From Thermococcus paralvinellae (GTDB lineage Archaea > Methanobacteriota_B > Thermococci > Thermococcales > Thermococcaceae), in the NCBI RefSeq assembly GCF_000517445.1, contig NZ_CP006965.1:310001-374000 (forward strand): DNA of 64,000 bases, read 5' to 3'. The notes beneath the pieces are model-generated. The model did not search any database. It saw only the letters and a program-made list of their open reading frames with translations, and was not told the origin of the DNA. Within the stretch, counting starts at the first letter, position 1, and each line of letters starts with the position of its first letter. This document shows, in pieces, positions 1-64,000 of the stretch. The translations under genes and the position numbers were made by a program.

Positions 1-1192
1 AAGGGAGGGTGCATACTTCACAAGAATTGAAGTCGAGCAGATGCTCATGTTTGCTGGCATTGATGTTAGCAAGCTTCCAGAGCCAGATAAAGTTGAGAAT
101 GGCATTGAATACTGGAGCGGAAAGACTATATTCTCTCTCCTCCTTCCAGAGAATCTGATACTGTGGTATGAGAACAAGCTTGGAGCAAATGAGAGCAAAA
201 AGAGGAAGATCTTGGAAGCACTGGATAAGTTGTTCCTTGAAAAGAAGGAAGAAGTCATAGAAGAAATTAAAAGAAACTCTGACGACGGTTTTGTTGTCAT
301 AATCGATGGCAAGCTTTTAAGCGGTGCAATTGACAAGAAGGCTTACGGTAGAGAGGACGGTAAAATTCTCGATATTATTGTGCGTGAATACGGGGTTGAG
401 AGAGCGAGGCAGTTCCTTGATCAAGTTACAAAGCTTGCAATTTGGGTGATAACACACAAAGGTTTCACAACAGCAATTGATGATGAGGACCTGCCAGAGG
501 AAGCAATGGACAGGATTAAAGAAATCATTAGAGAGGCAGAAGAAAGAGTAAAGAGGCTCATTGAGGCTTACAAGGCTGGAGAACTTGAACCATTGCCCGG
601 TAAAACCCTTGAAGAAACATTGGAGAGCAAAATCATGGCAGTTCTTGCTGAGGCAAGAGACAATGCGGGTAAAGTTGCTGAGCAGTACCTCGGTATGAAT
701 AACTTCGCAGTTATCATGGCAAAAACCGGTGCAAGAGGTAAGATACTCAACATCACCCAGATGGCAGCTTTGCTTGGTCAGCAGTCAATTAGAGGTAAGC
801 GTTTATACAGAGGTTACAGAGGAAGAGTTCTAAGCCACTTTAAGCCTGGAGACTTAGGTGCAAGAGCTAGAGGATTCGTTATCAATTCATATAAGAGCGG
901 ATTAACACCACAGGAATACTTCTTCCACGCAATGGGTGGTAGAGAAGGGCTGGTTGATACAGCAGTTAGAACAGCCCAGAGCGGTTACATGCAGCGTAGA
1001 CTAATCAACGCACTCCAAGACCTTAAAGTTGACTATGATGGAACAGTCAGAGATCCAACTGGAATAATCGTCCAGTTCCGCTATGGTGAGGATGGTGTTG
1101 ACCCAATGAAGAGCTGGCAAGGAAAGACGGTTGACATTGATAGAGTTATTGTGAGGTCTCTAATTAAATTGAGAGCAAACAGTAAGAGGTGA
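1..1192 (+). CDS. rpoA1: DNA-directed RNA polymerase subunit A' (Rpo1N), C-terminal part
   Basis: This is the 3' end of the gene for the largest catalytic RNA polymerase subunit. The frame is open from base 2, so the gene began outside the window and about 397 residues are visible. The archaeal enzyme splits the bacterial beta-prime equivalent into A' and A''. The visible part includes the conserved stretch with MAKTGARGKI, QQSIRGKRLYRGYRGR and the segment MGGREGLVDTAVRTAQSGYM, which leads into the bridge helix and ends shortly before the split point. The stop TGA overlaps the ribosome binding site of rpoA2 five bases on, the usual tight spacing. The identification is certain. Confidence 0.98.
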   Translation, partial: REGAYFTRIEVEQMLMFAGIDVSKLPEPDKVENGIEYWSGKTIFSLLLPENLILWYENKLGANESKKRKILEALDKLFLEKKEEVIEEIKRNSDDGFVVIIDGKLLSGAIDKKAYGREDGKILDIIVREYGVERARQFLDQVTKLAIWVITHKGFTTAIDDEDLPEEAMDRIKEIIREAEERVKRLIEAYKAGELEPLPGKTLEETLESKIMAVLAEARDNAGKVAEQYLGMNNFAVIMAKTGARGKILNITQMAALLGQQSIRGKRLYRGYRGRVLSHFKPGDLGARARGFVINSYKSGLTPQEYFFHAMGGREGLVDTAVRTAQSGYMQRRLINALQDLKVDYDGTVRDPTGIIVQFRYGEDGVDPMKSWQGKTVDIDRVIVRSLIKLRANSKR

Positions 1193-1197
1193 TTTGG

Positions 1198-2382
1198 ATG
1201 GTAGCCCCTTCTACTATTAAATCCTTAATTGAGAAAAATGCTGCTCATCTTCCTGAGAAGACCAAGGAGGAACTTTACGAGAAGCTTGTGAAGTACAATG
1301 AAAAGTACAAGCTCAAGAAAAAGGAAGTTGAGGCGATTATAGAGGAAGTTGTTAAGGAATATGAAAATGCTGTAGTCGAGCCTGGTGAAGCAATTGGAAC
1401 TGTTGCTGCTCAGTCCATCGGTGAGCCTTCAACACAGATGACTCTCAACACTTTCCACTATGCTGGTGTCGCTGAGATTAACGTTACCCTTGGTCTGCCG
1501 AGAATTATTGAGATTGTTGATGCTAGAAAAAATCCCTCAACACCAATCATGACAGTTTATTTAGATGAAGAGCATCGCTATGATAGGGAAAAAGCATTAG
1601 AAGTTGCAAGGAGAATTGAAGGTACAACTTTGGTGAATTTAGCCCAGTCAATGACAATTGATATTCTTAACATGGAGTTTATTGTGGAAATCAATCCAGA
1701 GCGTTTAGAGAGAAGCGGTTTAACAATGGAAAAGATCAAAAAGAAGCTTGAGAGTTCATTCAAGACCGCAGAATTTGAAGTTGATGGATACACACTTATA
1801 GTGAGGCCCAAGAAAGCAGAGAAGCTTTCCGACCTAAGAAGGATCGCCGAAAAGGTTAAAAGCCATCGCTTAAAAGGTCTCTCAGGCGTTGGAAAAACCA
1901 TAATCCGCAAAGAGGGCGATGAGTACGTGATCTACACAGAGGGCTCAAACTTTAAGCAAGTGCTGAAAGTTCCGGGCGTTGATCCAACAAGAACAAGAAC
2001 AAACAACATCCACGAAATTGCAGAGGTTTTAGGAATTGAGGCAGCAAGAAATGCAATCATTGAAGAAATCGTAAAGACCATGCAGGAGCAGGGTCTTGAA
2101 GTTGATGTGAGACATATTATGCTCGTCGCTGATATAATGACACTTGATGGTGTTGTAAGGCCTATAGGAAGGCATGGTGTGGTTGGTGCGAAAGCGAGCG
2201 TATTGGCAAGAGCAGCTTTCGAGATTACCGTTCAGCATCTGTTTGAAGCCGCTGAAAGGGGAGAAGTTGATCCCCTTAACGGTGTCGTTGAAAATGTCCT
2301 CATTGGACAGCCTGTTCCAGTCGGAACAGGCATAGTTAGACTAGCTATGAGATTACCACTAAAACCAATAGAGAATGAGTAA
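1198..2382 (+). CDS. rpoA2: DNA-directed RNA polymerase subunit A'' (Rpo1C)
   Basis: This is the C-terminal half of the split largest subunit, 394 residues. It carries the trigger-loop region: VEPGEAIGTVAAQSIGEPST followed by QMTLNTFHYAGV near residues 60-90. It assembles with A' to complete the active site. The start chosen is the ATG at 1198, because GAGGTGAT lies about five bases ahead; an upstream GTG at 1189 would overlap rpoA1. It is followed 13 bases later by rpl30e, in the conserved archaeal order rpoA1-rpoA2-rpl30e-nusA-rps12-rps7. Confidence 0.98.
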   Translation: MVAPSTIKSLIEKNAAHLPEKTKEELYEKLVKYNEKYKLKKKEVEAIIEEVVKEYENAVVEPGEAIGTVAAQSIGEPSTQMTLNTFHYAGVAEINVTLGLPRIIEIVDARKNPSTPIMTVYLDEEHRYDREKALEVARRIEGTTLVNLAQSMTIDILNMEFIVEINPERLERSGLTMEKIKKKLESSFKTAEFEVDGYTLIVRPKKAEKLSDLRRIAEKVKSHRLKGLSGVGKTIIRKEGDEYVIYTEGSNFKQVLKVPGVDPTRTRTNNIHEIAEVLGIEAARNAIIEEIVKTMQEQGLEVDVRHIMLVADIMTLDGVVRPIGRHGVVGAKASVLARAAFEITVQHLFEAAERGEVDPLNGVVENVLIGQPVPVGTGIVRLAMRLPLKPIENE

Positions 2383-2395
2383 GGAGGTGTGATTT

Positions 2396-2701
2396 ATGGA
2401 TATAGCATTTGAGCTTAGGAAGGCTCTTGAGACGGGGAAAGTTGTCATTGGTTCAAACAAAACTGTAAAATTAGCTAAGATTGGTGGCGCAAAGCTCATC
2501 ATTGTTGCAAAGAACGCACCAAAGGAGGTTAAGGACGATATCTACTACTATGCCAAGCTCAGCAACATTCCAGTTTATGAGTACGAGGGAACAAGCGTTG
2601 ACCTTGGAACGCTCTTGGGTAAGCCATTCGTAGTAGCATCTTTAGCCATAGTTGACCCAGGAGAAAGCAACATTTTAGCCTTAGCTGGGGGTAAGCAGTG
2701 A
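2396..2701 (+). CDS. rpl30e: 50S ribosomal protein L30e
   Basis: A 101-residue L7Ae/L30e/S12e/Gadd45-family protein of the large ribosomal subunit. The family signature is visible in [13 protein letters not shown] (near residues 30-42) and the tail [23 protein letters not shown] lies six bases before the ATG. The stop shares one base with the ATG of nusA, so the two are translationally coupled. L30e in this position of the RNA polymerase operon is standard in euryarchaea. Confidence 0.97.
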
Positions 2702-3138
2702 TGCCCCTGAAGTTAAACACAGACCAAATCAAATATATTGCCCTCTTTGAGAGCTTTACAGGAGCTACAGTGCTTGACTGCATCATTGATCAGGACAGAA
2801 ACCGCTTAATCTATGTCATAAAGAAGGGTGAAATGGGATTAGCTTTAGGAAAGAGAGGGATGAACGTTAGAAGAATACAGAACATGCTCGGGAAAGAGAT
2901 TAACCTTATCGAGCATTCAGAGAACCCAGAGGAATTCCTTAGGAACATTTATAAAACGATGGGCGTAAGAGTTAAAAAAGTCCACATAACTGAAAAGAAG
3001 GATGGTAAGAAGGTTGCCCTCCTCGATGTCAATCAAAGGGATAAACCGAGGGCAATCGGCAGGGGAGGTCATAACATAAATCTTGTTAAGGAGTTAATGG
3101 AGAGACATCATGGGGTTGAAGATGTTGTTATAATTTGA
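2701..3138 (+). CDS. nusA: Archaeal NusA-like transcription factor (KH domains)
   Basis: A 145-residue protein made only of the two KH RNA-binding domains of NusA; it lacks the N-terminal RNA-polymerase-binding and S1 domains of bacterial NusA, as archaeal versions do. The GxxG-type loops are visible in [13 protein letters not shown] and [14 protein letters not shown]. It is thought to act in transcription elongation, termination or rRNA processing, by family knowledge. The ATG at 2701 overlaps the L30e stop by one base; a GTG three bases earlier is possible. It ends ten bases before the rps12 start. Confidence 0.95.
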
Positions 3139-3148
3139 GGTGATGATC

Positions 3149-3592
3149 ATGCCTGGAAAGAAAGCTCCCTATGGGGAATTCGCTGGAAGAAAGCTCAAGC
3201 TCAAGAGAAAGAAGTTCAGATGGAGTGATATAAGATTCAAGAGAAGAGTCCTCAGACTCAAGGAAAAGAGCGACCCACTTGAAGGTGCCCCACAAGCAAG
3301 AGGAATTGTTCTTGAAAAGATCGCTGTAGAGGCAAAACAGCCAAACTCTGGAATGAGAAAAGCTGTGAGAGTTCAGCTCATCAAGAACGGTAAGGTCGTT
3401 ACAGCCTTCTGTCCTGGTGATGGAGCTATCAATCACATTGACGAGCACGATGAGGTTATCATCGAGGGTATCGGTGGTCCAAAGGGTGGTTCAATGGGTG
3501 ACATTCCAGGAATTAGATACAAGGTCGTTAAGGTCAACAGAGTTTCACTCAAGGAATTAGTTAAAGGTAGAAAGGAGAAGCCAAGAAGGTGA
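3149..3592 (+). CDS. rps12: 30S ribosomal protein S12
   Basis: S12 forms part of the decoding centre of the small subunit. The protein is 147 residues long, the archaeal length, and begins [18 protein letters not shown]. The universally conserved [13 protein letters not shown] stretch and the [10 protein letters not shown] region near the end are present. The start at 3149 is chosen over in-frame GTG/ATG codons at 3140 and 3143 because GAGGTGA sits five bases before it and the resulting N-terminus matches the family. Confidence 0.98.
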
Positions 3593-3597
3593 TGTTC

Positions 3598-4245
3598 ATG
3601 GCAAAGCCATTGCAAGAGAGATTTTTCATTCCAAAGGACTTAAAGGTCTTTGGAAAGTGGAGCACTGAGGATGTCGTTGTAAACGATCCATCACTCAAGC
3701 CATACATCAACCTTGAGCCACGCTTGTTGCCTCACACTCACGGAAGACATGCAAAGAAACCCTTTGGAAAGGCTAATGTTCACATTGTTGAGAGACTCAT
3801 CAACAAGGTTATGAGAAGCGGTGCATCAAGCTACAAAGTTGCTGGACACTTCATGAGAAGAGAACACCGTTCATTGATGAGCAAGAAGATGAAGGCTTAT
3901 GAGGTCGTCAAAGAAGCCTTTGAGATCATTGAGAAGAGAACAAAGCAGAACCCAATCCAAGTTCTCATCAGAGCAATTGAGAACTCAGCTCCAAGAGAAG
4001 ACACAACAACAGTCATGTTTGGTGGTATAAGGTATCACGTCGCCGTTGATATCTCACCATTGAGAAGGCTTGACGTTGCTCTTAGAAATATTGCCCTGGG
4101 AGCATCAGCAAAGTGCTACAGAAATAAGATGAGCTATGCCGAGGCACTTGCAGAGGAAATCATTGCAGCTGCCAACAAGGATACAAAAAGCTACGCTTAC
4201 AGCAAGAAGGAAGAGATCGAGAGAATTGCACAGTCCTCAAGGTGA
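3598..4245 (+). CDS. rps7: 30S ribosomal protein S7
   Basis: S7 nucleates assembly of the 30S head. It is 215 residues from the ATG at 3598 ([10 protein letters not shown]); AAGGTGAT overlaps the rps12 stop and precedes it. Family hallmarks are [20 protein letters not shown], the [16 protein letters not shown] segment and the C-terminal [16 protein letters not shown]. It is the last gene of the operon: its stop lies inside a hairpin followed by a T-run, and the next gene is on the other strand. Confidence 0.98.
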
Positions 4246-4260
4246 GGACTGTTTTTATTC
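4231..4260 (+). terminator. Hairpin plus T-run terminator at the end of the rps7 operon
   Basis: An eight-base stem (CAGTCCTC at 4231-4238, GAGGACTG at 4244-4251) with a five-base loop is followed at once by TTTTTATTC. The stop codon TGA of rps7 lies across the loop and descending arm. Archaeal termination mainly needs the T-run, so a bacterial-looking intrinsic terminator overlapping the stop is notable. Confidence 0.7.
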
Positions 4261-4315
4261 CCCCACTTTTCTATATCATTTGTCTTAAATCCATGAGATG
4301 TAGTGTTTGAGGATA

Positions 4316-5437
4316 TTATGTTAGGAGACTTTTCCCAACCATTTCTTTGGGCTTCTTAATTCCGAAGAAATCCAAAACCGTTGGAGCTATGTCCATCAAG
4401 CTGGCATTTTTGAGATTGGTGTTCTCAAATCCCCATAAAATTAATGGAACTTTCACAACTTGTTTATTCATTGAACCGTGCATGCCCTTAACCCAGTAAC
4501 TTGTCCCCTTGATGCCTTTACACTTCGCATGGCTGCAGAACCAGTATCCCTCTTTAGCTGAAACTATTAGCTCTCCACTGTTCGGCGTGTTTAAGTGAGG
4601 TAAATCCTCCCTGAAAAAGACGTGCTTAACTCCCGGTGCTTTTAGTAAAACTTGATGAGCTTCTTCAGCTTGGTTTGGGTCTTTTAAATAAATATGAACT
4701 CCTCCTCCTGATGAAACACGGAGTGTTTCAATGCCATGCTTCCTCAAATAAGTCTTGAGATTTACCCAAGTGTGAACGTTCTCCTGCCCGTGGTCTGCAA
4801 AGATGATAAAAGCATATTCATCTTTTAAATGCTCCCAAATCAGCTTGAGCATTTCGTCAACTGTTTTTACAGCCTTTAAAGTTTCTTTGCTCTCAACACC
4901 GTAATCGTGCTGCATTCCATCAATTGAGCAGAAGTGAATCAGCAATAGATCGGGTTTGCATTCCTCATACAAATACAGAGCTGACTGTGCAACCCACACG
5001 TCTTTCCTCCAATCTCTTCCATGCTGTCTGTAAAGCTTGTCATCACTGAAGAACGGTGGGAAAATCCTCACGTGAGTTCCGCTGAAAGGTGGCATTGTGT
5101 AGCCACTAACAGAAGCGCTTCTTATTCCTTTTTCCCTAAGAATATCAATAATTGTTCTTGCCTTTATCACTTTGTGGGGATTGAAGGCGACCTCATAATC
5201 GTAGAAGTTTATCTTTCTGTCAGCTAACCTGTCATAGTATCCATTCTCAACAACACCGTGATCTTTTGGATAAACACCAGTCATCACAGAGGTGTGGACT
5301 AAGTCAGTAAGAGTGGGGAAGATGGAGTCGACTACCTCAAAGGAGCCTTCTTCAATCAAAGTCTGGAGGAAGGGCATGTGCTTAAGATTATAAACTCCAT
5401 TCCCATCGAGACTTATTAAAGCAAGCTTTTCTCTCAT
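4316..5437 (-). CDS. Alkaline phosphatase superfamily protein (type I phosphodiesterase/nucleotide pyrophosphatase-like)
   Basis: A 373-residue cytoplasmic protein without signal peptide. Family metal-site motifs are in order: the N-terminal ISLDG (Asp), FPTLTDLVHTS with the catalytic Thr near residue 41, the SIDGMQHDYG segment with Asp and His, FADHGQ (Asp-His) and a late GMHGS His. This pattern marks type I phosphodiesterase/nucleotide pyrophosphatases that hydrolyse phosphodiester or phosphate bonds using two divalent metals; the substrate is unknown. GGGGTG lies before the ATG. A C/D box guide RNA occupies nearly all of the 94-base gap to nreA just upstream, and no TATA box is seen between the RNA and the start, so the mRNA may begin with the guide RNA. 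Confidence 0.85.
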   Translation of the reverse strand: MREKLALISLDGNGVYNLKHMPFLQTLIEEGSFEVVDSIFPTLTDLVHTSVMTGVYPKDHGVVENGYYDRLADRKINFYDYEVAFNPHKVIKARTIIDILREKGIRSASVSGYTMPPFSGTHVRIFPPFFSDDKLYRQHGRDWRKDVWVAQSALYLYEECKPDLLLIHFCSIDGMQHDYGVESKETLKAVKTVDEMLKLIWEHLKDEYAFIIFADHGQENVHTWVNLKTYLRKHGIETLRVSSGGGVHIYLKDPNQAEEAHQVLLKAPGVKHVFFREDLPHLNTPNSGELIVSAKEGYWFCSHAKCKGIKGTSYWVKGMHGSMNKQVVKVPLILWGFENTNLKNASLMDIAPTVLDFFGIKKPKEMVGKSLLT

Positions 5438-5452
5438 GAAAGCACCCCAGTT

Positions 5453-5510
5453 AGCTGTCAGCCTGACGTGCAGTCATCACCACTCAGACCTAGCGAACTT
5501 CATCATCTAT
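5453..5510 (-). ncRNA. C/D box guide sRNA (canonical boxes)
   Basis: Read on the minus strand the element has box C ATGATGA (5500-5506), a 12-base guide (5488-5499), box D' CTGA (5484-5487), a three-base spacer, box C' GTGATGA (5474-5480), a second 12-base guide (5462-5473) and box D CTGA (5458-5461). Two 12-base guides with a three-base D'-C' spacer is the typical Pyrococcus 2'-O-methylation guide design. L7Ae, Nop5 and fibrillarin would bind it. Targets were not assigned; the base pairing with the fifth guide position upstream of each D box would be methylated. An AT-rich promoter-like stretch (5526-5537) overlaps the end of nreA. Confidence 0.88.
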
Positions 5511-5531
5511 GAGTTTCTAGGCATCATAAAA

Positions 5532-6764
5532 TTAAAAGTTTTTCAAAAATTCATCAAGTGTCATCTGTTTCTTCCGCATCTTTAAAAGCCAGCTTTTCTC
5601 AAGATATTTCTCAAGAGGATGTTCTAAAAGCTTTCTGATTTCGTTCAAAGCTTCCTGCAGTGTGTTGAATCTCCCGATTGGGTTTTCTAATGCCTTCTTA
5701 ACTCCTAGTCTAATCTGCCATACTCCAACGGGAGCATAATATTTTGGTGTAACCTCTCTGAACACTAAAATCCTCGCTTGTCTTCTTCTATTCCTTAGGA
5801 ATTCAAGGACACTTAAACGGGCTGCATAATATGCACCGGTTGTTTCCTCAGCATAGCCTTTAATGCCTCTCCAATCTTCATAGTCATGAATCACTTGGGG
5901 CTCTTCACTTCCAAACAGCGAGCCCTTAAGCCACACCTCTAAGAGCTCAAATGCATAACTCTCTGGCATCAAAAGTACAACATATCTGTTTCCAAGGAAT
6001 TCGTAGAAGTAAAGCTCGAACTCGTTTATTGTGTCATATTTTAGAATTTCCCTTCTCAAGTATTTTCCGATAGTGTCTTGAACTGCTGTAATGCTCCATC
6101 TCGTCGGTACAAGCTTTTTGCTAATCCCTAATAAACCAGCTGAGAGCAGTCGTATAATGTAATACTCGTCAAATCCCCAATTATATAACCCCATAATGGC
6201 TTCTTCAGCCTTCAGTTCATCGTTTACGACATAGTCAGTCTTTCTTGGTATTTTTGGGTTTTCTGTAAGTTCAAAGTCTAAGAGTTCAGCTTTTGGGCCG
6301 ATTGGTGGAGCAAATTCATTTGGCAGAACTTTTAAAATCGGCTTCTTCTTGAGGAGAATTTCACTATCTACTGGTCTTATTGACATTGCTAGTTCTTGAA
6401 TTTCGCTCAGAATTCGCTGGCTTTTGCTAACTTTTACATCAGCTTTTGTTTCCCCCATAACCAAAAGCGAGCGGTATTTTAGAATGTCATTTATCGTTTT
6501 GTTCTCCCATTTAAGAGGATTATCAAGGTAAGAAGTATTTCCTTCAATTGGCGGCACAAGAGGACCAATTCTAACCTTTGGATATCCAAATTCCCCAACG
6601 AATATGCTTGGAGGTGAAGAACCAAAAATTTCTCGTCTGTTTATAATTCTCTCGACACTCTTGACTACTCTAAATCTCTCAAGAATTGGACATGTAGGCC
6701 TGCCACAGAGCAGTTTACGACCTTTGCACAATGCACATAGCTTTGAGTTGAAGAGTTGCATCAT
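5532..6764 (-). CDS. nreA: DNA repair protein NreA with C-terminal PCNA-binding motif
   Basis: A 410-residue member of the archaeal Nre family. The N-terminus has a zinc-binding arrangement C10-x2-C13-x6-C20-x4-C25. The C-terminus ends in QMTLDEFLKNF (residues 400-410), a textbook PIP box (Q-x-x-L-x-x-F-x) for binding PCNA. Nre proteins are implicated in repair of DNA damage; the exact biochemical activity is unsettled. Two adjacent ATG codons open the frame and no strong ribosome binding site decides between them; a TATA-like tract ahead suggests a short leader. It is transcribed divergently from the tRNA-Ser/tRNA-Cys pair. Confidence 0.93.
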   Translation of the reverse strand: MMQLFNSKLCALCKGRKLLCGRPTCPILERFRVVKSVERIINRREIFGSSPPSIFVGEFGYPKVRIGPLVPPIEGNTSYLDNPLKWENKTINDILKYRSLLVMGETKADVKVSKSQRILSEIQELAMSIRPVDSEILLKKKPILKVLPNEFAPPIGPKAELLDFELTENPKIPRKTDYVVNDELKAEEAIMGLYNWGFDEYYIIRLLSAGLLGISKKLVPTRWSITAVQDTIGKYLRREILKYDTINEFELYFYEFLGNRYVVLLMPESYAFELLEVWLKGSLFGSEEPQVIHDYEDWRGIKGYAEETTGAYYAARLSVLEFLRNRRRQARILVFREVTPKYYAPVGVWQIRLGVKKALENPIGRFNTLQEALNEIRKLLEHPLEKYLEKSWLLKMRKKQMTLDEFLKNF

Positions 6765-6842
6765 TATCTAGTTTGGGCACTGGTATTTATAGTTGCCTCC
6801 TCCAAAAAGCTTAAATACCCACTGCCTATGAGTAATAACCGT

Positions 6843-6929
6843 GCCGCGGTAGCCTAGCCTGGTAGGGCGCCGGCCTGCTAAGCCGGTGGGCGTGGTCCCT
6901 CCGGGGTTCAAATCCCCGCCGCGGCGCCA
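6843..6929 (+). tRNA. tRNA-Ser (GCT), CCA encoded
   Basis: Acceptor GCCGCGG (6843-6849) pairs with CCGCGGC (6919-6925). The anticodon stem-loop has loop CTGCTAA with anticodon GCT. The long variable arm is of the class II serine type. The T arm CGGGG-TTCAAAT-CCCCG is at 6902-6918. Discriminator G at 6926 is followed by CCA. A TATA-like CTTAAATAC lies near 6811-6819. Confidence 0.97.
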
Positions 6930-6951
6930 GCCTTACTTCTCTGGGTCAAAT

Positions 6952-7026
6952 GCCGGGATAGCCTAGAGGTGAGGCGGGGGACTGCAGATCCCCTTTACGG
7001 GGGTTCGAATCCCCCTCCCGGCTCCA
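6952..7026 (+). tRNA. tRNA-Cys (GCA), CCA encoded
   Basis: Acceptor GCCGGGA (6952-6958) pairs with TCCCGGC (7016-7022). The anticodon loop CTGCAGA gives anticodon GCA. The discriminator is T, as expected for cysteine tRNA, then CCA. It lies 22 bases after the CCA of tRNA-Ser and has no promoter of its own, so the pair is probably one transcript. Confidence 0.97.
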
Positions 7027-7029
7027 TAC

Positions 7030-7138
7030 AAACTTTTCTGACGAAAAGTTTGATCAAAGTTTGTTTATCTTTTTCTAAGTGCTTTTCCTAGAGTGGATTT
7101 TTCTCTAGATTAGCACATTTTTAGTGTTTCACTAAAAA
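7030..7138. repeat. Inverted repeats in the 250-base gap after tRNA-Cys
   Basis: The gap 7027-7276 holds no gene that I can support. It contains a perfect inverted repeat AAACTTTTC-TGAC-GAAAAGTTT (7030-7051) three bases after the tRNA CCA, followed by TTGATCAAAG. A second perfect hairpin, TTTTTAGTG-TTT-CACTAAAAA, lies at 7118-7138 and would give a T- or U-rich end on either strand, so it is a plausible bidirectional terminator between the tRNAs and the convergent threonine synthase-like gene. Confidence 0.6.
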
Positions 7139-7276
7139 AGCATCCTACGAACGCAAGAAGAAAAGGGACTGCTTAAAAATGTTGCTCTTTAAGTAAAATC
7201 ATGTTGTATTGACAATTCTAGAAAGATAAACAATCTTCCTTAACTTTTTCCACTTATTTCTTCAAGGGGAAAGATG

Positions 7277-8323
7277 TTAAATTACCTTTAAACTAGATCC
7301 AGTTAAAGGCAACAGTACTTTTGAGTCCTTTTCAAATTCATCTCTCTCAAGAAGTTTTTTAAATGCAGCAAAGACGACTGCAGAAGTTGGTTCAACTAAA
7401 AAGCCCATTGAGATAAGATCACTAATAGCTTTGTCTATTTCTCTATCTCCTACGGATATACAGAATCCCTTAGTTTCTTTTAGAGCTTTGAGCATTTGCT
7501 CTTTTCTCGGAGGCTCCGGAATCGCTATCCCCTCTGCAAGCTTGCTTTTCCTTTTGCTTCGTTTGCACAGGCTTTCATAACCTTCAGCTTGAACCGCAAT
7601 TAGCTTCGGCATTTTAACTTTTCCAAAATTGTTGAGTTCTTTAAATCCTTTATATAGTCCTAAAAATAGTGTTCCGCTCCCTGTTGGAACTAGGACATAA
7701 TCAACTTCCCCAACTTGTTCAAAAATTTCATATGCAGCAATTTTCGTACCCTCTAAGAAATAAGGATTATACCAGTGCGAAATATAAAATGCACCTTTGA
7801 ATTCACGAGCCTTCCAGTGCACATCCATTCTCAAGCCTTTGATTTCATGAACTTCAGCTCCTAAGAGCTTTAAAACCCTTTTCTTCCCTTCACTTGTGCG
7901 TTCTGGAATAAACACATGGACTTTAATCCCTTCAGCTTTCCCAAAGAGTGCAAAGCTTATGGCTGCATTCCCTGAAGAATCGAGACTTATCTCCTTGATT
8001 CCTTCTTCTTTCAGCTTTGCAATTGTCACGTAACTTCCTCTATCCTTGAATGAGCCGGAGGGCATCAAATATTCAAGCTTGAAAAGAACTTTCACATTTT
8101 CAATCTCTTTTTCAACAGTTGGAGTTATTGGAAGGATTAATTTTGGAAGAAAGTTTTCGTTGATGGGTAGGAAGTTCAGGTAACGTCTCACATCTAAATA
8201 TTTCTCATTCAAAAGACTTTCAAAGCTCTCTCTGAACCCTACTAAAACATCTAGAAGTCCACCACATTCACAAAGCATACGAAACTTTTCATAGGTTTTT
8301 CCGCATTTTTGGCATTTTAGCAT
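7277..8323 (-). CDS. Threonine synthase family PLP-dependent enzyme
   Basis: A 348-residue fold-type II PLP enzyme. An N-terminal zinc ribbon (C4, C7, C18, C20) is typical of archaeal threonine synthases. The PLP lysine is K93 in PSGSFKDRGS, followed by the phosphate-binding SSGNAA turn and TGSGT. Threonine synthase converts O-phosphohomoserine to threonine; relatives act on serine, threonine or cysteate, and no biosynthetic neighbours confirm the substrate. GGTGAG precedes the ATG. The divergent partner is uridine phosphorylase, 70 bases away. Confidence 0.82.
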   Translation of the reverse strand: MLKCQKCGKTYEKFRMLCECGGLLDVLVGFRESFESLLNEKYLDVRRYLNFLPINENFLPKLILPITPTVEKEIENVKVLFKLEYLMPSGSFKDRGSYVTIAKLKEEGIKEISLDSSGNAAISFALFGKAEGIKVHVFIPERTSEGKKRVLKLLGAEVHEIKGLRMDVHWKAREFKGAFYISHWYNPYFLEGTKIAAYEIFEQVGEVDYVLVPTGSGTLFLGLYKGFKELNNFGKVKMPKLIAVQAEGYESLCKRSKRKSKLAEGIAIPEPPRKEQMLKALKETKGFCISVGDREIDKAISDLISMGFLVEPTSAVVFAAFKKLLERDEFEKDSKVLLPLTGSSLKVI

Positions 8324-8393
8324 TTACTCACCACTAAGATTTATGCGAAGACTTTTATTTGCTTTTTGCAAAGCTTATGATAAGGTGATGAAA

Positions 8394-9224
8394 ATGAAGT
8401 TTGTATCAGCAGATAGACCCCAAACCGAAGAAGGATATCAATACCACATAGCATGTAAACCTGGAGATGTGGCAAGATATGTGTTATTGCCTGGAGATCC
8501 AGAAAGGGTGCCTAAAATAAGCGCTCTGTGGGATGAGGCAAGGGAAATAGCTTTCCACAGGGAGTACAGAACTCACACTGGAAAATACAAGGGAGTTCCA
8601 ATAAGTGTAACCTCAACAGGAATTGGAGGTCCATCAACAGCAATAGCAATTGAAGAATTGGCAGCTATTGGTGCTGACACTTTCATAAGGGTTGGCTCAA
8701 CTGGGGCAATTCAGCCAGGAATAGAGATTGGCGATTTAATCATCGCAAAAGCTGCCGTTAGGTTGGAGGGAACATCAAAACAGTATGTTAGGGTTGAATA
8801 TCCAGCGAGTGCAGATTATGAAGTGACCTTAGCATTGATTGAAGCTGCTGAGACATTAGGAGTTCGCTACCATGTAGGAATTACAGCATCAACGGACAGC
8901 TTCTATGTCGGTCAGGCAAGACCGGGGTTAAATGGCTATTTCCCCAGCTTTGCAAAGCATTTGATTGATGACCTAAGACAAGCCAAAGTCACGAACTTTG
9001 AAATGGAAGCAGCGACACTCTTTACGTTGGCTAACATCTATGGCCTTAGAGCTGGCTGTGTATGTGCAGTCTTTGCGAATAGAGTTACCAATGAGTTCGG
9101 AAAAGCTGGGGAGAAAGAGGCTGCATTAGTTGCAAGTGAGGCCGTAAAAATTTTGGCAGAATGGGATGAAGAGAAGGAGAAGAAAGGAAAGAAATACTGG
9201 TTCCCAAGCTTGAGGAAGCTTTAA
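8394..9224 (+). CDS. udp: Uridine phosphorylase
   Basis: A 276-residue nucleoside phosphorylase (PNP/UDP family) that splits uridine with phosphate to uracil and ribose 1-phosphate. Family features are the N-terminal LLPGDPERVPKI phosphate-site motif, the TSTGIGGPSTAIAIEEL stretch and NFEMEAATLFTLA, where the Glu binds ribose. The ATG at 8394 is preferred because GGTGAT lies four bases ahead; in-frame starts at 8343, 8385 and 8388 are less well placed. With the methylthioadenosine phosphorylase nearby it fits nucleoside salvage. A T-rich stretch after the stop probably terminates it. Confidence 0.92.
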   Translation: MKFVSADRPQTEEGYQYHIACKPGDVARYVLLPGDPERVPKISALWDEAREIAFHREYRTHTGKYKGVPISVTSTGIGGPSTAIAIEELAAIGADTFIRVGSTGAIQPGIEIGDLIIAKAAVRLEGTSKQYVRVEYPASADYEVTLALIEAAETLGVRYHVGITASTDSFYVGQARPGLNGYFPSFAKHLIDDLRQAKVTNFEMEAATLFTLANIYGLRAGCVCAVFANRVTNEFGKAGEKEAALVASEAVKILAEWDEEKEKKGKKYWFPSLRKL

Positions 9225-9369
9225 TTTTTCTCTTTTTGAATTTAATTTCTTGGAATGTGGAGTTTAACTCTTTAATTTTGAGCAAAACATTGTATTCTAT
9301 GATAACTTTGCATGAGATAAACGAACTCCCAATTTAGATTTTCTTAGAAAAGTTTGTGGGAAAAGTTTG

Positions 9370-9447
9370 TGGTGCGGTGGCCGGGATTTGAACCCGGGCC
9401 CGCGGCGTGGCAGGCCGCTGTCCTAGACCAGGCTAGACTACCACCGC
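9370..9447 (-). tRNA. tRNA-Gly (GCC), CCA encoded
   Basis: Read on the minus strand, acceptor GCGGTGG (9447-9441) pairs with CCACCGC (9380-9374). The anticodon loop CTGCCAC gives GCC. Discriminator A and CCA follow. A TATA box ACTTATAAAG (minus strand, near 9478-9488) lies upstream. The 145 bases on the 3' side (9225-9369) hold no gene and contain two copies of AAAAGTTTGTG. Confidence 0.97.
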
Positions 9448-9537
9448 ACAGTCCGTTAAATACTAACATAAGAGTGCCTTTATAAGTTTTTCGCCAGCAA
9501 ACTTTATAAAGAGCATTTTTAAAAACCCAATGGGCGT

Positions 9538-9615
9538 GCCCCGGTGGCCTAGTCTGGATAGGGCGCGAGGCTGCGGACCTCGAGGTCCGGGGTTCAAATC
9601 CCCGCCGGGGCGCCA
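9538..9615 (+). tRNA. tRNA-Arg (GCG), CCA encoded
   Basis: Acceptor GCCCCGG (9538-9544) pairs with CCGGGGC (9605-9611). The anticodon stem CGAGG/CCTCG holds loop CTGCGGA with anticodon GCG. Discriminator G then CCA. A TATA box CTTTATAAAG lies near 9502-9511. The gene is divergent from tRNA-Gly. Confidence 0.97.
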
Positions 9616-9645
9616 TTCTTCTAAAACAAAGTTAAAGAGAAGAAA

Positions 9646-10449
9646 TTAATCTCCAGTAGCACCTTTCAATGCATCCTTGCACATACATCTCCTCTCTTTT
9701 GGAATGTACTCAATTGCTTTCATGAGGAGATACTTTATTTCTTCGCTCTTCTTTGCCATTAATTCGACGACTTCTGTATGGGTCAGCTTCTGAGAACTTA
9801 TTCCGGCAGCAAAGTTCGTAACTATTGCGACGCTTGAATAACACATCTCAAGTTCTCTTGCCAAAATTGCCTCTGGACATTGGGTCATTCCAACAACATC
9901 TGCCCCTAAAATTCTCAATGCTCTAATCTCGGCTCTAGTTTCAAATCTTGGTCCTTCCATACAAGCATAAGTACCCTTTGGATGATAATTAAAGCCAAGC
10001 TCTTTTGCCGCTCTAATGAGGGCATTCCTAATCTCTGGACAATATGGGTCAGTGAAATCTACATGGGCAACAAATTTTCTGTCATGTGGTGAATCTTCCC
10101 CATCATAGAATGTGTATACCCGGCTCTTTGTGAAATCCATAAGCTGGTCCAGAATCACAAAATCTCCAGGCTTCATTGCTTCGTTTAGCGATCCCACAGC
10201 TGAGGTTGCTAAAATCCTTTCAACTCCAAGTTCATAAAGCCCCCAGATATTTGCGCGATAATTTATTTTATGCGGTGGAACACTGTGCTTTTCTCCATGT
10301 CTGGCCAAAAATGCTATCTCTTCCCCCTTATATGTCCCTATTTTCACTTTGATCTTTCCGTAGGGGGTATTAACTTCTTCCTCTCTTATGTTCTCTAAGA
10401 GCTTGGGGTCGTAAACTCCAGAACCTCCAATAATTGCTATCCTCACCAT
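9646..10449 (-). CDS. mtnP: S-methyl-5'-thioadenosine / purine nucleoside phosphorylase
   Basis: A 267-residue member of the PNP/MTAP family that phosphorolyses 5'-methylthioadenosine or purine nucleosides. Diagnostic segments are IIGGSGVYDP, FLARHGEKHSVPPHKINYRA, ATSAVGSLNE and ACMEGPRFETRAEIR, with the substrate-binding region MTQCPEA. A C-terminal CMC motif (C255, C257) matches the CXC disulfide known in hyperthermophile phosphorylases of this family. The start at 10449 has AAGGTGAT before it; a longer reading from 10476 lacks one. Specificity (MTA versus inosine/guanosine) cannot be settled here. Confidence 0.92.
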   Translation of the reverse strand: MVRIAIIGGSGVYDPKLLENIREEEVNTPYGKIKVKIGTYKGEEIAFLARHGEKHSVPPHKINYRANIWGLYELGVERILATSAVGSLNEAMKPGDFVILDQLMDFTKSRVYTFYDGEDSPHDRKFVAHVDFTDPYCPEIRNALIRAAKELGFNYHPKGTYACMEGPRFETRAEIRALRILGADVVGMTQCPEAILARELEMCYSSVAIVTNFAAGISSQKLTHTEVVELMAKKSEEIKYLLMKAIEYIPKERRCMCKDALKGATGD

Positions 10450-10632
10450 TTGTATCACCTTAAGAGAAGAGTACAAAAGAAGGTTTAAAAAGACTACTTT
10501 TTCTACACTGTTTTTCTTCTCTAAAAGTTTTCTTTAAATTTCTCATATTTCAATGAGCTCAGATAACTTTGCAAGTGACTTAACTTAAGAGGAATTAGAT
10601 AAAATATACGACAAAAAACGAAAGAGTTTACA

Positions 10633-10842
10633 TCAGCTGAGGTCATCATACACAATGCTTACTGTCTCGCCATCATCTAGAGCTACAAAGCTGACTTTGA
10701 CTTTTTTTCCGGTCTTCGGATCAATAACAATGAAATCAGGATTATCGAGGTACTTACTTGATGGTATTTTCCAAACATCGCTGTAATGTTTCTTTAGCTC
10801 CTTTACAAATCTATTAATATCTTTCCTAATCACAGCTGTCAT
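10633..10842 (-). CDS. Conserved-looking small protein, 69 aa
   Basis: I do not recognise this protein. It is 69 residues, soluble and charged, with an alternating pattern near residues 36-66 that looks like a small beta sheet (DFIVIDPKTGKKVKVSFVALDD). A GGTGAT ribosome binding site and a TATA-like TTTTATACC upstream (minus strand) support expression as a single gene. The stretch 10450-10632 on its 3' side has no gene. Confidence 0.7.
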   Translation of the reverse strand: MTAVIRKDINRFVKELKKHYSDVWKIPSSKYLDNPDFIVIDPKTGKKVKVSFVALDDGETVSIVYDDLS

Positions 10843-10930
10843 ATATACATCACCACATATACATACAACCTCAAGGTATAAAAGGTTTTTTAATCGCCAT
10901 TCGTTAAAAAGACTATCGACAATTGTCTAT

Positions 10931-11785
10931 TTAAAGTGTTTTGCATAACATTGCACCTTGTGGGACGTTTAATTCTCTTGCCACGGGTTTGCACTTTGCC
11001 TTTAACAGGAAGAACACTCTCTTGTCTCTAAGCTCACTTAAAGTTTCAAAGTTCCCTTGGCCTTTTGCAATTATAACATCGGCCTTGTCAAATATCTCAA
11101 GGAGTTCGTTGCTGACTCTGTCAATTGGGATTCCAACTATTCTGGTTCCAGTTGATATAACTTTCCCCACTTCGTCCAATTTGGCCTCTTTTAGATCGTT
11201 GACAGTTGCGTCGTTGATTATAGCCCCTTCTTTTCCAGCAATATAAATTGTTAGCTCTGGAAACTCTTTTTTAATTTTCTCTAATAACAGTTTATCAAAA
11301 TATATCTCCCCACAATTATCAGTTAAATACAACAAAATTTTTGCTCTTCTTAGCTTTTCAAACAGCTTTTCACTCTCGTCAATGTACAGTTCTTCTTTTA
11401 GCATTTCCAAAATATCTTCCTCAATTTTTTCGGGTTCATACCCAACAGCAAAGTCAATCACATTGCCAGCTATTGCTAATTTAAGTGCAGTTCTCAGGTC
11501 AATTTCGAGCTTTTTCTTTAGATTTTCTACAACTCTCTGCGCAAGTTTGTTTGATTTGTCTTTGTACTCTCTAAATGGATCATCGACTCCTAAATACTCA
11601 TAAAGCTCAAGAAAGACCTCACTTCCCACAACAGCGGGAATTGAATCTTCATTAAAGTGTTTTGCAAAAAGCTTTGCAGAAAATACCATTGCTTTTTTTC
11701 TTTTCTCCAATTCCTCTGTGCTGAGTTCAGCTATCTTTTGGCATTGATTAATTTGACAAGCCAGGCACTCGTAATGCACTTTCAT
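10931..11785 (-). CDS. DUF89 / ARMT1-like damage-control phosphatase family protein
   Basis: A 284-residue protein of the DUF89 family, AF1104-like branch. The N-terminus has ECLACQINQCQ, and the central LTDNCGEIYFD segment supplies the conserved Asp-Asn of the metal site, with further conserved Asp in ADVIIAKGQGNFE. DUF89 proteins are metal-dependent phosphatases proposed to remove damaged or over-reduced phospho-metabolites; the substrate here is not known. GGGTGAAA precedes the ATG, with a TATA-like tract near 11815-11825. Confidence 0.85.
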   Translation of the reverse strand: MKVHYECLACQINQCQKIAELSTEELEKRKKAMVFSAKLFAKHFNEDSIPAVVGSEVFLELYEYLGVDDPFREYKDKSNKLAQRVVENLKKKLEIDLRTALKLAIAGNVIDFAVGYEPEKIEEDILEMLKEELYIDESEKLFEKLRRAKILLYLTDNCGEIYFDKLLLEKIKKEFPELTIYIAGKEGAIINDATVNDLKEAKLDEVGKVISTGTRIVGIPIDRVSNELLEIFDKADVIIAKGQGNFETLSELRDKRVFFLLKAKCKPVARELNVPQGAMLCKTL

Positions 11786-11930
11786 TTCTTTTCACCCTGT
11801 TCCTTTCCTACTTTGTACTTTTTAAGTTTAAGCATTCTATATTTTGGTTCTCCTTACAAGATAAAACGAAATCCTAAGAATTTTTAGATGATATGGAGAA
11901 TAATTCAAAATTCTACGCTGAAACTCCTAC

Positions 11931-11979
11931 CTATAATGTAAAAAGATTTTTAAGCCAGCTTACCGAACAATTGTTCGGT
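11931..11979 (+). promoter_or_regulatory. Promoter and 18-base palindromic operator candidate of the MFS gene
   Basis: A TATA-like CTATAAT (11931-11937) is followed about 25 bases on by a perfect 18-base palindrome ACCGAACAATTGTTCGGT (11962-11979). The expected transcription start falls at the palindrome's edge and the ribosome binding site GGTGATG overlaps its last bases. This is the classic location for a repressor. The regulator is unknown. Confidence 0.55.
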
Positions 11980-11988
11980 GATGAAACA

Positions 11989-13272
11989 ATGGAAATTATA
12001 GAGAACGCTAAATTTGGAAGGTTTCACTATAAACTCTTGGCAATTTTGGGCACAATATGGGCGTTCATAGCTATTAACACTCTCTCTGTAGCTTTCATCA
12101 TCCCATTGTTGAAAAAAGAACCTGCTTTTCAAGGTAGCCTAACAAAGCTTGGGGCAATGGGTTCTGCTGCCCTTTGGGGCATGCTGCTTGGAGCATGGTT
12201 CTTTGGAATTCTAGCGGATTACATTGGAAGGAAGAAGAGCTTAAGCTTGGCAGTGCTGACATTTGGTCTAGGTTCAATAGTAAGTGCCTTTGTTCAAAGC
12301 TTAGATCAGCTTATCATTCTCAGATTCATGGTTGGCCTTGGTTTAGGCGGTTCTCTCCCAGTTGCGAGCTCATACTTTGCTGAGTTCATGCCAAAAAAGA
12401 TCAGAGGGGCTATGATTTCAATCTTAGAGAGCTTTTGGGCGATTGGTACTATAATAATTGGAATTGTTGCTTTAATAGTGAAGGCAGACTGGAGAAGCAT
12501 ACTTTTATTTGGAGGTGCAATCATATTAGCATTGCCTCTCTTGGCTACACTACCAGAATCCCCACGCTTCTTGCTTCTTAAAGGAAGGATCAAGGAAGCT
12601 GAAGAAATAATAGCGAAAATCTTTGAGGTTTCTGTAAAACTGGAAATGACTAAAGAGGAACACAGAAAAATTACTATCGCAGAGCTCTGGAGCAAATATG
12701 CAAAGATAACGTTCATGTTAACGATCGCATGGTTCAGTATTGCATTCGCCTATTATGGCTTTTTCATATGGCTCCCAAAGTTTCTTGCATCAGCTCTTAA
12801 TATTACAGTCTTTAAGAGCTTTCAGTATTTCATAATCACTGCAGTTGCTCAGTTGCCGGGTTATTGGAGTGCTGCGTATCTCATTGAGAAAATTGGAAGA
12901 AAGAAAACACTTTCAAGTTATCTCTTCCTATCAGGGCTAGCTGGACTCCTATTCTACAAGTTCGTAAGCTCTGGAAATGCCTCAATGATACTCTTAAGTG
13001 CTGTATTATTCAGCTTCTTCAACTTAGGTGCATGGGGAGCAATCTATGCCTATACTCCGGAGTTGTATCCAACAAGTGTTAGAGGTACTGGAACGGGATG
13101 GGCTGGAGCCATGGCAAGAATAGGCGGTGGATTAGCTCCAATAATTGCTGGAAGAGTGATGGAGATTTCAACAGTTGGGGTAGCAGTACTTATAATAGCA
13201 GTAATTTCAATAGTGGGGGCTTTGAATATAGCGATACTTGGAAAAGAAACGAAAGGAAAAGCCTTAGAGTAA
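11989..13272 (+). CDS. MFS transporter, sugar/organic-acid:H+ symporter type
   Basis: A 427-residue, 12-helix major facilitator. The loop 2-3 signature is GILADYIGRKKS, and a second copy after helix 8 is LIEKIGRKKTLS; RFLLLKGRIKEAEEII is the usual central cytosolic loop. It resembles metabolite:H+ symporters (sialate/benzoate/phosphate-like); the substrate is unknown. The frame is open from 11893, but the ATG at 11989 has GGTGATG six bases ahead, gives the usual AKFGRFHYKLL N-terminus, and leaves the promoter and palindrome upstream, so I take it as the start. Confidence 0.88.
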   Translation: MEIIENAKFGRFHYKLLAILGTIWAFIAINTLSVAFIIPLLKKEPAFQGSLTKLGAMGSAALWGMLLGAWFFGILADYIGRKKSLSLAVLTFGLGSIVSAFVQSLDQLIILRFMVGLGLGGSLPVASSYFAEFMPKKIRGAMISILESFWAIGTIIIGIVALIVKADWRSILLFGGAIILALPLLATLPESPRFLLLKGRIKEAEEIIAKIFEVSVKLEMTKEEHRKITIAELWSKYAKITFMLTIAWFSIAFAYYGFFIWLPKFLASALNITVFKSFQYFIITAVAQLPGYWSAAYLIEKIGRKKTLSSYLFLSGLAGLLFYKFVSSGNASMILLSAVLFSFFNLGAWGAIYAYTPELYPTSVRGTGTGWAGAMARIGGGLAPIIAGRVMEISTVGVAVLIIAVISIVGALNIAILGKETKGKALE

Positions 13273-13371
13273 CTTCTCCACATATGCGAGCTCTTCTGGT
13301 ACTGGTCTTCTCTTTTGTTTTTCTATCTCTCTAATGATCATGTAACCGTGAAGGATTGGTAACCATTCCAT
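13264..13371 (-). CDS. Very small protein, 35 aa, unknown function
   Basis: A 35-residue reading frame on the minus strand begins MEWLPILHGYMIIREIEKQK and ends VEKLL. GGAGGTG lies eight bases before the ATG, as strong as any ribosome binding site in the window. An AT-rich TATA-like tract (TATTTAATAATTA, minus strand, about 13408-13422) is suitably upstream. The protein is highly charged and probably helical. Its last nine bases overlap the end of the convergent MFS gene. I do not know a family. Confidence 0.65.
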   Translation of the reverse strand: MEWLPILHGYMIIREIEKQKRRPVPEELAYVEKLL

Positions 13372-13647
13372 ATCTCCCACCTCCTTTTTCTTTTTCCCCC
13401 ATACTCAATAATTATTAAATATTTTGAGCTTAAAAGCTTTGTGCGTTTTAAAATGGATGTGAATACCCGTTTTAGCTCAAAACTCTCGCAAAACAGCAAA
13501 AATGTCCGATTTTTAAATTTAATGAACATGTTAGAACATAAAAAAGAGCTAAAATAGAGTTGTTTGTTGTATATGTATCCATCAATACAATTTAAAGAAC
13601 CTATAGGATTATAAAGTTTGTATCACTCTTTCTTATGGTGGGAAGAA

Positions 13648-14994
13648 ATGGCTCTAGAGAGTTTAGGCAAAGCGTTGAATAATGCATTAAAAAAGCTTGC
13701 ACGTGCAAGTTCTGTTGATGAGGCATTGGTTAAAGAAGTTGTGAGAGACATTCAGAGAGCTTTAATCATGAGTGATGTTAATGTTAGACTTGTTCTTGAC
13801 TTAACTAAAAAAATTCAAAAGAGAGCTTTAGAAGAAAAGCCTCCTGCAGGTGTTTCAAAGAAGGAGCATATAATAAAAATCGTTTATGAAGAACTCACAA
13901 ATTTCCTTGGAAGAGAAGCAAAACCAATAGAAATCAAAGAGAAGCCAACTGTTTTGCTCATGGTGGGTATTCAAGGTTCTGGTAAAACAACAACTGTTGC
14001 TAAGCTTGCGAGGTATTTCCAAAAGAGGGGATATAAAGTCGGAGTGGTGTGTTCTGACACTTGGCGTCCTGGTGCTTATCACCAGCTTAAGCAGCTGGTT
14101 GAGCCCTATGGGATTGAAGTTTTTGGAGATCCCAATGAAAAAGATGCTGTTAAGCTTGCTAAAGAAGGGGTTGAATATTTCAAGCACAAGGGTGTTGACA
14201 TAATCATGATCGATTCAGCTGGAAGACATAAAGAGGAAAAGGGCTTAATTGAAGAGATGAGGCAGATAAGTGAAGCAATAAAGCCTCATGAGGTTATTCT
14301 CGTTATAGATGGAACAATTGGACAGCAGGCTTATAATCAGGCTCTAGCATTTAAAGAGGCAACTCCGATAGGTTCAATCATAGTTACAAAGCTTGACGGT
14401 TCAGCTAAGGGTGGTGGTGCTCTTTCTGCTGTCGTTGCAACTGGTGCTCCCATAAAGTTTATCGGCGTTGGTGAGAGGATTGACGACTTAGAACCTTTTG
14501 ACCCTAAGAGATTTGTCTCTCGTCTATTGGGATTAGGAGATATTCAAGGTCTCTTGGAGAAGTTTGAAGAGCTAAGTAAAGCTCAAGAGTTCAAAGAAGA
14601 GGATTTGGAGAAGTTCATGCGTGGAAAGTTCAATCTAAAGGATATGTATGCTCAACTCGAAGCTATGAGCAAGATGGGACCATTAAAGCAAATTCTCCAG
14701 ATGATCCCAGGACTGGGATATTCTCTGCCAGATGATGTTGTTCGTGTAAGCGAACAAAGGCTTAAAAAGTTTAAAGTTATTATGGACTCAATGACTGAAG
14801 AGGAGCTTGAACATCCTGAGATTATCAACTATTCACGTATTAAGAGGATCGCCAGAGGTTCTGGAACCACAGTAAAAGATGTTAAGGAGTTGCTTGAGCA
14901 ATATAATCAAATGAAGAAATTCTTTAAGAGCATGAACAAGAGAAGCCTTAATAGGATGATGAAAAGATTTGGTATGGGAGGGTTTGGCATATGA
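13648..14994 (+). CDS. srp54: Signal recognition particle 54 kDa protein (SRP54/Ffh)
   Basis: A 448-residue SRP GTPase that binds signal peptides and SRP RNA. The order is an N domain (1-90), a G domain with [32 protein letters not shown] and [15 protein letters not shown], then a Met-rich M domain (from about 300) including [12 protein letters not shown] and the RNA-binding [20 protein letters not shown]. The ATG at 13648 with GGTGGGA before it gives the normal [14 protein letters not shown] start. A TATA box ATTATAAAG is near 13609. It overlaps the next gene by four bases (ATGA). Confidence 0.97.
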
Positions 14995-15230
14995 TGGAGG
15001 CATTTGTTTTGATCATTGTAAAGCCTGGAAATGAGGAGAAGGTATACAATAAACTTAAAGACAAGCCAATGGTGAAAGAAATTTACCGGGTGTATGGAGA
15101 ATATGATATCATTATGAGAGTGGAAGTTAGCAACATTGCAGAGCTTGATAAGTTTAATGATGAAATTCTCAGGAAAATAGGGGACATAGAAATGACGGAG
15201 ACGTTGATAGCAAGTTCATATAGAGTTTAG
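14991..15230 (+). CDS. Stand-alone RAM (Lrp/AsnC effector-binding) domain protein
   Basis: A 79-residue protein consisting only of the ligand-binding RAM domain of Lrp/AsnC regulators, without a helix-turn-helix. The pattern [15 protein letters not shown] ... [13 protein letters not shown] ... [12 protein letters not shown] is typical. Such proteins form dimer-octamer rings and bind amino acids; they can modulate full-length Lrp proteins. The ATG overlaps the SRP54 stop and GGGAGGG lies eight bases ahead; a second ATG three bases on is possible. Coupling to SRP54 suggests co-expression, not a shared function. Confidence 0.88.
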
Positions 15231-15241
15231 GAGGTGAAGTG

Positions 15242-15742
15242 GTGGAGAAAAAGTGGGTAGCAACAATTCATTTAGATACACTTGAAATTGAATTCGATCC
15301 TTTTTTTAAATTTAAATGTCTTGAAAACTGTGCTGAATGCTGTTTTAGGCTTGACATTCCTCTTAGGGATGAAGACATAGAAAAGATTGAAGAACTTGGA
15401 TATAATACTTGGGAGTTCGTTGATTATGAAAAAATGTTTTACAGAGGGGACAAGTTTTTAGGTTATGCCCTGAAAAAAAGACCCTTCGATGATGGCTGTG
15501 TATTTCTCGAAGAGGATGGGAAATGCAAAATATATCCTTACAGGCCTCTTGCATGCAAACTTTATCCATTTGTGCTTGTGAGACAAGGGACTGTGATTGA
15601 AGTTTATGTGAAGAAGGATGACTTTTGTAAGGGAATAAATCATCCAGAAGGAAGAAAAATTGACTTAGAATTCGTTAGAGAGTATTTTTGGGAAGTTATC
15701 GAGGAATATAGAAAAAAACTTGGTTTTTCCGACGATTCTTAG
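15242..15742 (+). CDS. YkgJ-family cysteine cluster protein
   Basis: A 166-residue protein of the YkgJ/UPF0153 type with eight or more Cys arranged CLENCAECC (near 28-36), GCVFLEEDGKCKIYPYRPLACKLYPF (two Cys plus a third) and a later FC. The family is presumed to bind zinc or an Fe-S cluster; its role is unknown. It begins with GTG: GGAGGTGA (15230-15237) is four bases before GTG 15242, better spaced than the GTG at 15239. It is the third gene of the SRP54-RAM-YkgJ run. Confidence 0.85.
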   Translation: MEKKWVATIHLDTLEIEFDPFFKFKCLENCAECCFRLDIPLRDEDIEKIEELGYNTWEFVDYEKMFYRGDKFLGYALKKRPFDDGCVFLEEDGKCKIYPYRPLACKLYPFVLVRQGTVIEVYVKKDDFCKGINHPEGRKIDLEFVREYFWEVIEEYRKKLGFSDDS

Positions 15743-15830
15743 ACTAATAGTACCCATGTAGATTGTAATTCTCACCGAAACCTATTTATACATTTTTTTG
15801 TCAATGATTTTTTCAAAGGAGGTGAAAGCT

Positions 15831-16544
15831 TTGAGTCAAATAGAGGCAGTCAAGGAAAAGCTTAGGGTGGTAAGGATACTCAAATTGCTTAAAAAGAGAT
15901 ATACATATGAGGAACTCTCAAAGATAACAGGATTACCCATTACAGTGCTTAACAGATATGTGAGAGGAAAAGTTCTACCAAGTACCGATAGAGCTAAAGA
16001 GCTTTTAGAACTTCTATCTCCCTACATTAACATAGAGGAGGAGGTCAGAAGGAGAATACAGTTTGATGAACATGGTCTTTTTGATAACATGAAAATATTA
16101 AGCGATACAAACTTAATGAGTCTAATAGCTGAAGAAGTTGCATCAAAATACATCAGTAAGAATATTTCAAAGGTTCTCACAGCAGCGACAGACGGAATAC
16201 CATTGGCAGTTCATATAGCGAATGAACTGAATGTTGACGTCGTCTATGCAAAAAAGAAAAAAGAAGTTGGAGTTGAGAAATTCTATGAAGTTAATTATGT
16301 TCCCAGTGCCTCAGGAAGCGTCATGACTTTATATCTACCACAATGGGCATTAAAAAAGGGGGAACGCGTTTTAATAGTTGATGATGTAATCAGAAGTGGG
16401 GAGACTCAGAGAGCTTTGTTAGAAATGTGTAAGCAGGCAGGTGCTGTACCTGTTGGAATGTTCTTCCTCATAAGTGTTGGCAATATTATTGATGTTCTTA
16501 AGAATGACTACAATATCCCAGTTGACAGCTTAGTGAGGCTATGA
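15831..16544 (+). CDS. gfcR: GfcR-type HTH/phosphoribosyltransferase regulator (PyrE-like)
   Basis: A 237-residue protein with an N-terminal helix-turn-helix (about 20-50: YTYEELSKITGLPITVLNRY) fused to an orotate-phosphoribosyltransferase-like domain. The PRPP-binding motif is VLIVDDVIRSGETQRALLEM. In haloarchaea the homologue GfcR is a transcription regulator of sugar catabolism; here only the architecture is seen. I take TTG at 15831 as start because AAGGAGGTGA lies five bases ahead; an ATG further upstream (15798) would place that site inside the gene. A TATA box TATTTATAC is near 15783-15791. Confidence 0.85.
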   Translation: MSQIEAVKEKLRVVRILKLLKKRYTYEELSKITGLPITVLNRYVRGKVLPSTDRAKELLELLSPYINIEEEVRRRIQFDEHGLFDNMKILSDTNLMSLIAEEVASKYISKNISKVLTAATDGIPLAVHIANELNVDVVYAKKKKEVGVEKFYEVNYVPSASGSVMTLYLPQWALKKGERVLIVDDVIRSGETQRALLEMCKQAGAVPVGMFFLISVGNIIDVLKNDYNIPVDSLVRL

Positions 16545-16657
16545 TAAGCATGGAAATACAGAAGCTTGACAACATACTGAACGGGGAGTTAGAGAGAAAA
16601 AACAAAAGGTTAGTGCATCAATTTGCTCTATCTTCTCTTTTTAACTCAGAACCATAA
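16541..16657 (+). CDS. Possible 38-aa frame or gene remnant behind gfcR
   Basis: A 38-codon frame starts with an ATG overlapping the gfcR stop (ATGA). Its beginning, MEIQKLDNILNGELERKN, faintly resembles the N-terminus of RecA/KaiC-type ATPases (a KLDxLLGGG pattern), but no P-loop follows. It may be a coupled small protein or the stub of a decayed gene. There is no ribosome binding site besides coupling. Confidence 0.25.
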   Translation: MISMEIQKLDNILNGELERKNKRLVHQFALSSLFNSEP

Positions 16658-16734
16658 AGTCATTCTAGCAGAGGGAGTATCATGAAAATAAGGTTAAATG
16701 CTATAAAAAATAGAAAACTTGGGAGAGTCTTAAA

Positions 16735-17064
16735 ATGGGACGATTTTTAGTTTATAATGCAGGGGGTAAAAGTTTAGTTGTTGATGCAAATATTGGAGAG
16801 AGATTTTCTTTTTATTGTTCTGAGGAAGAATGTGGGATAGAGATAGTAATTGAGGGCACCATACGACATGCAACTTTTGAGGAGTTCATTAAAGTGAGAA
16901 ATAATGTTATCGAGCAGAATGAGGATTTTAGAGTTCTTGAAGATGTGATTCCGGAAGAACCTATGATTTTTAAGGGTATAGTCAATGGAAAAGAAGTTGA
17001 ATTACCAGTTGAAAAACTGGAGGAGGTGGCAAAGCGATTTATTGATAGGTATCTAAATTTTTAA
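16735..17064 (+). CDS. Hypothetical protein, 109 aa
   Basis: I do not recognise this 109-residue protein. It is acidic, with Cys30 and Cys34 in FYCSEEECGIE, and ends in an amphipathic helix (PVEKLEEVAKRFIDRYL). There is no convincing ribosome binding site; a TATA-like GCTATAAAAA near 16699-16708 lies about 30 bases before the ATG, suggesting a leaderless or very short-leader mRNA. Its last 12 bases overlap the convergent Lrp gene. Confidence 0.7.
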   Translation: MGRFLVYNAGGKSLVVDANIGERFSFYCSEEECGIEIVIEGTIRHATFEEFIKVRNNVIEQNEDFRVLEDVIPEEPMIFKGIVNGKEVELPVEKLEEVAKRFIDRYLNF

Positions 17065-17496
17065 GACGAAATCTTCCTTTACTATGTCCATGGCAACATG
17101 AGTATTCGTTTTTTCAACTCCATCGATTGTTAAGACTTTCTTCACAAACCTGTTCATATCTTCTCTTCCCTTAAACTTTGCAATAACTATAATATCATAC
17201 TCTCCAGTAACATCATAAACACATAGAACATGATCATCTTTAGCAATTTCCCTCTCAATTTGGATAATTCTCTTTCCTTGGGCTCTAACTCCTATGATGG
17301 CTGTCAGCTCATAACCAAGTTTCTCGTAATCCAACTTTGGATAAAATCCTTTTAATATTCCTTCTTCCTCAAGTCTCTTTAATCTATTATATACCGTGCC
17401 AACAGCAACGTTAAGCTTCTTAGCAATCTCTCTGTAAGATAAGCGTGCGTCTTTTTGCAGTAATGAAAGTATCTTCCTATCAAGTTCATCTATCAT
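17053..17496 (-). CDS. Lrp/AsnC family transcription regulator
   Basis: A 147-residue feast/famine regulator with an N-terminal winged HTH (residues 1-50: LDRKILSLLQKDARLSYREI and LNVAVGTVYNRLKRLEEEGI) and a C-terminal RAM effector domain (VYDVTGEYDIIVIAKFKG). GGTGAG lies six bases before the ATG at 17496. An AT-rich box TTTAAATATT (about 17528-17537) lies between it and the divergent tRNA-Arg and could serve both. The ligand and targets are unknown. Confidence 0.92.
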   Translation of the reverse strand: MIDELDRKILSLLQKDARLSYREIAKKLNVAVGTVYNRLKRLEEEGILKGFYPKLDYEKLGYELTAIIGVRAQGKRIIQIEREIAKDDHVLCVYDVTGEYDIIVIAKFKGREDMNRFVKKVLTIDGVEKTNTHVAMDIVKEDFVLKI

Positions 17497-17565
17497 TATT
17501 CTCACCTTATAGAACTTCACCGCAAAGTTTAAATATTCTTCTCCTTCACCTCATACCGGGTTTGA

Positions 17566-17643
17566 GGACCGGTAGCCTAGCCAGGATAGGGCGGCGGCCT
17601 CCTAAGCCGCAGGTCCGGGGTTCGAATCCCCGCCGGTCCGCCA
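17566..17643 (+). tRNA. tRNA-Arg (CCT), CCA encoded
   Basis: Acceptor GGACCGG (17566-17572) pairs with CCGGTCC (17633-17639). The anticodon stem GCGGC/GCCGC holds loop CTCCTAA with anticodon CCT. Discriminator G, then CCA. The T arm CGGGG-TTCGAAT-CCCCG is intact. A TATA-like TTTAAATATT lies about 30 bases upstream. Confidence 0.97.
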
Positions 17644-17850
17644 GAGACTGGATTTCTTCTTCTCTTAGGTTGTGAATCAATTTTCGCTGTGCATTTCCAT
17701 ACATTGAAGATAAAATATTGGCAGAAAGTTTTATAAATTAACAAAAACTAACTAAAACTTGAGGATTTTCTAGAACCTGTAAATGCACAAGTGAAGGCAA
17801 AAAATTCTGGAAAGTCTTATTAAAAACAAGAATACAGGGAGGTGAGAGCA

Positions 17851-17943
17851 ATGATCGAAGATGCACTCATGCTCTATATAATGAGCAGTGTGAAAGAGGA
17901 GGACAAAAAGAAAAAGAAGAAATTCCTGCTCTTCCATCGCTGA
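17851..17943 (+). CDS. Very small lysine-rich protein, 30 aa
   Basis: A 30-residue frame begins MIEDALMLYIMSSVKEED and continues with a run of six lysines, then FLLFHR. GGAGGTGA (17839-17846) precedes the ATG by four bases. A TATA-like CTTATTAAAA is near 17816-17825. After the stop comes TTCTCTTTTTT, a good archaeal terminator. The gene stands alone in an otherwise empty 370-base gap between tRNA-Arg and the next gene. No family is known to me; the positive patch suggests nucleic acid or membrane contact. Confidence 0.65.
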   Translation: MIEDALMLYIMSSVKEEDKKKKKKFLLFHR

Positions 17944-18011
17944 GTTCTCTTTTTTGCGAAACCTTTAAATATTTTTTAGTAAAATAAAGTTAGAAAAAGG
18001 AGGTGATGGGA

Positions 18012-18767
18012 ATGACATACGTGGCTGTATTAGCCAACATAAACGGGAATTTTCCAGCTTTAGTTAAAGCACTGGGAAAAATTGAAGAGCTTAAAGAGAA
18101 TGGTTATGATATTGAGAAATATTATATTCTCGGAAATATTGTAGGGTTGTTCCCGTATCCAAAGGAGATTCTGGACACTCTAGATGACTTGATCAAGAAT
18201 AACAAAGTTAAGGTAATTCGCGGTGAATTTGACCAAATAATAGCTATGAGTGATCCTCACGCTGAAGGCCCGGATTACATTGATAATATCAGTCTTCCAA
18301 AGCATGTTAAAGTTGCTTTAAAATACACATGGGAAAAGCTTGGACATGAGGGCAGGGAATTTATAAGGGATTTACCGATTTATCTGGTTGACAAAATTGG
18401 AGACAATGACATATTTGGTGTCTATGGAAGTCCATTGAATCCATTTGGGGGTGTAGTTCTCCCAGAGCAGCCAACTTCGTATTACGAAGCAATAATGAGA
18501 CCAGTAAAGGATTATGAGATTCTCTTAGTGGCTTCTCCAAAGATGCCCGTGAATGCTATGACAAGATACGGAAGGGTAGTCTGTCCAGGAAGCGTAGGAT
18601 TCCCACCAGGAAAAGAACACAAAGCAACATTTGCTCTTATTGATGTTGATACACTCCATGTGAAGTTCATTGAAGTTGATTACGACAAGAAAATAATTGA
18701 GGATAAGATAAAGAGAGAAGGCCTCCCAGAGGAGCTGATTAGAGTACTTTATCATGGAAAGCTTTGA
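18012..18767 (+). CDS. Metallophosphoesterase-fold protein with metal ligands replaced (pseudoenzyme)
   Basis: A 251-residue protein with the layout of calcineurin-like phosphoesterases but with altered metal-binding residues. The family's DIHGN is NINGN (near residue 9), GDIVG is GNIVG, GNHD is GEFD, and the usual GHTH region reads ASPKMP; only the closing PGSVG turn is kept. The expected Asp, His and Asn ligands are substituted at every motif I can find, so hydrolysis is unlikely and a regulatory or scaffold role is inferred. AGGAGGTGA precedes the ATG at 18012. The last 29 bases overlap the convergent flippase. Confidence 0.82.
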   Translation: MTYVAVLANINGNFPALVKALGKIEELKENGYDIEKYYILGNIVGLFPYPKEILDTLDDLIKNNKVKVIRGEFDQIIAMSDPHAEGPDYIDNISLPKHVKVALKYTWEKLGHEGREFIRDLPIYLVDKIGDNDIFGVYGSPLNPFGGVVLPEQPTSYYEAIMRPVKDYEILLVASPKMPVNAMTRYGRVVCPGSVGFPPGKEHKATFALIDVDTLHVKFIEVDYDKKIIEDKIKREGLPEELIRVLYHGKL

Positions 18768-20052
18768 CGTTCTTTTTTATTTCCTTCTTCAAGAGTAGCA
18801 CATAGAGCAAGAACCCAACAAATAATACTTTTTTTGACATGAAAACTAATAGCTGGAGGGGGATTGCAAATAACAACGGTTTGTACGATTTGGGGGATAT
18901 CCTTAGCTTTCTGTGGCCAAGATATGCTGTCCCACACAGTATAGTTAGGTATCCGATTAACAGTCCCAACATTGTTCCATATTCGTTGAGTTTTTTAATG
19001 AGTGGTATCCAAGTAATCAACGCTACTAAAGCTCCCAAAATTGCAATTATACTTCCTTCTTTTACATATTTTGTGGAATTCAAGGCAATAATGCTGGGGT
19101 TGTAAGCTATGTAAATCTCAACTGCCAGCAGTGCAATGTAGAATTCATTTCCAAGATTAAACCCAAAAAGGAATGAAATCACTTCTTTTCCGATAAGTAA
19201 AAGAGCAAAAACAACGAAAGCGGTAAAAAGAGATAATAACTCTGTAGTCTTTTCTGCAAGCAGCTTTACATAATTTAATTCTTCTTTCCCGTATTTATAC
19301 GAGTAGAGAGGCATGATTGCAGATTGTAGCACTTGAGGCAAATAAGTCAGCAGAAATGCGGCTGATAAGGATGCCGAAATCCTTCCAGCGATTAGTGCAT
19401 TTCCAAGCTTTTCGCTTAAAAAATAGGGGCCCTGAACTAAAAATACTCCAGATAGAGTTCCAAGAAATGCAAAAGATGAATAGCGGAGTAAAAGGTAAAG
19501 TTCATCTTTTTTAGGTTTTCCGAGTAAACTCTTTTTTAAGAGATACCCAAAGGCAAAAAGTGATATTGTAAAAAGCAGCGCTATGTATGGTAGAAAGGGA
19601 TTTTTGGAGTAAAAGCTGATAATGAAAGGCACAAAGCTGATTAGCATTACATATGCATAAATTTCCCCTTTATGAATTCCGTAGATGAAATTTCTAAAAG
19701 TGAGCTGAATAGCCCTAAGAACCGATAGAATAGCAAGATATATATTTAGAGGGGCTAGCAAAATTCCAATTAGGGGAAATGAGAATGAGATTGATGTCAT
19801 TGATTTTATTTTTTCAAAATTTTCTTTTGCAAGGAATTCTGACGAGTATTTGCCTAATGCTACTGCAAAAAAGCTCAGAGGCATCGCTATGAGAAATGCT
19901 TGAGAGATCAGAGAATTTGCAGAGCCTAAAACTTCCACTCCAAATTTTCTTGAAATAATAATGCTGTAAAGAAATCTGCTTATCCCAAATAAAGCCAAGG
20001 CTATTATGCTTGCGATTGAATGCCTTATTAGAACTCTCTTTTCATAGCCCAT
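18739..20052 (-). CDS. Polysaccharide/oligosaccharide flippase-like membrane protein
   Basis: A 437-residue integral membrane protein with about 12-14 hydrophobic helices and a MOP-superfamily (Wzx/PST) look: ALFGISRFLYSIIISRKFGV at the N-terminus is typical. Such proteins flip lipid-linked sugars across the membrane, plausibly for S-layer glycosylation; the substrate is unknown and no glycosyltransferases are adjacent. A TATA-like GGTTAAATCC lies 26 bases before the ATG, so the mRNA appears leaderless. Its 3' end overlaps the metallophosphoesterase-like gene by 29 bases. Confidence 0.8.
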   Translation of the reverse strand: MGYEKRVLIRHSIASIIALALFGISRFLYSIIISRKFGVEVLGSANSLISQAFLIAMPLSFFAVALGKYSSEFLAKENFEKIKSMTSISFSFPLIGILLAPLNIYLAILSVLRAIQLTFRNFIYGIHKGEIYAYVMLISFVPFIISFYSKNPFLPYIALLFTISLFAFGYLLKKSLLGKPKKDELYLLLRYSSFAFLGTLSGVFLVQGPYFLSEKLGNALIAGRISASLSAAFLLTYLPQVLQSAIMPLYSYKYGKEELNYVKLLAEKTTELLSLFTAFVVFALLLIGKEVISFLFGFNLGNEFYIALLAVEIYIAYNPSIIALNSTKYVKEGSIIAILGALVALITWIPLIKKLNEYGTMLGLLIGYLTILCGTAYLGHRKLRISPKSYKPLLFAIPLQLLVFMSKKVLFVGFLLYVLLLKKEIKKNVKAFHDKVL

Positions 20053-20076
20053 GAGAAAAAATTAGATGTAGAGGAT

Positions 20077-20376
20077 TTAACCTTTATGGAATCCTAAATA
20101 AAACCCAACTACAAAGGCTCCTCCACCAGGAAGGATTCCAACGACTTTATCTGCTAGACTTAGAGTTTGAGTTGCTGCACTCTCTGTGAGATTGAACAGC
20201 GCATCAGTGTTTATTGTTATTACCCCTTTTTGCTGGAGCCAAAATAAGCTAAGCACGTATACACCAATTAGAGCTAATACAAGCTTGATGAACTTTTTAA
20301 GTGCGTAGCCTGTTATAAAGCCAACTAGCCCTCCAACCCCCATGTCTCCAACGATTCCACTAAAATTCACGTCCAT
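20077..20376 (-). CDS. FUN14 family membrane protein
   Basis: A 99-residue small membrane protein. The family pattern is visible: GGLVGFITGYALKKFIKLVL near the N-terminus and PGGGAFVVGFYLGFHKG at the end, with two to three hydrophobic helices. FUN14 proteins in archaea have no known function; the eukaryotic FUNDC1 is a mitophagy receptor. The start at 20376 is set by GGTGAGG; a longer frame from 20397 exists. Confidence 0.78.
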   Translation of the reverse strand: MDVNFSGIVGDMGVGGLVGFITGYALKKFIKLVLALIGVYVLSLFWLQQKGVITINTDALFNLTESAATQTLSLADKVVGILPGGGAFVVGFYLGFHKG

Positions 20377-20525
20377 TTTAGCCTCACCTATCAACATCTA
20401 TACAGTTAGGAGTTAAATACTTTTACATTGTTTTATAAACACGAAATGTTTAAAGGATATAAAAGAAAAATATTTATAGATTGGGGAAGTTTGATATAAC
20501 CTATGTATCATTATGGGTGATATCT

Positions 20526-20852
20526 ATGACTGAACCCATGGATAGGTTGAAAGAAAAGCTAACAAAAGAAGTCTTGTGGATATACATTCTGAGCCTTCTA
20601 AAAGAAAGGCCAATGTATGCATATGAGCTAAAAAGTAGAATAAAGGAGAAATTTGGATTTGAACCCGCAACAGTAAGCAGTTATGTTGTTCTATACAAGC
20701 TTGAAAAGGATGGGTATGTTACATCAAAATGGCAAGAAAGCGAGACTGGGAAACCATCAAGAAAGTACTATGAGCTCACAGAAAAAGGTAGAAATCTCTT
20801 AGAAGAAGGAATAAGCTTTATAGAAAATATTTTGGAGAAGCTTAAAAGCTAA
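20526..20852 (+). CDS. PadR family transcription regulator
   Basis: A 108-residue winged-helix protein: [20 protein letters not shown], then [20 protein letters not shown] and the wing [13 protein letters not shown] are the PadR signature. The dimerising C-terminus is short. GGTGAT precedes the ATG at 20526. The TAA stop shares bases with the TAG of convergent L40e (four-base overlap). The target genes are not evident; phenolics are not implied. Confidence 0.88.
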
Positions 20853-21007
20853 CGTCCAACTCCTCCTCTTGGCTCTCTAGCTTTTGGTCTTAGTCCCTTG
20901 TATCCACACTTCCTGCACTTTTCAGCTTTCCATGGATTGGTTGCCCCACACCTCATGCAGATATATTTTCTAAATAGCCTGGCCTCTGCTTCTGGAAACC
21001 TCGCCAT
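20849..21007 (-). CDS. rpl40e: 50S ribosomal protein L40e
   Basis: A 52-residue zinc ribosomal protein. The zinc site [19 protein letters not shown] is C-x2-C-x10-C-x2-C. The start ATG at 21007 has GGAGGGA upstream; a longer reading from 21037 is unlikely. The stop overlaps the padR stop. Confidence 0.95.
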
Positions 21008-21179
21008 AATAATCCCTCCATGATCTTGACTATGCACAGTTATGGACTTTTCTTTTTAAACTTTACCGTTCAAACTTTACCTTGCAAAGTTTGATCAAAG
21101 GTTTAAATCTTCAAAAAGGCTAATTTAGAGTTGTATGTCTTCGGAATTTTGAGAATTTTGATTAAGACGAAGTTTATAA

Positions 21180-21267
21180 TGGTGCGGGGGACGGGATTCG
21201 AACCCGCGCAGCCCTCCGGCAGCGGATCTTAAGTCCGCCCCCTTTGGCCAGGCTCGGGCACCCCCGC
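21180..21267 (-). tRNA. tRNA-Leu (TAA), CCA encoded
   Basis: On the minus strand acceptor GCGGGGG (21267-21261) pairs with CCCCCGC (21190-21184). The anticodon stem GCGGA/TCCGC holds loop CTTAAGA with anticodon TAA. A long variable arm marks a class II tRNA. Discriminator A and CCA follow. A TATA-like TTTTTAATTT lies near 21292-21301. The 170 bases between it and L40e (21008-21179) hold no gene. Confidence 0.97.
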
Positions 21268-21315
21268 TCATTCACTAAGATGAAGGATGTAAATTAAAAA
21301 GCTTTCGGTATTTAG

Positions 21316-21376
21316 AAAGCCTCGGAAGTGATGGCCCTCCTCACCTTTCGGTGCCGGGCCTTCTCCTCATCGGCAA
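21316..21376 (-). ncRNA. C/D box guide sRNA with co-varied box positions
   Basis: Read on the minus strand: box C ATGAGGA (21364-21370), 12-base guide (21352-21363), box D' CCGA (21348-21351), three-base spacer, box C' GTGAGGA (21338-21344), 12-base guide (21326-21337), box D CCGA (21322-21325), with GCC/GGC closing the ends. Spacing equals that of the other two guide RNAs here. Both C-type boxes have G where U is normal and both D-type boxes have C where U is normal, turning the U-U pair of each kink-turn into G-C. The patch is far richer in GC than its surroundings, and a TATA box lies 27 bases upstream. The two guides are partly complementary to each other, so a hairpin RNA of another class is the alternative. 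Confidence 0.65.
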
Positions 21377-21395
21377 TAATTAATTCTCCCAGAAA

Positions 21396-21403
21396 TTTAT
21401 AAA
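21396..21403. promoter_or_regulatory. TATA box possibly shared by the guide sRNA and the ThiS-like gene
   Basis: The self-complementary TTTATAAA sits about 26 bases from the 5' end of the minus-strand guide RNA and about 35 bases before the plus-strand ATG at 21435. It fits the archaeal TATA position for both directions. No second candidate box is visible in this gap. Confidence 0.5.
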
Positions 21404-21434
21404 CCTAAACTCTAACGCTCATTTGGTGATAGCG

Positions 21435-21638
21435 ATGATAAAAGTTAAGGTCATTGGGAGGAAAATTGAGAAGGAGATTGAGTGGCAGAAGGGTATGAAA
21501 GTTGCAGATGTCCTGAGAGCTGTTGGCTTCAACACGGAGAGTGCAATAGCAAAAGTGAATGGAAAAGTTGCCTTAGAAGATGATCCTATTAAAGATGGTG
21601 ATTATGTCGAGGTTATTCCGGTGGTTTCGGGAGGATAA
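21435..21638 (+). CDS. MoaD/ThiS family ubiquitin-like protein (possible SAMP)
   Basis: A 67-residue beta-grasp protein ending VIPVVSGG. The terminal Gly-Gly is needed for adenylation by an E1-like enzyme and for thiocarboxylate or isopeptide formation. KVADVLRAVGFNTESAIAKV and DGDYVEVIPVVSGG fit the family. It may deliver sulfur for molybdopterin, thiamine or tRNA thiolation, or act as a small archaeal protein modifier; context does not decide. GGTGAT is four bases before the ATG at 21435. Confidence 0.88.
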   Translation: MIKVKVIGRKIEKEIEWQKGMKVADVLRAVGFNTESAIAKVNGKVALEDDPIKDGDYVEVIPVVSGG

Positions 21639-21649
21639 AAGAAGAAAAA

Positions 21650-22846
21650 TCAGCCAAGCCTCTCTCTCATGAATTTTTCTAAGTTATCCATAGCCTGCTC
21701 AAGGATTTCGACTGGTGGCAGGAAGACAGCTCTGAAGTGCCATTCGCCGCCTTCTCCAAATCCTGAGCCGTGAACCACCAAGATGTGGGCATTTCTGAGA
21801 ACGTCGAGGACGAATTCCTTATCACTCTTCCACTTGCTCTTCTCCTCAATGCGTGGGAAGATGTAAAACGCTCCTTCTGGTTTTTGTGCACTTAAGCCGG
21901 GAATTTCATTTAACCTCTTGTAAATGTAGTCTCTCCTCTCTTTGAGCTTTTTCATATATTCATCAAGGTAATCCATTGGACCAGTGAGACCAGCGATTGC
22001 AGCTTTCTGGGCAGGTGTGTTTGGACAAAGCCTTATCCTTGCGAGCTTGCCTATAGCTTCTTTTACTTCGGCGAGCTTGTTTTCTGGATCAACAAAGTAC
22101 ATGTAGCCCAATCTCCATCCTGTTGCAAAGTAAACCTTTGAAAGGCCGTTCATAACAATTACAGGCACGTCCTTTGTCAATGAGCCTGGAGAAACGTGTT
22201 TTCCTTCATAAGTCATTAAATCGTAGATTTCATCACTGATAACAGGAATATCATATTCTCCAGCCAAGTCAAGAATTTCTTTGAGCGTTTTCTTGTCATA
22301 TAAAGCTCCAGTTGGATTATTTGGATTTATAACAGCTATAGCTTTTGTCTTTTCGCTTATCTTTTTCCTCATGTCATCTATATCTGGCTGCCAGCCTTCT
22401 TCCTCAATTCCAAGATAAGCTTTTGGGACTCCATCGTAAAACTTTACAAGTGCTACATATGGTGGATAACTTGGTCCTGGAATAAGTACCTCATCTCCTG
22501 GTTCAACGATAGCACCAAAGATGAATTGTAATGCCTCTGTAACTGCCGCTGTTACCATTACATCATCCACGGTTATGTCAACACCATTTTTCTTCTTCTC
22601 CCTTTCAACGATTGCCTTTCTAAGCTCTATATCGCCTTCACTTTCTCCATAGTAGTTGTGTCCTTCCATAATTGCCCTACAATACGCTTCTTTCATGTGT
22701 TGGGGCGGCTGAAAGTCGAATTTAACAGGATCGCCAATATTGAGCTTGATTATTTTTATCCCCTGTTTCTCAAGTTCTCTAGCAGGTAAAACAACATCTC
22801 TGATCGCATATTCAATACCCATCGCCCTTTTAGATGCATGAATCAT
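21650..22846 (-). CDS. Alanine aminotransferase
   Basis: A 398-residue class I PLP aminotransferase, the same length as the characterised Pyrococcus furiosus alanine aminotransferase and nearly identical to it in long remembered stretches (ISDEIYDLMTYEGKHVSPGS, FPRIEE). The PLP lysine is in NGLSKVYFATGWRLGY; NPNNPTGALYDKKT binds the cofactor. It interconverts alanine plus 2-oxoglutarate with pyruvate plus glutamate, the route for alanine formation in fermenting Thermococcales. The ATG at 22846 follows GGTGATT; a longer frame from 22894 is rejected. Confidence 0.94.
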   Translation of the reverse strand: MIHASKRAMGIEYAIRDVVLPARELEKQGIKIIKLNIGDPVKFDFQPPQHMKEAYCRAIMEGHNYYGESEGDIELRKAIVEREKKKNGVDITVDDVMVTAAVTEALQFIFGAIVEPGDEVLIPGPSYPPYVALVKFYDGVPKAYLGIEEEGWQPDIDDMRKKISEKTKAIAVINPNNPTGALYDKKTLKEILDLAGEYDIPVISDEIYDLMTYEGKHVSPGSLTKDVPVIVMNGLSKVYFATGWRLGYMYFVDPENKLAEVKEAIGKLARIRLCPNTPAQKAAIAGLTGPMDYLDEYMKKLKERRDYIYKRLNEIPGLSAQKPEGAFYIFPRIEEKSKWKSDKEFVLDVLRNAHILVVHGSGFGEGGEWHFRAVFLPPVEILEQAMDNLEKFMRERLG

Positions 22847-22993
22847 TTCAATCACCAGCGAAGTGTTTTCATAATTAGTTGAACATTCCATCATAAAAGC
22901 TTAGTGGATACCCAAAATTGAAGATTGAATACTGTCATTTGTTTAGAAAACTTTATTTAAATCTTAAACAAAATTTTTTATAAGGGAAGAACT

Positions 22994-24808
22994 ATGAGGA
23001 AACTGATTATCATTGTTTTGGTAATTATTCTAGCCCCTCTATTTCAATTTGCAAGTGGAAGCGTTCCGAACAAAATTTTGCTAATTAGATATGAAGGGGA
23101 AGACATGTATACGACAAATCCCTTTGAGTGGAGTACGACGTTTAAATGTAGCCGGCCTCTCGAAGTTACTTACGTTGATTCAATCTCATTTAGGGGTAAT
23201 TGGAGAGAGGACTACACGGCATATTATGAGGTCACTATGGAAGTTCTGAAAGAAGGTTTCTGGCAGTTTGCCATAGACAGCGACGATGCTTCAGATTTGA
23301 TCATAGACGGGAAAATCGTAGTCAGCTGGTATGGCGGGCATGGCTTCTGCAATTGTCAAGACCATAGAGGAACCATATATCTAACCAAAGGGAATCATAC
23401 GCTAATTGTGAGGATGCAGGAAAAAACAGGGGGTGATGGTGTCGTTCTTTACTTTAAATCCCCAAGCGATTCTGAGTGGAGAGTCTTCTCGGCTCAAAAT
23501 TTAATTGGAAAAGCAAAGCTCTATGCAAAGTCAAACGTTGATACAACCTCCACGTGTCAAAATGCTGTGAGAATAACGCAATTTTACATCCCCGATAGAG
23601 AGGGAATACTTGGAGTTCTTTATGTTCGATTTTCCTCACGCTCCCCGAAATACGTCAATTTACCTTCAGAGTGGAGTGACTTCTTCGATTGTAATAATAT
23701 CATTGAAAGCGGTATTTTAAACGGATTCGTAATGTCTTTTGGGAATAGAGGCGAGGAATATACCACGTATCTCGAGGCAATTCTCGAAGTTGATAAAGAA
23801 GGTGTGTGGTATTTCGCAATCGATGGAGACGATGCGGTTGACTTGATTATCGATGGCAAAATTGTCGCCGATTGGTACGGTGGACATGCCCCATGCTATT
23901 GCCAAGAGCACACTGGAATAGTATACCTAACAAAAGGAAACCACACAGTAATTGTTAGGCATCAAGAGTATACGGGCGTGGATGGAGTTGTTGTTTACTT
24001 CAAGGCACCTGGTGATACTGAATGGAAAAAGCTAACCATTGACAATCTTCAAGGAAAGGGTAAACTCTACGTGCCCGTTAGGGATGAGGACTATCTTAGA
24101 AGCTGTACATTTACGCAGATAATAACAACTTACCTACCTCCAAGAGGCTTGTTAGTCCCAGGAATACTGCTTGTCGAGTATGCTGGTAAGCAAAGTGGAT
24201 ATGCATACGGCCCAGATGAATGGGAAGAGCATTATAACTGTGGTGAAATTAAGAGGATCAGAATTGTGGACAGAATTTACTGGTACAACTGGATTGAGAA
24301 TAATGTAAGCTTCCACTATGAGGCCCTCCTAAACGTAAAGATTCCAGGAGAGTATCGATTTGCAATCGATGGAGACGATGCTGTGGACGTTGTGCTTGAC
24401 GGGAAAATAATAGCCCACTGGTATGGTGGTCATGCTCCCCATAGAGGAACACCTGATACATGGCAAATAAAAGATAAGGAAATCTCTGACAAGATACACC
24501 TCTCTGAGGGATGGCACACGCTGATGGTCAGACATCAAGAGTACACGGGAATTGAGGCAGTAATACTCTATATACAGTTTCCCATGAGAGACGATTGGGT
24601 CCTGTTCTCGTTGGACAACGTAAAAGAATACATGGATGTCTATGCTTATGTTCCTGATGACAACACTCTAAGATCCTGTATGTTTGTAAGGGGCGAACCC
24701 CTAATAACTCCAGAAGCTACTACAACTCCAACAAAAGCTCCAATTTCATGGAAAGTACTTCTGATATCTGCAATCCTTATCATATCTCTGACTATCAAAA
24801 GGCGATGA
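22994..24808 (+). CDS. Secreted, membrane-anchored protein with three PA14-like repeats
   Basis: A 604-residue surface protein. An N-terminal signal sequence (about residues 1-22) is followed by three homologous units of about 180 residues. Each has the PA14 core pattern GDDAxDLxIDGKI then WYGGH (about residues 96-115, 276-297 and 457-479). Several Cys recur at matching places, and the first two units share a C-x-C that the third lacks, so disulfides are likely. A Thr/Pro linker leads to one C-terminal helix and KRR. PA14 domains bind carbohydrates in glycosidases and adhesins; a sugar-binding or adhesion role is inferred. The promoter is not clear. Confidence 0.82.
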   Translation: MRKLIIIVLVIILAPLFQFASGSVPNKILLIRYEGEDMYTTNPFEWSTTFKCSRPLEVTYVDSISFRGNWREDYTAYYEVTMEVLKEGFWQFAIDSDDASDLIIDGKIVVSWYGGHGFCNCQDHRGTIYLTKGNHTLIVRMQEKTGGDGVVLYFKSPSDSEWRVFSAQNLIGKAKLYAKSNVDTTSTCQNAVRITQFYIPDREGILGVLYVRFSSRSPKYVNLPSEWSDFFDCNNIIESGILNGFVMSFGNRGEEYTTYLEAILEVDKEGVWYFAIDGDDAVDLIIDGKIVADWYGGHAPCYCQEHTGIVYLTKGNHTVIVRHQEYTGVDGVVVYFKAPGDTEWKKLTIDNLQGKGKLYVPVRDEDYLRSCTFTQIITTYLPPRGLLVPGILLVEYAGKQSGYAYGPDEWEEHYNCGEIKRIRIVDRIYWYNWIENNVSFHYEALLNVKIPGEYRFAIDGDDAVDVVLDGKIIAHWYGGHAPHRGTPDTWQIKDKEISDKIHLSEGWHTLMVRHQEYTGIEAVILYIQFPMRDDWVLFSLDNVKEYMDVYAYVPDDNTLRSCMFVRGEPLITPEATTTPTKAPISWKVLLISAILIISLTIKRR

Positions 24809-24847
24809 TCCAAAAATACTTAAGGCAAACAAATCTTCATTAAATCA

Positions 24848-24906
24848 GTGGGCGATGACGAATAGCAAGCATGCTGATTAGTGATGACGTGAACACCCTC
24901 TGAGCC
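24848..24906 (+). ncRNA. C/D box guide sRNA
   Basis: Box C is the variant ATGACGA (24855-24861), followed by a 12-base guide (24862-24873), box D' CTGA (24874-24877), spacer TTA, box C' GTGATGA (24881-24887), a 12-base guide (24888-24899) and box D CTGA (24900-24903), closed by GGC/GCC. A TATA-like ATACTTAAG near 24817-24825 lies 27-30 bases upstream. The 3' end reaches the stop codon of the convergent GH130 gene. Targets were not assigned. Confidence 0.85.
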
Positions 24907-25826
24907 TACTCCCAATATGCCAAGCCTATGTGCCTATCAGCACCTCCGTAATAAAGATATGTTCTTCCTTCATGCTCAACTAGCCCCTCTATGAAAACAA
25001 CGTTATCTACCCAGCCTTTTATTTCCCACTCATAAGTTGGTTCCAGTATTGGCTTTTCGCTTCTCGCTATCAGTTTTGTGGGATTTTTTATGTCAAAAAC
25101 AGCTATGCCGGCTTTGTACTTTCTACCTCCATTTTCAAGACCAGCGCTGTTGTAGATTAAAACTATTCCAAAATCCGTCATAAATGCTGGAGGCCCTGGT
25201 TCAACAAGGATATTATCGAAGTTATCCTTTCTTGGAGTTAGAACTGGCTCTTCAATGTATTCCCAGTTAATTAAATCATCGGAATATGCTAGCCAGATAT
25301 TTGAATCGCCAAAGTACATGATATATTTCCCTTTAAACTCTCCTATCTTCAGCTTTTCTGGTAGGATTGCACCACTCTTTGTCCAATTATCAGTTTGAGG
25401 GAACTCCTCAAATAAAACACCTTTCTTTTCCCAGTTCACCAAATTCTTGGATGTAGCTAAGCAGAGCTTTGCAGTCTTTCCGTCATAGCCCGTGTAGGTC
25501 ATGTAGTATGTTTTCCCAACCTTTACAACTCTTGGATCTTCAACACCTTTTTTCTCCCAGCTGTACTCTGGTTCAATCACTGGCTCTGGATGTTTGATGA
25601 AATGAATGCCATCTTCACTAAGAGCAAGCCCTATTCTACCTGTGATGTCATCGTTTTTGCTTTCAGCTCTGTAGAGCATCACAATCGTGTCCCTTTCTTT
25701 TATTAAAGCTGGATTATAGATATTTTTAGAATCAAAGCCCTCTTTTGAAGGTGATAAAATTGGCTTTGGGAACTTTTTTAATGGAGGCACTATAACATTC
25801 CCATCTCGGATATCAATCCTAATCAA
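24906..25826 (-). CDS. GH130 family glycoside phosphorylase/hydrolase
   Basis: A 306-residue five-bladed propeller protein. The GH130 catalytic region GVEDPRVVKVG supplies the presumed general-acid Asp, and bladed repeats such as YYMTYTGYDG, WLAYSDDLINWE and YLYYGGADRHIGLAYWE are visible. GH130 members phosphorolyse beta-mannosides, or in some clades hydrolyse them; the acceptor here is unknown. The start overlaps the end of the debranching-enzyme gene by eight bases, so the two form an operon and probably act on the same oligosaccharide pathway. No signal peptide is present. Confidence 0.85.
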   Translation of the reverse strand: MIRIDIRDGNVIVPPLKKFPKPILSPSKEGFDSKNIYNPALIKERDTIVMLYRAESKNDDITGRIGLALSEDGIHFIKHPEPVIEPEYSWEKKGVEDPRVVKVGKTYYMTYTGYDGKTAKLCLATSKNLVNWEKKGVLFEEFPQTDNWTKSGAILPEKLKIGEFKGKYIMYFGDSNIWLAYSDDLINWEYIEEPVLTPRKDNFDNILVEPGPPAFMTDFGIVLIYNSAGLENGGRKYKAGIAVFDIKNPTKLIARSEKPILEPTYEWEIKGWVDNVVFIEGLVEHEGRTYLYYGGADRHIGLAYWE

Positions 25827-27762
25827 CCTTCTTCACCTCAACTTCAACAGTCTCGTATTTTCTTTTAGCAATCAGCTTGTATTTGATCCCCCTAATTGTT
25901 ATGCTCTTTATTTCAACTCTCTCGAGGCCTTCTGGGAGCTGTGGATTTGCTGAGACTCCTTCTGGGGTAAGCCCGAGCATAGCTGTTAAGAATGCAAAAG
26001 AGCTTGCAGCGCTCCAGGCCTGAGGGACATTCGCTCTTGGAACGGGGATTGGAATTTCACTTTCAACTCCACTAAAAAGCTCTGGTAACTGGAAGTTCAT
26101 TAAAGTTGCAGCTTTTAATATTCTAGCTCCAAGAAATGCAGCTTTCTCAATTTCCCCAATTTTTGCTAATCCTAAAGCTATAAGGGCATTGTCATGGGCC
26201 CAAACGCTGCCGTTATGATAGCTAAAAGGGTTGTAAGCTTTTTCTCTTGAGCTTAAGGTCCGGATTCCCCATCCAGAAAACATATCTTTTTCAAACAGCC
26301 TTTCGGCAATTTCTTTTTCATGCTCTGCAATGCCTGTAAAAAGTAGATGACCAGGATTAGAAGAGATTACTTTTGAAGGTTTGTTATCTCCGTTTAGAGC
26401 AATTGCGTAAAATTTTTCTTCTTCCATCCAAAAGTCTTTGTTAAATCTTCTTTTCAGCTTCTCAGCTTCTTCTCTTAGCGTAGATTCTTCAAAATCTAAA
26501 ACATCAGAAAGCTCTGCCATGTCTAAGAGAGCTTTGTATGCATAACCCTGGACTTCAGCTAATGCAATTGCAGACTTTGTTGGTTCCCCATACTCGTCTG
26601 GAACACCTTCTTTGGAGTCCTTCCAGCCTTGGTTCATTAGGACATAAGGAGATGCATGTGAGTATCTTATGTACCCTTCTCCTTCTTCAAGCTTCATGAA
26701 AAGCCATTCGAGTGCTTTGTTTAGGGTTCCTTTCAGTTCCTTTATTGTTTTATAGTCCTTAGTCCATTTAACATATTCACCAGCCAGAATTAAATACAAT
26801 GGCGTTGCGTCTATGGTTCCGTAATATGAAGCGAAGGGCATTAAGCTGGCTTGAGAAAGCTCTCCGAATCTATATTCGTGGGGAATTTTCCCAGGTTCTT
26901 CAAGCGTCCTCTTGTCAAATTTCTTCCCCTGAAGTTTTGAGAGAACCCTTAGTGTCCCCTTGGCATATTCTGGAAAGTATGGTAGGAGGAACAGGGAAGT
27001 GATTATGCTATCTCTCCCAAAAAGGCACATAAAGTACGGGATTCCGGCAAAAACTGTTAACCCATAGTTAGTTAGCACTGTTAGAGATTCTAAATCTCTC
27101 AGCGAAGTTTTGAAAATGGTGTTTATTTCAGCATTGTTTGTGATAACTATTTCCTCAAGCTTGAAATCAAAGTCCTCCTTAATCAAGAAAGGAGGATTCT
27201 TTATGTAGATTCTAGGAGAGAATTCTACACTAATTCTCTCTTTTCCTAATGGCTCCAAAGGAATTTTTGCTGTGAGGTAATTGCTCTTAAACTCAAATCC
27301 CTCAGCTTTAATTTCAAGCTCTCTCTTTATTCCATCAATGCCAGTGTAAGTATATTTAACTCCGTTTGAGATCTGTTCTTTAATGATTTTTCTCTCAATG
27401 GGTTTATGACTTCCTCTAACTTCGAATATGCCTTCAAAGGGGACTTCAAAGGCATATTTAATCTTTATTTTTACAGGCTTTTTGGACATGTTGTAGAAGG
27501 TTAGCTCTTCTCTGTATCTCCAGCCATTCAGCAACTCTCGTTTTCTCATTAGGATTGTTGATTCTCCTATGAGTATGTGTGATATCGAAGTCTTGTGATC
27601 TGGTTCAATATGTCCTAAAAGCCTCTCTTTGGTAATTTCAAGAGAAATGTTTTTCACAAATCTTGTATCAAAGGCATAGAATCCGTGATAATGCTTATTC
27701 ATATTCCCCTCTTCATCAGAGAGTACAAATGCTCCATTATGTGATAACACAATCCTGCTCAT
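25819..27762 (-). CDS. Amylo-alpha-1,6-glucosidase / glycogen debranching-type enzyme
   Basis: A 647-residue protein with an N-terminal glycogen-debranching N-domain (about 1-220, beta-rich) and a C-terminal (alpha/alpha)6 glucosidase domain beginning at the FGRDSIITSLFLLPYF motif. The acidic residues around YGTIDATPLYL and HNGSVWAHDNALIALGLAK fit the catalytic face. It should hydrolyse alpha-1,6 or related bonds in branched glucans inside the cell. The ATG at 27762 follows GGTGA with four bases between; an ATG three bases before it is too close. Co-transcribed with the GH130 gene. Confidence 0.86.
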   Translation of the reverse strand: MSRIVLSHNGAFVLSDEEGNMNKHYHGFYAFDTRFVKNISLEITKERLLGHIEPDHKTSISHILIGESTILMRKRELLNGWRYREELTFYNMSKKPVKIKIKYAFEVPFEGIFEVRGSHKPIERKIIKEQISNGVKYTYTGIDGIKRELEIKAEGFEFKSNYLTAKIPLEPLGKERISVEFSPRIYIKNPPFLIKEDFDFKLEEIVITNNAEINTIFKTSLRDLESLTVLTNYGLTVFAGIPYFMCLFGRDSIITSLFLLPYFPEYAKGTLRVLSKLQGKKFDKRTLEEPGKIPHEYRFGELSQASLMPFASYYGTIDATPLYLILAGEYVKWTKDYKTIKELKGTLNKALEWLFMKLEEGEGYIRYSHASPYVLMNQGWKDSKEGVPDEYGEPTKSAIALAEVQGYAYKALLDMAELSDVLDFEESTLREEAEKLKRRFNKDFWMEEEKFYAIALNGDNKPSKVISSNPGHLLFTGIAEHEKEIAERLFEKDMFSGWGIRTLSSREKAYNPFSYHNGSVWAHDNALIALGLAKIGEIEKAAFLGARILKAATLMNFQLPELFSGVESEIPIPVPRANVPQAWSAASSFAFLTAMLGLTPEGVSANPQLPEGLERVEIKSITIRGIKYKLIAKRKYETVEVEVKKVD

Positions 27763-27867
27763 CATTTCACCTTCATGCTCTGCTTGATATACAGCCTTAT
27801 ATCTATTGCTGAAAGATGTTTTGCGATGTGGACAAAGCTTTAAAAGACCTTCTTCTAATTTTTCATT

Positions 27868-28869
27868 ATGCTTTATGTAGAAATCCTTGGAAATTTGCCC
27901 AGCTTAGCTAAAAGTGAAGTTAAAGCACTCCTTGAGCTTGCGGATAGAAGATTTAAAATTGCTGAGGAGGATTATCTACTTCTGGCAATTGAAGGTGATG
28001 AGAGAGCTTTTCCCTTTTTAGATAGACTTGGGATGACCCATGAATATGGAATTTTGTTTTTTTCAGCAGAGAATGTTGAAGAACTCTATGCCAAAGCGGA
28101 AAGCATTGATTGGGGTGAGTATATAGCTGGGACTTTCAAAGTTGACAGAGAGACTATGAGAAATTGCACTCATTATGTTGAAAATCTCGAAAAGAAGCTC
28201 GGTGCAATAATTTACAGACAAGGGTTCAAAGTAAATTTATCTAATCCTAACACTCTTGTGAGAGTTTACTGTGGGAAAAAGCTGTGGGTAGGAATTAGAG
28301 TTAGATTTTTCAAAGCAAAAACCTTTGATGAGAGGAAAGCCGATAAAAGACCTTTCTATAAACCAATTGCTCTGCCTCCAAGAATTGCGAGGGCTATGGT
28401 AAATTTAGCAAGGGCAAGAAAAGAGGTTCTTGATCCTTTTATGGGTACTGGTGGGATCTTAATAGAGGCTGGATTAATGGGTTTGAAAGTCTATGGCGTT
28501 GATTTACGAAAGGATATGGTTGAAGGAGCAAGGATAAACCTCGAATATTTTGGTGTTAAAGACTATGTTCTAAAGAAAGGAGATGCAACCAAGCTTAGAG
28601 AAATCTTTCCAGATAAGACTTTTGAAGCAGTGGCAACTGATCCTCCTTATGGTTCCTCAGCAACTTTAGCTGGAAGGAAGAGGGAAGAGCTATATGAAAA
28701 AGCACTAATGAGCATTTACGAAGTCCTTGATGGTTACCTCAGTATTGCTTTTCCAGCTGATTTTAATGCTGAAAAAGTTGCCGAAAAAATAGGGTTTGAA
28801 GTTTTGGAGAAGCACTATCAGAGGGTTCACTCTTCCCTTGACAGATATTTCTATGTAATGAAAACATAA
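27868..28869 (+). CDS. trmG10: tRNA (guanine-10-N2)-methyltransferase Trm-G10
   Basis: A 333-residue enzyme with an N-terminal THUMP domain and a C-terminal Rossmann methyltransferase. The SAM motif is [15 protein letters not shown], the catalytic motif IV is TDPPYGSSA, and [15 protein letters not shown] bridges them. It matches the Pyrococcus Trm-G10 (PAB1283-type) family that makes m2G/m2,2G at tRNA position 10. A TATA-like GCTTTAAAAG lies about 28 bases before the ATG and there is no ribosome binding site, so the transcript is probably leaderless. Confidence 0.92.
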
Positions 28870-28877
28870 AAAGAAAG

Positions 28878-29540
28878 TCAGCTTCCAAAGGGACTTTCCT
28901 TCAGCTTTTCGTTAACAAATCTGACAATGTGTTTAATATCATCTTGAATTGTTTCTGGTTCGGGCTTCATGAGAATGTAAAATACATTTGTTTTTGGAGT
29001 TAGTGAGATGTGCTTAACATTTTCTGGTTTTGAAAAGCCTTGTAGGAATTCTCTAAGTAACTCGACGTCTCTTCTCTTTTCAAAAAGCGCCTCGTATTGT
29101 TTTCCATTAACCTCAATGAAGTGCCTTTGAAGGAGGTCTTCATCCTCAATTTTGGGCTTTATACGATAATACCGTTTCTGAATTAGGTGGGCTTCTCTTT
29201 TTATCTGCGAATACGGTTTGATAACTATATAGAGCTTGTCATGCCTGCTTATCAGCTTTGAGATAGGCATGTAGAATATACTCTGTCTTGGCAGTAGGGT
29301 TAATGTATATTCAAACTTGTCTATATTGCCTTCGTTGACTTTGTAGTGAGCTCTGAATCCAATATATCCCCCAAGCCATATATACTCTTTGTCTTTTGGC
29401 TTTATTATATCTTCAATTGCTCTCAGGTAGTGCTGCATTAACATTAGGTTTAGCTTTCGTCCTTTAAAGAATTGAATTGACGCCACTCCAGCTAAAATCA
29501 TAATCACCATTAAAACTTCTGGTGAAACTTTTATGTCCAT
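28878..29540 (-). CDS. Hypothetical membrane-anchored protein, 220 aa, in the cstA operon
   Basis: I do not recognise this protein. It has one N-terminal membrane helix (about residues 8-25) and a soluble, positively charged remainder with strand-rich segments (FRAHYKVNEG, KLYIVIKPYSQI, TNVFYILMKPEPE). GGAGGT precedes the ATG. It is the last gene of a five-gene run headed by cstA, separated by two bases from the preceding stop. It may tether the ArsA-like ATPase or act with the transporter; that is inference from position only. Confidence 0.75.
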   Translation of the reverse strand: MDIKVSPEVLMVIMILAGVASIQFFKGRKLNLMLMQHYLRAIEDIIKPKDKEYIWLGGYIGFRAHYKVNEGNIDKFEYTLTLLPRQSIFYMPISKLISRHDKLYIVIKPYSQIKREAHLIQKRYYRIKPKIEDEDLLQRHFIEVNGKQYEALFEKRRDVELLREFLQGFSKPENVKHISLTPKTNVFYILMKPEPETIQDDIKHIVRFVNEKLKESPFGS

Positions 29541-29542
29541 AT

Positions 29543-29836
29543 TTAAACCTCCTCAATTGGGTAGTATCTTTGGAGAGTCATACTATCAATTATCTCAAAT
29601 TCAGAAACTTTGTCCTCTAAAACTTTTACTATCTCCTTAACAATCTTTGTATGGACAGTCCAAATAACTGCCATTTCGAAAGGGCTTTGTGGGCTTCTTC
29701 GTGCTAGGTCGAGGTAAATTACTATCCTGTCGTTGTCTTTAACTATTTTAGCAACTATTCCAAGCTTAACTATATTTTCTCCACTTATTGGTTCTTTGAC
29801 CGTTTTGAGAAGCTCGTATATCCTGTCAATCTCCAA
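29543..29836 (-). CDS. DUF59/MIP18-like protein, TTG start
   Basis: A 97-residue protein resembling DUF59 (MIP18/PaaD-like) domains used with P-loop ATPases in Fe-S assembly: EPISGENIVKLGIVAKI matches the family opening, and FEMAVIWTVHTKIVKEIVKVL the helix. The Cys usually found in the family is absent, so a metal-binding role is doubtful. In this frame two stops lie directly upstream of TTG 29836, which has GGGGGAG ahead, so TTG is the start. It overlaps the ArsA-like gene by 11 bases. Confidence 0.7.
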   Translation of the reverse strand: MEIDRIYELLKTVKEPISGENIVKLGIVAKIVKDNDRIVIYLDLARRSPQSPFEMAVIWTVHTKIVKEIVKVLEDKVSEFEIIDSMTLQRYYPIEEV

Positions 29837-30818
29837 CTATTACTCCCCCTATTCTTTCAAGCCATTCTAAACCTCTCGGCTCTTCTTCAAACATTGGAAC
29901 CTTGGCTATATCGATCCCTTTGAATTTGCTTTTTGTAAGCTCTAGAACTTTCTTTTGAGCTTCAATCTTAACTTTAAGTTTTGGTGGAACTTCTTCAAGC
30001 TCAAGTATCTTGTTAAGGACAATAAGCTTGAAAGGTATTTTGAACTTATTCAGACTCCCGTAGGCTCTCTCTGTCTCATAGAATGGCAACATTTCTGGAT
30101 TCATTACTGCTACAACAGTAGTTTTCTCAGGATTAGTTATTATTTTGTGCACGAATTCAATTTCCTCTCTATACTTTTTGAGCTCTTTCATCACGGCATC
30201 TTCTTCCTCATCGCTTGGCAGCTTGTACTCTTGCCCTTCAATAATGAACTTTCTTTCTCCCTGTATTTTTTCTATGGCTTTTCTTCTCTCGAGGATCTTT
30301 CTCCTTATCTCAATTAGCTTGTCGGCCCATATCAAAGATATTCTTGGCAAAGCAAGAACTCTCAAAGTTAATCCAGTAGGAGGGGTATCAAAAACAATAA
30401 CATCCCATTTTTCTCCTTCCATCAAAATTTCCCTAATTGCTTCAAGTGTTGCATACTCTTCAATGCCGGGAGAAAAACTCAGAATTTCAAAATATTTCTC
30501 CAAGTTTATTACAGTCAAATACTTATACATATGCTTTAAATTCTTTTCCAAATGCTTCAAATAACTTTGAATGAGCTTTTCCATGTCAAGCTCCATTGCA
30601 TATAGATTTTCTATTATTTCCTTGGGTTTATCATTCAATTTTACCATGAGAACATCTCCAAGGTTATGGGCAGGGTCTATAGAAACTATCAGTGTTTTAT
30701 ATCCTTTTTTTGAGAGAGCTATTGAAGTAGCAGCGGCACTTGTAGTTTTCCCAACACCGCCTTTCCCTATGAAAAAGAGAACCCTGAATCCTTCTTTTGG
30801 CATTAAGTACTCCTTCAT
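29826..30818 (-). CDS. ArsA/Get3-type ATPase
   Basis: A 330-residue SIMIBI-class ATPase. The deviant Walker A is FFIGKGGVGKTTSAAATSIA; the A-loop/switch I is SIDPAHNLGDV and switch II DTPPTGLTLRVLALP, which match Get3/TRC40 (DTAPTGHTLR) and ArsA. I see no CxxC zinc motif of the eukaryotic Get3 dimer. Possible roles are delivery of tail-anchored membrane proteins or energising a membrane partner. AGGTGAT precedes the ATG. It sits between a 92-residue protein and a DUF59-like protein within the cstA operon. Confidence 0.88.
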   Translation of the reverse strand: MKEYLMPKEGFRVLFFIGKGGVGKTTSAAATSIALSKKGYKTLIVSIDPAHNLGDVLMVKLNDKPKEIIENLYAMELDMEKLIQSYLKHLEKNLKHMYKYLTVINLEKYFEILSFSPGIEEYATLEAIREILMEGEKWDVIVFDTPPTGLTLRVLALPRISLIWADKLIEIRRKILERRKAIEKIQGERKFIIEGQEYKLPSDEEEDAVMKELKKYREEIEFVHKIITNPEKTTVVAVMNPEMLPFYETERAYGSLNKFKIPFKLIVLNKILELEEVPPKLKVKIEAQKKVLELTKSKFKGIDIAKVPMFEEEPRGLEWLERIGGVIVGD

Positions 30819-30827
30819 TTTATCACC

Positions 30828-31106
30828 TCATGTGATTTCAAAGAGCGCAGATATTTCCCCAAAAATGTCATCCATATCCACAACCCTTTGCTGCATAACA
30901 TATATTTCCCTGACCATATGGGGCATTAACCGCATAACAAGAGTCGTAGGTGGGGAAGGAATTCCGACAAATGCGCCCATAAGAAGTAGTGCGAAAACAT
31001 TTTCTAACTCTCTTTCTTCAAACTCAAGATATTCAGTAGATTGTTGTTTAAATGCGCTGAGGAAACCTTTAATGAAGTACTTCACATTTTCCAGAATTTT
31101 TACCAT
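30828..31106 (-). CDS. Hypothetical protein, 92 aa, directly behind cstA
   Basis: I do not recognise this protein. It has 92 residues with a Pro-rich hydrophobic centre (LLLMGAFVGIPSPPTTLVMR) flanked by helices, suggesting peripheral membrane contact. AGGTGATAAC lies before the ATG. It is nine bases from the ArsA-like gene and 51 bases from cstA, so it is part of the operon. It could be a small partner of the transporter. Confidence 0.75.
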   Translation of the reverse strand: MVKILENVKYFIKGFLSAFKQQSTEYLEFEERELENVFALLLMGAFVGIPSPPTTLVMRLMPHMVREIYVMQQRVVDMDDIFGEISALFEIT

Positions 31107-31157
31107 GTTATCACCTCTTCAAGAAGATTAAGAAAGAAATTAGAAAAATGAAAGAAC

Positions 31158-32858
31158 TCAAGCGGTCGCGTACTCCTCGGCTGGCTTCTTCCAGGCGGCG
31201 TACCAGTCGACGACGAGGAGCAGGTTGAGGAGCAGGCCGACGACGGTGATGAGGGACACCCAGAATCCAGGCTTGATGACGACAAGGAACCAGACAAGTG
31301 CTGCTGTCACTGTAATCCACAGGAAGAGCGCGGGGATGACTACTGCCCACTTCCATGCTCCCTCTGGCCTCTGAACCTTTGCAACCCACAGGGAAGCTGT
31401 CATCATCGCAATACTTGCCAGCATCTGGTTCATACCGCTGAAAGCCGGCCAGATGATAAGCCAGCTTCCGCCCCAGGCCATGTAGATACCGAAAATGGCA
31501 AGGATTATTGATGCAACCCACTTGTTCTTGAGGATTTCTGGTCCGTGAATCATGTCCATAATTTCTTGCCATGCAAACCTTCCAAGTCTTGTGGCTGTAT
31601 CGAGTGTTGTCAATGCGAATGCTGAGACCCACAGGCTTGCGAATACTGCACCGGTCTTGAATGGAATTCCAAATGCATCTTCAAGTCCATAAGCGTAGCT
31701 CTTTGCAAATATTCCAACCTTAATTCCGTGCTTTACAACCTGGATTGCATATTGTGCACCCCAGTTTGTGGTGTCAACTGGTATGTTCATTGTCTGGAAT
31801 ACTTTGAGACCATATACTGCAATTGAGGCAATGACAATTGTTGAAAGGAATCCTTCTGTGAACATTCCACCGTATCCAACGAGCAATCCGTGAAGTTCAT
31901 TGTCCAACTGCTTTGATGTAGTACCAGAACCGACGATTGAGTGGAATCCACTCAATGCACCACATGCAATTACTAATGGAACAGTTGGCCAGAATGGTGA
32001 GGGCTTTCCACCGACAACGTTAGCTGACCATGTTGTAAATGCTGGTGCTGTAAATGTTCCAGCACCTTTGAGTCCTACTACTATGAAGGCAACACCACCA
32101 AGGAGGAGTCCAAACCAGAGGATGTATGCGTTGAGGTAATCTCTTGGTTGCAGGAGAACCCATACTGGGAGTGATGAGGCTATGATGATATAAATACCTA
32201 AGACAATCATCCATATTTGCTTGCTTGCAACAATTGGGAATTTAAATCCAAGCCATACTGCAAATACAAGAAGTATAAGACCAATTGCTGTTCCAACGTA
32301 GAAGTTAATCTTCATCTTGTATAATAAGTATCCGAGGATTATGGCATCTATCAAGAATAGCAGTGATGCAGTTGCTGCTTCTGGAGTTCCAACGAAAATT
32401 CCGGATATAACTGCTGCGAATGCTGCTATTACAAGTACCAGAGCGAACCAAACGTAAAGCTCAAAGGCCATGCTGGTTCTCTTGCTCATCAGCTTACCTG
32501 CAACCCATTGTATTGACTTACCATCGTATCTGACAGATGACATCAGCGCTAGGTAGTCGTGAACTGCACCGATGAAGACGTTTCCGAACCAAACCCAGAG
32601 CAATGATGGAAGCCATCCCCATGCCATTGCTACTGCCGGACCTACTATTGGACCAGCACCAGCTATTGAAGCGAAGTGGTGTCCATAGAGAACTATTGGG
32701 TGGGCTGGGACATAGTCAACACCATCGTAGAGTCTATGGGCAGGGGTAGGTCTGTTTGGATCTGCTTTAACAACCTTATTTTGAAGAGCTTTTCCATATA
32801 GCATGTACAGTCCTGCATATATCAAAGCAGCTACCAAAATAATAACTGTCGAATTCAT
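31158..32858 (-). CDS. cstA: CstA family transporter (carbon starvation protein A)
   Basis: A 566-residue membrane protein with about 15-16 helices. CstA hallmarks are the RPTPAHRLYDGVDYVP stretch, GHHFASIAGAGPIVGPA and GFHSIVGSGTTSKQLDNE. Family members import peptides or pyruvate. GGAGGTGC precedes the ATG, with a TATA box at 32911-32919. The last 345 bases (31158-31500) are about 55% GC by hand count against roughly 40% upstream, suggesting a recombined 3' end. It heads an operon with a 92-aa protein, an ArsA-like ATPase, a DUF59-like protein and a 220-aa protein. Confidence 0.9.
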   Translation of the reverse strand: MNSTVIILVAALIYAGLYMLYGKALQNKVVKADPNRPTPAHRLYDGVDYVPAHPIVLYGHHFASIAGAGPIVGPAVAMAWGWLPSLLWVWFGNVFIGAVHDYLALMSSVRYDGKSIQWVAGKLMSKRTSMAFELYVWFALVLVIAAFAAVISGIFVGTPEAATASLLFLIDAIILGYLLYKMKINFYVGTAIGLILLVFAVWLGFKFPIVASKQIWMIVLGIYIIIASSLPVWVLLQPRDYLNAYILWFGLLLGGVAFIVVGLKGAGTFTAPAFTTWSANVVGGKPSPFWPTVPLVIACGALSGFHSIVGSGTTSKQLDNELHGLLVGYGGMFTEGFLSTIVIASIAVYGLKVFQTMNIPVDTTNWGAQYAIQVVKHGIKVGIFAKSYAYGLEDAFGIPFKTGAVFASLWVSAFALTTLDTATRLGRFAWQEIMDMIHGPEILKNKWVASIILAIFGIYMAWGGSWLIIWPAFSGMNQMLASIAMMTASLWVAKVQRPEGAWKWAVVIPALFLWITVTAALVWFLVVIKPGFWVSLITVVGLLLNLLLVVDWYAAWKKPAEEYATA

Positions 32859-32910
32859 TTTAGCACCTCCATGTACAAAGCTTTTCGTTTTCTACTTTTT
32901 GAACATTGAA

Positions 32911-32933
32911 TATATAAAAGTTTTCGAGAACTT
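32911..32933 (-). promoter_or_regulatory. cstA promoter with near-palindrome at the BRE
   Basis: On the plus strand TATATAAAA (32911-32919) is the TATA box read from the other strand. AAGTTTTCGAGAACTT (32918-32933), palindromic except for one mismatched pair, abuts it on the upstream side, where TFB binds. This may be an operator. The rest of the 256-base gap to 33114 has no gene. Confidence 0.45.
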
Positions 32934-33088
32934 CTTGAATAAATCGCAAAAAATTTTGGGATATTTTATCATTTAGATGTTTAAAAGATTAGAAAATTGT
33001 ACCAAAAATTGAATAAAAAATGGCAAACAGCTGAAAATATTTTCTTTAGTGTTTTATAATCATAAAGTTATGGTGTCATTTCTTTTGT

Positions 33089-33107
33089 AGTGTGCAAGCT
33101 TCACACT
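33089..33107 (-). terminator. Hairpin after the biotin carboxyltransferase gene
   Basis: AGTGTG (33089-33094) and CACACT (33102-33107) form a six-base stem with a seven-base loop, eight bases downstream of the stop on the minus strand. No T-run follows directly, so its role as terminator or mRNA 3' end is uncertain. Confidence 0.3.
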
Positions 33108-33114
33108 TAATAAA

Positions 33115-34914
33115 TCAAGCTATTTCTATTAGTGGTTGTCCTGTGTCGACAGTGTCGCCTTCTTTTACGAGGATTTTCTTTACGATGCCGTCTTTTGGTG
33201 CTGGGATTTCATTCTCCATTTTCATAGCCTCCAACACTAGCAACCCCTGACCAACCTTCACTTGATCCCCCTCACTAACAAGAATCCTCAAAACCTTACC
33301 CGGCATAGGCGCAGAAACAACACCCCCACCCACTGCAGAAACTGACGACGAAGTTGAAGACACAGACGAAGCCTGTACCGGAGCCGAAACAGAACCCACT
33401 GAAGTCGCAGATGAAGTTGAAGCCAGTGCTGTTGTTGATTGTACAACTCCTCCTTGTACTGAAATTGCGGGCATTATAAGATTCTCAAGCTTTATTCCTT
33501 CAATTCCAACTTCATATTCCCTTCCACTGATGTAAATCTTGATGATTTTGCCTTTTGGCTTTTCTTCGACAGGTCTAAGTTCTCCTTTCTTTCTTAACTC
33601 AAAGAACTCAAGAGCAACCTGTGGAAAGAGAGCGTAAGTTAATATGTCTTCCTCTTTCTCTAGATATCCTTTCTCCTCAAGCTCTTTTCTATACTTTTCA
33701 AGGATAGGTTCAAGTAAATCAGCAGGTCTAACTGTTATTGGTTCCTCATTTCCAAGGATAAGCTTCCTAATTTCCTCCTTTATTGGGACTGGTGGCTTTC
33801 CATACAGTCCTTTGACGTAATTCTTGGTTTCCTCAGTAATCATTTTGTACCGTCCAAATAGAACATTGAAAACTGCTTGAGTTCCGACTATCTGTGAAGT
33901 GGGAGTAACTAATGGGGGATATCCGAGTTCTTCTCTAACTTTTGGCACCTCTTCAAGGACTTCATCGAGCTTATCCAGTGCCTTAAGTTCACTTAGCTGT
34001 TTTATCAGGTTAGAATACATTCCACCTGGAATCTGATGAAGCAGAACATTTGGATCCCCATGAAGGGCCCTTTTGTTCATTAGATGGTCATATTTTTCAT
34101 CAAGAATCTTCCTTAGGTAGCGGGAAATTTGGAAAATAAGCTTCATGTTAATTTGAGGTTTGTCCTTTTCATTTAGTGCATGGTAGATTGTCTGGATTGC
34201 TGGCTGTGCTGTTCCATTAGCCAATGGATAGATTGCAGTGTCTATAAAGTCCGCTCCGGCTTCTATAGCTTTTAGATAGGTAGCTGAAGCTAAGCCGCTT
34301 GTTGCATGGGTGTGGACATTAACTTTGATGCCGTATCGCTCTTTAATCTCTTTTACGAGCTCATAGGCCATCTGAGGATCCAAAAGGGCGGCCATATCTT
34401 TGATTGTTATGTAATCCACATCAAGCTCTATTAGCTCATCAACCTTTTCTAGGTAGTAATCAAGTGTGAAAACTGGACCGGTAGTGTAAACTATAGCTCC
34501 CTGAACTTCTGCTCCTACCTCTTTAGCTTTCTTAATTGCTGTCCTCATATTTCTAACGTCATTTAGAGCATCAAAAACCCTGAAAATGTCGATTCCATTT
34601 TTATACGCGAACTCCACAAACTTTTCTACAACATCGTCAGGATAATGCCTGTATCCAACGACATTTTGGCCTCTCAGAAGCATCTGGAGTTTTGTTTTCT
34701 TTATATGCTCCCTTAAGAGTCTAAGTCTTTCCCAGGGGTCTTCCCTCAGAAATCTTATGGCGGCATCAAAAGTTGCCCCTCCCCAGACTTCCATTGAGTA
34801 AAAACCTATCCTGTCCATCTTTTCGGCTATCGGGAGCATATCTTTTGTGCTCATCCTTGTTGCTATTAATGATTGATGAGCATCTCTAAATGTTGTGTCT
34901 ATTATCTCTACCAT
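33115..34914 (-). CDS. Pyruvate/oxaloacetate carboxyltransferase subunit with biotin carrier domain
   Basis: A 599-residue protein. Residues 1-about 280 form the HMGL-like TIM barrel (DTTFRDAHQSL; VHTHATSGLA metal His-x-His; TIKDMAALLDP lysine), then the conserved carboxylase domain, a Ser/Ala/Val-rich linker near 490-525 and a biotinyl domain with LEAMKMENEIPAP, whose lysine carries biotin. It is the carboxyltransferase of pyruvate carboxylase (PycB) or of an oxaloacetate/methylmalonyl-CoA decarboxylase; which one is open. AAGGTGAT precedes the ATG at 34914. Biotin ligase is encoded nearby. Codon choice in the linker and biotinyl part (GGT, GTT, TTG) differs from the barrel. Confidence 0.88.
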   Translation of the reverse strand: MVEIIDTTFRDAHQSLIATRMSTKDMLPIAEKMDRIGFYSMEVWGGATFDAAIRFLREDPWERLRLLREHIKKTKLQMLLRGQNVVGYRHYPDDVVEKFVEFAYKNGIDIFRVFDALNDVRNMRTAIKKAKEVGAEVQGAIVYTTGPVFTLDYYLEKVDELIELDVDYITIKDMAALLDPQMAYELVKEIKERYGIKVNVHTHATSGLASATYLKAIEAGADFIDTAIYPLANGTAQPAIQTIYHALNEKDKPQINMKLIFQISRYLRKILDEKYDHLMNKRALHGDPNVLLHQIPGGMYSNLIKQLSELKALDKLDEVLEEVPKVREELGYPPLVTPTSQIVGTQAVFNVLFGRYKMITEETKNYVKGLYGKPPVPIKEEIRKLILGNEEPITVRPADLLEPILEKYRKELEEKGYLEKEEDILTYALFPQVALEFFELRKKGELRPVEEKPKGKIIKIYISGREYEVGIEGIKLENLIMPAISVQGGVVQSTTALASTSSATSVGSVSAPVQASSVSSTSSSVSAVGGGVVSAPMPGKVLRILVSEGDQVKVGQGLLVLEAMKMENEIPAPKDGIVKKILVKEGDTVDTGQPLIEIA

Positions 34915-34931
34915 TCTAATCACCTTGTCCC

Positions 34932-34980
34932 TTTTGTTCAATAAGAACACGAGTGAAGTATAAAACCCCTTTGAACAAAA
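34932..34980 (-). promoter_or_regulatory. Promoter of the biotin carboxyltransferase gene flanked by inverted decamers
   Basis: TTTTGTTCAA (34932-34941) and its exact reverse complement TTGAACAAAA (34971-34980) flank the TATA box (TTTTATACTT on the minus strand, 34957-34966). The pair brackets the core promoter, with arm centres 39 bases apart. This is a good two-site operator candidate. The gap 34981-35088 has no gene. Confidence 0.5.
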
Positions 34981-35088
34981 CCTTGTTTAAATCAAATTCG
35001 TCAAAAAATTTTCTTATCAAGTTAAGAATTAGTCCATAACTTTTTACACTTTTTTGATTAAAATTAGATAAAAGTAAAGGAGATAAAA

Positions 35089-35934
35089 TCAGAGTAATCC
35101 CTCAGCTTTTGCAGCCTCTTCAGGCTCTTCGTTGCGGTGGATTACCCTAAGCAAAGCTTTAATCATAGGTTCTGGATTTTCACGTTGGAAAATATTTCTG
35201 CCAACGACTGCTCCAGCTCCACCGGCTTCAATGACATCATAGACAACTTTCAAGAATTCGAGAGGATTCTTAGCTTTTGCTCCTCCGCTTAAAAGGACGG
35301 GAACACCAGCAGCTGCATCAACAACTTTGGCAAACGTCTCTTTTGAACCAGTCCAGTAAGTTTTAATCATGTCTGCGCCCATCTCCGCCGCTGCCCTTGC
35401 TCCATACATTACAACTCTGTAATCCTCCTTTTTGCCGTATTTTTCATTGATGTAGGGCCCTCTTGGATAAGCGAACTGAACAACAGGTAATCCGAAATCA
35501 TGAGCAATACTTGCAACCTCAGCAAACTGTTTCATCATTATATCCTCATAGGGTGAGCCCCAGTAAACTGTTGCTGCAACTGCATCGGCTCCAAGTTTAA
35601 TTGCGTCTTCAACAAAGCCGAGGGGGCTCTGCAAAAGCTGATCTTCCTTTGGTCTTAAATTTGTCTTACTCGTGAGCTTGATCATCAAACCGGTATCTGG
35701 TTTCAACTCATCAGCAGCAATTCTTGCGATTCCTGGCAGCATCATAACGCCATCGATGCCTGCTCTAACGACCTTTCTTATGATTATCTTCGGCTTTATA
35801 TGCTCCCAGACCTCATTAAAGTCCTCTGGCCCGTGTTCAAAGCCATGATCCATAGCAAATATCAAAGCCCTGCCATCTCTTCTGAAGAATCTCCTGAGTC
35901 TCCTTTTAATTCCAATATTCTGAAATGCATTCAC
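35089..35934 (-). CDS. fba: Archaeal class I fructose-1,6-bisphosphate aldolase, GTG start
   Basis: A 281-residue DhnA-type aldolase that cleaves fructose 1,6-bisphosphate to DHAP and glyceraldehyde 3-phosphate. The Schiff-base lysine is in [26 protein letters not shown] and [11 protein letters not shown] line the phosphate site. From the GTG at 35934 the length equals that of the P. furiosus enzyme, and GGTGATT is placed correctly; GTG 35943 would fall inside that site. A palindrome like the Thermococcales glycolytic motif overlaps the expected transcription start. Confidence 0.93.
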
Positions 35935-35937
35935 ACT

Positions 35938-35954
35938 AATCACCTAGAGTGATA
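35938..35954 (-). promoter_or_regulatory. Thermococcales glycolytic motif-like site at fba
   Basis: The minus strand reads TATCACTCTAGGTGATT, which matches the TATCAC-N5-GTGATA motif (bound by Tgr/TrmBL1) at 11 of 12 fixed positions. A TATA-like GCTTAAATTT lies upstream (about 35971-35980), so the site falls near the transcription start, a position expected for repression. The right arm also serves as the ribosome binding site. Confidence 0.55.
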
Positions 35955-36030
35955 TAACAATTTCTGTAAATTTAAGCTTTGCCGTTAAGTTAAATTAGCT
36001 AAAATGATGAAAACCTTCTTGGTGAGGCTC

Positions 36031-36780
36031 ATGCTAAATCTCAATACAAAAATCATAGGGAGAAAGATCATCTATCTCCAAGAGGTAGACTCCACGAATG
36101 AATTTGCTAAAGGAATAGCTCCCCAAGAGGAGGAGGGTACAGTTATTGTTGCAGACATTCAGACAAAAGGTAAGGGAAGGAAGCTGAGAGTGTGGTCATC
36201 TCCAAAAGGCGGTTTGTGGATGAGTATCATTCTAAAGCCCAATGTCCATCCAAAGCATCTCACAAAGCTCGTGTTTATCTCCGCACTTGCTGTTGTTGAG
36301 ACTTTAGCTGAATTTGGAATCGAAAGTAAGATTAAATGGCCAAACGACGTTCTTGTTGGAGGGAAGAAAATTTGTGGAATTTTAAGTGAAGGGAAGTATT
36401 CTGAAAATCGTGTTGAATATGTAATTCTAGGTCTGGGTATCAACGTCAACAATGAGCTTCCCAAAGAATTGAAAGATACTGCTACATCTATACGAGAGGT
36501 TCTTGGATTTGAGGTTCCACTTATAGATGTTTTCAAAAAACTCATTGGTAAATTGGATAAAGAGTATCTCCAGTATCTTAAAGGGAATTATGAGGAAATT
36601 CTAGGTAGGTGGAAAATGTATAGTGCTATAATCGGCAAAAGAGTTAGAATTATCACAGATGATGGCGAAATAGCTGGGGTAGCTATTGATATTGATGAGA
36701 ACGGTGCGCTAATTCTTAAGCAAAATAATGGAGTTTTAGAGAGGATCTACTATGGCGATGTATCCCTTAGATTTTCTTAG
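36031..36780 (+). CDS. birA: Biotin--[carboxyl carrier protein] ligase
   Basis: A 249-residue biotin protein ligase without the DNA-binding domain of bacterial BirA. STNEFAK, the glycine-rich KGKGRKLRVWSSPKGGLW (biotinyl-AMP binding), KWPNDVLVGGKKICGILSE and a C-terminal SH3-like cap (GVAIDIDENGALIL) are all present and match the P. horikoshii enzyme in plan. It attaches biotin to the carrier lysine of the nearby carboxyltransferase subunit. ATG 36031 follows GGTGAGG; an ATG at 36004 is less likely. Confidence 0.93.
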   Translation: MLNLNTKIIGRKIIYLQEVDSTNEFAKGIAPQEEEGTVIVADIQTKGKGRKLRVWSSPKGGLWMSIILKPNVHPKHLTKLVFISALAVVETLAEFGIESKIKWPNDVLVGGKKICGILSEGKYSENRVEYVILGLGINVNNELPKELKDTATSIREVLGFEVPLIDVFKKLIGKLDKEYLQYLKGNYEEILGRWKMYSAIIGKRVRIITDDGEIAGVAIDIDENGALILKQNNGVLERIYYGDVSLRFS

Positions 36781-36830
36781 GTCTTTGGTCTTTACTTTAT
36801 TACCTACATCACTATCATTATATAATATAT

Positions 36831-36899
36831 CAATTGCCGAAATGTCATTAGACAAATGGAAAAGTTAATATACCAAATGCACATAACTGTCAATTGCCG
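36831..36899 (+). promoter_or_regulatory. Promoter of the aspartate symporter flanked by direct repeats
   Basis: CAATTGCCG occurs at 36831-36839 and again, same orientation, at 36891-36899, exactly 60 bases apart. Between them is the TATA-like TTAATATA (36865-36872). The second copy lies at the expected transcription start. The arrangement suggests a regulator binding both sides of the core promoter. Confidence 0.45.
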
Positions 36900-36936
36900 C
36901 CCATTAGGGGAGGTACTTGATTAGAGGTGAACAGCC

Positions 36937-38223
36937 ATGGCACAGAAAGGGGTTTTGAGAACTTATCTCGACATTCCAGTGCTTCAAAAGATTTTGGCTG
37001 GTTTGATTCTTGGTGCCGTTTTTGGTTTGATTATGGGGCACATGGGATACGCAGATGCCGTCAAGACGTACATTAAGCCCTTTGGTGACATCTTTGTCAG
37101 ATTGTTAAAGATGTTAGTTATGCCAATAGTCTTTGCCTCACTAGTTGTCGGTGCAGCAAGCATAAGCCCAGCAAGACTTGGGAGGGTTGGAATTAAGATA
37201 GTTATCTATTACCTCTTAACTTCAGCATTTGCCGTTATGCTCGGTATAATAATGGCAAGAATTTTCAAGCCAGGTCTTGGTTTACAATTAGCCACTAGTG
37301 CTCAATTCCAGCCAAAAGAAGCACCATCAATGGTGCAAACTCTGCTTAATATAATTCCAAAGAATCCATTTGGAGCCTTAGCTAACGGTCAAGTATTGCC
37401 AACAATATTTTTCGCGATAGTTCTTGGTATTGCATTAACATACTTAATGAACAGTAAGGACGAGTTTGTAAAAGACAGCGCTAACACGCTCTTCAAGGCA
37501 ATAAACGGTCTCGCAGAGGCTATGTACAAGATCGTCGGCGGTGTTATGCAGTATGCTCCAATAGGTGTCTTTGCATTGATAGCTTACATCATGGCTGAGC
37601 AGGGAGTCAAAGTCGTTGGTCAGTTGGCAAAGGTTGTTGTAGCGGTATACCTTGGTCTGATCCTGCAGATAGTACTCGTTTACTTTGTGCTTCTCAAGGT
37701 CTTTGGTCTCGATCCAATTAAGTTCATCAAGAAGGCCAAAGATGCCATGATTACTGCATTTGTTACAAGGAGTTCAAGCGGTACTTTGCCAGTTACAATG
37801 AGAGTTGCTGAGGAAGAGATGGGAATAAGCAAGGGTATCTACTCATTCACACTTCCACTCGGTGCAACAATTAATATGGATGGAACAGCTCTGTATCAAG
37901 GTGTTTGTACGTTCTTCATTGCCCTTGCAATAGGTCAGCACCTTACCCTTGGACAGCAGCTTACAATAGTTCTCACAGCAGTTCTTGCATCAATTGGTAC
38001 AGCCGGTGTTCCTGGAGCTGGTGCAATAATGCTTGCAATGGTTCTTCAGAGCGTTGGACTTCCATTGACAGACCCGAGTGTTGCCGCAGCTTATGCAATG
38101 ATCCTTGGTATTGACGCTATCTTGGACATGGGTAGAACAATGGTCAATGTTACAGGAGACCTTGCAGGTACCACAATCGTTGCAAAGACAGAGGGGGAGC
38201 TTGACCTGAGCAAGTGGGAGTAA
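36937..38223 (+). CDS. Dicarboxylate/amino acid:cation symporter (GltPh/GltTk-like aspartate transporter)
   Basis: A 428-residue EAAT-family transporter with eight helices and two re-entrant hairpins. HP1 carries [10 protein letters not shown]7 has NMDGT, HP2 is [10 protein letters not shown] and TM8 has the substrate residues in [16 protein letters not shown] (Asp, Arg and Asn as in GltPh). The Arg position predicts aspartate coupled to sodium ions. GAGGTGA precedes the ATG. The promoter has a repeated nonamer. A T-rich stretch after the stop (38228-38250) is a likely terminator. Confidence 0.95.
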
Positions 38224-38338
38224 CTATCTTCTCTTTCTTTTTGTTACTTTTCTGTTATGTCTCAGAGTTTAGGGGATAACGTTAAATACTCCAACATAAC
38301 GCTACTTCTTAGGACACTAATAATGGAGGTAATGTGGA

Positions 38339-39775
38339 ATGAGAAAGTTGGGTGTGCTGCTAATAACTCTTCTTTTGGGAATCTCTATGGCTTATGCTCA
38401 GGAAGTTCCGTTTTATAAGGAGGAATTTGTGTTCACAATTAAGGTCTTGAACAATGGAGATGCTCAAATAACCTTAAGAACTTCATGGCTTGAGCCCAAA
38501 GATGAAATACAGAAGCAGATTGAACAGATACTTAATCAAACTAATCTCACGAAGGAAGAGGCAATTAAAAAATACGAGCAAGAGCAACTTGAAAGATACA
38601 TCGCAAGCCTTGCGAATTATGGAATAAAGACAACTAATCAGAGCCTAAAGATTTTAGGTCTTGACAAAGATAACAACCTAACAGTGGTTTTTACAGCTGT
38701 TGCAGAGAAGTTTGCTAAATACTATTCATATGATGGATATTGGGAAATAATAGTTGATCCAACTAGGGGATATGGGACTGCTCCAATCCCGGACACTGGC
38801 TTGCCGTATAAAGTTGAACTTCACAACATTTTTATAATTGAGCTCCCCCAGGATGCTAAGCTCTTGGAGTATCCAAGGCCCATAACAAGAGAATACAACC
38901 AAAGCAAGTTCTATGTTCGTTCAAAGGTTGAAGGCAACAAGATAATTGTAACTTCAGACATATATCTTGAGCCTTATTTGAAACCAGAAGGATTTAAAGC
39001 ACTCTTTGGTGATTACAGCACATTCTATGTTAGATACACAACTCCTCAACCGGGAGAGGAGGAGCAGTATCAAAAAGTAGTTTCTGAGCAGTACTTGAGA
39101 GCTGAGATTTTGCCAAATGGGACAACGAACTTGTTCATAAGGGATACATATATTGAACCAAAAGATCAAGTCCAGCTTATGAAACTCCAGATAAACACGA
39201 TGGGGGTTCAAAATGTTACGGATTTAATTCTTCAAAACAACATAAAAGCACTTGGAAACCAAGGGATTAGGGTCAATAAAGCAAATGTTCAAATTTTGGG
39301 GCTTAATGAGACTGGTCCACTTATCATTGAAGCAAATTATGTTGTCCAGAACTTTACAAAAAAGGTGAATGGAACATATGAATATTCGTTTGACCCAACT
39401 TTAGGATACATGTTTTATGACATAGGATACAGAGCTCAGAATGAAATAAATCAAACTCTAAAGATTGAATTTGTTCTTCCAAAAGATGCTAAAATCGTAG
39501 AAGTTCCGCAGAACTTAACAAGAGAACTCAAAGGTAATAAGTTCACTCTAACAACATTAGTTGATGGAAACAAAATCTCAGTAACGGCAAATGTTTTCAT
39601 TCGCTATGGTGCACATCAAGATGATGTCCAAAAACTCCTTGCAAATGTCAGCAGAGCATACATCAGATTTACACTTCCAGAGACATCTCAGGGAGTTAGC
39701 TATAAACAGATAGGAGCCGTGGTTGGTGCAATTGTGCTCATAGGAGCAGCAATCTTCTTGATTAGGAGAAGATGA
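38339..39775 (+). CDS. Secreted membrane-anchored protein with two tandem repeats, unknown function
   Basis: A 478-residue surface protein with a signal peptide (to about residue 20) and a C-terminal helix followed by RRR. The outside part is an internal duplication of about 220 residues: paired segments include LEPKDEIQ/IEPKDQVQ, SLKILGLD/NVQILGLN, VDPTRGYG/FDPTLGYM, LPQDAKLLE/LPKDAKIVE and FYVRYTTP/YIRFTLP. Many Asn-x-Ser/Thr sites suggest glycosylation. I do not recognise the domain. GGAGGT lies eight bases before the ATG. It stands alone. Confidence 0.8.
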   Translation: MRKLGVLLITLLLGISMAYAQEVPFYKEEFVFTIKVLNNGDAQITLRTSWLEPKDEIQKQIEQILNQTNLTKEEAIKKYEQEQLERYIASLANYGIKTTNQSLKILGLDKDNNLTVVFTAVAEKFAKYYSYDGYWEIIVDPTRGYGTAPIPDTGLPYKVELHNIFIIELPQDAKLLEYPRPITREYNQSKFYVRSKVEGNKIIVTSDIYLEPYLKPEGFKALFGDYSTFYVRYTTPQPGEEEQYQKVVSEQYLRAEILPNGTTNLFIRDTYIEPKDQVQLMKLQINTMGVQNVTDLILQNNIKALGNQGIRVNKANVQILGLNETGPLIIEANYVVQNFTKKVNGTYEYSFDPTLGYMFYDIGYRAQNEINQTLKIEFVLPKDAKIVEVPQNLTRELKGNKFTLTTLVDGNKISVTANVFIRYGAHQDDVQKLLANVSRAYIRFTLPETSQGVSYKQIGAVVGAIVLIGAAIFLIRRR

Positions 39776-39855
39776 CTTCTTTTTTCTTTTAATGCTTTTA
39801 ACGTTACGATAAGCATTTATACTTATATTGTAAAGTTTTTCTTCAGGTGATTAAC

Positions 39856-40500
39856 ATGACAAGGAAACTTTACTATGAAGACGCTTATTTGAAAGAAGCA
39901 AAAGCAAAAGTTGTTGGAATAAAGGACAATGCTCTGCTCTTAGACCAAACCATTTTCTATCCAACAGGTGGAGGACAGCCACACGATAGAGGAACAATAA
40001 ACGGGATTCAGGTCTTGGACGTTTATAAAGATGAAGAAAACAATGTCTGGCATGTTGTGGAAGAGCCAGAGAAGTTCAAGGTAGGAGATGAGGTTGAGCT
40101 TAGAATAGACTGGGACTACCGTTATAAGCTCATGCGCATTCACACAGCAATGCACCTTTTGGATCATGTGTTGAATGAAGTTCTTGGCAAAGACAAATGG
40201 CAGCTTTATGGTAGCGGAATGAGTGTCGAAAAGGGAAGATATGACATTCTTTACCCAGAAAATGTCAACAAATACAAAGAGCAGATTATTGAGCTTTTCA
40301 ATAAGTATGTGGACGAAGGCGGAGAAGTTAAGATTTGGTGGGAAGGCGAGAAAAGGCTCACACAAATCAGGGACTTTGAAGTTCTTCCATGCGGTGGAAC
40401 CCATGTAAAAGACATTAAGGAGATTGGACATATCAAAAAGCTGAAGCGCTCAAGCATAGGGAAAGGAAAGCAGAGGTTGGAGATATGGCTTGAGGATTAA
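39856..40500 (+). CDS. alaX: Alanyl-tRNA editing protein AlaX (medium form)
   Basis: A 214-residue free-standing editing domain that deacylates Ser-tRNA-Ala (and Gly-tRNA-Ala). The zinc ligands are in HTAMHLLDH (His-x3-His) and CGGTHV (Cys-x3-His). The N-terminal glycine-rich YPTGGGQPHDRG matches AlaX-M such as that of P. horikoshii. The ATG at 39856 follows GGTGATT. Its TAA shares bases with the TAA of the convergent DUF167 gene. Confidence 0.93.
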   Translation: MTRKLYYEDAYLKEAKAKVVGIKDNALLLDQTIFYPTGGGQPHDRGTINGIQVLDVYKDEENNVWHVVEEPEKFKVGDEVELRIDWDYRYKLMRIHTAMHLLDHVLNEVLGKDKWQLYGSGMSVEKGRYDILYPENVNKYKEQIIELFNKYVDEGGEVKIWWEGEKRLTQIRDFEVLPCGGTHVKDIKEIGHIKKLKRSSIGKGKQRLEIWLED

Positions 40501-40775
40501 ATCCCCAGCTTTTCTTTTGCCTCCTCTATTGTTGCACCTTTAATTAGCAAGTCTTTTTCCCTTGAGGTCTCTCCTCTAAGTATAACAACCTCCTTTCCAA
40601 GGAGCTTTGAGAGGAACTTTATTAACTCTTTGTTAGCTTTACCGCCAACTGGAGGAGCACTAACTTTTATTTTAATCCTTCCCTTCCACTTGTCAATTCC
40701 CTCAATGCTGTTCTTTTTTGCATTTGGCTGGATATGGACGAGGAGAATGACACCTTCTTTTGTCTGCTTTATCAT
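40497..40775 (-). CDS. DUF167 (YggU) family protein
   Basis: A 92-residue protein with the DUF167 signature: QPNAKKNSIEG, KIKVSAPPVGGKANKELIKFL and the ending GETSREKDLLIKG. The structure of relatives is known but not the function. GGAGGGA precedes the ATG at 40775, which overlaps the stop of the DUF402 gene by four bases, so the two are coupled. The stop overlaps that of alaX. Confidence 0.9.
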   Translation of the reverse strand: MIKQTKEGVILLVHIQPNAKKNSIEGIDKWKGRIKIKVSAPPVGGKANKELIKFLSKLLGKEVVILRGETSREKDLLIKGATIEEAKEKLGI

Positions 40776-41284
40776 TCTCTTCCCTCCAGACCGTATTTCC
40801 AAACAATTTTTGGAGGAAATCTCTTTTCTTTCACAGCATTTATTATTTCATTAGCAATTTTATAGGCGAAATCAAAGGTTTCTTTGTCAATTAGACCATA
40901 ATTGAGGGCCATTTCAAGCTCATCTTCATCTAACAAGAAAGCTTCGCCGTTTGGGAAGATGAATATGTCTAAAAATAGGTCGAGCATCTCTAAAGTGTCT
41001 CCATATCTCTTTGTGTAAGCCAAAACGTCCACGTAGAGTCCTTTGAAGTTCCCCTCTCTATCGTAAACTTTCAAAACATCGTAATTTCTGCCGATAAAAG
41101 CGAAGTATATCATTGTGTAGCCGTTTTCAATGACCTTAACTCCATTTACATAAAGGAGTGCGAGCATTCCATAAAATCTGGACTTGGCAACTATGATGTT
41201 TCCTAAGTCTGCTATGAGTTCATCGTATCTCTCAAGAACTCTGTTTGGAATGCGCTTGTAGATGAGGTGGATCTTTTGGTTCAT
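40772..41284 (-). CDS. DUF402 family protein
   Basis: A 170-residue DUF402 domain protein. The motif pattern YDREGNFKGLYVDVLAYTK followed by LDLFLDIFIFPNG and LLDEDELEMALNYGLID is typical of the family, which includes nucleoside tri-/diphosphate phosphatases and the C-terminal part of the RNA-binding FAU-1. A metal-dependent phosphatase role is possible. A TATA-like GTTTTTAAAC (near 41307-41317) is 26-28 bases from the ATG, so the transcript is probably leaderless. Coupled to the DUF167 gene. Confidence 0.82.
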   Translation of the reverse strand: MNQKIHLIYKRIPNRVLERYDELIADLGNIIVAKSRFYGMLALLYVNGVKVIENGYTMIYFAFIGRNYDVLKVYDREGNFKGLYVDVLAYTKRYGDTLEMLDLFLDIFIFPNGEAFLLDEDELEMALNYGLIDKETFDFAYKIANEIINAVKEKRFPPKIVWKYGLEGRE

Positions 41285-41367
41285 GATAGTTTTAGTAGCA
41301 TTTTAGGTTTAAAAACCTCAGCCATGCACAAAACTATTGAAGCTTAATAAAAGCATGGCGAGTAAAG

Positions 41368-41469
41368 ATGGATGCAGGATTAATTTATCTCTCTGGCTTC
41401 CTGAGTGGTGTTGTCCTTTTCACTGCGGCAAGAATAATCTGGAGAAAAGTCAGGAGGAGCCAAAGATAA
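41368..41469 (+). CDS. Single-span mini membrane protein, 33 aa
   Basis: A 33-residue frame reads MDAGLIYLSGFLSGVVLFTA then ARIIWRKVRRSQR: one membrane helix followed by a positively charged tail, as expected for a small inner-facing membrane protein. A TATA-like CTTAATAAAA lies about 22 bases before the ATG, compatible with a leaderless mRNA; there is no strong ribosome binding site. The 3' end overlaps the convergent glyS gene by 20 bases. No family is known to me. Confidence 0.5.
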   Translation: MDAGLIYLSGFLSGVVLFTAARIIWRKVRRSQR

Positions 41470-43162
41470 GCTCCTTCAGCTTCTTTGGTAATTCATCAAT
41501 CTTAACCCTAATTTGCTCCCTCGTATCTCTGTCTCTGATTGTTACGGTGTTGTCCTCCACTGTTTGGTTGTCAATGGTCACACAGTATGGAGTTCCAATT
41601 TCGTCATATCTTGCGTATCTCCTCCCTATCGTATCTTTCTCATCGTAAACTGCTATGAATCCGGCCTTCTGTAGTGTTCTAAAGACGTTGTAGGCTATCG
41701 TTGTTAGTGGCTCCTTTGCAACTAATGGCAGAACCGCGACCTCTATTGGGGCCATGTCCTTCTTTATCTTGAGATAAACTCTTCCATCTTCATCAACCGT
41801 CAGTGAGTTCTCAAGAAGGAGATAGAATGGTCTGTCAATACCGAAACTTGGCTCTAAGACGTGAGGAACAATTTTTTCACCGGTTATCTTTTCTTCAACT
41901 TCCTTGATTATGAAGTCCTCTTTTTCAAGCTCATAACCCTCAATGCTGACTTTACCTTTCTCTTCAAGTTCTTCAACAAGCTTTCTAAGCTCTTCCTCGC
42001 TCATCTCTTTGAGCTTGTCATTGATTCTTTTTGCATCTTTCTTGAGCTTTGGACCTACTCTCTTCATATCTAGGCTCACTTTGAGCCTTTTCACGATCTT
42101 TGGCTCATCGTAGTGAATCATAACTGTCAAATCGGCACCGCTCATCTTCATGTGTCTGCTTAAGTCGTAATCTCCTCTGTAAGCAATCCCAACACACTCA
42201 ATCCATCCAAATCTTTCGCTGTAAATTTCAACGTCCCATGTGTCGCTTGAATAATGTGCTCTTTCCTCTGGGAGTTGTTGTCTAAATCGTATTGCCTTTT
42301 CTGGAATGCCTATGTCGAGAAGAATTCTTTTCACCATAGCCATGTAATAGGCAAAAAATGTGTTCATGACATAGCCTTTCTTAACAGCCTCTTCAAGTGT
42401 TATCTCAATCATCCCTAAGTTCTTGAGCTGGTGTTCAATGGGATAGAGCCTTACAACCTCGTCTTTGACTTCATCAAAGTGTGGATGCTCGGTTTCTTTT
42501 GGGTTGAAGAATATTTCAACCTCAGCTTGGGTGAACTCCCTAAGTCTAATCATCCCTTGTCTTGGTGAAATTTCATTTCTATAAGCCTTTCCAATCTGAA
42601 ACACACCAAATGGAAGCTTATTTCTTGCAAAAGCATTGAGCCTCTTAAAGTTCACGAAAATTCCTTGGGCAGTTTCCGGTCTTAAATAACCTTTCTTGTC
42701 CTTGTAAGGGCCGATATAGGTCTCAAACATTAAGTTAAAATACCACACATCGCTCAATTCTCCACCACACTGGGGACATTTTATGCCGTTTTCTCTTATT
42801 ATCTTGGTAAGCTCCTCAGCACTCAAGCCTTCGACATCAATGTCCAAGTTCTCCTCGATGAGATGGTCTGCCCTGTATCTTGCGTGGCACTTGGTACACT
42901 CAACTAGAGGATCAACGAATTTTTCAACGTGTCCTGAGGCTATGAAAACTTCCTCAGGGGTTATATCGGGAGTTTCAAGTTCAAAGAATCCCTCTCTCTG
43001 AAAGGCTTCTCTGATTTTACGCTCAATCTTTCTCTTTATTGTTGCTCCAAGAGGACCGTAATCGTAGAAACCTCTCGCTCCACCATAAATCTCAAAGCTC
43101 CCCCATGCAAAGCCTCTTCTCCTCATCAAATCTGAAAGGATTTCATACTTATCTATCTTCAT
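41450..43162 (-). CDS. glyS: Glycyl-tRNA synthetase
   Basis: A 570-residue class IIa synthetase that charges tRNA-Gly. A zinc-like site is formed by CTKCHARY and CPQCGGEL around residues 85-155. Class II motifs are seen in PETAQGIFVNFK, FGVFQIGKAYRNEISPRQGM and EPSFGIDRPFYLLLENS; the anticodon-binding domain starts near 470 (MAPIEVAVLPLV). GGTGAGG precedes the ATG. The length is normal for the archaeal/eukaryotic type. Confidence 0.96.
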   Translation of the reverse strand: MKIDKYEILSDLMRRRGFAWGSFEIYGGARGFYDYGPLGATIKRKIERKIREAFQREGFFELETPDITPEEVFIASGHVEKFVDPLVECTKCHARYRADHLIEENLDIDVEGLSAEELTKIIRENGIKCPQCGGELSDVWYFNLMFETYIGPYKDKKGYLRPETAQGIFVNFKRLNAFARNKLPFGVFQIGKAYRNEISPRQGMIRLREFTQAEVEIFFNPKETEHPHFDEVKDEVVRLYPIEHQLKNLGMIEITLEEAVKKGYVMNTFFAYYMAMVKRILLDIGIPEKAIRFRQQLPEERAHYSSDTWDVEIYSERFGWIECVGIAYRGDYDLSRHMKMSGADLTVMIHYDEPKIVKRLKVSLDMKRVGPKLKKDAKRINDKLKEMSEEELRKLVEELEEKGKVSIEGYELEKEDFIIKEVEEKITGEKIVPHVLEPSFGIDRPFYLLLENSLTVDEDGRVYLKIKKDMAPIEVAVLPLVAKEPLTTIAYNVFRTLQKAGFIAVYDEKDTIGRRYARYDEIGTPYCVTIDNQTVEDNTVTIRDRDTREQIRVKIDELPKKLKELIFGSS

Positions 43163-43342
43163 GCCTCACCACCTTAAGGTGTGATGGCCCAAAATCCTAA
43201 AAACTTTGTGGAATGTTTTTTGACATTTTACCAAAGTTGGTGCCTGACAAAACATTTTAGGACTATGATACGAAAGAGTTATAAACCAATTTTTCCGTTA
43301 TGAATGTGAGCTTCAGCTTTGATTATTTGGGAGGGAAGAGAA

Positions 43343-43573
43343 ATGGCGGAAAGACCACTTGATGTTATACACAGGTCACTGGACAAGGATGTTTTGGTCA
43401 TCCTTAAGAAGGGATTCGAGTTTAGAGGCAAGCTTATCGGTTATGACATTCACCTAAATGTTGTCCTTGCAGATGCCCAGCTTATTGAGGGCGGTGAGGT
43501 AACAAAGAAGTATGGTAAGATTGTAATTAGAGGAGACAATGTGTTGGCTATTTCACCAGTAGAAACTGAGTGA
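43343..43573 (+). CDS. Sm-like archaeal protein (LSm/SmAP1)
   Basis: A 76-residue Sm fold protein that forms a heptameric ring and binds oligo-U RNA. Sm1 is FEFRGKLIGYDIHLNVVLADA and Sm2 is KYGKIVIRGDNVLAISP; the RNA-contact HLN and RGD residues are present. GGGAGGGA precedes the ATG at 43343. A TATA box GTTATAAAC lies near 43279-43287. It is followed 11 bases later by L37e, a conserved pairing in archaea. Confidence 0.95.
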   Translation: MAERPLDVIHRSLDKDVLVILKKGFEFRGKLIGYDIHLNVVLADAQLIEGGEVTKKYGKIVIRGDNVLAISPVETE

Positions 43574-43584
43574 GGTGATTCTCG

Positions 43585-43773
43585 GTGGGAAGCGGAACAG
43601 CACCTCATGGAAAAAGGAACCGCACACCAACTCATATAAAGTGCAGAAGATGTGGGAGAAAAGCCTACAACGTTAGAAAGAGATACTGTGCAGCCTGTGG
43701 CTTTGGAAGGAGCAGAAGATTAAGGAAGTACAGCTGGTCAAAGAAATGGAAGAAAGCTAAGAACGTTCACTGA
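43585..43773 (+). CDS. rpl37e: 50S ribosomal protein L37e, GTG start
   Basis: A 62-residue zinc ribosomal protein beginning [20 protein letters not shown]. The zinc site is C-x2-C (CRRC) and C-x2-C (CAAC). The start is GTG at 43585 with GAGGTGAT five to six bases ahead; no ATG is available. Co-transcribed with the Sm protein. TTTCTTTTTTATTTT after the stop is a likely terminator. Confidence 0.95.
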
Positions 43774-43854
43774 TTTCTTTTTTATTTTGCCTTTTCTGCA
43801 TTAAATTAATTTGCTAGGGATAACTCTATAAATCCTTGCTTTGAATTCTAAATT

Positions 43855-44859
43855 ATGAGCGCAAAAGATGATATTTTGAGCTATTTAAAGTCGAAGGGTC
43901 ATGATGGTGCTTTACAGAGTGAGCTGTATAACTTAGGTTATTCCCGCTCAACAATTGCCGAGGCTTTAGAAAGCCTTGAAAAAGAGAATCTTATTGTGAA
44001 AAAGAGTGTTGGTAAAAAAGCATACAGAATATGGATTATTGATGAGGCGCCTTTTCCTGTTGAGAACACCCTTAGACTTGGGCTTCTGAGGGCTGTTGAA
44101 TATCCTCATGCTCTTTTGACAGCTCATGATTTAAAAGAAAAGTATAATGTTCGGGTCTTAGTTTACAACTCAGCCCTTGAGCTTACGAATGCTCTGGCAA
44201 TAGGGAAGGTCGATTTAGCGTGCTCGCCGTTAATTACTCAAATCCTCTATGCTTTGTTAATGAAAAGCATTAAAATTGTTTCTGGCTGTGGATTTGCAGG
44301 CAGTGGACTTGTTATGAGAGGAGAACTCAAGGAAGGAAGGACGATTGCTTCTTCTGAGCTCTCTACAATGGAAACTATGCTAAAGCTGTTCCTTGAGAGA
44401 AGAGGCTTGGAGAATATCAAAGTAACGTATTTTAAGAACCCTGAGACTGCTGTGGAGTCCTTCCTTAGAGGAGAAATTGATGGATTAAGTATTTGGGAGC
44501 CATATCTCAGCCTGCTTAAAAGGAAGGGCTTCAATGTCTATCATTACTCTGATTATTTTGGAAAATATCCCTGCTGCGCTTTGGGAGTTAATTTGAGCTT
44601 TTTAAATGTTAACAGGGCTCTTTTCGATGAGTTTTTTGAAAAGTTTAAGGACAACACTGAAAACTTAGAGAAACGAAAAGAGCAAGCAGTAAACCTTATG
44701 GTTGAGTTTATGGGTTTTGAAGAGGAGCTTGTAAGAGAAAGCTTTGGAGGATTTATTTATGATTATAGACTCACAAAAAAGCAAGTTGAAGAAATGTTAA
44801 ACCGATTTGGTCTCAAAGTGTTCAACCTTGAAAAGCTCTTCTTATCGCAAGATTTTTAA
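43855..44859 (+). CDS. HTH domain fused to a periplasmic-binding-protein-like (NMT1/THI5-type) domain
   Basis: A 334-residue cytoplasmic protein. Residues 1-60 form a winged HTH (GHDGALQSELYNLGYSRSTI, EALESLEKENLIVKKSVGKK). The rest looks like a substrate-binding protein of the NMT1/THI5/TauA class (NTLRLGLLRAVEYPHALLTA, VDLACSPLITQILYALL, IDGLSIWEPYLSLLKRKG) but has no signal peptide. This suggests a one-component transcription regulator sensing a small molecule. A TATA box CTCTATAAATCC about 27 bases before the ATG indicates a leaderless mRNA. The ligand is unknown. Confidence 0.8.
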   Translation: MSAKDDILSYLKSKGHDGALQSELYNLGYSRSTIAEALESLEKENLIVKKSVGKKAYRIWIIDEAPFPVENTLRLGLLRAVEYPHALLTAHDLKEKYNVRVLVYNSALELTNALAIGKVDLACSPLITQILYALLMKSIKIVSGCGFAGSGLVMRGELKEGRTIASSELSTMETMLKLFLERRGLENIKVTYFKNPETAVESFLRGEIDGLSIWEPYLSLLKRKGFNVYHYSDYFGKYPCCALGVNLSFLNVNRALFDEFFEKFKDNTENLEKRKEQAVNLMVEFMGFEEELVRESFGGFIYDYRLTKKQVEEMLNRFGLKVFNLEKLFLSQDF

Positions 44860-44905
44860 CTTCTATTCTCCTTTTATCGCTTAGACATTCATCTGAGTGA
44901 TCACT

Positions 44906-46270
44906 ATGGACGGCGAATTAAGGAAGAAGCTGTGGGAGCTTGCATGGCCAGCAATACTGGCGAACATCTCCCAGACTCTAGTCAACTTAGTTGACATGAT
45001 AATGGTCGGGCAGCTGGGTTCTCTGGCAATTGCGAGTGTTGGTCTAGGTGGGCAGTTTTCATGGTTCATGATGCCACTAATGTTTGCTGTTTCCGCCGGT
45101 GTTTTAGCTTTAGTTGCTCGCTTTATTGGTGCAAGGGACTTTGAGATGGCAAATTTGACTTTAGAGCAGGGAATTTATTTGGCTTTTCTCATGGGGATAC
45201 CAGTTATGATGATCGGTTTATTCTTTGGGGATGATGCACTTAGAATAATGGGTGCTAGTGAAGAAGTAGTTAGGCTTGGTTACCAATATATCAGGATATA
45301 CTTCTTGTTTTACCCTATTAATTTCATGGGTTTTGCAGCTTTTTCGGCTTTGAGAGGAGCTGGTGATACAAAAACACCGATGAAGTTAAGTCTTTTAATG
45401 AATGCCCTTAACGTTATTCTGAACTATCTCTTAATTTTTGGAAAATTCGGCTTCCCGAGGTTAGAGGTCAAGGGAGCTGCATTAGCCTCTGGGCTTTCAA
45501 TTGCAGTCGCATTTACTGTAGGTTTATTCCTCTTTCTAAGCGACAGGCTTGTTTTAAAGCTTAAACCGAGGTTTAGATTTGATATCGGCATGATTAAGAG
45601 AATCCTTAGAATTGGAATTCCAGCAACTATTGAGAGGATTATCTTCAGCGTTTACAACTTCATCTACATAAGCATCGTTACAAGATTTGGAACGATAGCT
45701 TTAGCTGCTCATCAGGTCGGTTTGAGAGTTGAGAGCATAGCTTATATGCCAGCTTTTGGCTTTAATGTTGCCACATCAGCTTTGGTTGGGCAGAGCTTAG
45801 GTGAAGGGAATCCAGAGAAAGCTGAGAAGGTTGTATACGAGTCGTTAAAGATGGTAACTGCTTTTATGAGCGTCATGGCTGTGGTTTTGATTGCTTTTCC
45901 GAAATATCTTGTCATGCCCTTCATAACAAAAAGCGACCCCAATTATTGGCAAGTCATTCACTTGGCTACAATTTACCTCATGATAGTAGGTATAAGTGAA
46001 ATCCCTTTAGGCTGGCTCTTCGTTCTCAGCGGAGCTTTAAGGGGTGCAGGAGACACAAAGAGCCCCATGTATGTAACTGCAGTGAGCAAGTTGCTCTTTA
46101 GAATTCTCCCGGCTTATCTTTTGGGATTTGGATTTACAATTGGTTCATTCCACTTTGAGGGTCTCGGAGTTATCGCTGCTTGGATTGCAATGAGTTTGGA
46201 GACATTCACAACTGCCGGCCTTTTCTGGTGGGTGTTTAAGAGAGGAAAGTGGAAATACATAAAAGTTTGA
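44906..46270 (+). CDS. MATE family efflux transporter
   Basis: A 454-residue, 12-helix multidrug and toxic compound extrusion protein of the DinF/NorM type. It has two related halves; GAGDTKTPMKLSLLMNALNV and GAGDTKSPMYVTAVSKLLF are matching loops. It exports substrates using H+ or Na+; the substrate is unknown. The ATG at 44906 is preferred over the GTG at 44897. It is close behind the HTH-binding-protein gene in the same direction, so that regulator might control it. Confidence 0.9.
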   Translation: MDGELRKKLWELAWPAILANISQTLVNLVDMIMVGQLGSLAIASVGLGGQFSWFMMPLMFAVSAGVLALVARFIGARDFEMANLTLEQGIYLAFLMGIPVMMIGLFFGDDALRIMGASEEVVRLGYQYIRIYFLFYPINFMGFAAFSALRGAGDTKTPMKLSLLMNALNVILNYLLIFGKFGFPRLEVKGAALASGLSIAVAFTVGLFLFLSDRLVLKLKPRFRFDIGMIKRILRIGIPATIERIIFSVYNFIYISIVTRFGTIALAAHQVGLRVESIAYMPAFGFNVATSALVGQSLGEGNPEKAEKVVYESLKMVTAFMSVMAVVLIAFPKYLVMPFITKSDPNYWQVIHLATIYLMIVGISEIPLGWLFVLSGALRGAGDTKSPMYVTAVSKLLFRILPAYLLGFGFTIGSFHFEGLGVIAAWIAMSLETFTTAGLFWWVFKRGKWKYIKV

Positions 46271-46272
46271 GA

Positions 46273-47367
46273 TCAAAGCGCCGAGACATGGAATAAAGCT
46301 TCCATCAGACGACCGAAGAAATAGCTCACGAATGCTGCACCTAAACCAGTTGTAACCATCTCCATAACCTTCTTCCTTATTGAGATCCCTGAGAGTACTG
46401 ATATGAAGGTCGCAACAATTGCCAATGCTGTTCCTGCTAACAATACAGAGAATGGCAATGCAACTAGAGAGGAGGACGCAAAGAAATAAGGCGTAACCGG
46501 AAACGCTACGCCAATGAGGTAGGAAATTCCAGTGTATAACGCTGCTCTCACTTCGTTCTCGTCTTCTTCGTGAACAAGCAGTCTGATTATTGAGTCATGA
46601 TTTGAGGACAACTTTTCAGCAACTTCTTTTGCAACATCTTCGGGCATTCCGCTCTCTAAGAGCTTGTTTAATAGCTCATCTTTTGCTCTATCTGGAGAAA
46701 CCCTAAACAAAACCTCCATTCTCTGTCTAATACTCTCATTCACCTGCCTCTGTGAGCGAACGGATATGAAAGTTCCAATTGCCATTGATAAAGCTCCAGC
46801 AACACCAACAATAAGTCCGCTGATTCCGACAAGTTTTGGATTGTAAACGTAAACTGCCGACAATCCAGTAACCGCACCCAAAATCTCAACTAATCCATCG
46901 TTCATTCCTAAAACAAAGTCTCTAAGGTTCTCCACATGGAACCTCTGCTTGCTTTCGTAGAAGAACTTCTCATGCTCTAGCTCGTCTAAAATGACCCCGC
47001 TGAGCTCTCTCTTCTCATTTTCATCAAATTTATCGCTGTATGTCGTTAGGAATTTGAAGTATTTCTGGATTGCGCTGTTTTCTCCCATTTCCAAGAGCGA
47101 AGCAACAGCTCCTGGACCTAGAAGCTTTCGTAAAAGCTTTGTGCTGTAAAGATTGAACTTGCTGATTTTTACTCTTGGTGTTTTGACTCCTCTTCTTGCT
47201 AAAAAGTCGTGCCAGAACTTTGCGTGCTTTGATTCAATATTTGAAAGCCTCAGAAATTCCTTCTTTAAAGTCTCATCTTTTTCAATTTTAGCAAGCTGAG
47301 CATAAAGAACTGAATCCGAGTACTCATCTTCATAAAACTGAAGAGCCGCTCTTATCATCTCATCCAT
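46273..47367 (-). CDS. Ferritin-like / VIT1 fusion (membrane-bound ferritin type iron transporter)
   Basis: A 364-residue protein with an N-terminal ferritin-like (erythrin) domain of about 140 residues and a C-terminal CCC1/VIT1 membrane domain with five helices. Metal-binding residues are in FYEDEYSD, NIESKHAKFWHDFL and ILDELEHEKFFYE. The VIT1 part starts DFVLGMNDGLVEILGAVTGL and includes GALSMAIGTFISVRSQRQ. Relatives (MbfA, erythrin-VIT1) export iron or manganese. GGGGATG precedes the ATG. It converges on the MATE gene with two bases between them. Confidence 0.9.
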   Translation of the reverse strand: MDEMIRAALQFYEDEYSDSVLYAQLAKIEKDETLKKEFLRLSNIESKHAKFWHDFLARRGVKTPRVKISKFNLYSTKLLRKLLGPGAVASLLEMGENSAIQKYFKFLTTYSDKFDENEKRELSGVILDELEHEKFFYESKQRFHVENLRDFVLGMNDGLVEILGAVTGLSAVYVYNPKLVGISGLIVGVAGALSMAIGTFISVRSQRQVNESIRQRMEVLFRVSPDRAKDELLNKLLESGMPEDVAKEVAEKLSSNHDSIIRLLVHEEDENEVRAALYTGISYLIGVAFPVTPYFFASSSLVALPFSVLLAGTALAIVATFISVLSGISIRKKVMEMVTTGLGAAFVSYFFGRLMEALFHVSAL

Positions 47368-47408
47368 TTTTCATCCCCTAAAAAGCTGAACAAAAGAGTT
47401 AATTAAGG

Positions 47409-48548
47409 TTACTGTAGTGATTTTAAAGCTTCAAGTACTTCCTCAAAAGGGGCATCAGTCTTTAGAGCCGTTGGTGAGAAGTGGGTTCTCGTTGCTTTGT
47501 ACCCTTTTTCTTCAAGAATCTCTATGATTTTAGCAACTTTTCTCGCCTCAAGGTTGTTTCTCCTCGCTAATGCATGGGTGTCGTAGAAGAATGGGACATC
47601 AAGCTCTTCTTTGATGATGCCCAAAAATTTCAGCACTCTCTTTTTCTCTGCAATTTCCTCCTTCTCTGCTAGCTTATGCATCTTTTCAACAATTTCTTGA
47701 TTCTTAAGCTCCCCAAGCCACAAAGGTCCATAAGCTTTAGGTTTACTCGGCAAAAAGCTCCTCTCAATCTCGAATTTTCCATTCCTTTTATCAAAATACA
47801 GATAGCCGAGCTGTTCTAAAGTCTCATCTCCTTTCTTTGCTCCATCTTTGACCCTTATGAACGTCCTAAAGTAGTGGTCTTTGTAGTACGCAAAGAGAAC
47901 TTCGAAGCCCATGTCATACTTTGCAACATATCTCGCAACAGTTCCTATTAAAATCCTCAGCCCCGCTTCATGGCAGAGCTCGCCTCTTATTGGCACTGCA
48001 TTGTATTTTCTTAGACATGCTTTTGGATGAGCGCCGCAGAGGGGTGCTGTATCTGTTGCAGTAATTGCCAAAACTCCTTTCCGCTTTACACTTCTCAAAG
48101 CAGAGTCTAAGAACTCCATTGGAGAACCAAAGGGATCCAAGTCAATGAAGTCAAAATACCTAAACTGTTCATTCATCAATCTGTTGGCATCTAAGTTTGT
48201 TGCGACTAAAACCTTGTTTCCTTTTAAAATTGCTTTCTTCTCATGTATCTCAATTTTACCGGAGAAGTTGAGCCCTAGATTTTTAATTATCAGCTCAAAG
48301 GCATCTGGATTTATGTCGTTCATCCAAACTTCAGTTGCTGGTGTCTCTAAAGCATACCTAATTCCCCTAATCCCTGTGGCACTTAAAGCATCTAAAACTC
48401 TCTTCGCTTCAATAACCTTGAGGAGAAGGACGCTCAAATCCCTATTCAGAGCCATCACAGGGTTGTAAAAAACTGGAGCATCATAAATACGCTCAGCTTT
48501 TGGAACAAGAACCCTTGCTTTTCCTTCACTTATTTCTATTAGCTCCAT
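47409..48548 (-). CDS. trm1: tRNA (guanine-26-N2)-dimethyltransferase
   Basis: A 379-residue enzyme making m2,2G26 in tRNA. It follows P. horikoshii Trm1 closely: [17 protein letters not shown] (SAM motif I), [12 protein letters not shown] (motif IV), [14 protein letters not shown] and the C-terminal [15 protein letters not shown]. The frame is open from 48650, but that would run into rpl35ae; the ATG at 48548 ([11 protein letters not shown]) matches the P. horikoshii start. The ribosome binding site is weak (GGTGGT). Confidence 0.94.
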
Positions 48549-48597
48549 GGTACCACCAATTTTACTTACAAAAAGCTTAGGTTGAGAAGAAAAGAAA

Positions 48598-48855
48598 TCA
48601 GAGAATTTCAACGTAATCTCCAAGGGCCTGCCCGGGTAAACCTTTTTCAAACCTTACTTTAACTTCGCCTCTAACTCCGTGTGGCTTGACAATCTTTCCT
48701 GCGATGATTTTTCCGCTTGGGCTCTTCCAAATGACTTTCTTTCCTATGAGCTTTGCTGCCTCTTCTCTGCTCTCAATTCCGAGAGGCTTGATAATCATGT
48801 GGTGGTTGTGCTGATTTTCCTTACTCCTCATGTAGCTTAACACTATCCCCTTCAT
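48598..48855 (-). CDS. rpl35ae: 50S ribosomal protein L35Ae
   Basis: An 85-residue ribosomal protein. Family signature [29 protein letters not shown] and the C-terminal [18 protein letters not shown] are nearly invariant. The ATG at 48855 has GGTGAGAG before it; the ATG nine bases earlier (48864) is less well spaced. It is followed by trm1 in the same direction with 49 bases between. Confidence 0.95.
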
Positions 48856-48949
48856 CGCTCTCACCGTTAATGCCTATTGAAGAGAGCTTTTAAATTTATT
48901 GATGGAAAGGGTTTTATTCTTTCCTAACTATTCAGCTTTGGTGGTGATC

Positions 48950-49999
48950 ATGAAAATGGAAAGAATAAAGAAGCTTCAGAAGTTTATAAACGAGAGCTCA
49001 ATTGATGCAGCGCTCATCTCTAAACGTGAAAATCTGTTCTACTTTTCTGGAGCTTCTCCGTTAGCTGGAGGATATCTGGTTGTTACTCCCGATGAGGCTA
49101 TAATTTATGTTCCCGAACTTGAATATGAAGCAACAAAGGAAGAAACTGAACTACCAGTTGAAAAGTTTAAGAGACTGCCAGAACTTTATGAAAAGCTCAA
49201 ACCTTACAGTGTTTTGGGAATTGAAGGTTCAACAAGCTTTTCTTTCATGAATGCACTTAAAGAAAAAGCTGAGATAAAGGAATTTAAGAGCATTGATGAG
49301 ATTGTAAAAGACCTCAGAATAGTAAAAACCGAAGAAGAAATCGAGATAATTAAAAGTGCATGTGAATTAGCTGACATGGCTGTTATGGCGGCTATTGAGG
49401 AAATCAGCGAAGGGAAGAGAGAAAGGGAAATAGCAGCAAAAGTTGAGTATGTTATGAAGATGAACGGTGCTGAAAAGCCAGCCTTTGATACAATCATTGC
49501 CAGCGGTTATAGGTCAGCTCTCCCTCATGGGGTTGCAAGCGATAAGAGGATTGAGAGAGGAGATTTGGTTGTCATAGACTTAGGTGCACTTTACAGGCAC
49601 TACAACTCTGACATTACCAGAACTATAGTTGTTGGAAAGCCCAATGAGAAGCAGAAGGAGATTTATGAGATAGTTCTTGAGGCTCAAAATACAGCTGTTG
49701 AAAAAGCTAAGCCAGGAATGACTGCGAAAGAACTCGACAGCATAGCAAGGAACATCATAGCGGAATATGGTTATGGAGATTACTTTATCCACAGCCTTGG
49801 TCACGGAGTTGGCTTGGAAATTCATGAACCTCCGAGAATAAGCCAGTACGATGAGACTGTTCTCAAGGAAGGAATGGTCATAACGATTGAGCCAGGAATT
49901 TACATTCCAAAGCTTGGTGGCGTCAGAATTGAGGATACAGTTGTTATAACGAAGGATGGAGCAAAGAGGCTCACAAAGATGGAGAGAGAGCTTATCTGA
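48950..49999 (+). CDS. pepQ: Xaa-Pro dipeptidase (prolidase)
   Basis: A 349-residue M24B metallopeptidase hydrolysing X-Pro dipeptides, one residue longer than the P. furiosus enzyme. Metal ligands are in VIDLGALYRHYNSDITRT (two Asp), HSLGHGVGLEIHEPP (His), TIEPGIYI (Glu) and GVRIEDTVV (Glu). The N-terminal creatinase-like domain spans about 1-125. GGTGAT lies just before ATG 48950; ATG 48956 is an alternative. It supports peptide fermentation. Confidence 0.95.
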   Translation: MKMERIKKLQKFINESSIDAALISKRENLFYFSGASPLAGGYLVVTPDEAIIYVPELEYEATKEETELPVEKFKRLPELYEKLKPYSVLGIEGSTSFSFMNALKEKAEIKEFKSIDEIVKDLRIVKTEEEIEIIKSACELADMAVMAAIEEISEGKREREIAAKVEYVMKMNGAEKPAFDTIIASGYRSALPHGVASDKRIERGDLVVIDLGALYRHYNSDITRTIVVGKPNEKQKEIYEIVLEAQNTAVEKAKPGMTAKELDSIARNIIAEYGYGDYFIHSLGHGVGLEIHEPPRISQYDETVLKEGMVITIEPGIYIPKLGGVRIEDTVVITKDGAKRLTKMERELI

Positions 50000-50083
50000 G
50001 TCAGGCATTTCTTTCTTTATTCTTTTGTTCCCATCCAACAGTATTTAAAAGTATTTTTCCAATTCTCAAAGGAAGGTGAGAAA

Positions 50084-51154
50084 ATGAAAATACTTGACCA
50101 GAATCCCAAAGAGGGCAAGATTAAAGTTAAAGCTGAAACTCTCGATGATCTCTGGCATCTCTATCACATCATTGAGGAAGGGGATGTAGTTTATGCAAAG
50201 ACCCTCAGAAAACAGAGTCAGAGAAGTGATTCTCTTAGACCAGAGAAGGTCCAGGCTATTCCGGTGTTTTTAGGCATTAAAGCTGAAAAAATCAACTTCC
50301 ACAAGTTTGCAAATGCATTGAGGGTTACTGGTCCAATAATTTATGCCTCAAGAGAGGAAGTTCCTCTTGGCAAATATCACACAATAGCAGTGGAAGAGAA
50401 CAGCGTTATCACGATTCAAAAGCCTAAATGGAAAGCTCACCACTTGGAAAGATTAAAGCAGGCCGTTGAAGCGTCTCAGAGAGCGAGAGTTATGATTGTT
50501 GTTGTGGATGATGGTGAGGCTGATATTGCCCTTGTGAGGGAATACGGCGTTGATATAATTGCCAACATAAGACACAACCTCGGAGGAAAGAGATACACCA
50601 CAAATAGAGAAGCTGAGGAAATGAAGTTCTTCCACGATTTAGCAAAGACAATTGCTGAAATTATGGAGAGGGAAAAGGTTGATAAAGCTATTGTTGCTGG
50701 TCCAGGCTTTGTGAAAGAGAATTTTTACAAGTTCCTTCAGGAGAATTATCCGGAGTTGGCAAAGCGTGTTGTAATTGAAGACACGAGTGTTACAGGAAGA
50801 ACAGGGATTTATGAGGTCATTAGGAGAGGAACCGTTGACAGAGTTTACCATGAAAACAGAGTCGCAAAGGAAATTCAGCTCGTGGAGAAGGTCATAGAAG
50901 AGATTGCAAAGAATGGATTGGTGGCTTATGGTATAAAAGAGGTCGAAGAAGCAGCGAATTATGGAGCAATTGAGACTCTACTCGTTTTAGATGAGCTTTT
51001 GAAGGGAGAGATGAGAGAAAAGATTGAGCAGCTTATGGAGTTTGTCAGACAGATGAGGGGAGAGATAGTAATTGTCAGCTCAGAGCATGAGGGTGGTGAA
51101 AAGCTGAAAGCCTTGGGAGGAATTGCTGCATTGCTGAGATATAAAGTGAAGTGA
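50084..51154 (+). CDS. pelA: Pelota homologue, mRNA surveillance protein
   Basis: A 356-residue archaeal Pelota, related to release factor aRF1 but without the GGQ motif. It acts with aEF1A (and ABCE1) to rescue stalled ribosomes. The order is an Sm-like N domain (1-about 125, with RKQSQRSDSLRPEKVQAIPV), a central domain (PKWKAHHLERLKQAVEASQR ... VDDGEADIALVREYGVD) and a C-terminal eL30-like domain (AIETLLVLDELL). AAGGTGAGAAA precedes the ATG. It converges on the AIR-synthase-like gene with no gap. Confidence 0.95.
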   Translation: MKILDQNPKEGKIKVKAETLDDLWHLYHIIEEGDVVYAKTLRKQSQRSDSLRPEKVQAIPVFLGIKAEKINFHKFANALRVTGPIIYASREEVPLGKYHTIAVEENSVITIQKPKWKAHHLERLKQAVEASQRARVMIVVVDDGEADIALVREYGVDIIANIRHNLGGKRYTTNREAEEMKFFHDLAKTIAEIMEREKVDKAIVAGPGFVKENFYKFLQENYPELAKRVVIEDTSVTGRTGIYEVIRRGTVDRVYHENRVAKEIQLVEKVIEEIAKNGLVAYGIKEVEEAANYGAIETLLVLDELLKGEMREKIEQLMEFVRQMRGEIVIVSSEHEGGEKLKALGGIAALLRYKVK

Positions 51155-52141
51155 CTAGTAAATCTCCGCATAAGCATCGCTTTCAAATCTTGGAAACTCC
51201 TCCTCCTTGCTGTTTTTCACTAAAACTCTGTCTTTTTCTTCTGTAAATTTGCCAATGATGAAAGCTTTAATTCTGTTGTTAGATAGCTCCTTGATTATTC
51301 TTGAGGAATTCTCCTTAGGAGAAATTATTATCAGCGTTCCGGTTGACGAGACAGTTAAAGGATTCACATCAAAAGCTTCAAGAACTTTTTTGACGAGAGG
51401 TGGGATGTAAACTCTATCATAATAAACCCTAAAGCCAACATTTGAATTGTCGGCTATCTCATGAAGGGCTGTTAAGCCTCCCTCAGTTGCATCATGCATC
51501 CCTCTCACGAGCTTTCTTACAGCTAGGGCATCAGGGACGACAGTTTCAAGCTTGTACATCTCTCTAAGCTTAGCTATTGCACTAGGAGTTAGAATTCCTT
51601 TAACCATCTCTTTTTTAAAGTAAGCCGCTCCAACAGCAAACTCTATCCCAACGCCCTTCGTTATTATTATATCATCACCGGGTTTTGCTAACGGTAATCT
51701 CAGCTCTTCTTTCTTCACAAATCCAAGTGCTGTTGTGGTAGCGGTTGTTTCTTTAATAGTGGTATAAACACCAGTGTGTCCTCCGATTACAGCTGTTCTG
51801 TATTTTCTGCATTCTTCATTAAGTTCCTCCATTATTTGAGCGAGATCTTCTTTAGTGGAACCAGGGGGTAACAATAAGTCAACAACCAGCCATCTCGGCT
51901 CAGCGCCAAAAACTGCAACATCACTCACTGCGAAATGGTATGTGAAAAATCCAAAATGCTCCTTTGGGACTCCTAAAACTGGATCAGTTGCTATGACAAG
52001 ATAGTTTTCATTGTCATATTCAAGAACCGCGGCATCAAAGCCCTCTCTCGGGCCGATAACAACTTTTGGATCTTCAATGTTGAGGTTATGCAGGATAAGT
52101 TCATTTAGAACTTCACTTCTTATTTTTCCGAGTGGCAACAT
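51155..52141 (-). CDS. AIR synthase (PurM/HypE/SelD-like) family protein
   Basis: A 328-residue protein of the PurM superfamily of ATP-dependent enzymes: ATDPVLGVPKEHFGFFTYHF with VSDVAVFGAEPRWLVVDLLL in the first domain, IGGHTG, and DATEGGLTALHEIAD in the second. It looks most like HypE but lacks the HypE C-terminal Cys tail (it ends DAYAEIY). It probably activates a carbonyl or carboxyl oxygen with ATP. GGAGGT lies six bases before the ATG, which is inside the preceding PP-loop gene (29-base overlap), so the pair should be made together. Confidence 0.8.
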   Translation of the reverse strand: MLPLGKIRSEVLNELILHNLNIEDPKVVIGPREGFDAAVLEYDNENYLVIATDPVLGVPKEHFGFFTYHFAVSDVAVFGAEPRWLVVDLLLPPGSTKEDLAQIMEELNEECRKYRTAVIGGHTGVYTTIKETTATTTALGFVKKEELRLPLAKPGDDIIITKGVGIEFAVGAAYFKKEMVKGILTPSAIAKLREMYKLETVVPDALAVRKLVRGMHDATEGGLTALHEIADNSNVGFRVYYDRVYIPPLVKKVLEAFDVNPLTVSSTGTLIIISPKENSSRIIKELSNNRIKAFIIGKFTEEKDRVLVKNSKEEEFPRFESDAYAEIY

Positions 52142-52922
52142 TTTTGAACCTCCTAATGATTTCTTCGGCTTCTTTTAGGATTTTCTCATTACATCCATGA
52201 CACATCAGGTCTAGACTTGGCACTCTCACACTCATCCGGACTTTATATTTTCTCGCAAGCTTACTTATTTTGTAGTTCACTTCATAAGCCAAATCGAAGT
52301 ACTCAGGTTTGATGATCTCAAATCTGTCAATATATTGTAGAGGACATCCCTCTCTCCATTGCCTTCTTCTTCCATATTCATACATTCTGTAAGGTTTTAT
52401 CCCCGCCTCTTCTGCAAGCTTTTCAACTTCTTCTGCAGTGTACCTAATCAGAGGTCTAAATATTGGAATTCCAATCCTCGGAATTTCACTCAACCTTATA
52501 TCCCCATTCCACTGGTCAAGTAGAGCTCCAATTATTTTGTCATTTGCATTGTCTCCTTTGGCCAAAACCTCGAAGCCATTAATTTTTGCGAACCAGTAAG
52601 CATTTCTCATCATAACTTTTTTGCAGTGTATGCATATTGGACCTTTCTTTCCAATTGAATTCTTGAGGAGTCCTTCTGTTATGTCAACAAGATAATGTTC
52701 AACTCCAAGCTTTTTAGTGAAGTCCATTGCCCACAACATAGGCTCTCTCCAACTCCATCTATGAAAGAAGGTTAGGGCAGAAACATCCAAACCAGCTTTT
52801 TTCATAATGTATAAAGCTAAACTGCTGTCTTTTCCTCCAGAAAACATGAGAAGTATTTTCTTTTCATAAAGTCCTGTGTTCTTTGCAAATTGTTTAATTT
52901 CTTTTATTATTTCTGAAAGCAT
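52113..52922 (-). CDS. PP-loop ATP pyrophosphatase with Cys pairs (TtcA/NcsA-like)
   Basis: A 269-residue N-type ATP pyrophosphatase. The PP-loop is LMFSGGKDSSLALYIMKKAG near residue 26-45. ICIHCKKVMMRNAYWFA and a C-terminal CHGC supply two Cys pairs, as in tRNA-thiolating enzymes TtcA/NcsA; AKGDNANDKI is the conserved inner loop. The likely reaction is adenylation, then sulfur or amide transfer, on tRNA or a small molecule. A TATA-like TTTTTAAAGC about 27 bases before the ATG suggests a leaderless mRNA. The AIR-synthase-like partner is unusual. Confidence 0.8.
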   Translation of the reverse strand: MLSEIIKEIKQFAKNTGLYEKKILLMFSGGKDSSLALYIMKKAGLDVSALTFFHRWSWREPMLWAMDFTKKLGVEHYLVDITEGLLKNSIGKKGPICIHCKKVMMRNAYWFAKINGFEVLAKGDNANDKIIGALLDQWNGDIRLSEIPRIGIPIFRPLIRYTAEEVEKLAEEAGIKPYRMYEYGRRRQWREGCPLQYIDRFEIIKPEYFDLAYEVNYKISKLARKYKVRMSVRVPSLDLMCHGCNEKILKEAEEIIRRFKNVATRKNKK

Positions 52923-52966
52923 GGTGGAAAGTAAAAAGAGAGGCTTTAAAAATTTGCCTCAGCTGC

Positions 52967-53326
52967 TCATCTTTTAACTTGGTTCTCTGCTATGCTCCCA
53001 ACAATTGGGAACTTGTAATATTCTCCTTGATATGCTTTAACTATACCTAAAATCCATAGGACAAGACCAACTAAGCCCAAAAGCATAGCTAAAATCCCAC
53101 CAAGGAATGGTATAAATGCCAAGATTCTCTGTATTATAAAAATCCCTAGGAATGTTATTGTTGACTGCATTGCATGGAATCGGACAAATTCGCTCTCTTT
53201 TTCTAACAACAGGAATATTATCCCAGTTAAGAACCCAAGCACATATGCTAAAGCAGCCTCAACGTTTTCTTCAAGTCCCAGAGATGTTTCGCTCTTCTTT
53301 ATAACACCATTTTCATTGTTTTCCAT
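52967..53326 (-). CDS. DUF4870/Tic20-like small membrane protein
   Basis: A 119-residue protein with three to four helices after an acidic N-terminus. NVEAALAYVLGFLTGIIFLL, EFVRFHAMQSTITFL and GIVKAYQGEYYKFPIVG follow the DUF4870 pattern. The function is unknown. GAGGTGG precedes the ATG. It is divergent from the feo operon; the 268-base gap holds their promoters and the feo operator. Confidence 0.82.
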   Translation of the reverse strand: MENNENGVIKKSETSLGLEENVEAALAYVLGFLTGIIFLLLEKESEFVRFHAMQSTITFLGIFIIQRILAFIPFLGGILAMLLGLVGLVLWILGIVKAYQGEYYKFPIVGSIAENQVKR

Positions 53327-53506
53327 ACTTCCACCTCACATGAGAATATATCAAATCATTTTTAACTTTCTTAGTTAAATACTTTTCTAAAATTCTAAGA
53401 AAAAACACTCATTTATTTAAATTCCTTAACAAATATTTTTATAACATCAATACACTGTTCAAACTTCCATGACTGAAAAATAATCCTCATTACTTCAAAG
53501 TTCAAA

Positions 53507-53584
53507 CCTAATTCTTTTGTTAGGCTTACCAAAAGTTTTTAATCTTTCCTATAAAAGGAAATATTAAAATTAGGTTAACCTAAT
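53507..53584 (+). promoter_or_regulatory. feo promoter with 16-base palindromic operator
   Basis: A perfect 16-base palindrome ATTAGGTTAACCTAAT (53569-53584) lies about 25 bases after the TATA box CCTATAAAAGG (53548-53558), on the expected transcription start of feoA. It resembles the DtxR/IdeR iron-box half-site TTAGGTTA. A second inverted pair, CCTAA (53507-53511) and TTAGG (53520-53524), is upstream and continues as TTAGGCTTACC. Iron-dependent repression is inferred. Confidence 0.65.
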
Positions 53585-53594
53585 GGTGATGTCC

Positions 53595-53825
53595 ATGTAT
53601 GTTCGTTTAAGTCAAATGAGAGAAGGAGAGCGAGGAGTTGTAGTGGACATTCAGGGAGGTGTGGGAGCGAGGCAGAGGTTGCTGGGTTTGGGAATTACTC
53701 CTGGGACTAGGATTTGGGTGATTAAGTCTTCCGCTCCAGGGCCAATAATCATAGCTGTTGGCTCTTCAAGAATAGCACTTGGCAGAGGAATAGCTGACAA
53801 AATTATCATCAGGAGGGAGTATTGA
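53595..53825 (+). CDS. feoA: FeoA ferrous iron transport protein A
   Basis: A 76-residue SH3-like protein: LSQMREGERGVVVDI, ARQRLLGLGITPGTRIWVIK and the ending ALGRGIADKIIIR are typical. It assists FeoB at the inner membrane face. GGTGAT lies four bases before ATG 53595; the ATG at 53583 belongs to the palindrome. The stop overlaps the ATG of feoB by one base. Confidence 0.95.
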   Translation: MYVRLSQMREGERGVVVDIQGGVGARQRLLGLGITPGTRIWVIKSSAPGPIIIAVGSSRIALGRGIADKIIIRREY

Positions 53826-55822
53826 TGCTAAAGGTCGTTGCTCTCGCTGGCAATCCAAATGTTGGCAAGACTACAATATTCAACGCTTTAACTGGATTGA
53901 GACAGCATATTGGCAACTGGCCAGGAGTTACTGTTGAAAAAAAAGAGGGAATAATGAAATATAAAGATAGAGAGTTTCTGGTTGTTGATCTGCCTGGAAC
54001 GTACTCTTTGACGGCTCATTCTATTGATGAACTTATAGCGAGGAACTTCATTCTTGAAGGAAATGCCGATGTCATAGTTGACGTTGTTGATTCTTCATGT
54101 TTGATGAGGAACCTCTTCTTAACAATGGAAATCCTCGAGATGGGTGTTAAAAACGTAATAATTGCTCTAAATAAGATTGATTTGGCAAAAAAGAAAGGTG
54201 TCACCATTGATTTTAGAAAGATGGAGAAAGTTCTTGGCATTCCTGTCGTGCCAATGAATGCAAAGGAGGGTATTGGAATTGAGGAGCTTAAGAAAACGAT
54301 TGTTGCCATGGCCGATGGAAAAATCACAACCAATCCAGTTGTTCCTGTTTATGATGAAATCATTGAAAGAGAGATCTCCCACATAAGCGAAATTCTGAGA
54401 GAAACCTCTCTGGATGAAAAGTACAACATAAGATGGTTATCTATAAAACTTCTCACGAGAGATGAAGAAGTAATAAAGCTTGTTTTGAAGCAGCTGGGAC
54501 AGGAGAAACTGAATGAGATTATGGGACACATAAGTGAGCTTGAACAGTATTATAAGCGCTCCCTTGACATGGTCATTGCTAACCAGAAGTATGAGTTCAT
54601 TGACGGCTTAATTCATCAATTCGTTACTCACTTTGCTGAGCAGAAAGAAACAATAAGTGATCAGCTTGATAAAATCCTGACTCATCCAATTTATGGCATG
54701 ATATCTCTTTTTATTATCTTTTACCTCTTATTTAAGTTTGTTTTCACAATTGGAACACCCATGCAGGAAACTTTGAATTTGCTCTTTGCATCTTTGGGGG
54801 ATTTGGTCGGAAGTCATATATCAAATGAAACCCTTAGAGGTTTGGTAGTTGATGGAATAATTGGTGGTGTTGGCTCAGTTTTAAGCTTCTTCCCATTGGT
54901 ATTCCTGCTCTTCGTTGCAATGTCAATCCTTGAGGACTCCGGATACATGGCTAGAGCAGCTGTTGTCATGGAAAGGATAATGAGGAAGTTCGGCTTGCCT
55001 GGAAAGAGTTTTATTCCAATGGTTTTAGCCTTCGGGTGCAATGTGCCGGCGGTTATGGCCACCAGAGCTTTAGACGATGAAAAAGACAGGATTTTAACAA
55101 TGCTAATTAATCCTCTGGTTCCATGTAGCGCAAGAATGGTTGTTATAACATTCCTTGCTGGAGTTTTCTTTGAAAATCATAAGGCACTAGTTGCTGTCGG
55201 CATTTATGCGATTTCTCTTGGATTGGCATTAATCTCAGCACTGATACTTGGTAGATTTGTCATTAAAGGAGAGGAGAGTCCGTTTATAATTGAACTGCCT
55301 GATTATCTTGTTCCATCATGGAAAACTGTTATTATCCATTCATGGGAGAGGAGTAAGGAGTTTCTAAGGAAAGCTGGAACGATAATTCTTGCTGGAGCAG
55401 TTGCAATATGGTACTTAAGTAATTATCCTCAGCCAGTTGGTACCGGGTTGAGCTATGCAGAAATGCTTGGCAGATTTTTTGAACCTTTGGCAAAACTTAT
55501 GGGCTTAGACTGGAAAGCTGCAGTTAGCTTAATTTTTGGAATAATTGCAAAAGAAAATGTCATTGCAACTTATGGTGTGATATATGGAGTAGGCCATAGT
55601 GAGGAAGCTCTAATCTCTTTAATGAGACAAGCAATGAATCCTCTTCAAGCGTTTGTTTTAGCATTGGTAACTACACTCTATCTTCCATGTATTGCCACAA
55701 TAGCTGCAATCAGGTCTGAAAGTGGAATAAAGTGGGCTTTGGTTGCTTCTCTTTACAACCTTGTCCTTGCTACTGTCGTTGGGATTCTTACTTATCATTT
55801 AGGATTATTTGTTCTGGGGTGA
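53825..55822 (+). CDS. feoB: FeoB ferrous iron transporter
   Basis: A 665-residue Fe(II) transporter. The N-terminal GTPase has GNPNVGKTTIFNALTG (G1), DLPGTYSL (G3) and ALNKIDLAKK (G4), then a helical GDI-like linker, and about eight to ten membrane helices from residue 285. Gate regions GYMARAAVVMERIM and LVPCSARMVVITFLAG carry conserved Cys; FGIIAKENVIATYG is the second repeat. Coupled to feoA; feoC follows four bases after its stop. Confidence 0.96.
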   Translation: MLKVVALAGNPNVGKTTIFNALTGLRQHIGNWPGVTVEKKEGIMKYKDREFLVVDLPGTYSLTAHSIDELIARNFILEGNADVIVDVVDSSCLMRNLFLTMEILEMGVKNVIIALNKIDLAKKKGVTIDFRKMEKVLGIPVVPMNAKEGIGIEELKKTIVAMADGKITTNPVVPVYDEIIEREISHISEILRETSLDEKYNIRWLSIKLLTRDEEVIKLVLKQLGQEKLNEIMGHISELEQYYKRSLDMVIANQKYEFIDGLIHQFVTHFAEQKETISDQLDKILTHPIYGMISLFIIFYLLFKFVFTIGTPMQETLNLLFASLGDLVGSHISNETLRGLVVDGIIGGVGSVLSFFPLVFLLFVAMSILEDSGYMARAAVVMERIMRKFGLPGKSFIPMVLAFGCNVPAVMATRALDDEKDRILTMLINPLVPCSARMVVITFLAGVFFENHKALVAVGIYAISLGLALISALILGRFVIKGEESPFIIELPDYLVPSWKTVIIHSWERSKEFLRKAGTIILAGAVAIWYLSNYPQPVGTGLSYAEMLGRFFEPLAKLMGLDWKAAVSLIFGIIAKENVIATYGVIYGVGHSEEALISLMRQAMNPLQAFVLALVTTLYLPCIATIAAIRSESGIKWALVASLYNLVLATVVGILTYHLGLFVLG

Positions 55823-55826
55823 AAAA

Positions 55827-56084
55827 ATGGTAAATCTCGAAGAAGTTCTTGAGCTAGTCAAAAAAGGATACACAAATCCTAAGGAAATTGCTAAAACACT
55901 AAATCTAGCTGTTGAAGAAGTTGAAGGGATGATGAGAATACTAGAAAGCCTAGGATATATTGAGAGAGTTAAGTTAGGGAGTTCATTATGTAGGAGTTGT
56001 CCATTGAGGAAATTGTGTTCTGGAGAATGCATTCACTTTAGAGGACAAATTTACTTGATATTTAAAAAAGAAGTTTCAAAATAG
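55827..56084 (+). CDS. feoC: FeoC-like winged-helix protein with Cys cluster
   Basis: An 85-residue protein with a winged helix (GYTNPKEIAKTLNLAVEEVE, MMRILESLGYIERVK) and four Cys in CRSCPLRKLCSGEC (about 59-72), resembling Fe-S-binding FeoC proteins. It may sense iron or redox state and adjust FeoB. GGGTGAAAAA precedes ATG 55827. Third gene of the feo operon. Confidence 0.85.
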   Translation: MVNLEEVLELVKKGYTNPKEIAKTLNLAVEEVEGMMRILESLGYIERVKLGSSLCRSCPLRKLCSGECIHFRGQIYLIFKKEVSK

Positions 56085-56159
56085 TTCATTAAGAATAACA
56101 TTAAGAGTGGAGTAGCAAAATATATAAGAGGCAGACCTTAATTATTATCGGTGGTGTTA

Positions 56160-57401
56160 ATGAAGGCTGTTATTCTTGCTGGAGGATTTGGAACAAGATT
56201 AAGGCCAATTTCATCAACAAGACCAAAACCAATGGTTCCCGTTCTCGGAAAGCCAAATTTGCAGTATCTCTTGGAAAACCTAGAGAAGATTAAGGAAGTT
56301 GATGAAGTAATTCTCTCTGTTCACTATATGAGAGGAGAGATTAGGGAATTTATAGAAGAAAAGATGAGCGATTATCCAAAAGACATAAGGTTTGTAAATG
56401 ATCCAATGCCTCTCGAAACAGGAGGAGCTCTAAAAAATGTTGAAGAATATGTCAGCGATGAGTTCTTGGTGATTTATGGGGATGTGTTTACAAACTTCAA
56501 TTTTGCGGAGCTTATTGAAGCCCACAAAAAGAATGATGGTTTAATAACAGTGGCTTTAACAAAAGTGTATGATCCAGAGAAGTATGGTGTTGTAATAGCT
56601 GACGAAGAAGGAAAAGTTATAGAGTTCGAAGAGAAGCCGAAGAGACCAAAAACCAACTTAATTGATGCTGGAATTTATGTAGTCAACAAGGAAGTCCTAA
56701 AGGAGATACCAAGAAGAAAAGAAGTTTACTTCGAGAGAGAAATCCTTCCAAAGTTTGTCAGCCAGGGCTTAGTTTACGGTTATAAGATGCCAAAAGATAA
56801 CTATTGGGTTGATTTAGGATCTCCAGAAGACTTGTTCTATGCTCACCAGATAGCTCTTGATGAAATTGCGAGGGAAGATGGATACTTCACGATAAAAGAG
56901 GATGCTGAAGTTCCAGAAGATGTTGAAATTCAAGGGCCAGTTTATATTGACAGCGGAGCAAAAATTGGGCATGGAGTAAAGATTAAGGCTTACACTTATA
57001 TTGGACCGAACACAATAATCGAGGACAAGGCATACTTGAAGAGATCAATTCTCATTGGAAGTGACATAATCAAAGAAAAGAGTGAAATTAAAGATTCAAT
57101 TCTTGGAGAAGGCGTGGTAATAGGAAAGAACGTCATTCTTAAAGAGGGGGCAGTTGTTGGCGACTATGCAAAGATTTATGACAACTTAGTGATCTATGGA
57201 GCAAAGATTCTCCCATGGAAAAAGGTTGAAGAATATGAAGCATACATCAAGATAAAGCTCGATCCGACAAAAGTGAGACCAGAGCTTACTCCAGACAGGT
57301 GTCCTCTTGGCTTGCCAGAGTGTATCTACAAGAAGTTTAAGGCAATAGCTGGAGAAAAGCCTCCATGTGATGAGTGTATTGAGAACCAGTGGCTCTTCTG
57401 A
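56160..57401 (+). CDS. Sugar-phosphate nucleotidyltransferase with hexapeptide domain and Cys-rich tail
   Basis: A 413-residue enzyme. The nucleotidyltransferase domain (1-about 235) begins MKAVILAGGFGTRLRPISST and has VIYGDVFTNFNF and the EFEEKPKRP motif. A left-handed beta-helix of hexapeptide repeats follows (about 250-360). It makes an NDP-sugar, most likely GDP-mannose or UDP/dTDP-glucose. The C-terminus has CPLGLPEC and CDEC, a four-Cys set not usual in the family that could bind zinc. A TATA box AAATATATAAG is near 56116-56126; GGTGGTG precedes ATG 56160. Confidence 0.87.
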   Translation: MKAVILAGGFGTRLRPISSTRPKPMVPVLGKPNLQYLLENLEKIKEVDEVILSVHYMRGEIREFIEEKMSDYPKDIRFVNDPMPLETGGALKNVEEYVSDEFLVIYGDVFTNFNFAELIEAHKKNDGLITVALTKVYDPEKYGVVIADEEGKVIEFEEKPKRPKTNLIDAGIYVVNKEVLKEIPRRKEVYFEREILPKFVSQGLVYGYKMPKDNYWVDLGSPEDLFYAHQIALDEIAREDGYFTIKEDAEVPEDVEIQGPVYIDSGAKIGHGVKIKAYTYIGPNTIIEDKAYLKRSILIGSDIIKEKSEIKDSILGEGVVIGKNVILKEGAVVGDYAKIYDNLVIYGAKILPWKKVEEYEAYIKIKLDPTKVRPELTPDRCPLGLPECIYKKFKAIAGEKPPCDECIENQWLF

Positions 57402-57425
57402 GGCTCTTAATTTATTTTTAATATT

Positions 57426-58232
57426 TTAATATCTCATTCTTGGATTATATTCGAGAATTATTTCTCCATTCTTAAAAACTCTAATCACTCCGCTCTCTGA
57501 GAGGGTTATAGCAGTTGCTTTTGTTTTCTTTGAAATACCTGCAGCAGCTAAATGCCTGCTCCCTAAACCTGGGGGTAAATGAACATCGAGCTTTTTTGGA
57601 TCTACGTCTAGGTATCTGCCTGCTGCGAGAATTCTGCCTGTGTTGCTTATAATAAAGGCCCCATCGAGCATGGCAAATTCCTTTATTATCCCTTTTATGT
57701 TTTTATCTAAGACATTTAGCTTGTGTCCTTTAAAGGGATTTGGAATTATCTGATGGGAATACTTCAGAACATTTCTTGTGTCTCCAACTACAAATATTGT
57801 CCCAACTGGATGGCCCTCTCTCCCTTCCAAGCTAAGCTCTACTGCTATCTCGAGTAGCCTTTGGAGAACTGTTTGAGCTTCTTCAAAGAAACCCCGCGTA
57901 GTTGCTATTTCTTTTTTAACTGTTCTGATTCCTAATGTATTTGGGGTAACGTAAACAAAGGTTTCCCCATAGGAAATGATATTGTTTTCAATAAGGAAGG
58001 CAGAGACAAGATTTACAACATTCTTTATTCCAAGAGAGAGAGGTAGAGGAATTTTTTTAATCCTATCGTTGGATAAATCAAAATCTTTTCCAACTACTAT
58101 GATTGGTACATCAACCTTTGGAATTTCATTTTCAAGTGATGAAGTTATTAAAACTAGTGCCTTGGCGTTTACTTCGTTAATAACTTCTAGAGCTTTAGTT
58201 ATGAGAACTTTGATATGTTTTCCTTTGTCCAT
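57426..58232 (-). CDS. dacZ: Archaeal diadenylate cyclase DacZ (c-di-AMP synthase)
   Basis: A 268-residue protein with a DisA_N/DAC domain in its C-terminal half (about 120-255). The catalytic motifs are MLDGAFIISNTG (DGA) and GSRHLAAAGISKKTKATAI (RHxAA, with L where bacteria have R). It should condense two ATP to c-di-AMP, an essential second messenger linked to osmotic balance in archaea. The N-terminal part resembles a pyruvate-kinase C-terminal-like fold. AGGTGTAAGG precedes the ATG; the TATA is CTTTATAAAC on the minus strand near 58263-58272. Confidence 0.9.
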   Translation of the reverse strand: MDKGKHIKVLITKALEVINEVNAKALVLITSSLENEIPKVDVPIIVVGKDFDLSNDRIKKIPLPLSLGIKNVVNLVSAFLIENNIISYGETFVYVTPNTLGIRTVKKEIATTRGFFEEAQTVLQRLLEIAVELSLEGREGHPVGTIFVVGDTRNVLKYSHQIIPNPFKGHKLNVLDKNIKGIIKEFAMLDGAFIISNTGRILAAGRYLDVDPKKLDVHLPPGLGSRHLAAAGISKKTKATAITLSESGVIRVFKNGEIILEYNPRMRY

Positions 58233-58395
58233 CCTTACACCTATCTATAGTATTTTAATCAGGTTTATAAAGTTGTTTATGCCCCATTTCATGTTATTGT
58301 GGAAAAACGTTTAATAGTTTTGATAACATACAAATTAAATAATAACTCATGGTGAATAATTTAAAACGCATAAATCAACTTCCAGTGGTGAGAAG

Positions 58396-58929
58396 ATGAA
58401 AATAGTAATTGGAATAACTGGAGCCAGCGGGGTAATTTACGGGCTTCGACTTGTAGAAATCTTAAGGAATTTGGGACACGAAACTATTACAGTTGTATCA
58501 AAAACTGGCTTAGCAGTGATTCGTCACGAAGTGGGGATTGACTTCAAGCCAGATTATAGGGAAGATGATCTTTTTGCTCCAATCGCTTCTGGTTCATATA
58601 AGTTTGATGCAGTTGTAATTGCTCCTTGTTCCATGAAGACCTTAAGTGCCATAGCAAATGGTTACGCTGACAATTTGATAACCAGAGTGGCTGATGTTGC
58701 GCTTAAGGAGAGAAGAAAGTTAATCTTGCTAGTTAGGGAAACACCTCTGAACTTAATTCATATTGAGAACATGCTGAAAATTTCCCAAGCTGGAGCGATA
58801 GTAATGCCAGCATCTCCAGGATTTTACCATAATCCTAAAAATTTGGACGATATGATAAACTTTATAATTGGAAAAATCTTAGACCTTTTAGGCATTAATC
58901 ATAACTTATACAGAAGATGGGGGGAATAA
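58396..58929 (+). CDS. ubiX: Flavin prenyltransferase UbiX
   Basis: A 177-residue flavoprotein that prenylates FMN to make the UbiD cofactor. Signature segments are [38 protein letters not shown] and [17 protein letters not shown], ending [22 protein letters not shown] precedes the ATG. The partner decarboxylase ubiD is not in the window. It heads an operon with an Lrp regulator and a CYTH protein. Confidence 0.94.
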
Positions 58930-58930
58930 A

Positions 58931-59413
58931 ATGTTACAGCTTGATGATTTGGACAGAGCAATATTGAAACTTCTTAAAGAGGATGCTAGGTTAACTATTT
59001 CTGAGATAAGTGAAAAGCTGAATAAACCGGAATCAACTATCCACTTTAGAATTAGAAAACTTCAGGAGAGGGGAGTAATAGAGAGATACACGATTATCAT
59101 TGGAGAAGATCTAAGACCCAAACATGTTGCTTTCCTGATCTTGAGAGTTGAAAAGCCTATTATTGAGGACTTCCTTGAAAGGTATCTTGAGTATATAACA
59201 AAAACCCTCTCGATGCTACCAAATGTTCTCATGGTTGCTAAAAGTGAAGAGGATAAGATTATTGCTCTAGTTGGGGAAGAGACCCAGGAAAAGCTTGATA
59301 AATTCATAGAAGACAATATAAGGAGCATACCAACCCTAAAGGAAGTACTAGTGTTTCCAATTATAACATTCAAGAAGGGTGAAGAGATTATTGGATTTCT
59401 CGCGGGGATTTAA
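58931..59413 (+). CDS. Lrp/AsnC family transcription regulator
   Basis: A 160-residue protein. The N-terminal HTH is LDRAILKLLKEDARLTISEI with KLNKPESTIHFRIRKLQERG (1-55). The C-terminal domain keeps the RAM length but is poorly conserved and lacks the usual glycine loop, so ligand binding is uncertain. It starts one base after the ubiX stop and ends where the CYTH gene begins, so the three are translationally linked. Confidence 0.88.
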   Translation: MLQLDDLDRAILKLLKEDARLTISEISEKLNKPESTIHFRIRKLQERGVIERYTIIIGEDLRPKHVAFLILRVEKPIIEDFLERYLEYITKTLSMLPNVLMVAKSEEDKIIALVGEETQEKLDKFIEDNIRSIPTLKEVLVFPIITFKKGEEIIGFLAGI

Positions 59414-59935
59414 ATGGAGATTGAGATAAAATTTAGGGTTAGCCTAAATGAGATCAGAAAGAGAATTGAGGCTCTTGGGGCTGAATTTGTAGGAGAAGAG
59501 ATTCAGGAGGATTTATATTTTGCTCTTCCATCAAAACGGCTTTTGAGAATTAGGAGAATTGTTAATCTGAACGAAGTCATCCTTGGATACAAGGAGATCA
59601 AAGATGAAAAAAACGAGGAGTTTGATGAGATCGAAGTTAAAGTTGAGGATTTTGAAAGGATGAGGACTATTTTGAATCATTTAGGGTTTAAAGAAGATGT
59701 GTGGATTAAGAAACATCGGTATGTATATAAGCTTGGTGATGTTACTTTTGAGCTTAATCAAGTTGAAAAATTGGGAGATTTCTTGGATATTGAGATTATA
59801 GCTGACAATGTTCAAGAGGCAAAGGATAAAATCTGGAAAATTGCTGAAGCTTTGGGATTAAGTAAAGAGGACGTAGAACCAAGATTGTACCAAGAAATGC
59901 TTAAAGAATTGCCCAAGTATGGGCAGAAAGAATAA
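59414..59935 (+). CDS. CYTH-domain protein, class IV adenylate cyclase (CyaB) type
   Basis: A 173-residue CYTH tunnel-fold protein starting with the ExExK motif (MEIEIKFRV). LRIRRI, LGYKEIKD, IEVKVEDFE and FELNQVEKLGDFLDIEI supply the alternating charged residues for triphosphate and metal binding. It could make cAMP or hydrolyse thiamine or inorganic triphosphate; archaeal function is unproven. It begins directly after the stop of the Lrp gene. Confidence 0.88.
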   Translation: MEIEIKFRVSLNEIRKRIEALGAEFVGEEIQEDLYFALPSKRLLRIRRIVNLNEVILGYKEIKDEKNEEFDEIEVKVEDFERMRTILNHLGFKEDVWIKKHRYVYKLGDVTFELNQVEKLGDFLDIEIIADNVQEAKDKIWKIAEALGLSKEDVEPRLYQEMLKELPKYGQKE

Positions 59936-59972
59936 ATAATTTAAGTGTCTTAAATTAATTTGGTGAAAATTC

Positions 59973-60671
59973 ATGAAAAAATGGATTTTTTTAATTAGCA
60001 TTTTCATTTTGAGTATCCCACCCATACAGGCGGCTAGTGGGAACGTTCTTTATATTCATGGTGATGGAGTAGCAGTTGTTGAAAGACAAAAAGACTTTCC
60101 ATATAGTCCTTCTTCTTGCCCATTTGAGATTGAATGGGAAGCAAAGATTGAAAACTGGAATGGGAATGGGTTAATATACATACTTCACGTATCTGTTGAT
60201 GGAAGAACCGTAGCATTTGAGTATGGGAGAGGGTGGGATGGCACAAAGATATATTCAGTGGTTGATGGTTATTCATCCCCCCACAATGTAGATGTCACAA
60301 AATGGCATAAGTATATGATAAAAATCTATGAAAACAAAATAGAATTCTACATTGATGAAGAAAAAGTTGATGAATATAATATCACTGTTACAAAGGTAGA
60401 TGGATATATAAGTGCAGGAGCATACACTGGTTCAAATTCTTTTGATCTTTATATCGACAACATTGAGGAGAGAGGATGTAGTATTAGGATGACAGAGGAT
60501 TTTGAAGATGGTTCTGATAACTATTTTGTTGATAATTCTGGTAATCCAATCCATGTCCCGGAAGATCGAATCGAAATTAAGTCGACTGAGAGTACCCTAG
60601 CCGCCCCAATCCCTGGTATATCAATAATAGTTTCAGTTCTCTTATTGTTATTCATGAGGGATAAAAAATGA
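59973..60671 (+). CDS. Secreted membrane-anchored lectin/LamG-like protein
   Basis: A 232-residue protein with a signal peptide (1-about 21), a beta-rich domain resembling concanavalin-like or LamG folds (WEAKIENWNGNGLIYILHVS, KWHKYMIKIYENKIEFYIDE, SFDLYIDNIEER), two Cys that may pair, and a C-terminal helix followed by RDKK. A carbohydrate-binding role is inferred. GGTGAAAA precedes the ATG. Its stop overlaps the ATG of the GH114 gene, so the pair forms a secreted module. Confidence 0.72.
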   Translation: MKKWIFLISIFILSIPPIQAASGNVLYIHGDGVAVVERQKDFPYSPSSCPFEIEWEAKIENWNGNGLIYILHVSVDGRTVAFEYGRGWDGTKIYSVVDGYSSPHNVDVTKWHKYMIKIYENKIEFYIDEEKVDEYNITVTKVDGYISAGAYTGSNSFDLYIDNIEERGCSIRMTEDFEDGSDNYFVDNSGNPIHVPEDRIEIKSTESTLAAPIPGISIIVSVLLLLFMRDKK

Positions 60672-61606
60672 AGATGGTAAAGATTGTGATTTTCCTTATC
60701 TTTTTCTCTAAATTCACATTAGCAAGCTTTGCAGTTTATTATGGAAATATTTCAGCTTCTTCTAATATAAATGAACTCTCAAAATTTGATCTCCTTATTC
60801 TATCTCCTTTAGTGGAAGAAGATTATATCAAAGAGCTGAAATCGAAAAATGTAACAGTTGTGGGTTATTTAAGCCTAGCAACTATTGGTGGCTGGGAGCC
60901 TTGGGCTGAGGATGTTCCTGATGGTATAATAATAGGATATTGGGAAACATGGGATGAGAAAGAAGTTGATTTTTCCTCTCCACAGTGGAGAGATATAGTT
61001 CTCAATGAAGCTGTCCCGTATATCCTCTCAAAAGGTTTTGATGGTGTCTTTTTGGACAATCTGGACTATGTTGATAAGTATCCCGAAAAGAGAGAAGCGA
61101 TGGTCAAACTCATTAAAGCAATTCGTGAAAAATATCCCGATATAGTTATTGTAGCAAACAGAGGCTTTTCAATAACCAAAGAAATTGCTCCCTGTGTCGA
61201 TTACATCCTCTTTGAGGATTTTATAACTTATTATGATTTCAATGACAATAAATACAAGATTTATCAAGATGCTGATTTGCAGTGGGTTCTTGCTCAGGCG
61301 GAAATGCTGAAGAAGTTGAATGTTAAAGTTTTGGCTTTAAGCTATGTGGATTTAGACAATGAGAAGCAGGTAGAGGAATTTTCCAAAATCATTTGCAAAT
61401 ATGCAGATGAGTACGGCTTTGAAGTTTATATGGCAGATATAACCCTTCAAAGAATTGGACTTAACCCATGTGAGAACTTCACAAAAAGCCAAGTTGCTTC
61501 AAGCGAGACAAAAATTGGGGGAGAAAATAAAAACATCTGCGGGTCGGGAGCAATTTTGCTGTTAGTACTTCTTCCGTACTCACTTAGACAACTCATCTTG
61601 CGGTAG
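60668..61606 (+). CDS. Secreted GH114-like glycoside hydrolase (endo-alpha-1,4-polygalactosaminidase family)
   Basis: A 312-residue protein with a signal peptide (1-about 19), a TIM-barrel-like domain and a C-terminal hydrophobic anchor. Segments VVGYLSLATIGGWEPWAED, DGVFLDNLDYVDKYPEKREA and VIVANRGFSI match the TM1410/GH114 family; the Asp in FLDNLD and the Glu in LFEDF are candidate catalytic residues. The substrate may be a galactosamine-rich polymer of the cell surface or of a neighbour. The end overlaps the convergent ychF by 14 bases. Confidence 0.8.
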   Translation: MKMVKIVIFLIFFSKFTLASFAVYYGNISASSNINELSKFDLLILSPLVEEDYIKELKSKNVTVVGYLSLATIGGWEPWAEDVPDGIIIGYWETWDEKEVDFSSPQWRDIVLNEAVPYILSKGFDGVFLDNLDYVDKYPEKREAMVKLIKAIREKYPDIVIVANRGFSITKEIAPCVDYILFEDFITYYDFNDNKYKIYQDADLQWVLAQAEMLKKLNVKVLALSYVDLDNEKQVEEFSKIICKYADEYGFEVYMADITLQRIGLNPCENFTKSQVASSETKIGGENKNICGSGAILLLVLLPYSLRQLILR

Positions 61607-62786
61607 CTACAATTTTCATAATATCGTTGAATTGAAGTTCATAGTCTTCTCCCACTCTTCTGTGTGTCCTTGCATTTATTGCATAGAGAAATGTCTTCCC
61701 CAAGTCAGTGTGTACTTTGAACGCTAAGTCCCTCGGCGTTGAGCCTTTTTTCATTAAGAACACGTGAGGTAAAACGTTTCCAAAGCTGTCAGTCATCTTA
61801 TTCTCGTCCTCAACGGGATAAACTGGAATCAACTGCAGTAATTCAAAAACAGCTTTGTTGATGACCTCTTGAACTCCTGTTGAGCCAAATCTCTCGAGGA
61901 CTTTCTCTTTGATAAGCTCCAACGCTTTTTGCTGTTTTGGGCTGAGGGGTTTTAAAATTTTGAAATCGCTTTGACCAGGGAGATAATCTATGTAGCCAGC
62001 TTTCGCTGCCTTTCTAAGCGTTAACTCAGCGACAGCTGAAGTTGGTACGACAATATAGCCTCTTTTCTTCCCTTCTTCGATAAGTCTCTTTATCTGCTCA
62101 TCGCTTGCCATATCTGCTTTGTTTGCCGCTATTATGATTGGCTTGTTTATTCTTCTGAGCTCACTGACAAAGTTGTATAAATCTTCATCGCTCCATTTGG
62201 TTGGATCGTTGCTTAAGTTTGTTTTGTGCAAAGCTTCAAGAACATCTTCTTCACTGACTCCAATTCCAGTTAGTTGCTCTGCAATGGCTCTTGCGAGATT
62301 TAGATGTTGAAGTTTAACCCTTTTAGCAAATTTATCCCAATTCTTCTTCAAAATTCCATAAATCCAGTAGTTTATCTCTTTCTCCAGAAATTCAATATCT
62401 TCAACGGGATCATGGTAATCTGTGGGCTGTCCTTCGGCGTCAGTTTTTCCACTTGCATCAATGACATGGATTAACGCTGAGGCCATTCTTAGGTCATCTA
62501 AAAATTTGTTCCCCAGACCCTTTCCCTCATGTGCACCGGGCACAAGTCCAGCTACATCAATCATTTTTATAGGGATCAAGGCTAACCCGTCTCTATATTC
62601 ATAGTTTTGCGGATTCGGAACACAGCCAAGCTCTTTGCATGGATGTTCTGCTACAACATAACTCACTCCAACATTTGCTTCAATAGTAGTGAAGGGGTAA
62701 TTGGCTATTTGAACGTCAACTAAAGTTGCTGCAGAGAAAAAGGTTGATTTTCCAACGTTTGGCTTTCCGACTACACCGATCTCCAT
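61593..62786 (-). CDS. YchF/OLA1-related translation-associated GTPase
   Basis: A 397-residue Obg-family P-loop protein with GKPNVGKST (G1), DVAGLV (G3), a coiled insert, and a C-terminal TGS domain (PHVFLMKKGSTPRDLAFKVH). The G4 motif is NKAD, the GTP-specific form, whereas bacterial and human YchF/OLA1 have NxxE and prefer ATP. It probably acts on ribosomes. GGTGAT lies before the ATG. Confidence 0.93.
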   Translation of the reverse strand: MEIGVVGKPNVGKSTFFSAATLVDVQIANYPFTTIEANVGVSYVVAEHPCKELGCVPNPQNYEYRDGLALIPIKMIDVAGLVPGAHEGKGLGNKFLDDLRMASALIHVIDASGKTDAEGQPTDYHDPVEDIEFLEKEINYWIYGILKKNWDKFAKRVKLQHLNLARAIAEQLTGIGVSEEDVLEALHKTNLSNDPTKWSDEDLYNFVSELRRINKPIIIAANKADMASDEQIKRLIEEGKKRGYIVVPTSAVAELTLRKAAKAGYIDYLPGQSDFKILKPLSPKQQKALELIKEKVLERFGSTGVQEVINKAVFELLQLIPVYPVEDENKMTDSFGNVLPHVFLMKKGSTPRDLAFKVHTDLGKTFLYAINARTHRRVGEDYELQFNDIMKIVATAR

Positions 62787-62899
62787 TTTATCACCTGATT
62801 AATCTAGGCTAATTCTGATTTTAAGTTTTAGGTTTTGATTTAAGTTTCTGATTTAAGCAAACTAATTTAAACTAAAGAATTAGACTAAAGAATTAGAGC

Positions 62900-63064
62900 T
62901 TAGAGATAAACATTACCCTCTTTAACAACAACTCTCCATTCTTCCTTTCCATCTTCATAGGTAATTTTATAGACACCATCTTCTAGAAGGAATTTTTCTA
63001 GATATTTTGCATCAACGTTGGCGACTTTAATTCCCTTCCCAACATTCCATATCTCAGCTCTCAT
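62900..63064 (-). CDS. Small conserved-looking protein, 54 aa
   Basis: A 54-residue frame beginning MRAEIWNVGKGIKVANVDAK and ending VVVKEGNVYL. GGGTGATATAA with a good GGTGAT precedes the ATG. The sequence reads as a small beta-sheet protein (VYKITYEDGKEEWRVVVKEG). A TATA-like TTTATAAATAAA lies upstream on the minus strand near 63107-63118. I do not know its family. The flanking gaps 62787-62899 and 63065-63207 contain nothing else that I can support. Confidence 0.75.
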   Translation of the reverse strand: MRAEIWNVGKGIKVANVDAKYLEKFLLEDGVYKITYEDGKEEWRVVVKEGNVYL

Positions 63065-63207
63065 TTATATCACCCTTACCCCCATGGTTTTTCGGATATT
63101 AACGTTTTTATTTATAAATTTTTCTGTTTATACTAAAAAGTTTCGAAATTATTACAAAATTCTTGCTACCTATGTGTAAGGATTTCATAGAATGAAAAAT
63201 TAAGAAT

Positions 63208-64000
63208 TCAAAATATGAGGAATTTCCCTTTCTCCATTATCTTTTCCCCGTCAACTTCAACCGTTGGATTAAGAATGAGACAATCAAAGTGGTTCAAAGC
63301 TGGGGCGTCATTATCATAGTTTGCTCCAATTGCTGTATGAACCGTATTTCTGAGCTTCTCGTCCTCGAGGAGCTTTCCACTCATTTTTGCTCTCGGATTT
63401 AGTCCTATGCCAAGTTCCCCCAAGTGCCATGCATTCTTAGCCAGCTCTTCTTTTCCCATTTTAAGCGCTCTTTCCTCTGCTCTCTTTATAGCCTCTTCAA
63501 GCTTTTTAGCTTCTTCTTTACCTTCAATCTTTTGCACAAAACCTTCTTTAACGTATACTTTTACAGGATTTTTGGGGAGTATACTTTCTCCCCCTAGTCC
63601 CAGAGTTCCGTCAAAAACTATCACTCCCTCACTCTTTCCAACTGCGGGAGAAATGAACACTTCTCCAGCAGGTAAGTTGCCACCTTTACCAGGTTTTCTA
63701 AAATCACCATCGTCTCTGAATGCTTTTCTCTTATGTATATCTATCCACAAATCTGTTCCTTTTTCAGTTGCTATATGCACTTCTTTCCCTTTATCTAGGA
63801 TTTTAGCTAAGACTTGCGCCTCATATCTAAGCCTCTCATAATCAATTGGAACAGCCCTCAGATACATGTCTATAGTGATTCCAGGGCTCCAGAAGGAGCG
63901 TATTCTTCTATCTCCCCAGAGGAGCTTTTCAAAAATGTGGATGTATTTTTGGTTGTCTCTTCCTACATATCCGATATTCAATCCGAATGCATCTTTACCT
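63208..64000 (-). CDS. M29 family aminopeptidase (AmpS/AmpT type), C-terminal part
   Basis: The gene runs off the right end of the window; the frame is open through base 64000, giving about 263 C-terminal residues. GNLPAGEVFISP (metal-binding Glu), the AWHLGELGIGLNPRAKMSG stretch (Glu) and NTVHTAIGANYDNDAPALNH (His, Asp) are the metal-site motifs of thermophilic M29 aminopeptidases. It would release N-terminal amino acids in peptide catabolism. A TTG at 63981 is not the true start because coding continues upstream. Confidence 0.88.
   Translation of the reverse strand, partial: GKDAFGLNIGYVGRDNQKYIHIFEKLLWGDRRIRSFWSPGITIDMYLRAVPIDYERLRYEAQVLAKILDKGKEVHIATEKGTDLWIDIHKRKAFRDDGDFRKPGKGGNLPAGEVFISPAVGKSEGVIVFDGTLGLGGESILPKNPVKVYVKEGFVQKIEGKEEAKKLEEAIKRAEERALKMGKEELAKNAWHLGELGIGLNPRAKMSGKLLEDEKLRNTVHTAIGANYDNDAPALNHFDCLILNPTVEVDGEKIMEKGKFLIF

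Follow-up and report, generated by a model that had tools for sequence, protein, structure and literature searches.

A new sR47-family box C/D sRNA in which both kink-turn motifs carry G-C instead of U.U at 3b:3n

Kink-turns with a Watson-Crick pair at position 3b.3n are blocked from folding in metal ions alone, and the U4 snRNA kink-turn, which strongly favours G-C or G-U at 3b.3n, folds upon binding a protein of the L7Ae family (PMC4382518). The kink-turns of archaeal box C/D RNAs already need L7Ae with the pair that they usually carry at this position, which is U:U (PMC5689011). The RNA described here has G-C at this position in both of its motifs, and adds a member to the known family sR47 (RF01131).

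The RNA is encoded on the minus strand at positions 21319-21374 of the window, by which is meant the whole 64,000-nucleotide stretch of DNA that was analysed, and reads GCC-G-ATGAGGA-GAAGGCCCGGCA-CCGA-AAG-GTGAGGA-GGGCCATCACTT-CCGA-GGC. A terminal stem of three pairs, formed by GCC (21372-21374) and GGC (21319-21321), joins box C (ATGAGGA, 21364-21370) to box D (CCGA, 21322-21325), and the interval from box C to box D (21370-21322) holds guide 1 (GAAGGCCCGGCA, 21352-21363), box D′ (CCGA, 21348-21351), the D′-C′ spacer AAG (21345-21347), box C′ (GTGAGGA, 21338-21344), and guide 2 (GGGCCATCACTT, 21326-21337), giving a spacing of 12-3-12. In the kink-turn, 3b is the fifth base of box C and 3n the second base of box D, so that G (3b) in boxes C and C′ faces C (3n) in boxes D and D′ and U.U is replaced by G-C in both motifs. 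The four boxes follow RUGANGA and CNGA in the correct order and deviate from the strict RUGAUGA and CUGA at the 3b and 3n bases of both motifs; these positions vary across the whole order and are therefore not diagnostic of a C/D sRNA. Tandem sheared G.A and A.G pairs can be formed in both motifs. The window contains two further C/D RNAs with 12-3-12 spacing, one at 24855-24903 (+) that is Rfam sR3, and one at 5458-5506 (-), a canonical C/D sRNA (ATGATGA-AGTTCGCTAGGT-CTGA-GTG-GTGATGA-CTGCACGTCAGG-CTGA) for which an Rfam search gave no match at the gathering score. The original prediction, which described a C/D guide RNA with these boxes, with facing base changes and with the spacing of the two other guides, is thus upheld in these respects.

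An Rfam search of the window identified the RNA as sR47 over its full length (1-55) with 48.1 bits and an E-value of 6e-8, above the gathering score of 40, and matches above the cut-off were also obtained for homologues; in a whole-genome search the same locus scored 33.7 bits, below the 40-bit cut-off. A model of its own family gave 65.6 bits (E 2e-19), with the window RNA itself as one of the 15 seed sequences. Searching 94 Thermococcales genomes, first with RF01131 and then with the model of the window's own group, revealed that RF01131 spans two groups of paralogues, whose guides are CUUUCGGGCC / GGCCNCCCUAUC in group A and GCCCGGC / GGCYAYCAC in group B; the two groups probably have different targets. 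The window copy belongs to group B, which is found as a single copy in each of about 50 of the 94 genomes, with 48 copies parsed. The second sR47-type RNA of the window's genome, a group A copy with guides CUUUCGGGCC / AGGCCCUCCUAU, lies elsewhere on the contig (1819977-1820034). Among group B homologues the terminal stem shows compensatory changes (pair 2 is C-G in 40 and U-A in 7; pair 3 is G-C, C-G, U-A or A-U and is paired in 46 of 48), all or nearly all retain the terminal stem and the 4b:4n pairs, and the guide 1 core GCCCGGC is constant in 15 aligned homologues. On the evidence computed here, which comprises assignment to the family, its conservation, the states of the boxes, their base rates and the complementarity of the guides, this RNA is very probably an ordinary archaeal C/D sRNA belonging to sR47 that would be expressed, bound by its proteins and used to guide rRNA methylation. 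No useful paper on sR47 or on a map of archaeal ribose methylation came up in a search of the available literature.

The sRNA overlaps no ORF of at least 60 codons and is intergenic, lying between tRNA-Leu(UAA) at 21180-21267 on the same strand and a divergent ORF at 21423-21638 (+), whose MoaD/ThiS-like label is taken from its sequence. The element TTTATAAA at 21396-21403 (-), about 25 nt upstream of the sRNA and identical in six species of the window's genus (g1), is likely its TATA box. The tRNA-Leu(UAA) gene appears to have its own promoter between the sRNA and tRNA genes, namely CGAAAGCTTTTTAAT at 21291-21305 (-), a likely BRE/TATA conserved in the six species. A 7-nt insertion in the window's genome (G000) and in G089 creates a terminator-like hairpin just upstream of CGAAAGCTTTTTAAT. 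The original prediction proposed a search for a homologue beside tRNA-Leu(TAA) in other Thermococcales, and all six homologues detected in g1 adjoin tRNA-Leu(UAA); the gene lies near tRNA-Arg(CCU) in genus g5 and near tRNA-Cys/tRNA-Ser in two genomes of genus g4. Kinship, sequence and number of genomes suggest that g4 is Thermococcus and g3 Pyrococcus, and these names are used below. The neighbouring tRNA-Leu(UAA) was rejected as a target, its best match to the guides being just 6 pairs.

Across the six g1 species this RNA of about 55 nt is identical except at three of the four 3b/3n positions, an arrangement that three random variable sites would produce with p ~1.5e-4. The states of the terminal and internal motifs are, respectively, G-C and G-C in G000 and G090, G-C and U.C in G087 and G091, G-C and G.U in G089, and U.C and U.C in G092, reflecting box C ATGATGA in G092, box D′ CTGA in G089, and box C′ GTGATGA in G087, G091 and G092. 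More distant homologues carry G.U and U.C (G093), G.U, A-U or G-C with U.U (Pyrococcus), U.U with U.U (g5), or mostly U.U in the terminal motif with G-C or U.U in the internal motif (Thermococcus). These states indicate that 3b:3n drifts, that uncompensated states persist, and that the double G-C is not conserved.

How often such pairs arise was assessed with a search pattern in which the other box bases were fixed and 3b and 3n left free, applied to 14 Thermococcales genomes and giving 300 listed C/D sRNAs in two sets of 150, the first representing at least 150 C/D sRNAs (the matches listed) and the second drawn from genomes absent from the first. The reversed pattern gave 1 match against 176 real ones in 8 genomes and none in 7 genomes, placing the four-box pattern far above chance. 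The original assignment as a C/D guide is supported. Among the 300 sRNAs listed, terminal motifs were U.U in 186, C.C in 33, G-C in 26, A-U in 25, C.U in 15 and G.U in 7, and internal motifs U.U in 202, G-C in 28, G.U in 17, A.G in 17, C.C in 11 and U.C in 11. With G-C in 26 of the 300 terminal and 28 of the 300 internal motifs (9% each), 2.4 double G-C sRNAs are expected among those listed and 1 was seen, so that a double replacement needs no special cause; the original claim that compensation in two places is hard to explain by chance does not hold. Sequence comparison shows the double G-C to be real but fairly ordinary, since the pair concerned varies freely among relatives. The stronger proposal behind that claim, that both motifs were changed jointly by selection favouring a special G-C kink-turn with distinct L7Ae/fibrillarin binding, draws on the occurrence of G-C in both motifs of the window RNA, of G090 and of one Thermococcus homologue (G041), but is highly improbable given that sister RNAs with the same guides have at least one motif with U.C or G.U, that doubles do not exceed the base rate, and that most Pyrococcus homologues have G.U or A-U, and all g5 and most Thermococcus homologues U.U, in the terminal motif.

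The 3b:3n pair covaries across the 300 listed Thermococcales C/D sRNAs of the 14 genomes. G is paired with C far more often than independence predicts (Fisher 9e-7 and 6e-10 in set 1; 1.4e-8 and 3e-6 in set 2), with p-values that are too small because homologous sRNAs are counted several times; when the test is confined to the window's genome, whose sRNAs are for the most part unrelated, G-C is found in 4 of 22 terminal motifs (Fisher 0.002). With one sRNA per family the permutation p is 0.005 for both motifs, which is the floor of a test that is conservative because single-linkage clustering lumps unrelated sRNAs (largest cluster 98). Among the sRNAs listed, G at 3n was found solely with A at 3b (20/20), U at 3b was accompanied by U at 3n in 186 of 188 terminal motifs, and C.C was common (33/300 terminal motifs). 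A literature search found no paper describing 3b:3n covariation in Thermococcales C/D sRNAs. It is possible, though doubtful, that 3b:3n is selected as a pair in Thermococcales, moving within the limited set U.U, G-C, G.U, A-U, C.C, C.U and A.G and largely avoiding others; such a limited set would imply that each sRNA tunes the strictness of its need for L7Ae, with the window RNA as an extreme whose two motifs would be unfoldable without protein.

The window strand folds better than 200 of 200 shuffles (z -4.0), a result that stems mainly from D′-C′ complementarity and from the complementarity of guides 1 and 2 (GGCCC/GGGCC), the latter anticipated in the original prediction. This fold raises the question of whether the conserved entity is a hairpin RNA, made of the D′-C′ hairpin and a guide 1/guide 2 stem, with the C/D boxes as an incidental or decaying element. 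Thermococcus homologues lend it some colour, for they keep the D′-C′ hairpin with a spacing of 15-3-12 and a guide 1 of 15-16 nt, and acquire an additional inner pair (GCAC/GTGC); their box C′, mostly GTGCGGA or GTGCTGA, has C in place of the sheared A at 2b (for example L160, L161, L166, L168-L170 and L172-L175). That C can pair with the G of box D′, as a Watson-Crick 2b:2n pair, or lengthen the D′-C′ hairpin. Many Pyrococcus homologues, on the other hand, have a disrupted hairpin (C.A and C.U at inner positions, C.A at the outer) yet keep all four boxes, with 12-3-12 spacing in 8 of 9, and the retention of the terminal stem and 4b:4n pairs noted above is likewise at odds with incidental boxes; the hairpin was therefore rejected as the primary feature, and such an account is scarcely credible. 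The pattern named in the original prediction as speaking against a C/D RNA, a hairpin kept with the box spacing lost, is thus approached in Thermococcus and reversed in Pyrococcus. L7Ae kink-turns need the sheared A at 2b, and its loss together with a 15-nt guide suggests that guide 1 function is weakened in most Thermococcus. The 3b:3n pair still covaries in Thermococcus (G-C 16, U.U 6, U.C 2). In the G070 homologue (L184), box D′ is CTAA and box C′ GTGCTGA, and the internal 2b:2n pair has lost both conserved bases.

Matching the guides to rRNA and tRNAs, a check proposed with the original prediction, gave a recurring site for guide 2 and tied sites for guide 1. In the rRNA complementarity scan guide 2 forms 11 contiguous pairs with 16S 498-508, which is the best rRNA site for 10 of 11 homologous guide 2 sequences and the second for the remaining one; in the duplex core the varying guide bases are C or T opposite G, and the outermost bases vary freely. 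Shuffled versions of guide 2 matched rRNA equally well in 65 of 1000 cases, and those of the G012 guide in 12 of 1000, a modest significance for any one guide. A site at 23S 352-363 was rejected, being best in G093 alone and not common to the others. The guide base five positions upstream of box D faces 16S G502, equivalent to E. coli G550 and, on the strength of this complementarity, most likely the target of guide 2; E. coli 550 is presumably part of helix 3. The 16S target region is identical or nearly so throughout the order. Helices 3 and 18 are listed as an archaeal methylation hotspot (PMC7994747). Guide 1 forms 8 G-C pairs with 16S 536-543 and possibly targets G539 (E. coli G587), its target being uncertain because this site is tied with 23S G1343 and tRNA-Arg.

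The two candidate 16S sites lie close together, and the C/D RNP might act mainly as a folding chaperone of 16S that bridges them across 37 nt and methylates little or not at all, a type of role that has been proposed for archaeal dual guides (PMC7994747). In line with this, the 3.2 Å structure of the P. abyssi 30S subunit lists only Am373, Cm1376 and ac4Cm250 as 16S 2′-O-methyls, the predicted site being absent (PMC7005279), which also counts against the methylation predicted there. The guide 1 site is weak, however, and every scored homologue has a Watson-Crick pair between the target and the guide 2 base five positions upstream of box D, which is weak evidence against a chaperone since the scoring demanded that pair; on balance a mainly chaperoning role seems unlikely. 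For a methylation guide of the sR47 family, the sequence of events would begin with L7Ae binding to the terminal C/D kink-turn and the internal C′/D′ kink-loop, and Nop5 and fibrillarin would then join. Guide 2 would pair with its 16S site and place a 2′-O-methyl on G502, near helices 3/18, and guide 1 may pair downstream, aiming at G539. On this reading the G-C pairs occupy 3b:3n, the least constrained pair of the box motif, which drifts between U.U, G.U, U.C and G-C among close relatives.

Two consequences extend beyond this locus. Only 105 of the 300 sRNAs listed have U.U in both motifs, so that box C/D searches demanding RUGAUGA and CUGA will miss a good share of Thermococcales guides. The g1 homologues also form a natural series of near-identical RNAs differing only at 3b:3n, which would allow the L7Ae dependence of kink-turn folding to be measured at high temperature.

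With regard to known systems, the window RNA resembles RF01131, described from Pyrococcus and relatives, in its boxes, length and guide cores. The Archaeoglobus fulgidus C/D kink-turn shares its architecture, the sheared G.A and A.G pairs and G-C at 4b:4n, and differs in having U:U at 3b:3n, where the window RNA has G-C in both motifs (PMC5689011). The kink-turn of the U4 snRNA 5′ stem-loop, the 15.5K/Snu13 site, is alike in its bias to G-C or G-U at 3b.3n and in needing protein (PMC4382518). By this analogy G-C at 3b:3n should keep or strengthen the dependence on L7Ae. The likeness concerns the motif only, as U4 snRNA, unlike the window RNA, is spliceosomal, has one kink-turn and carries no guides.
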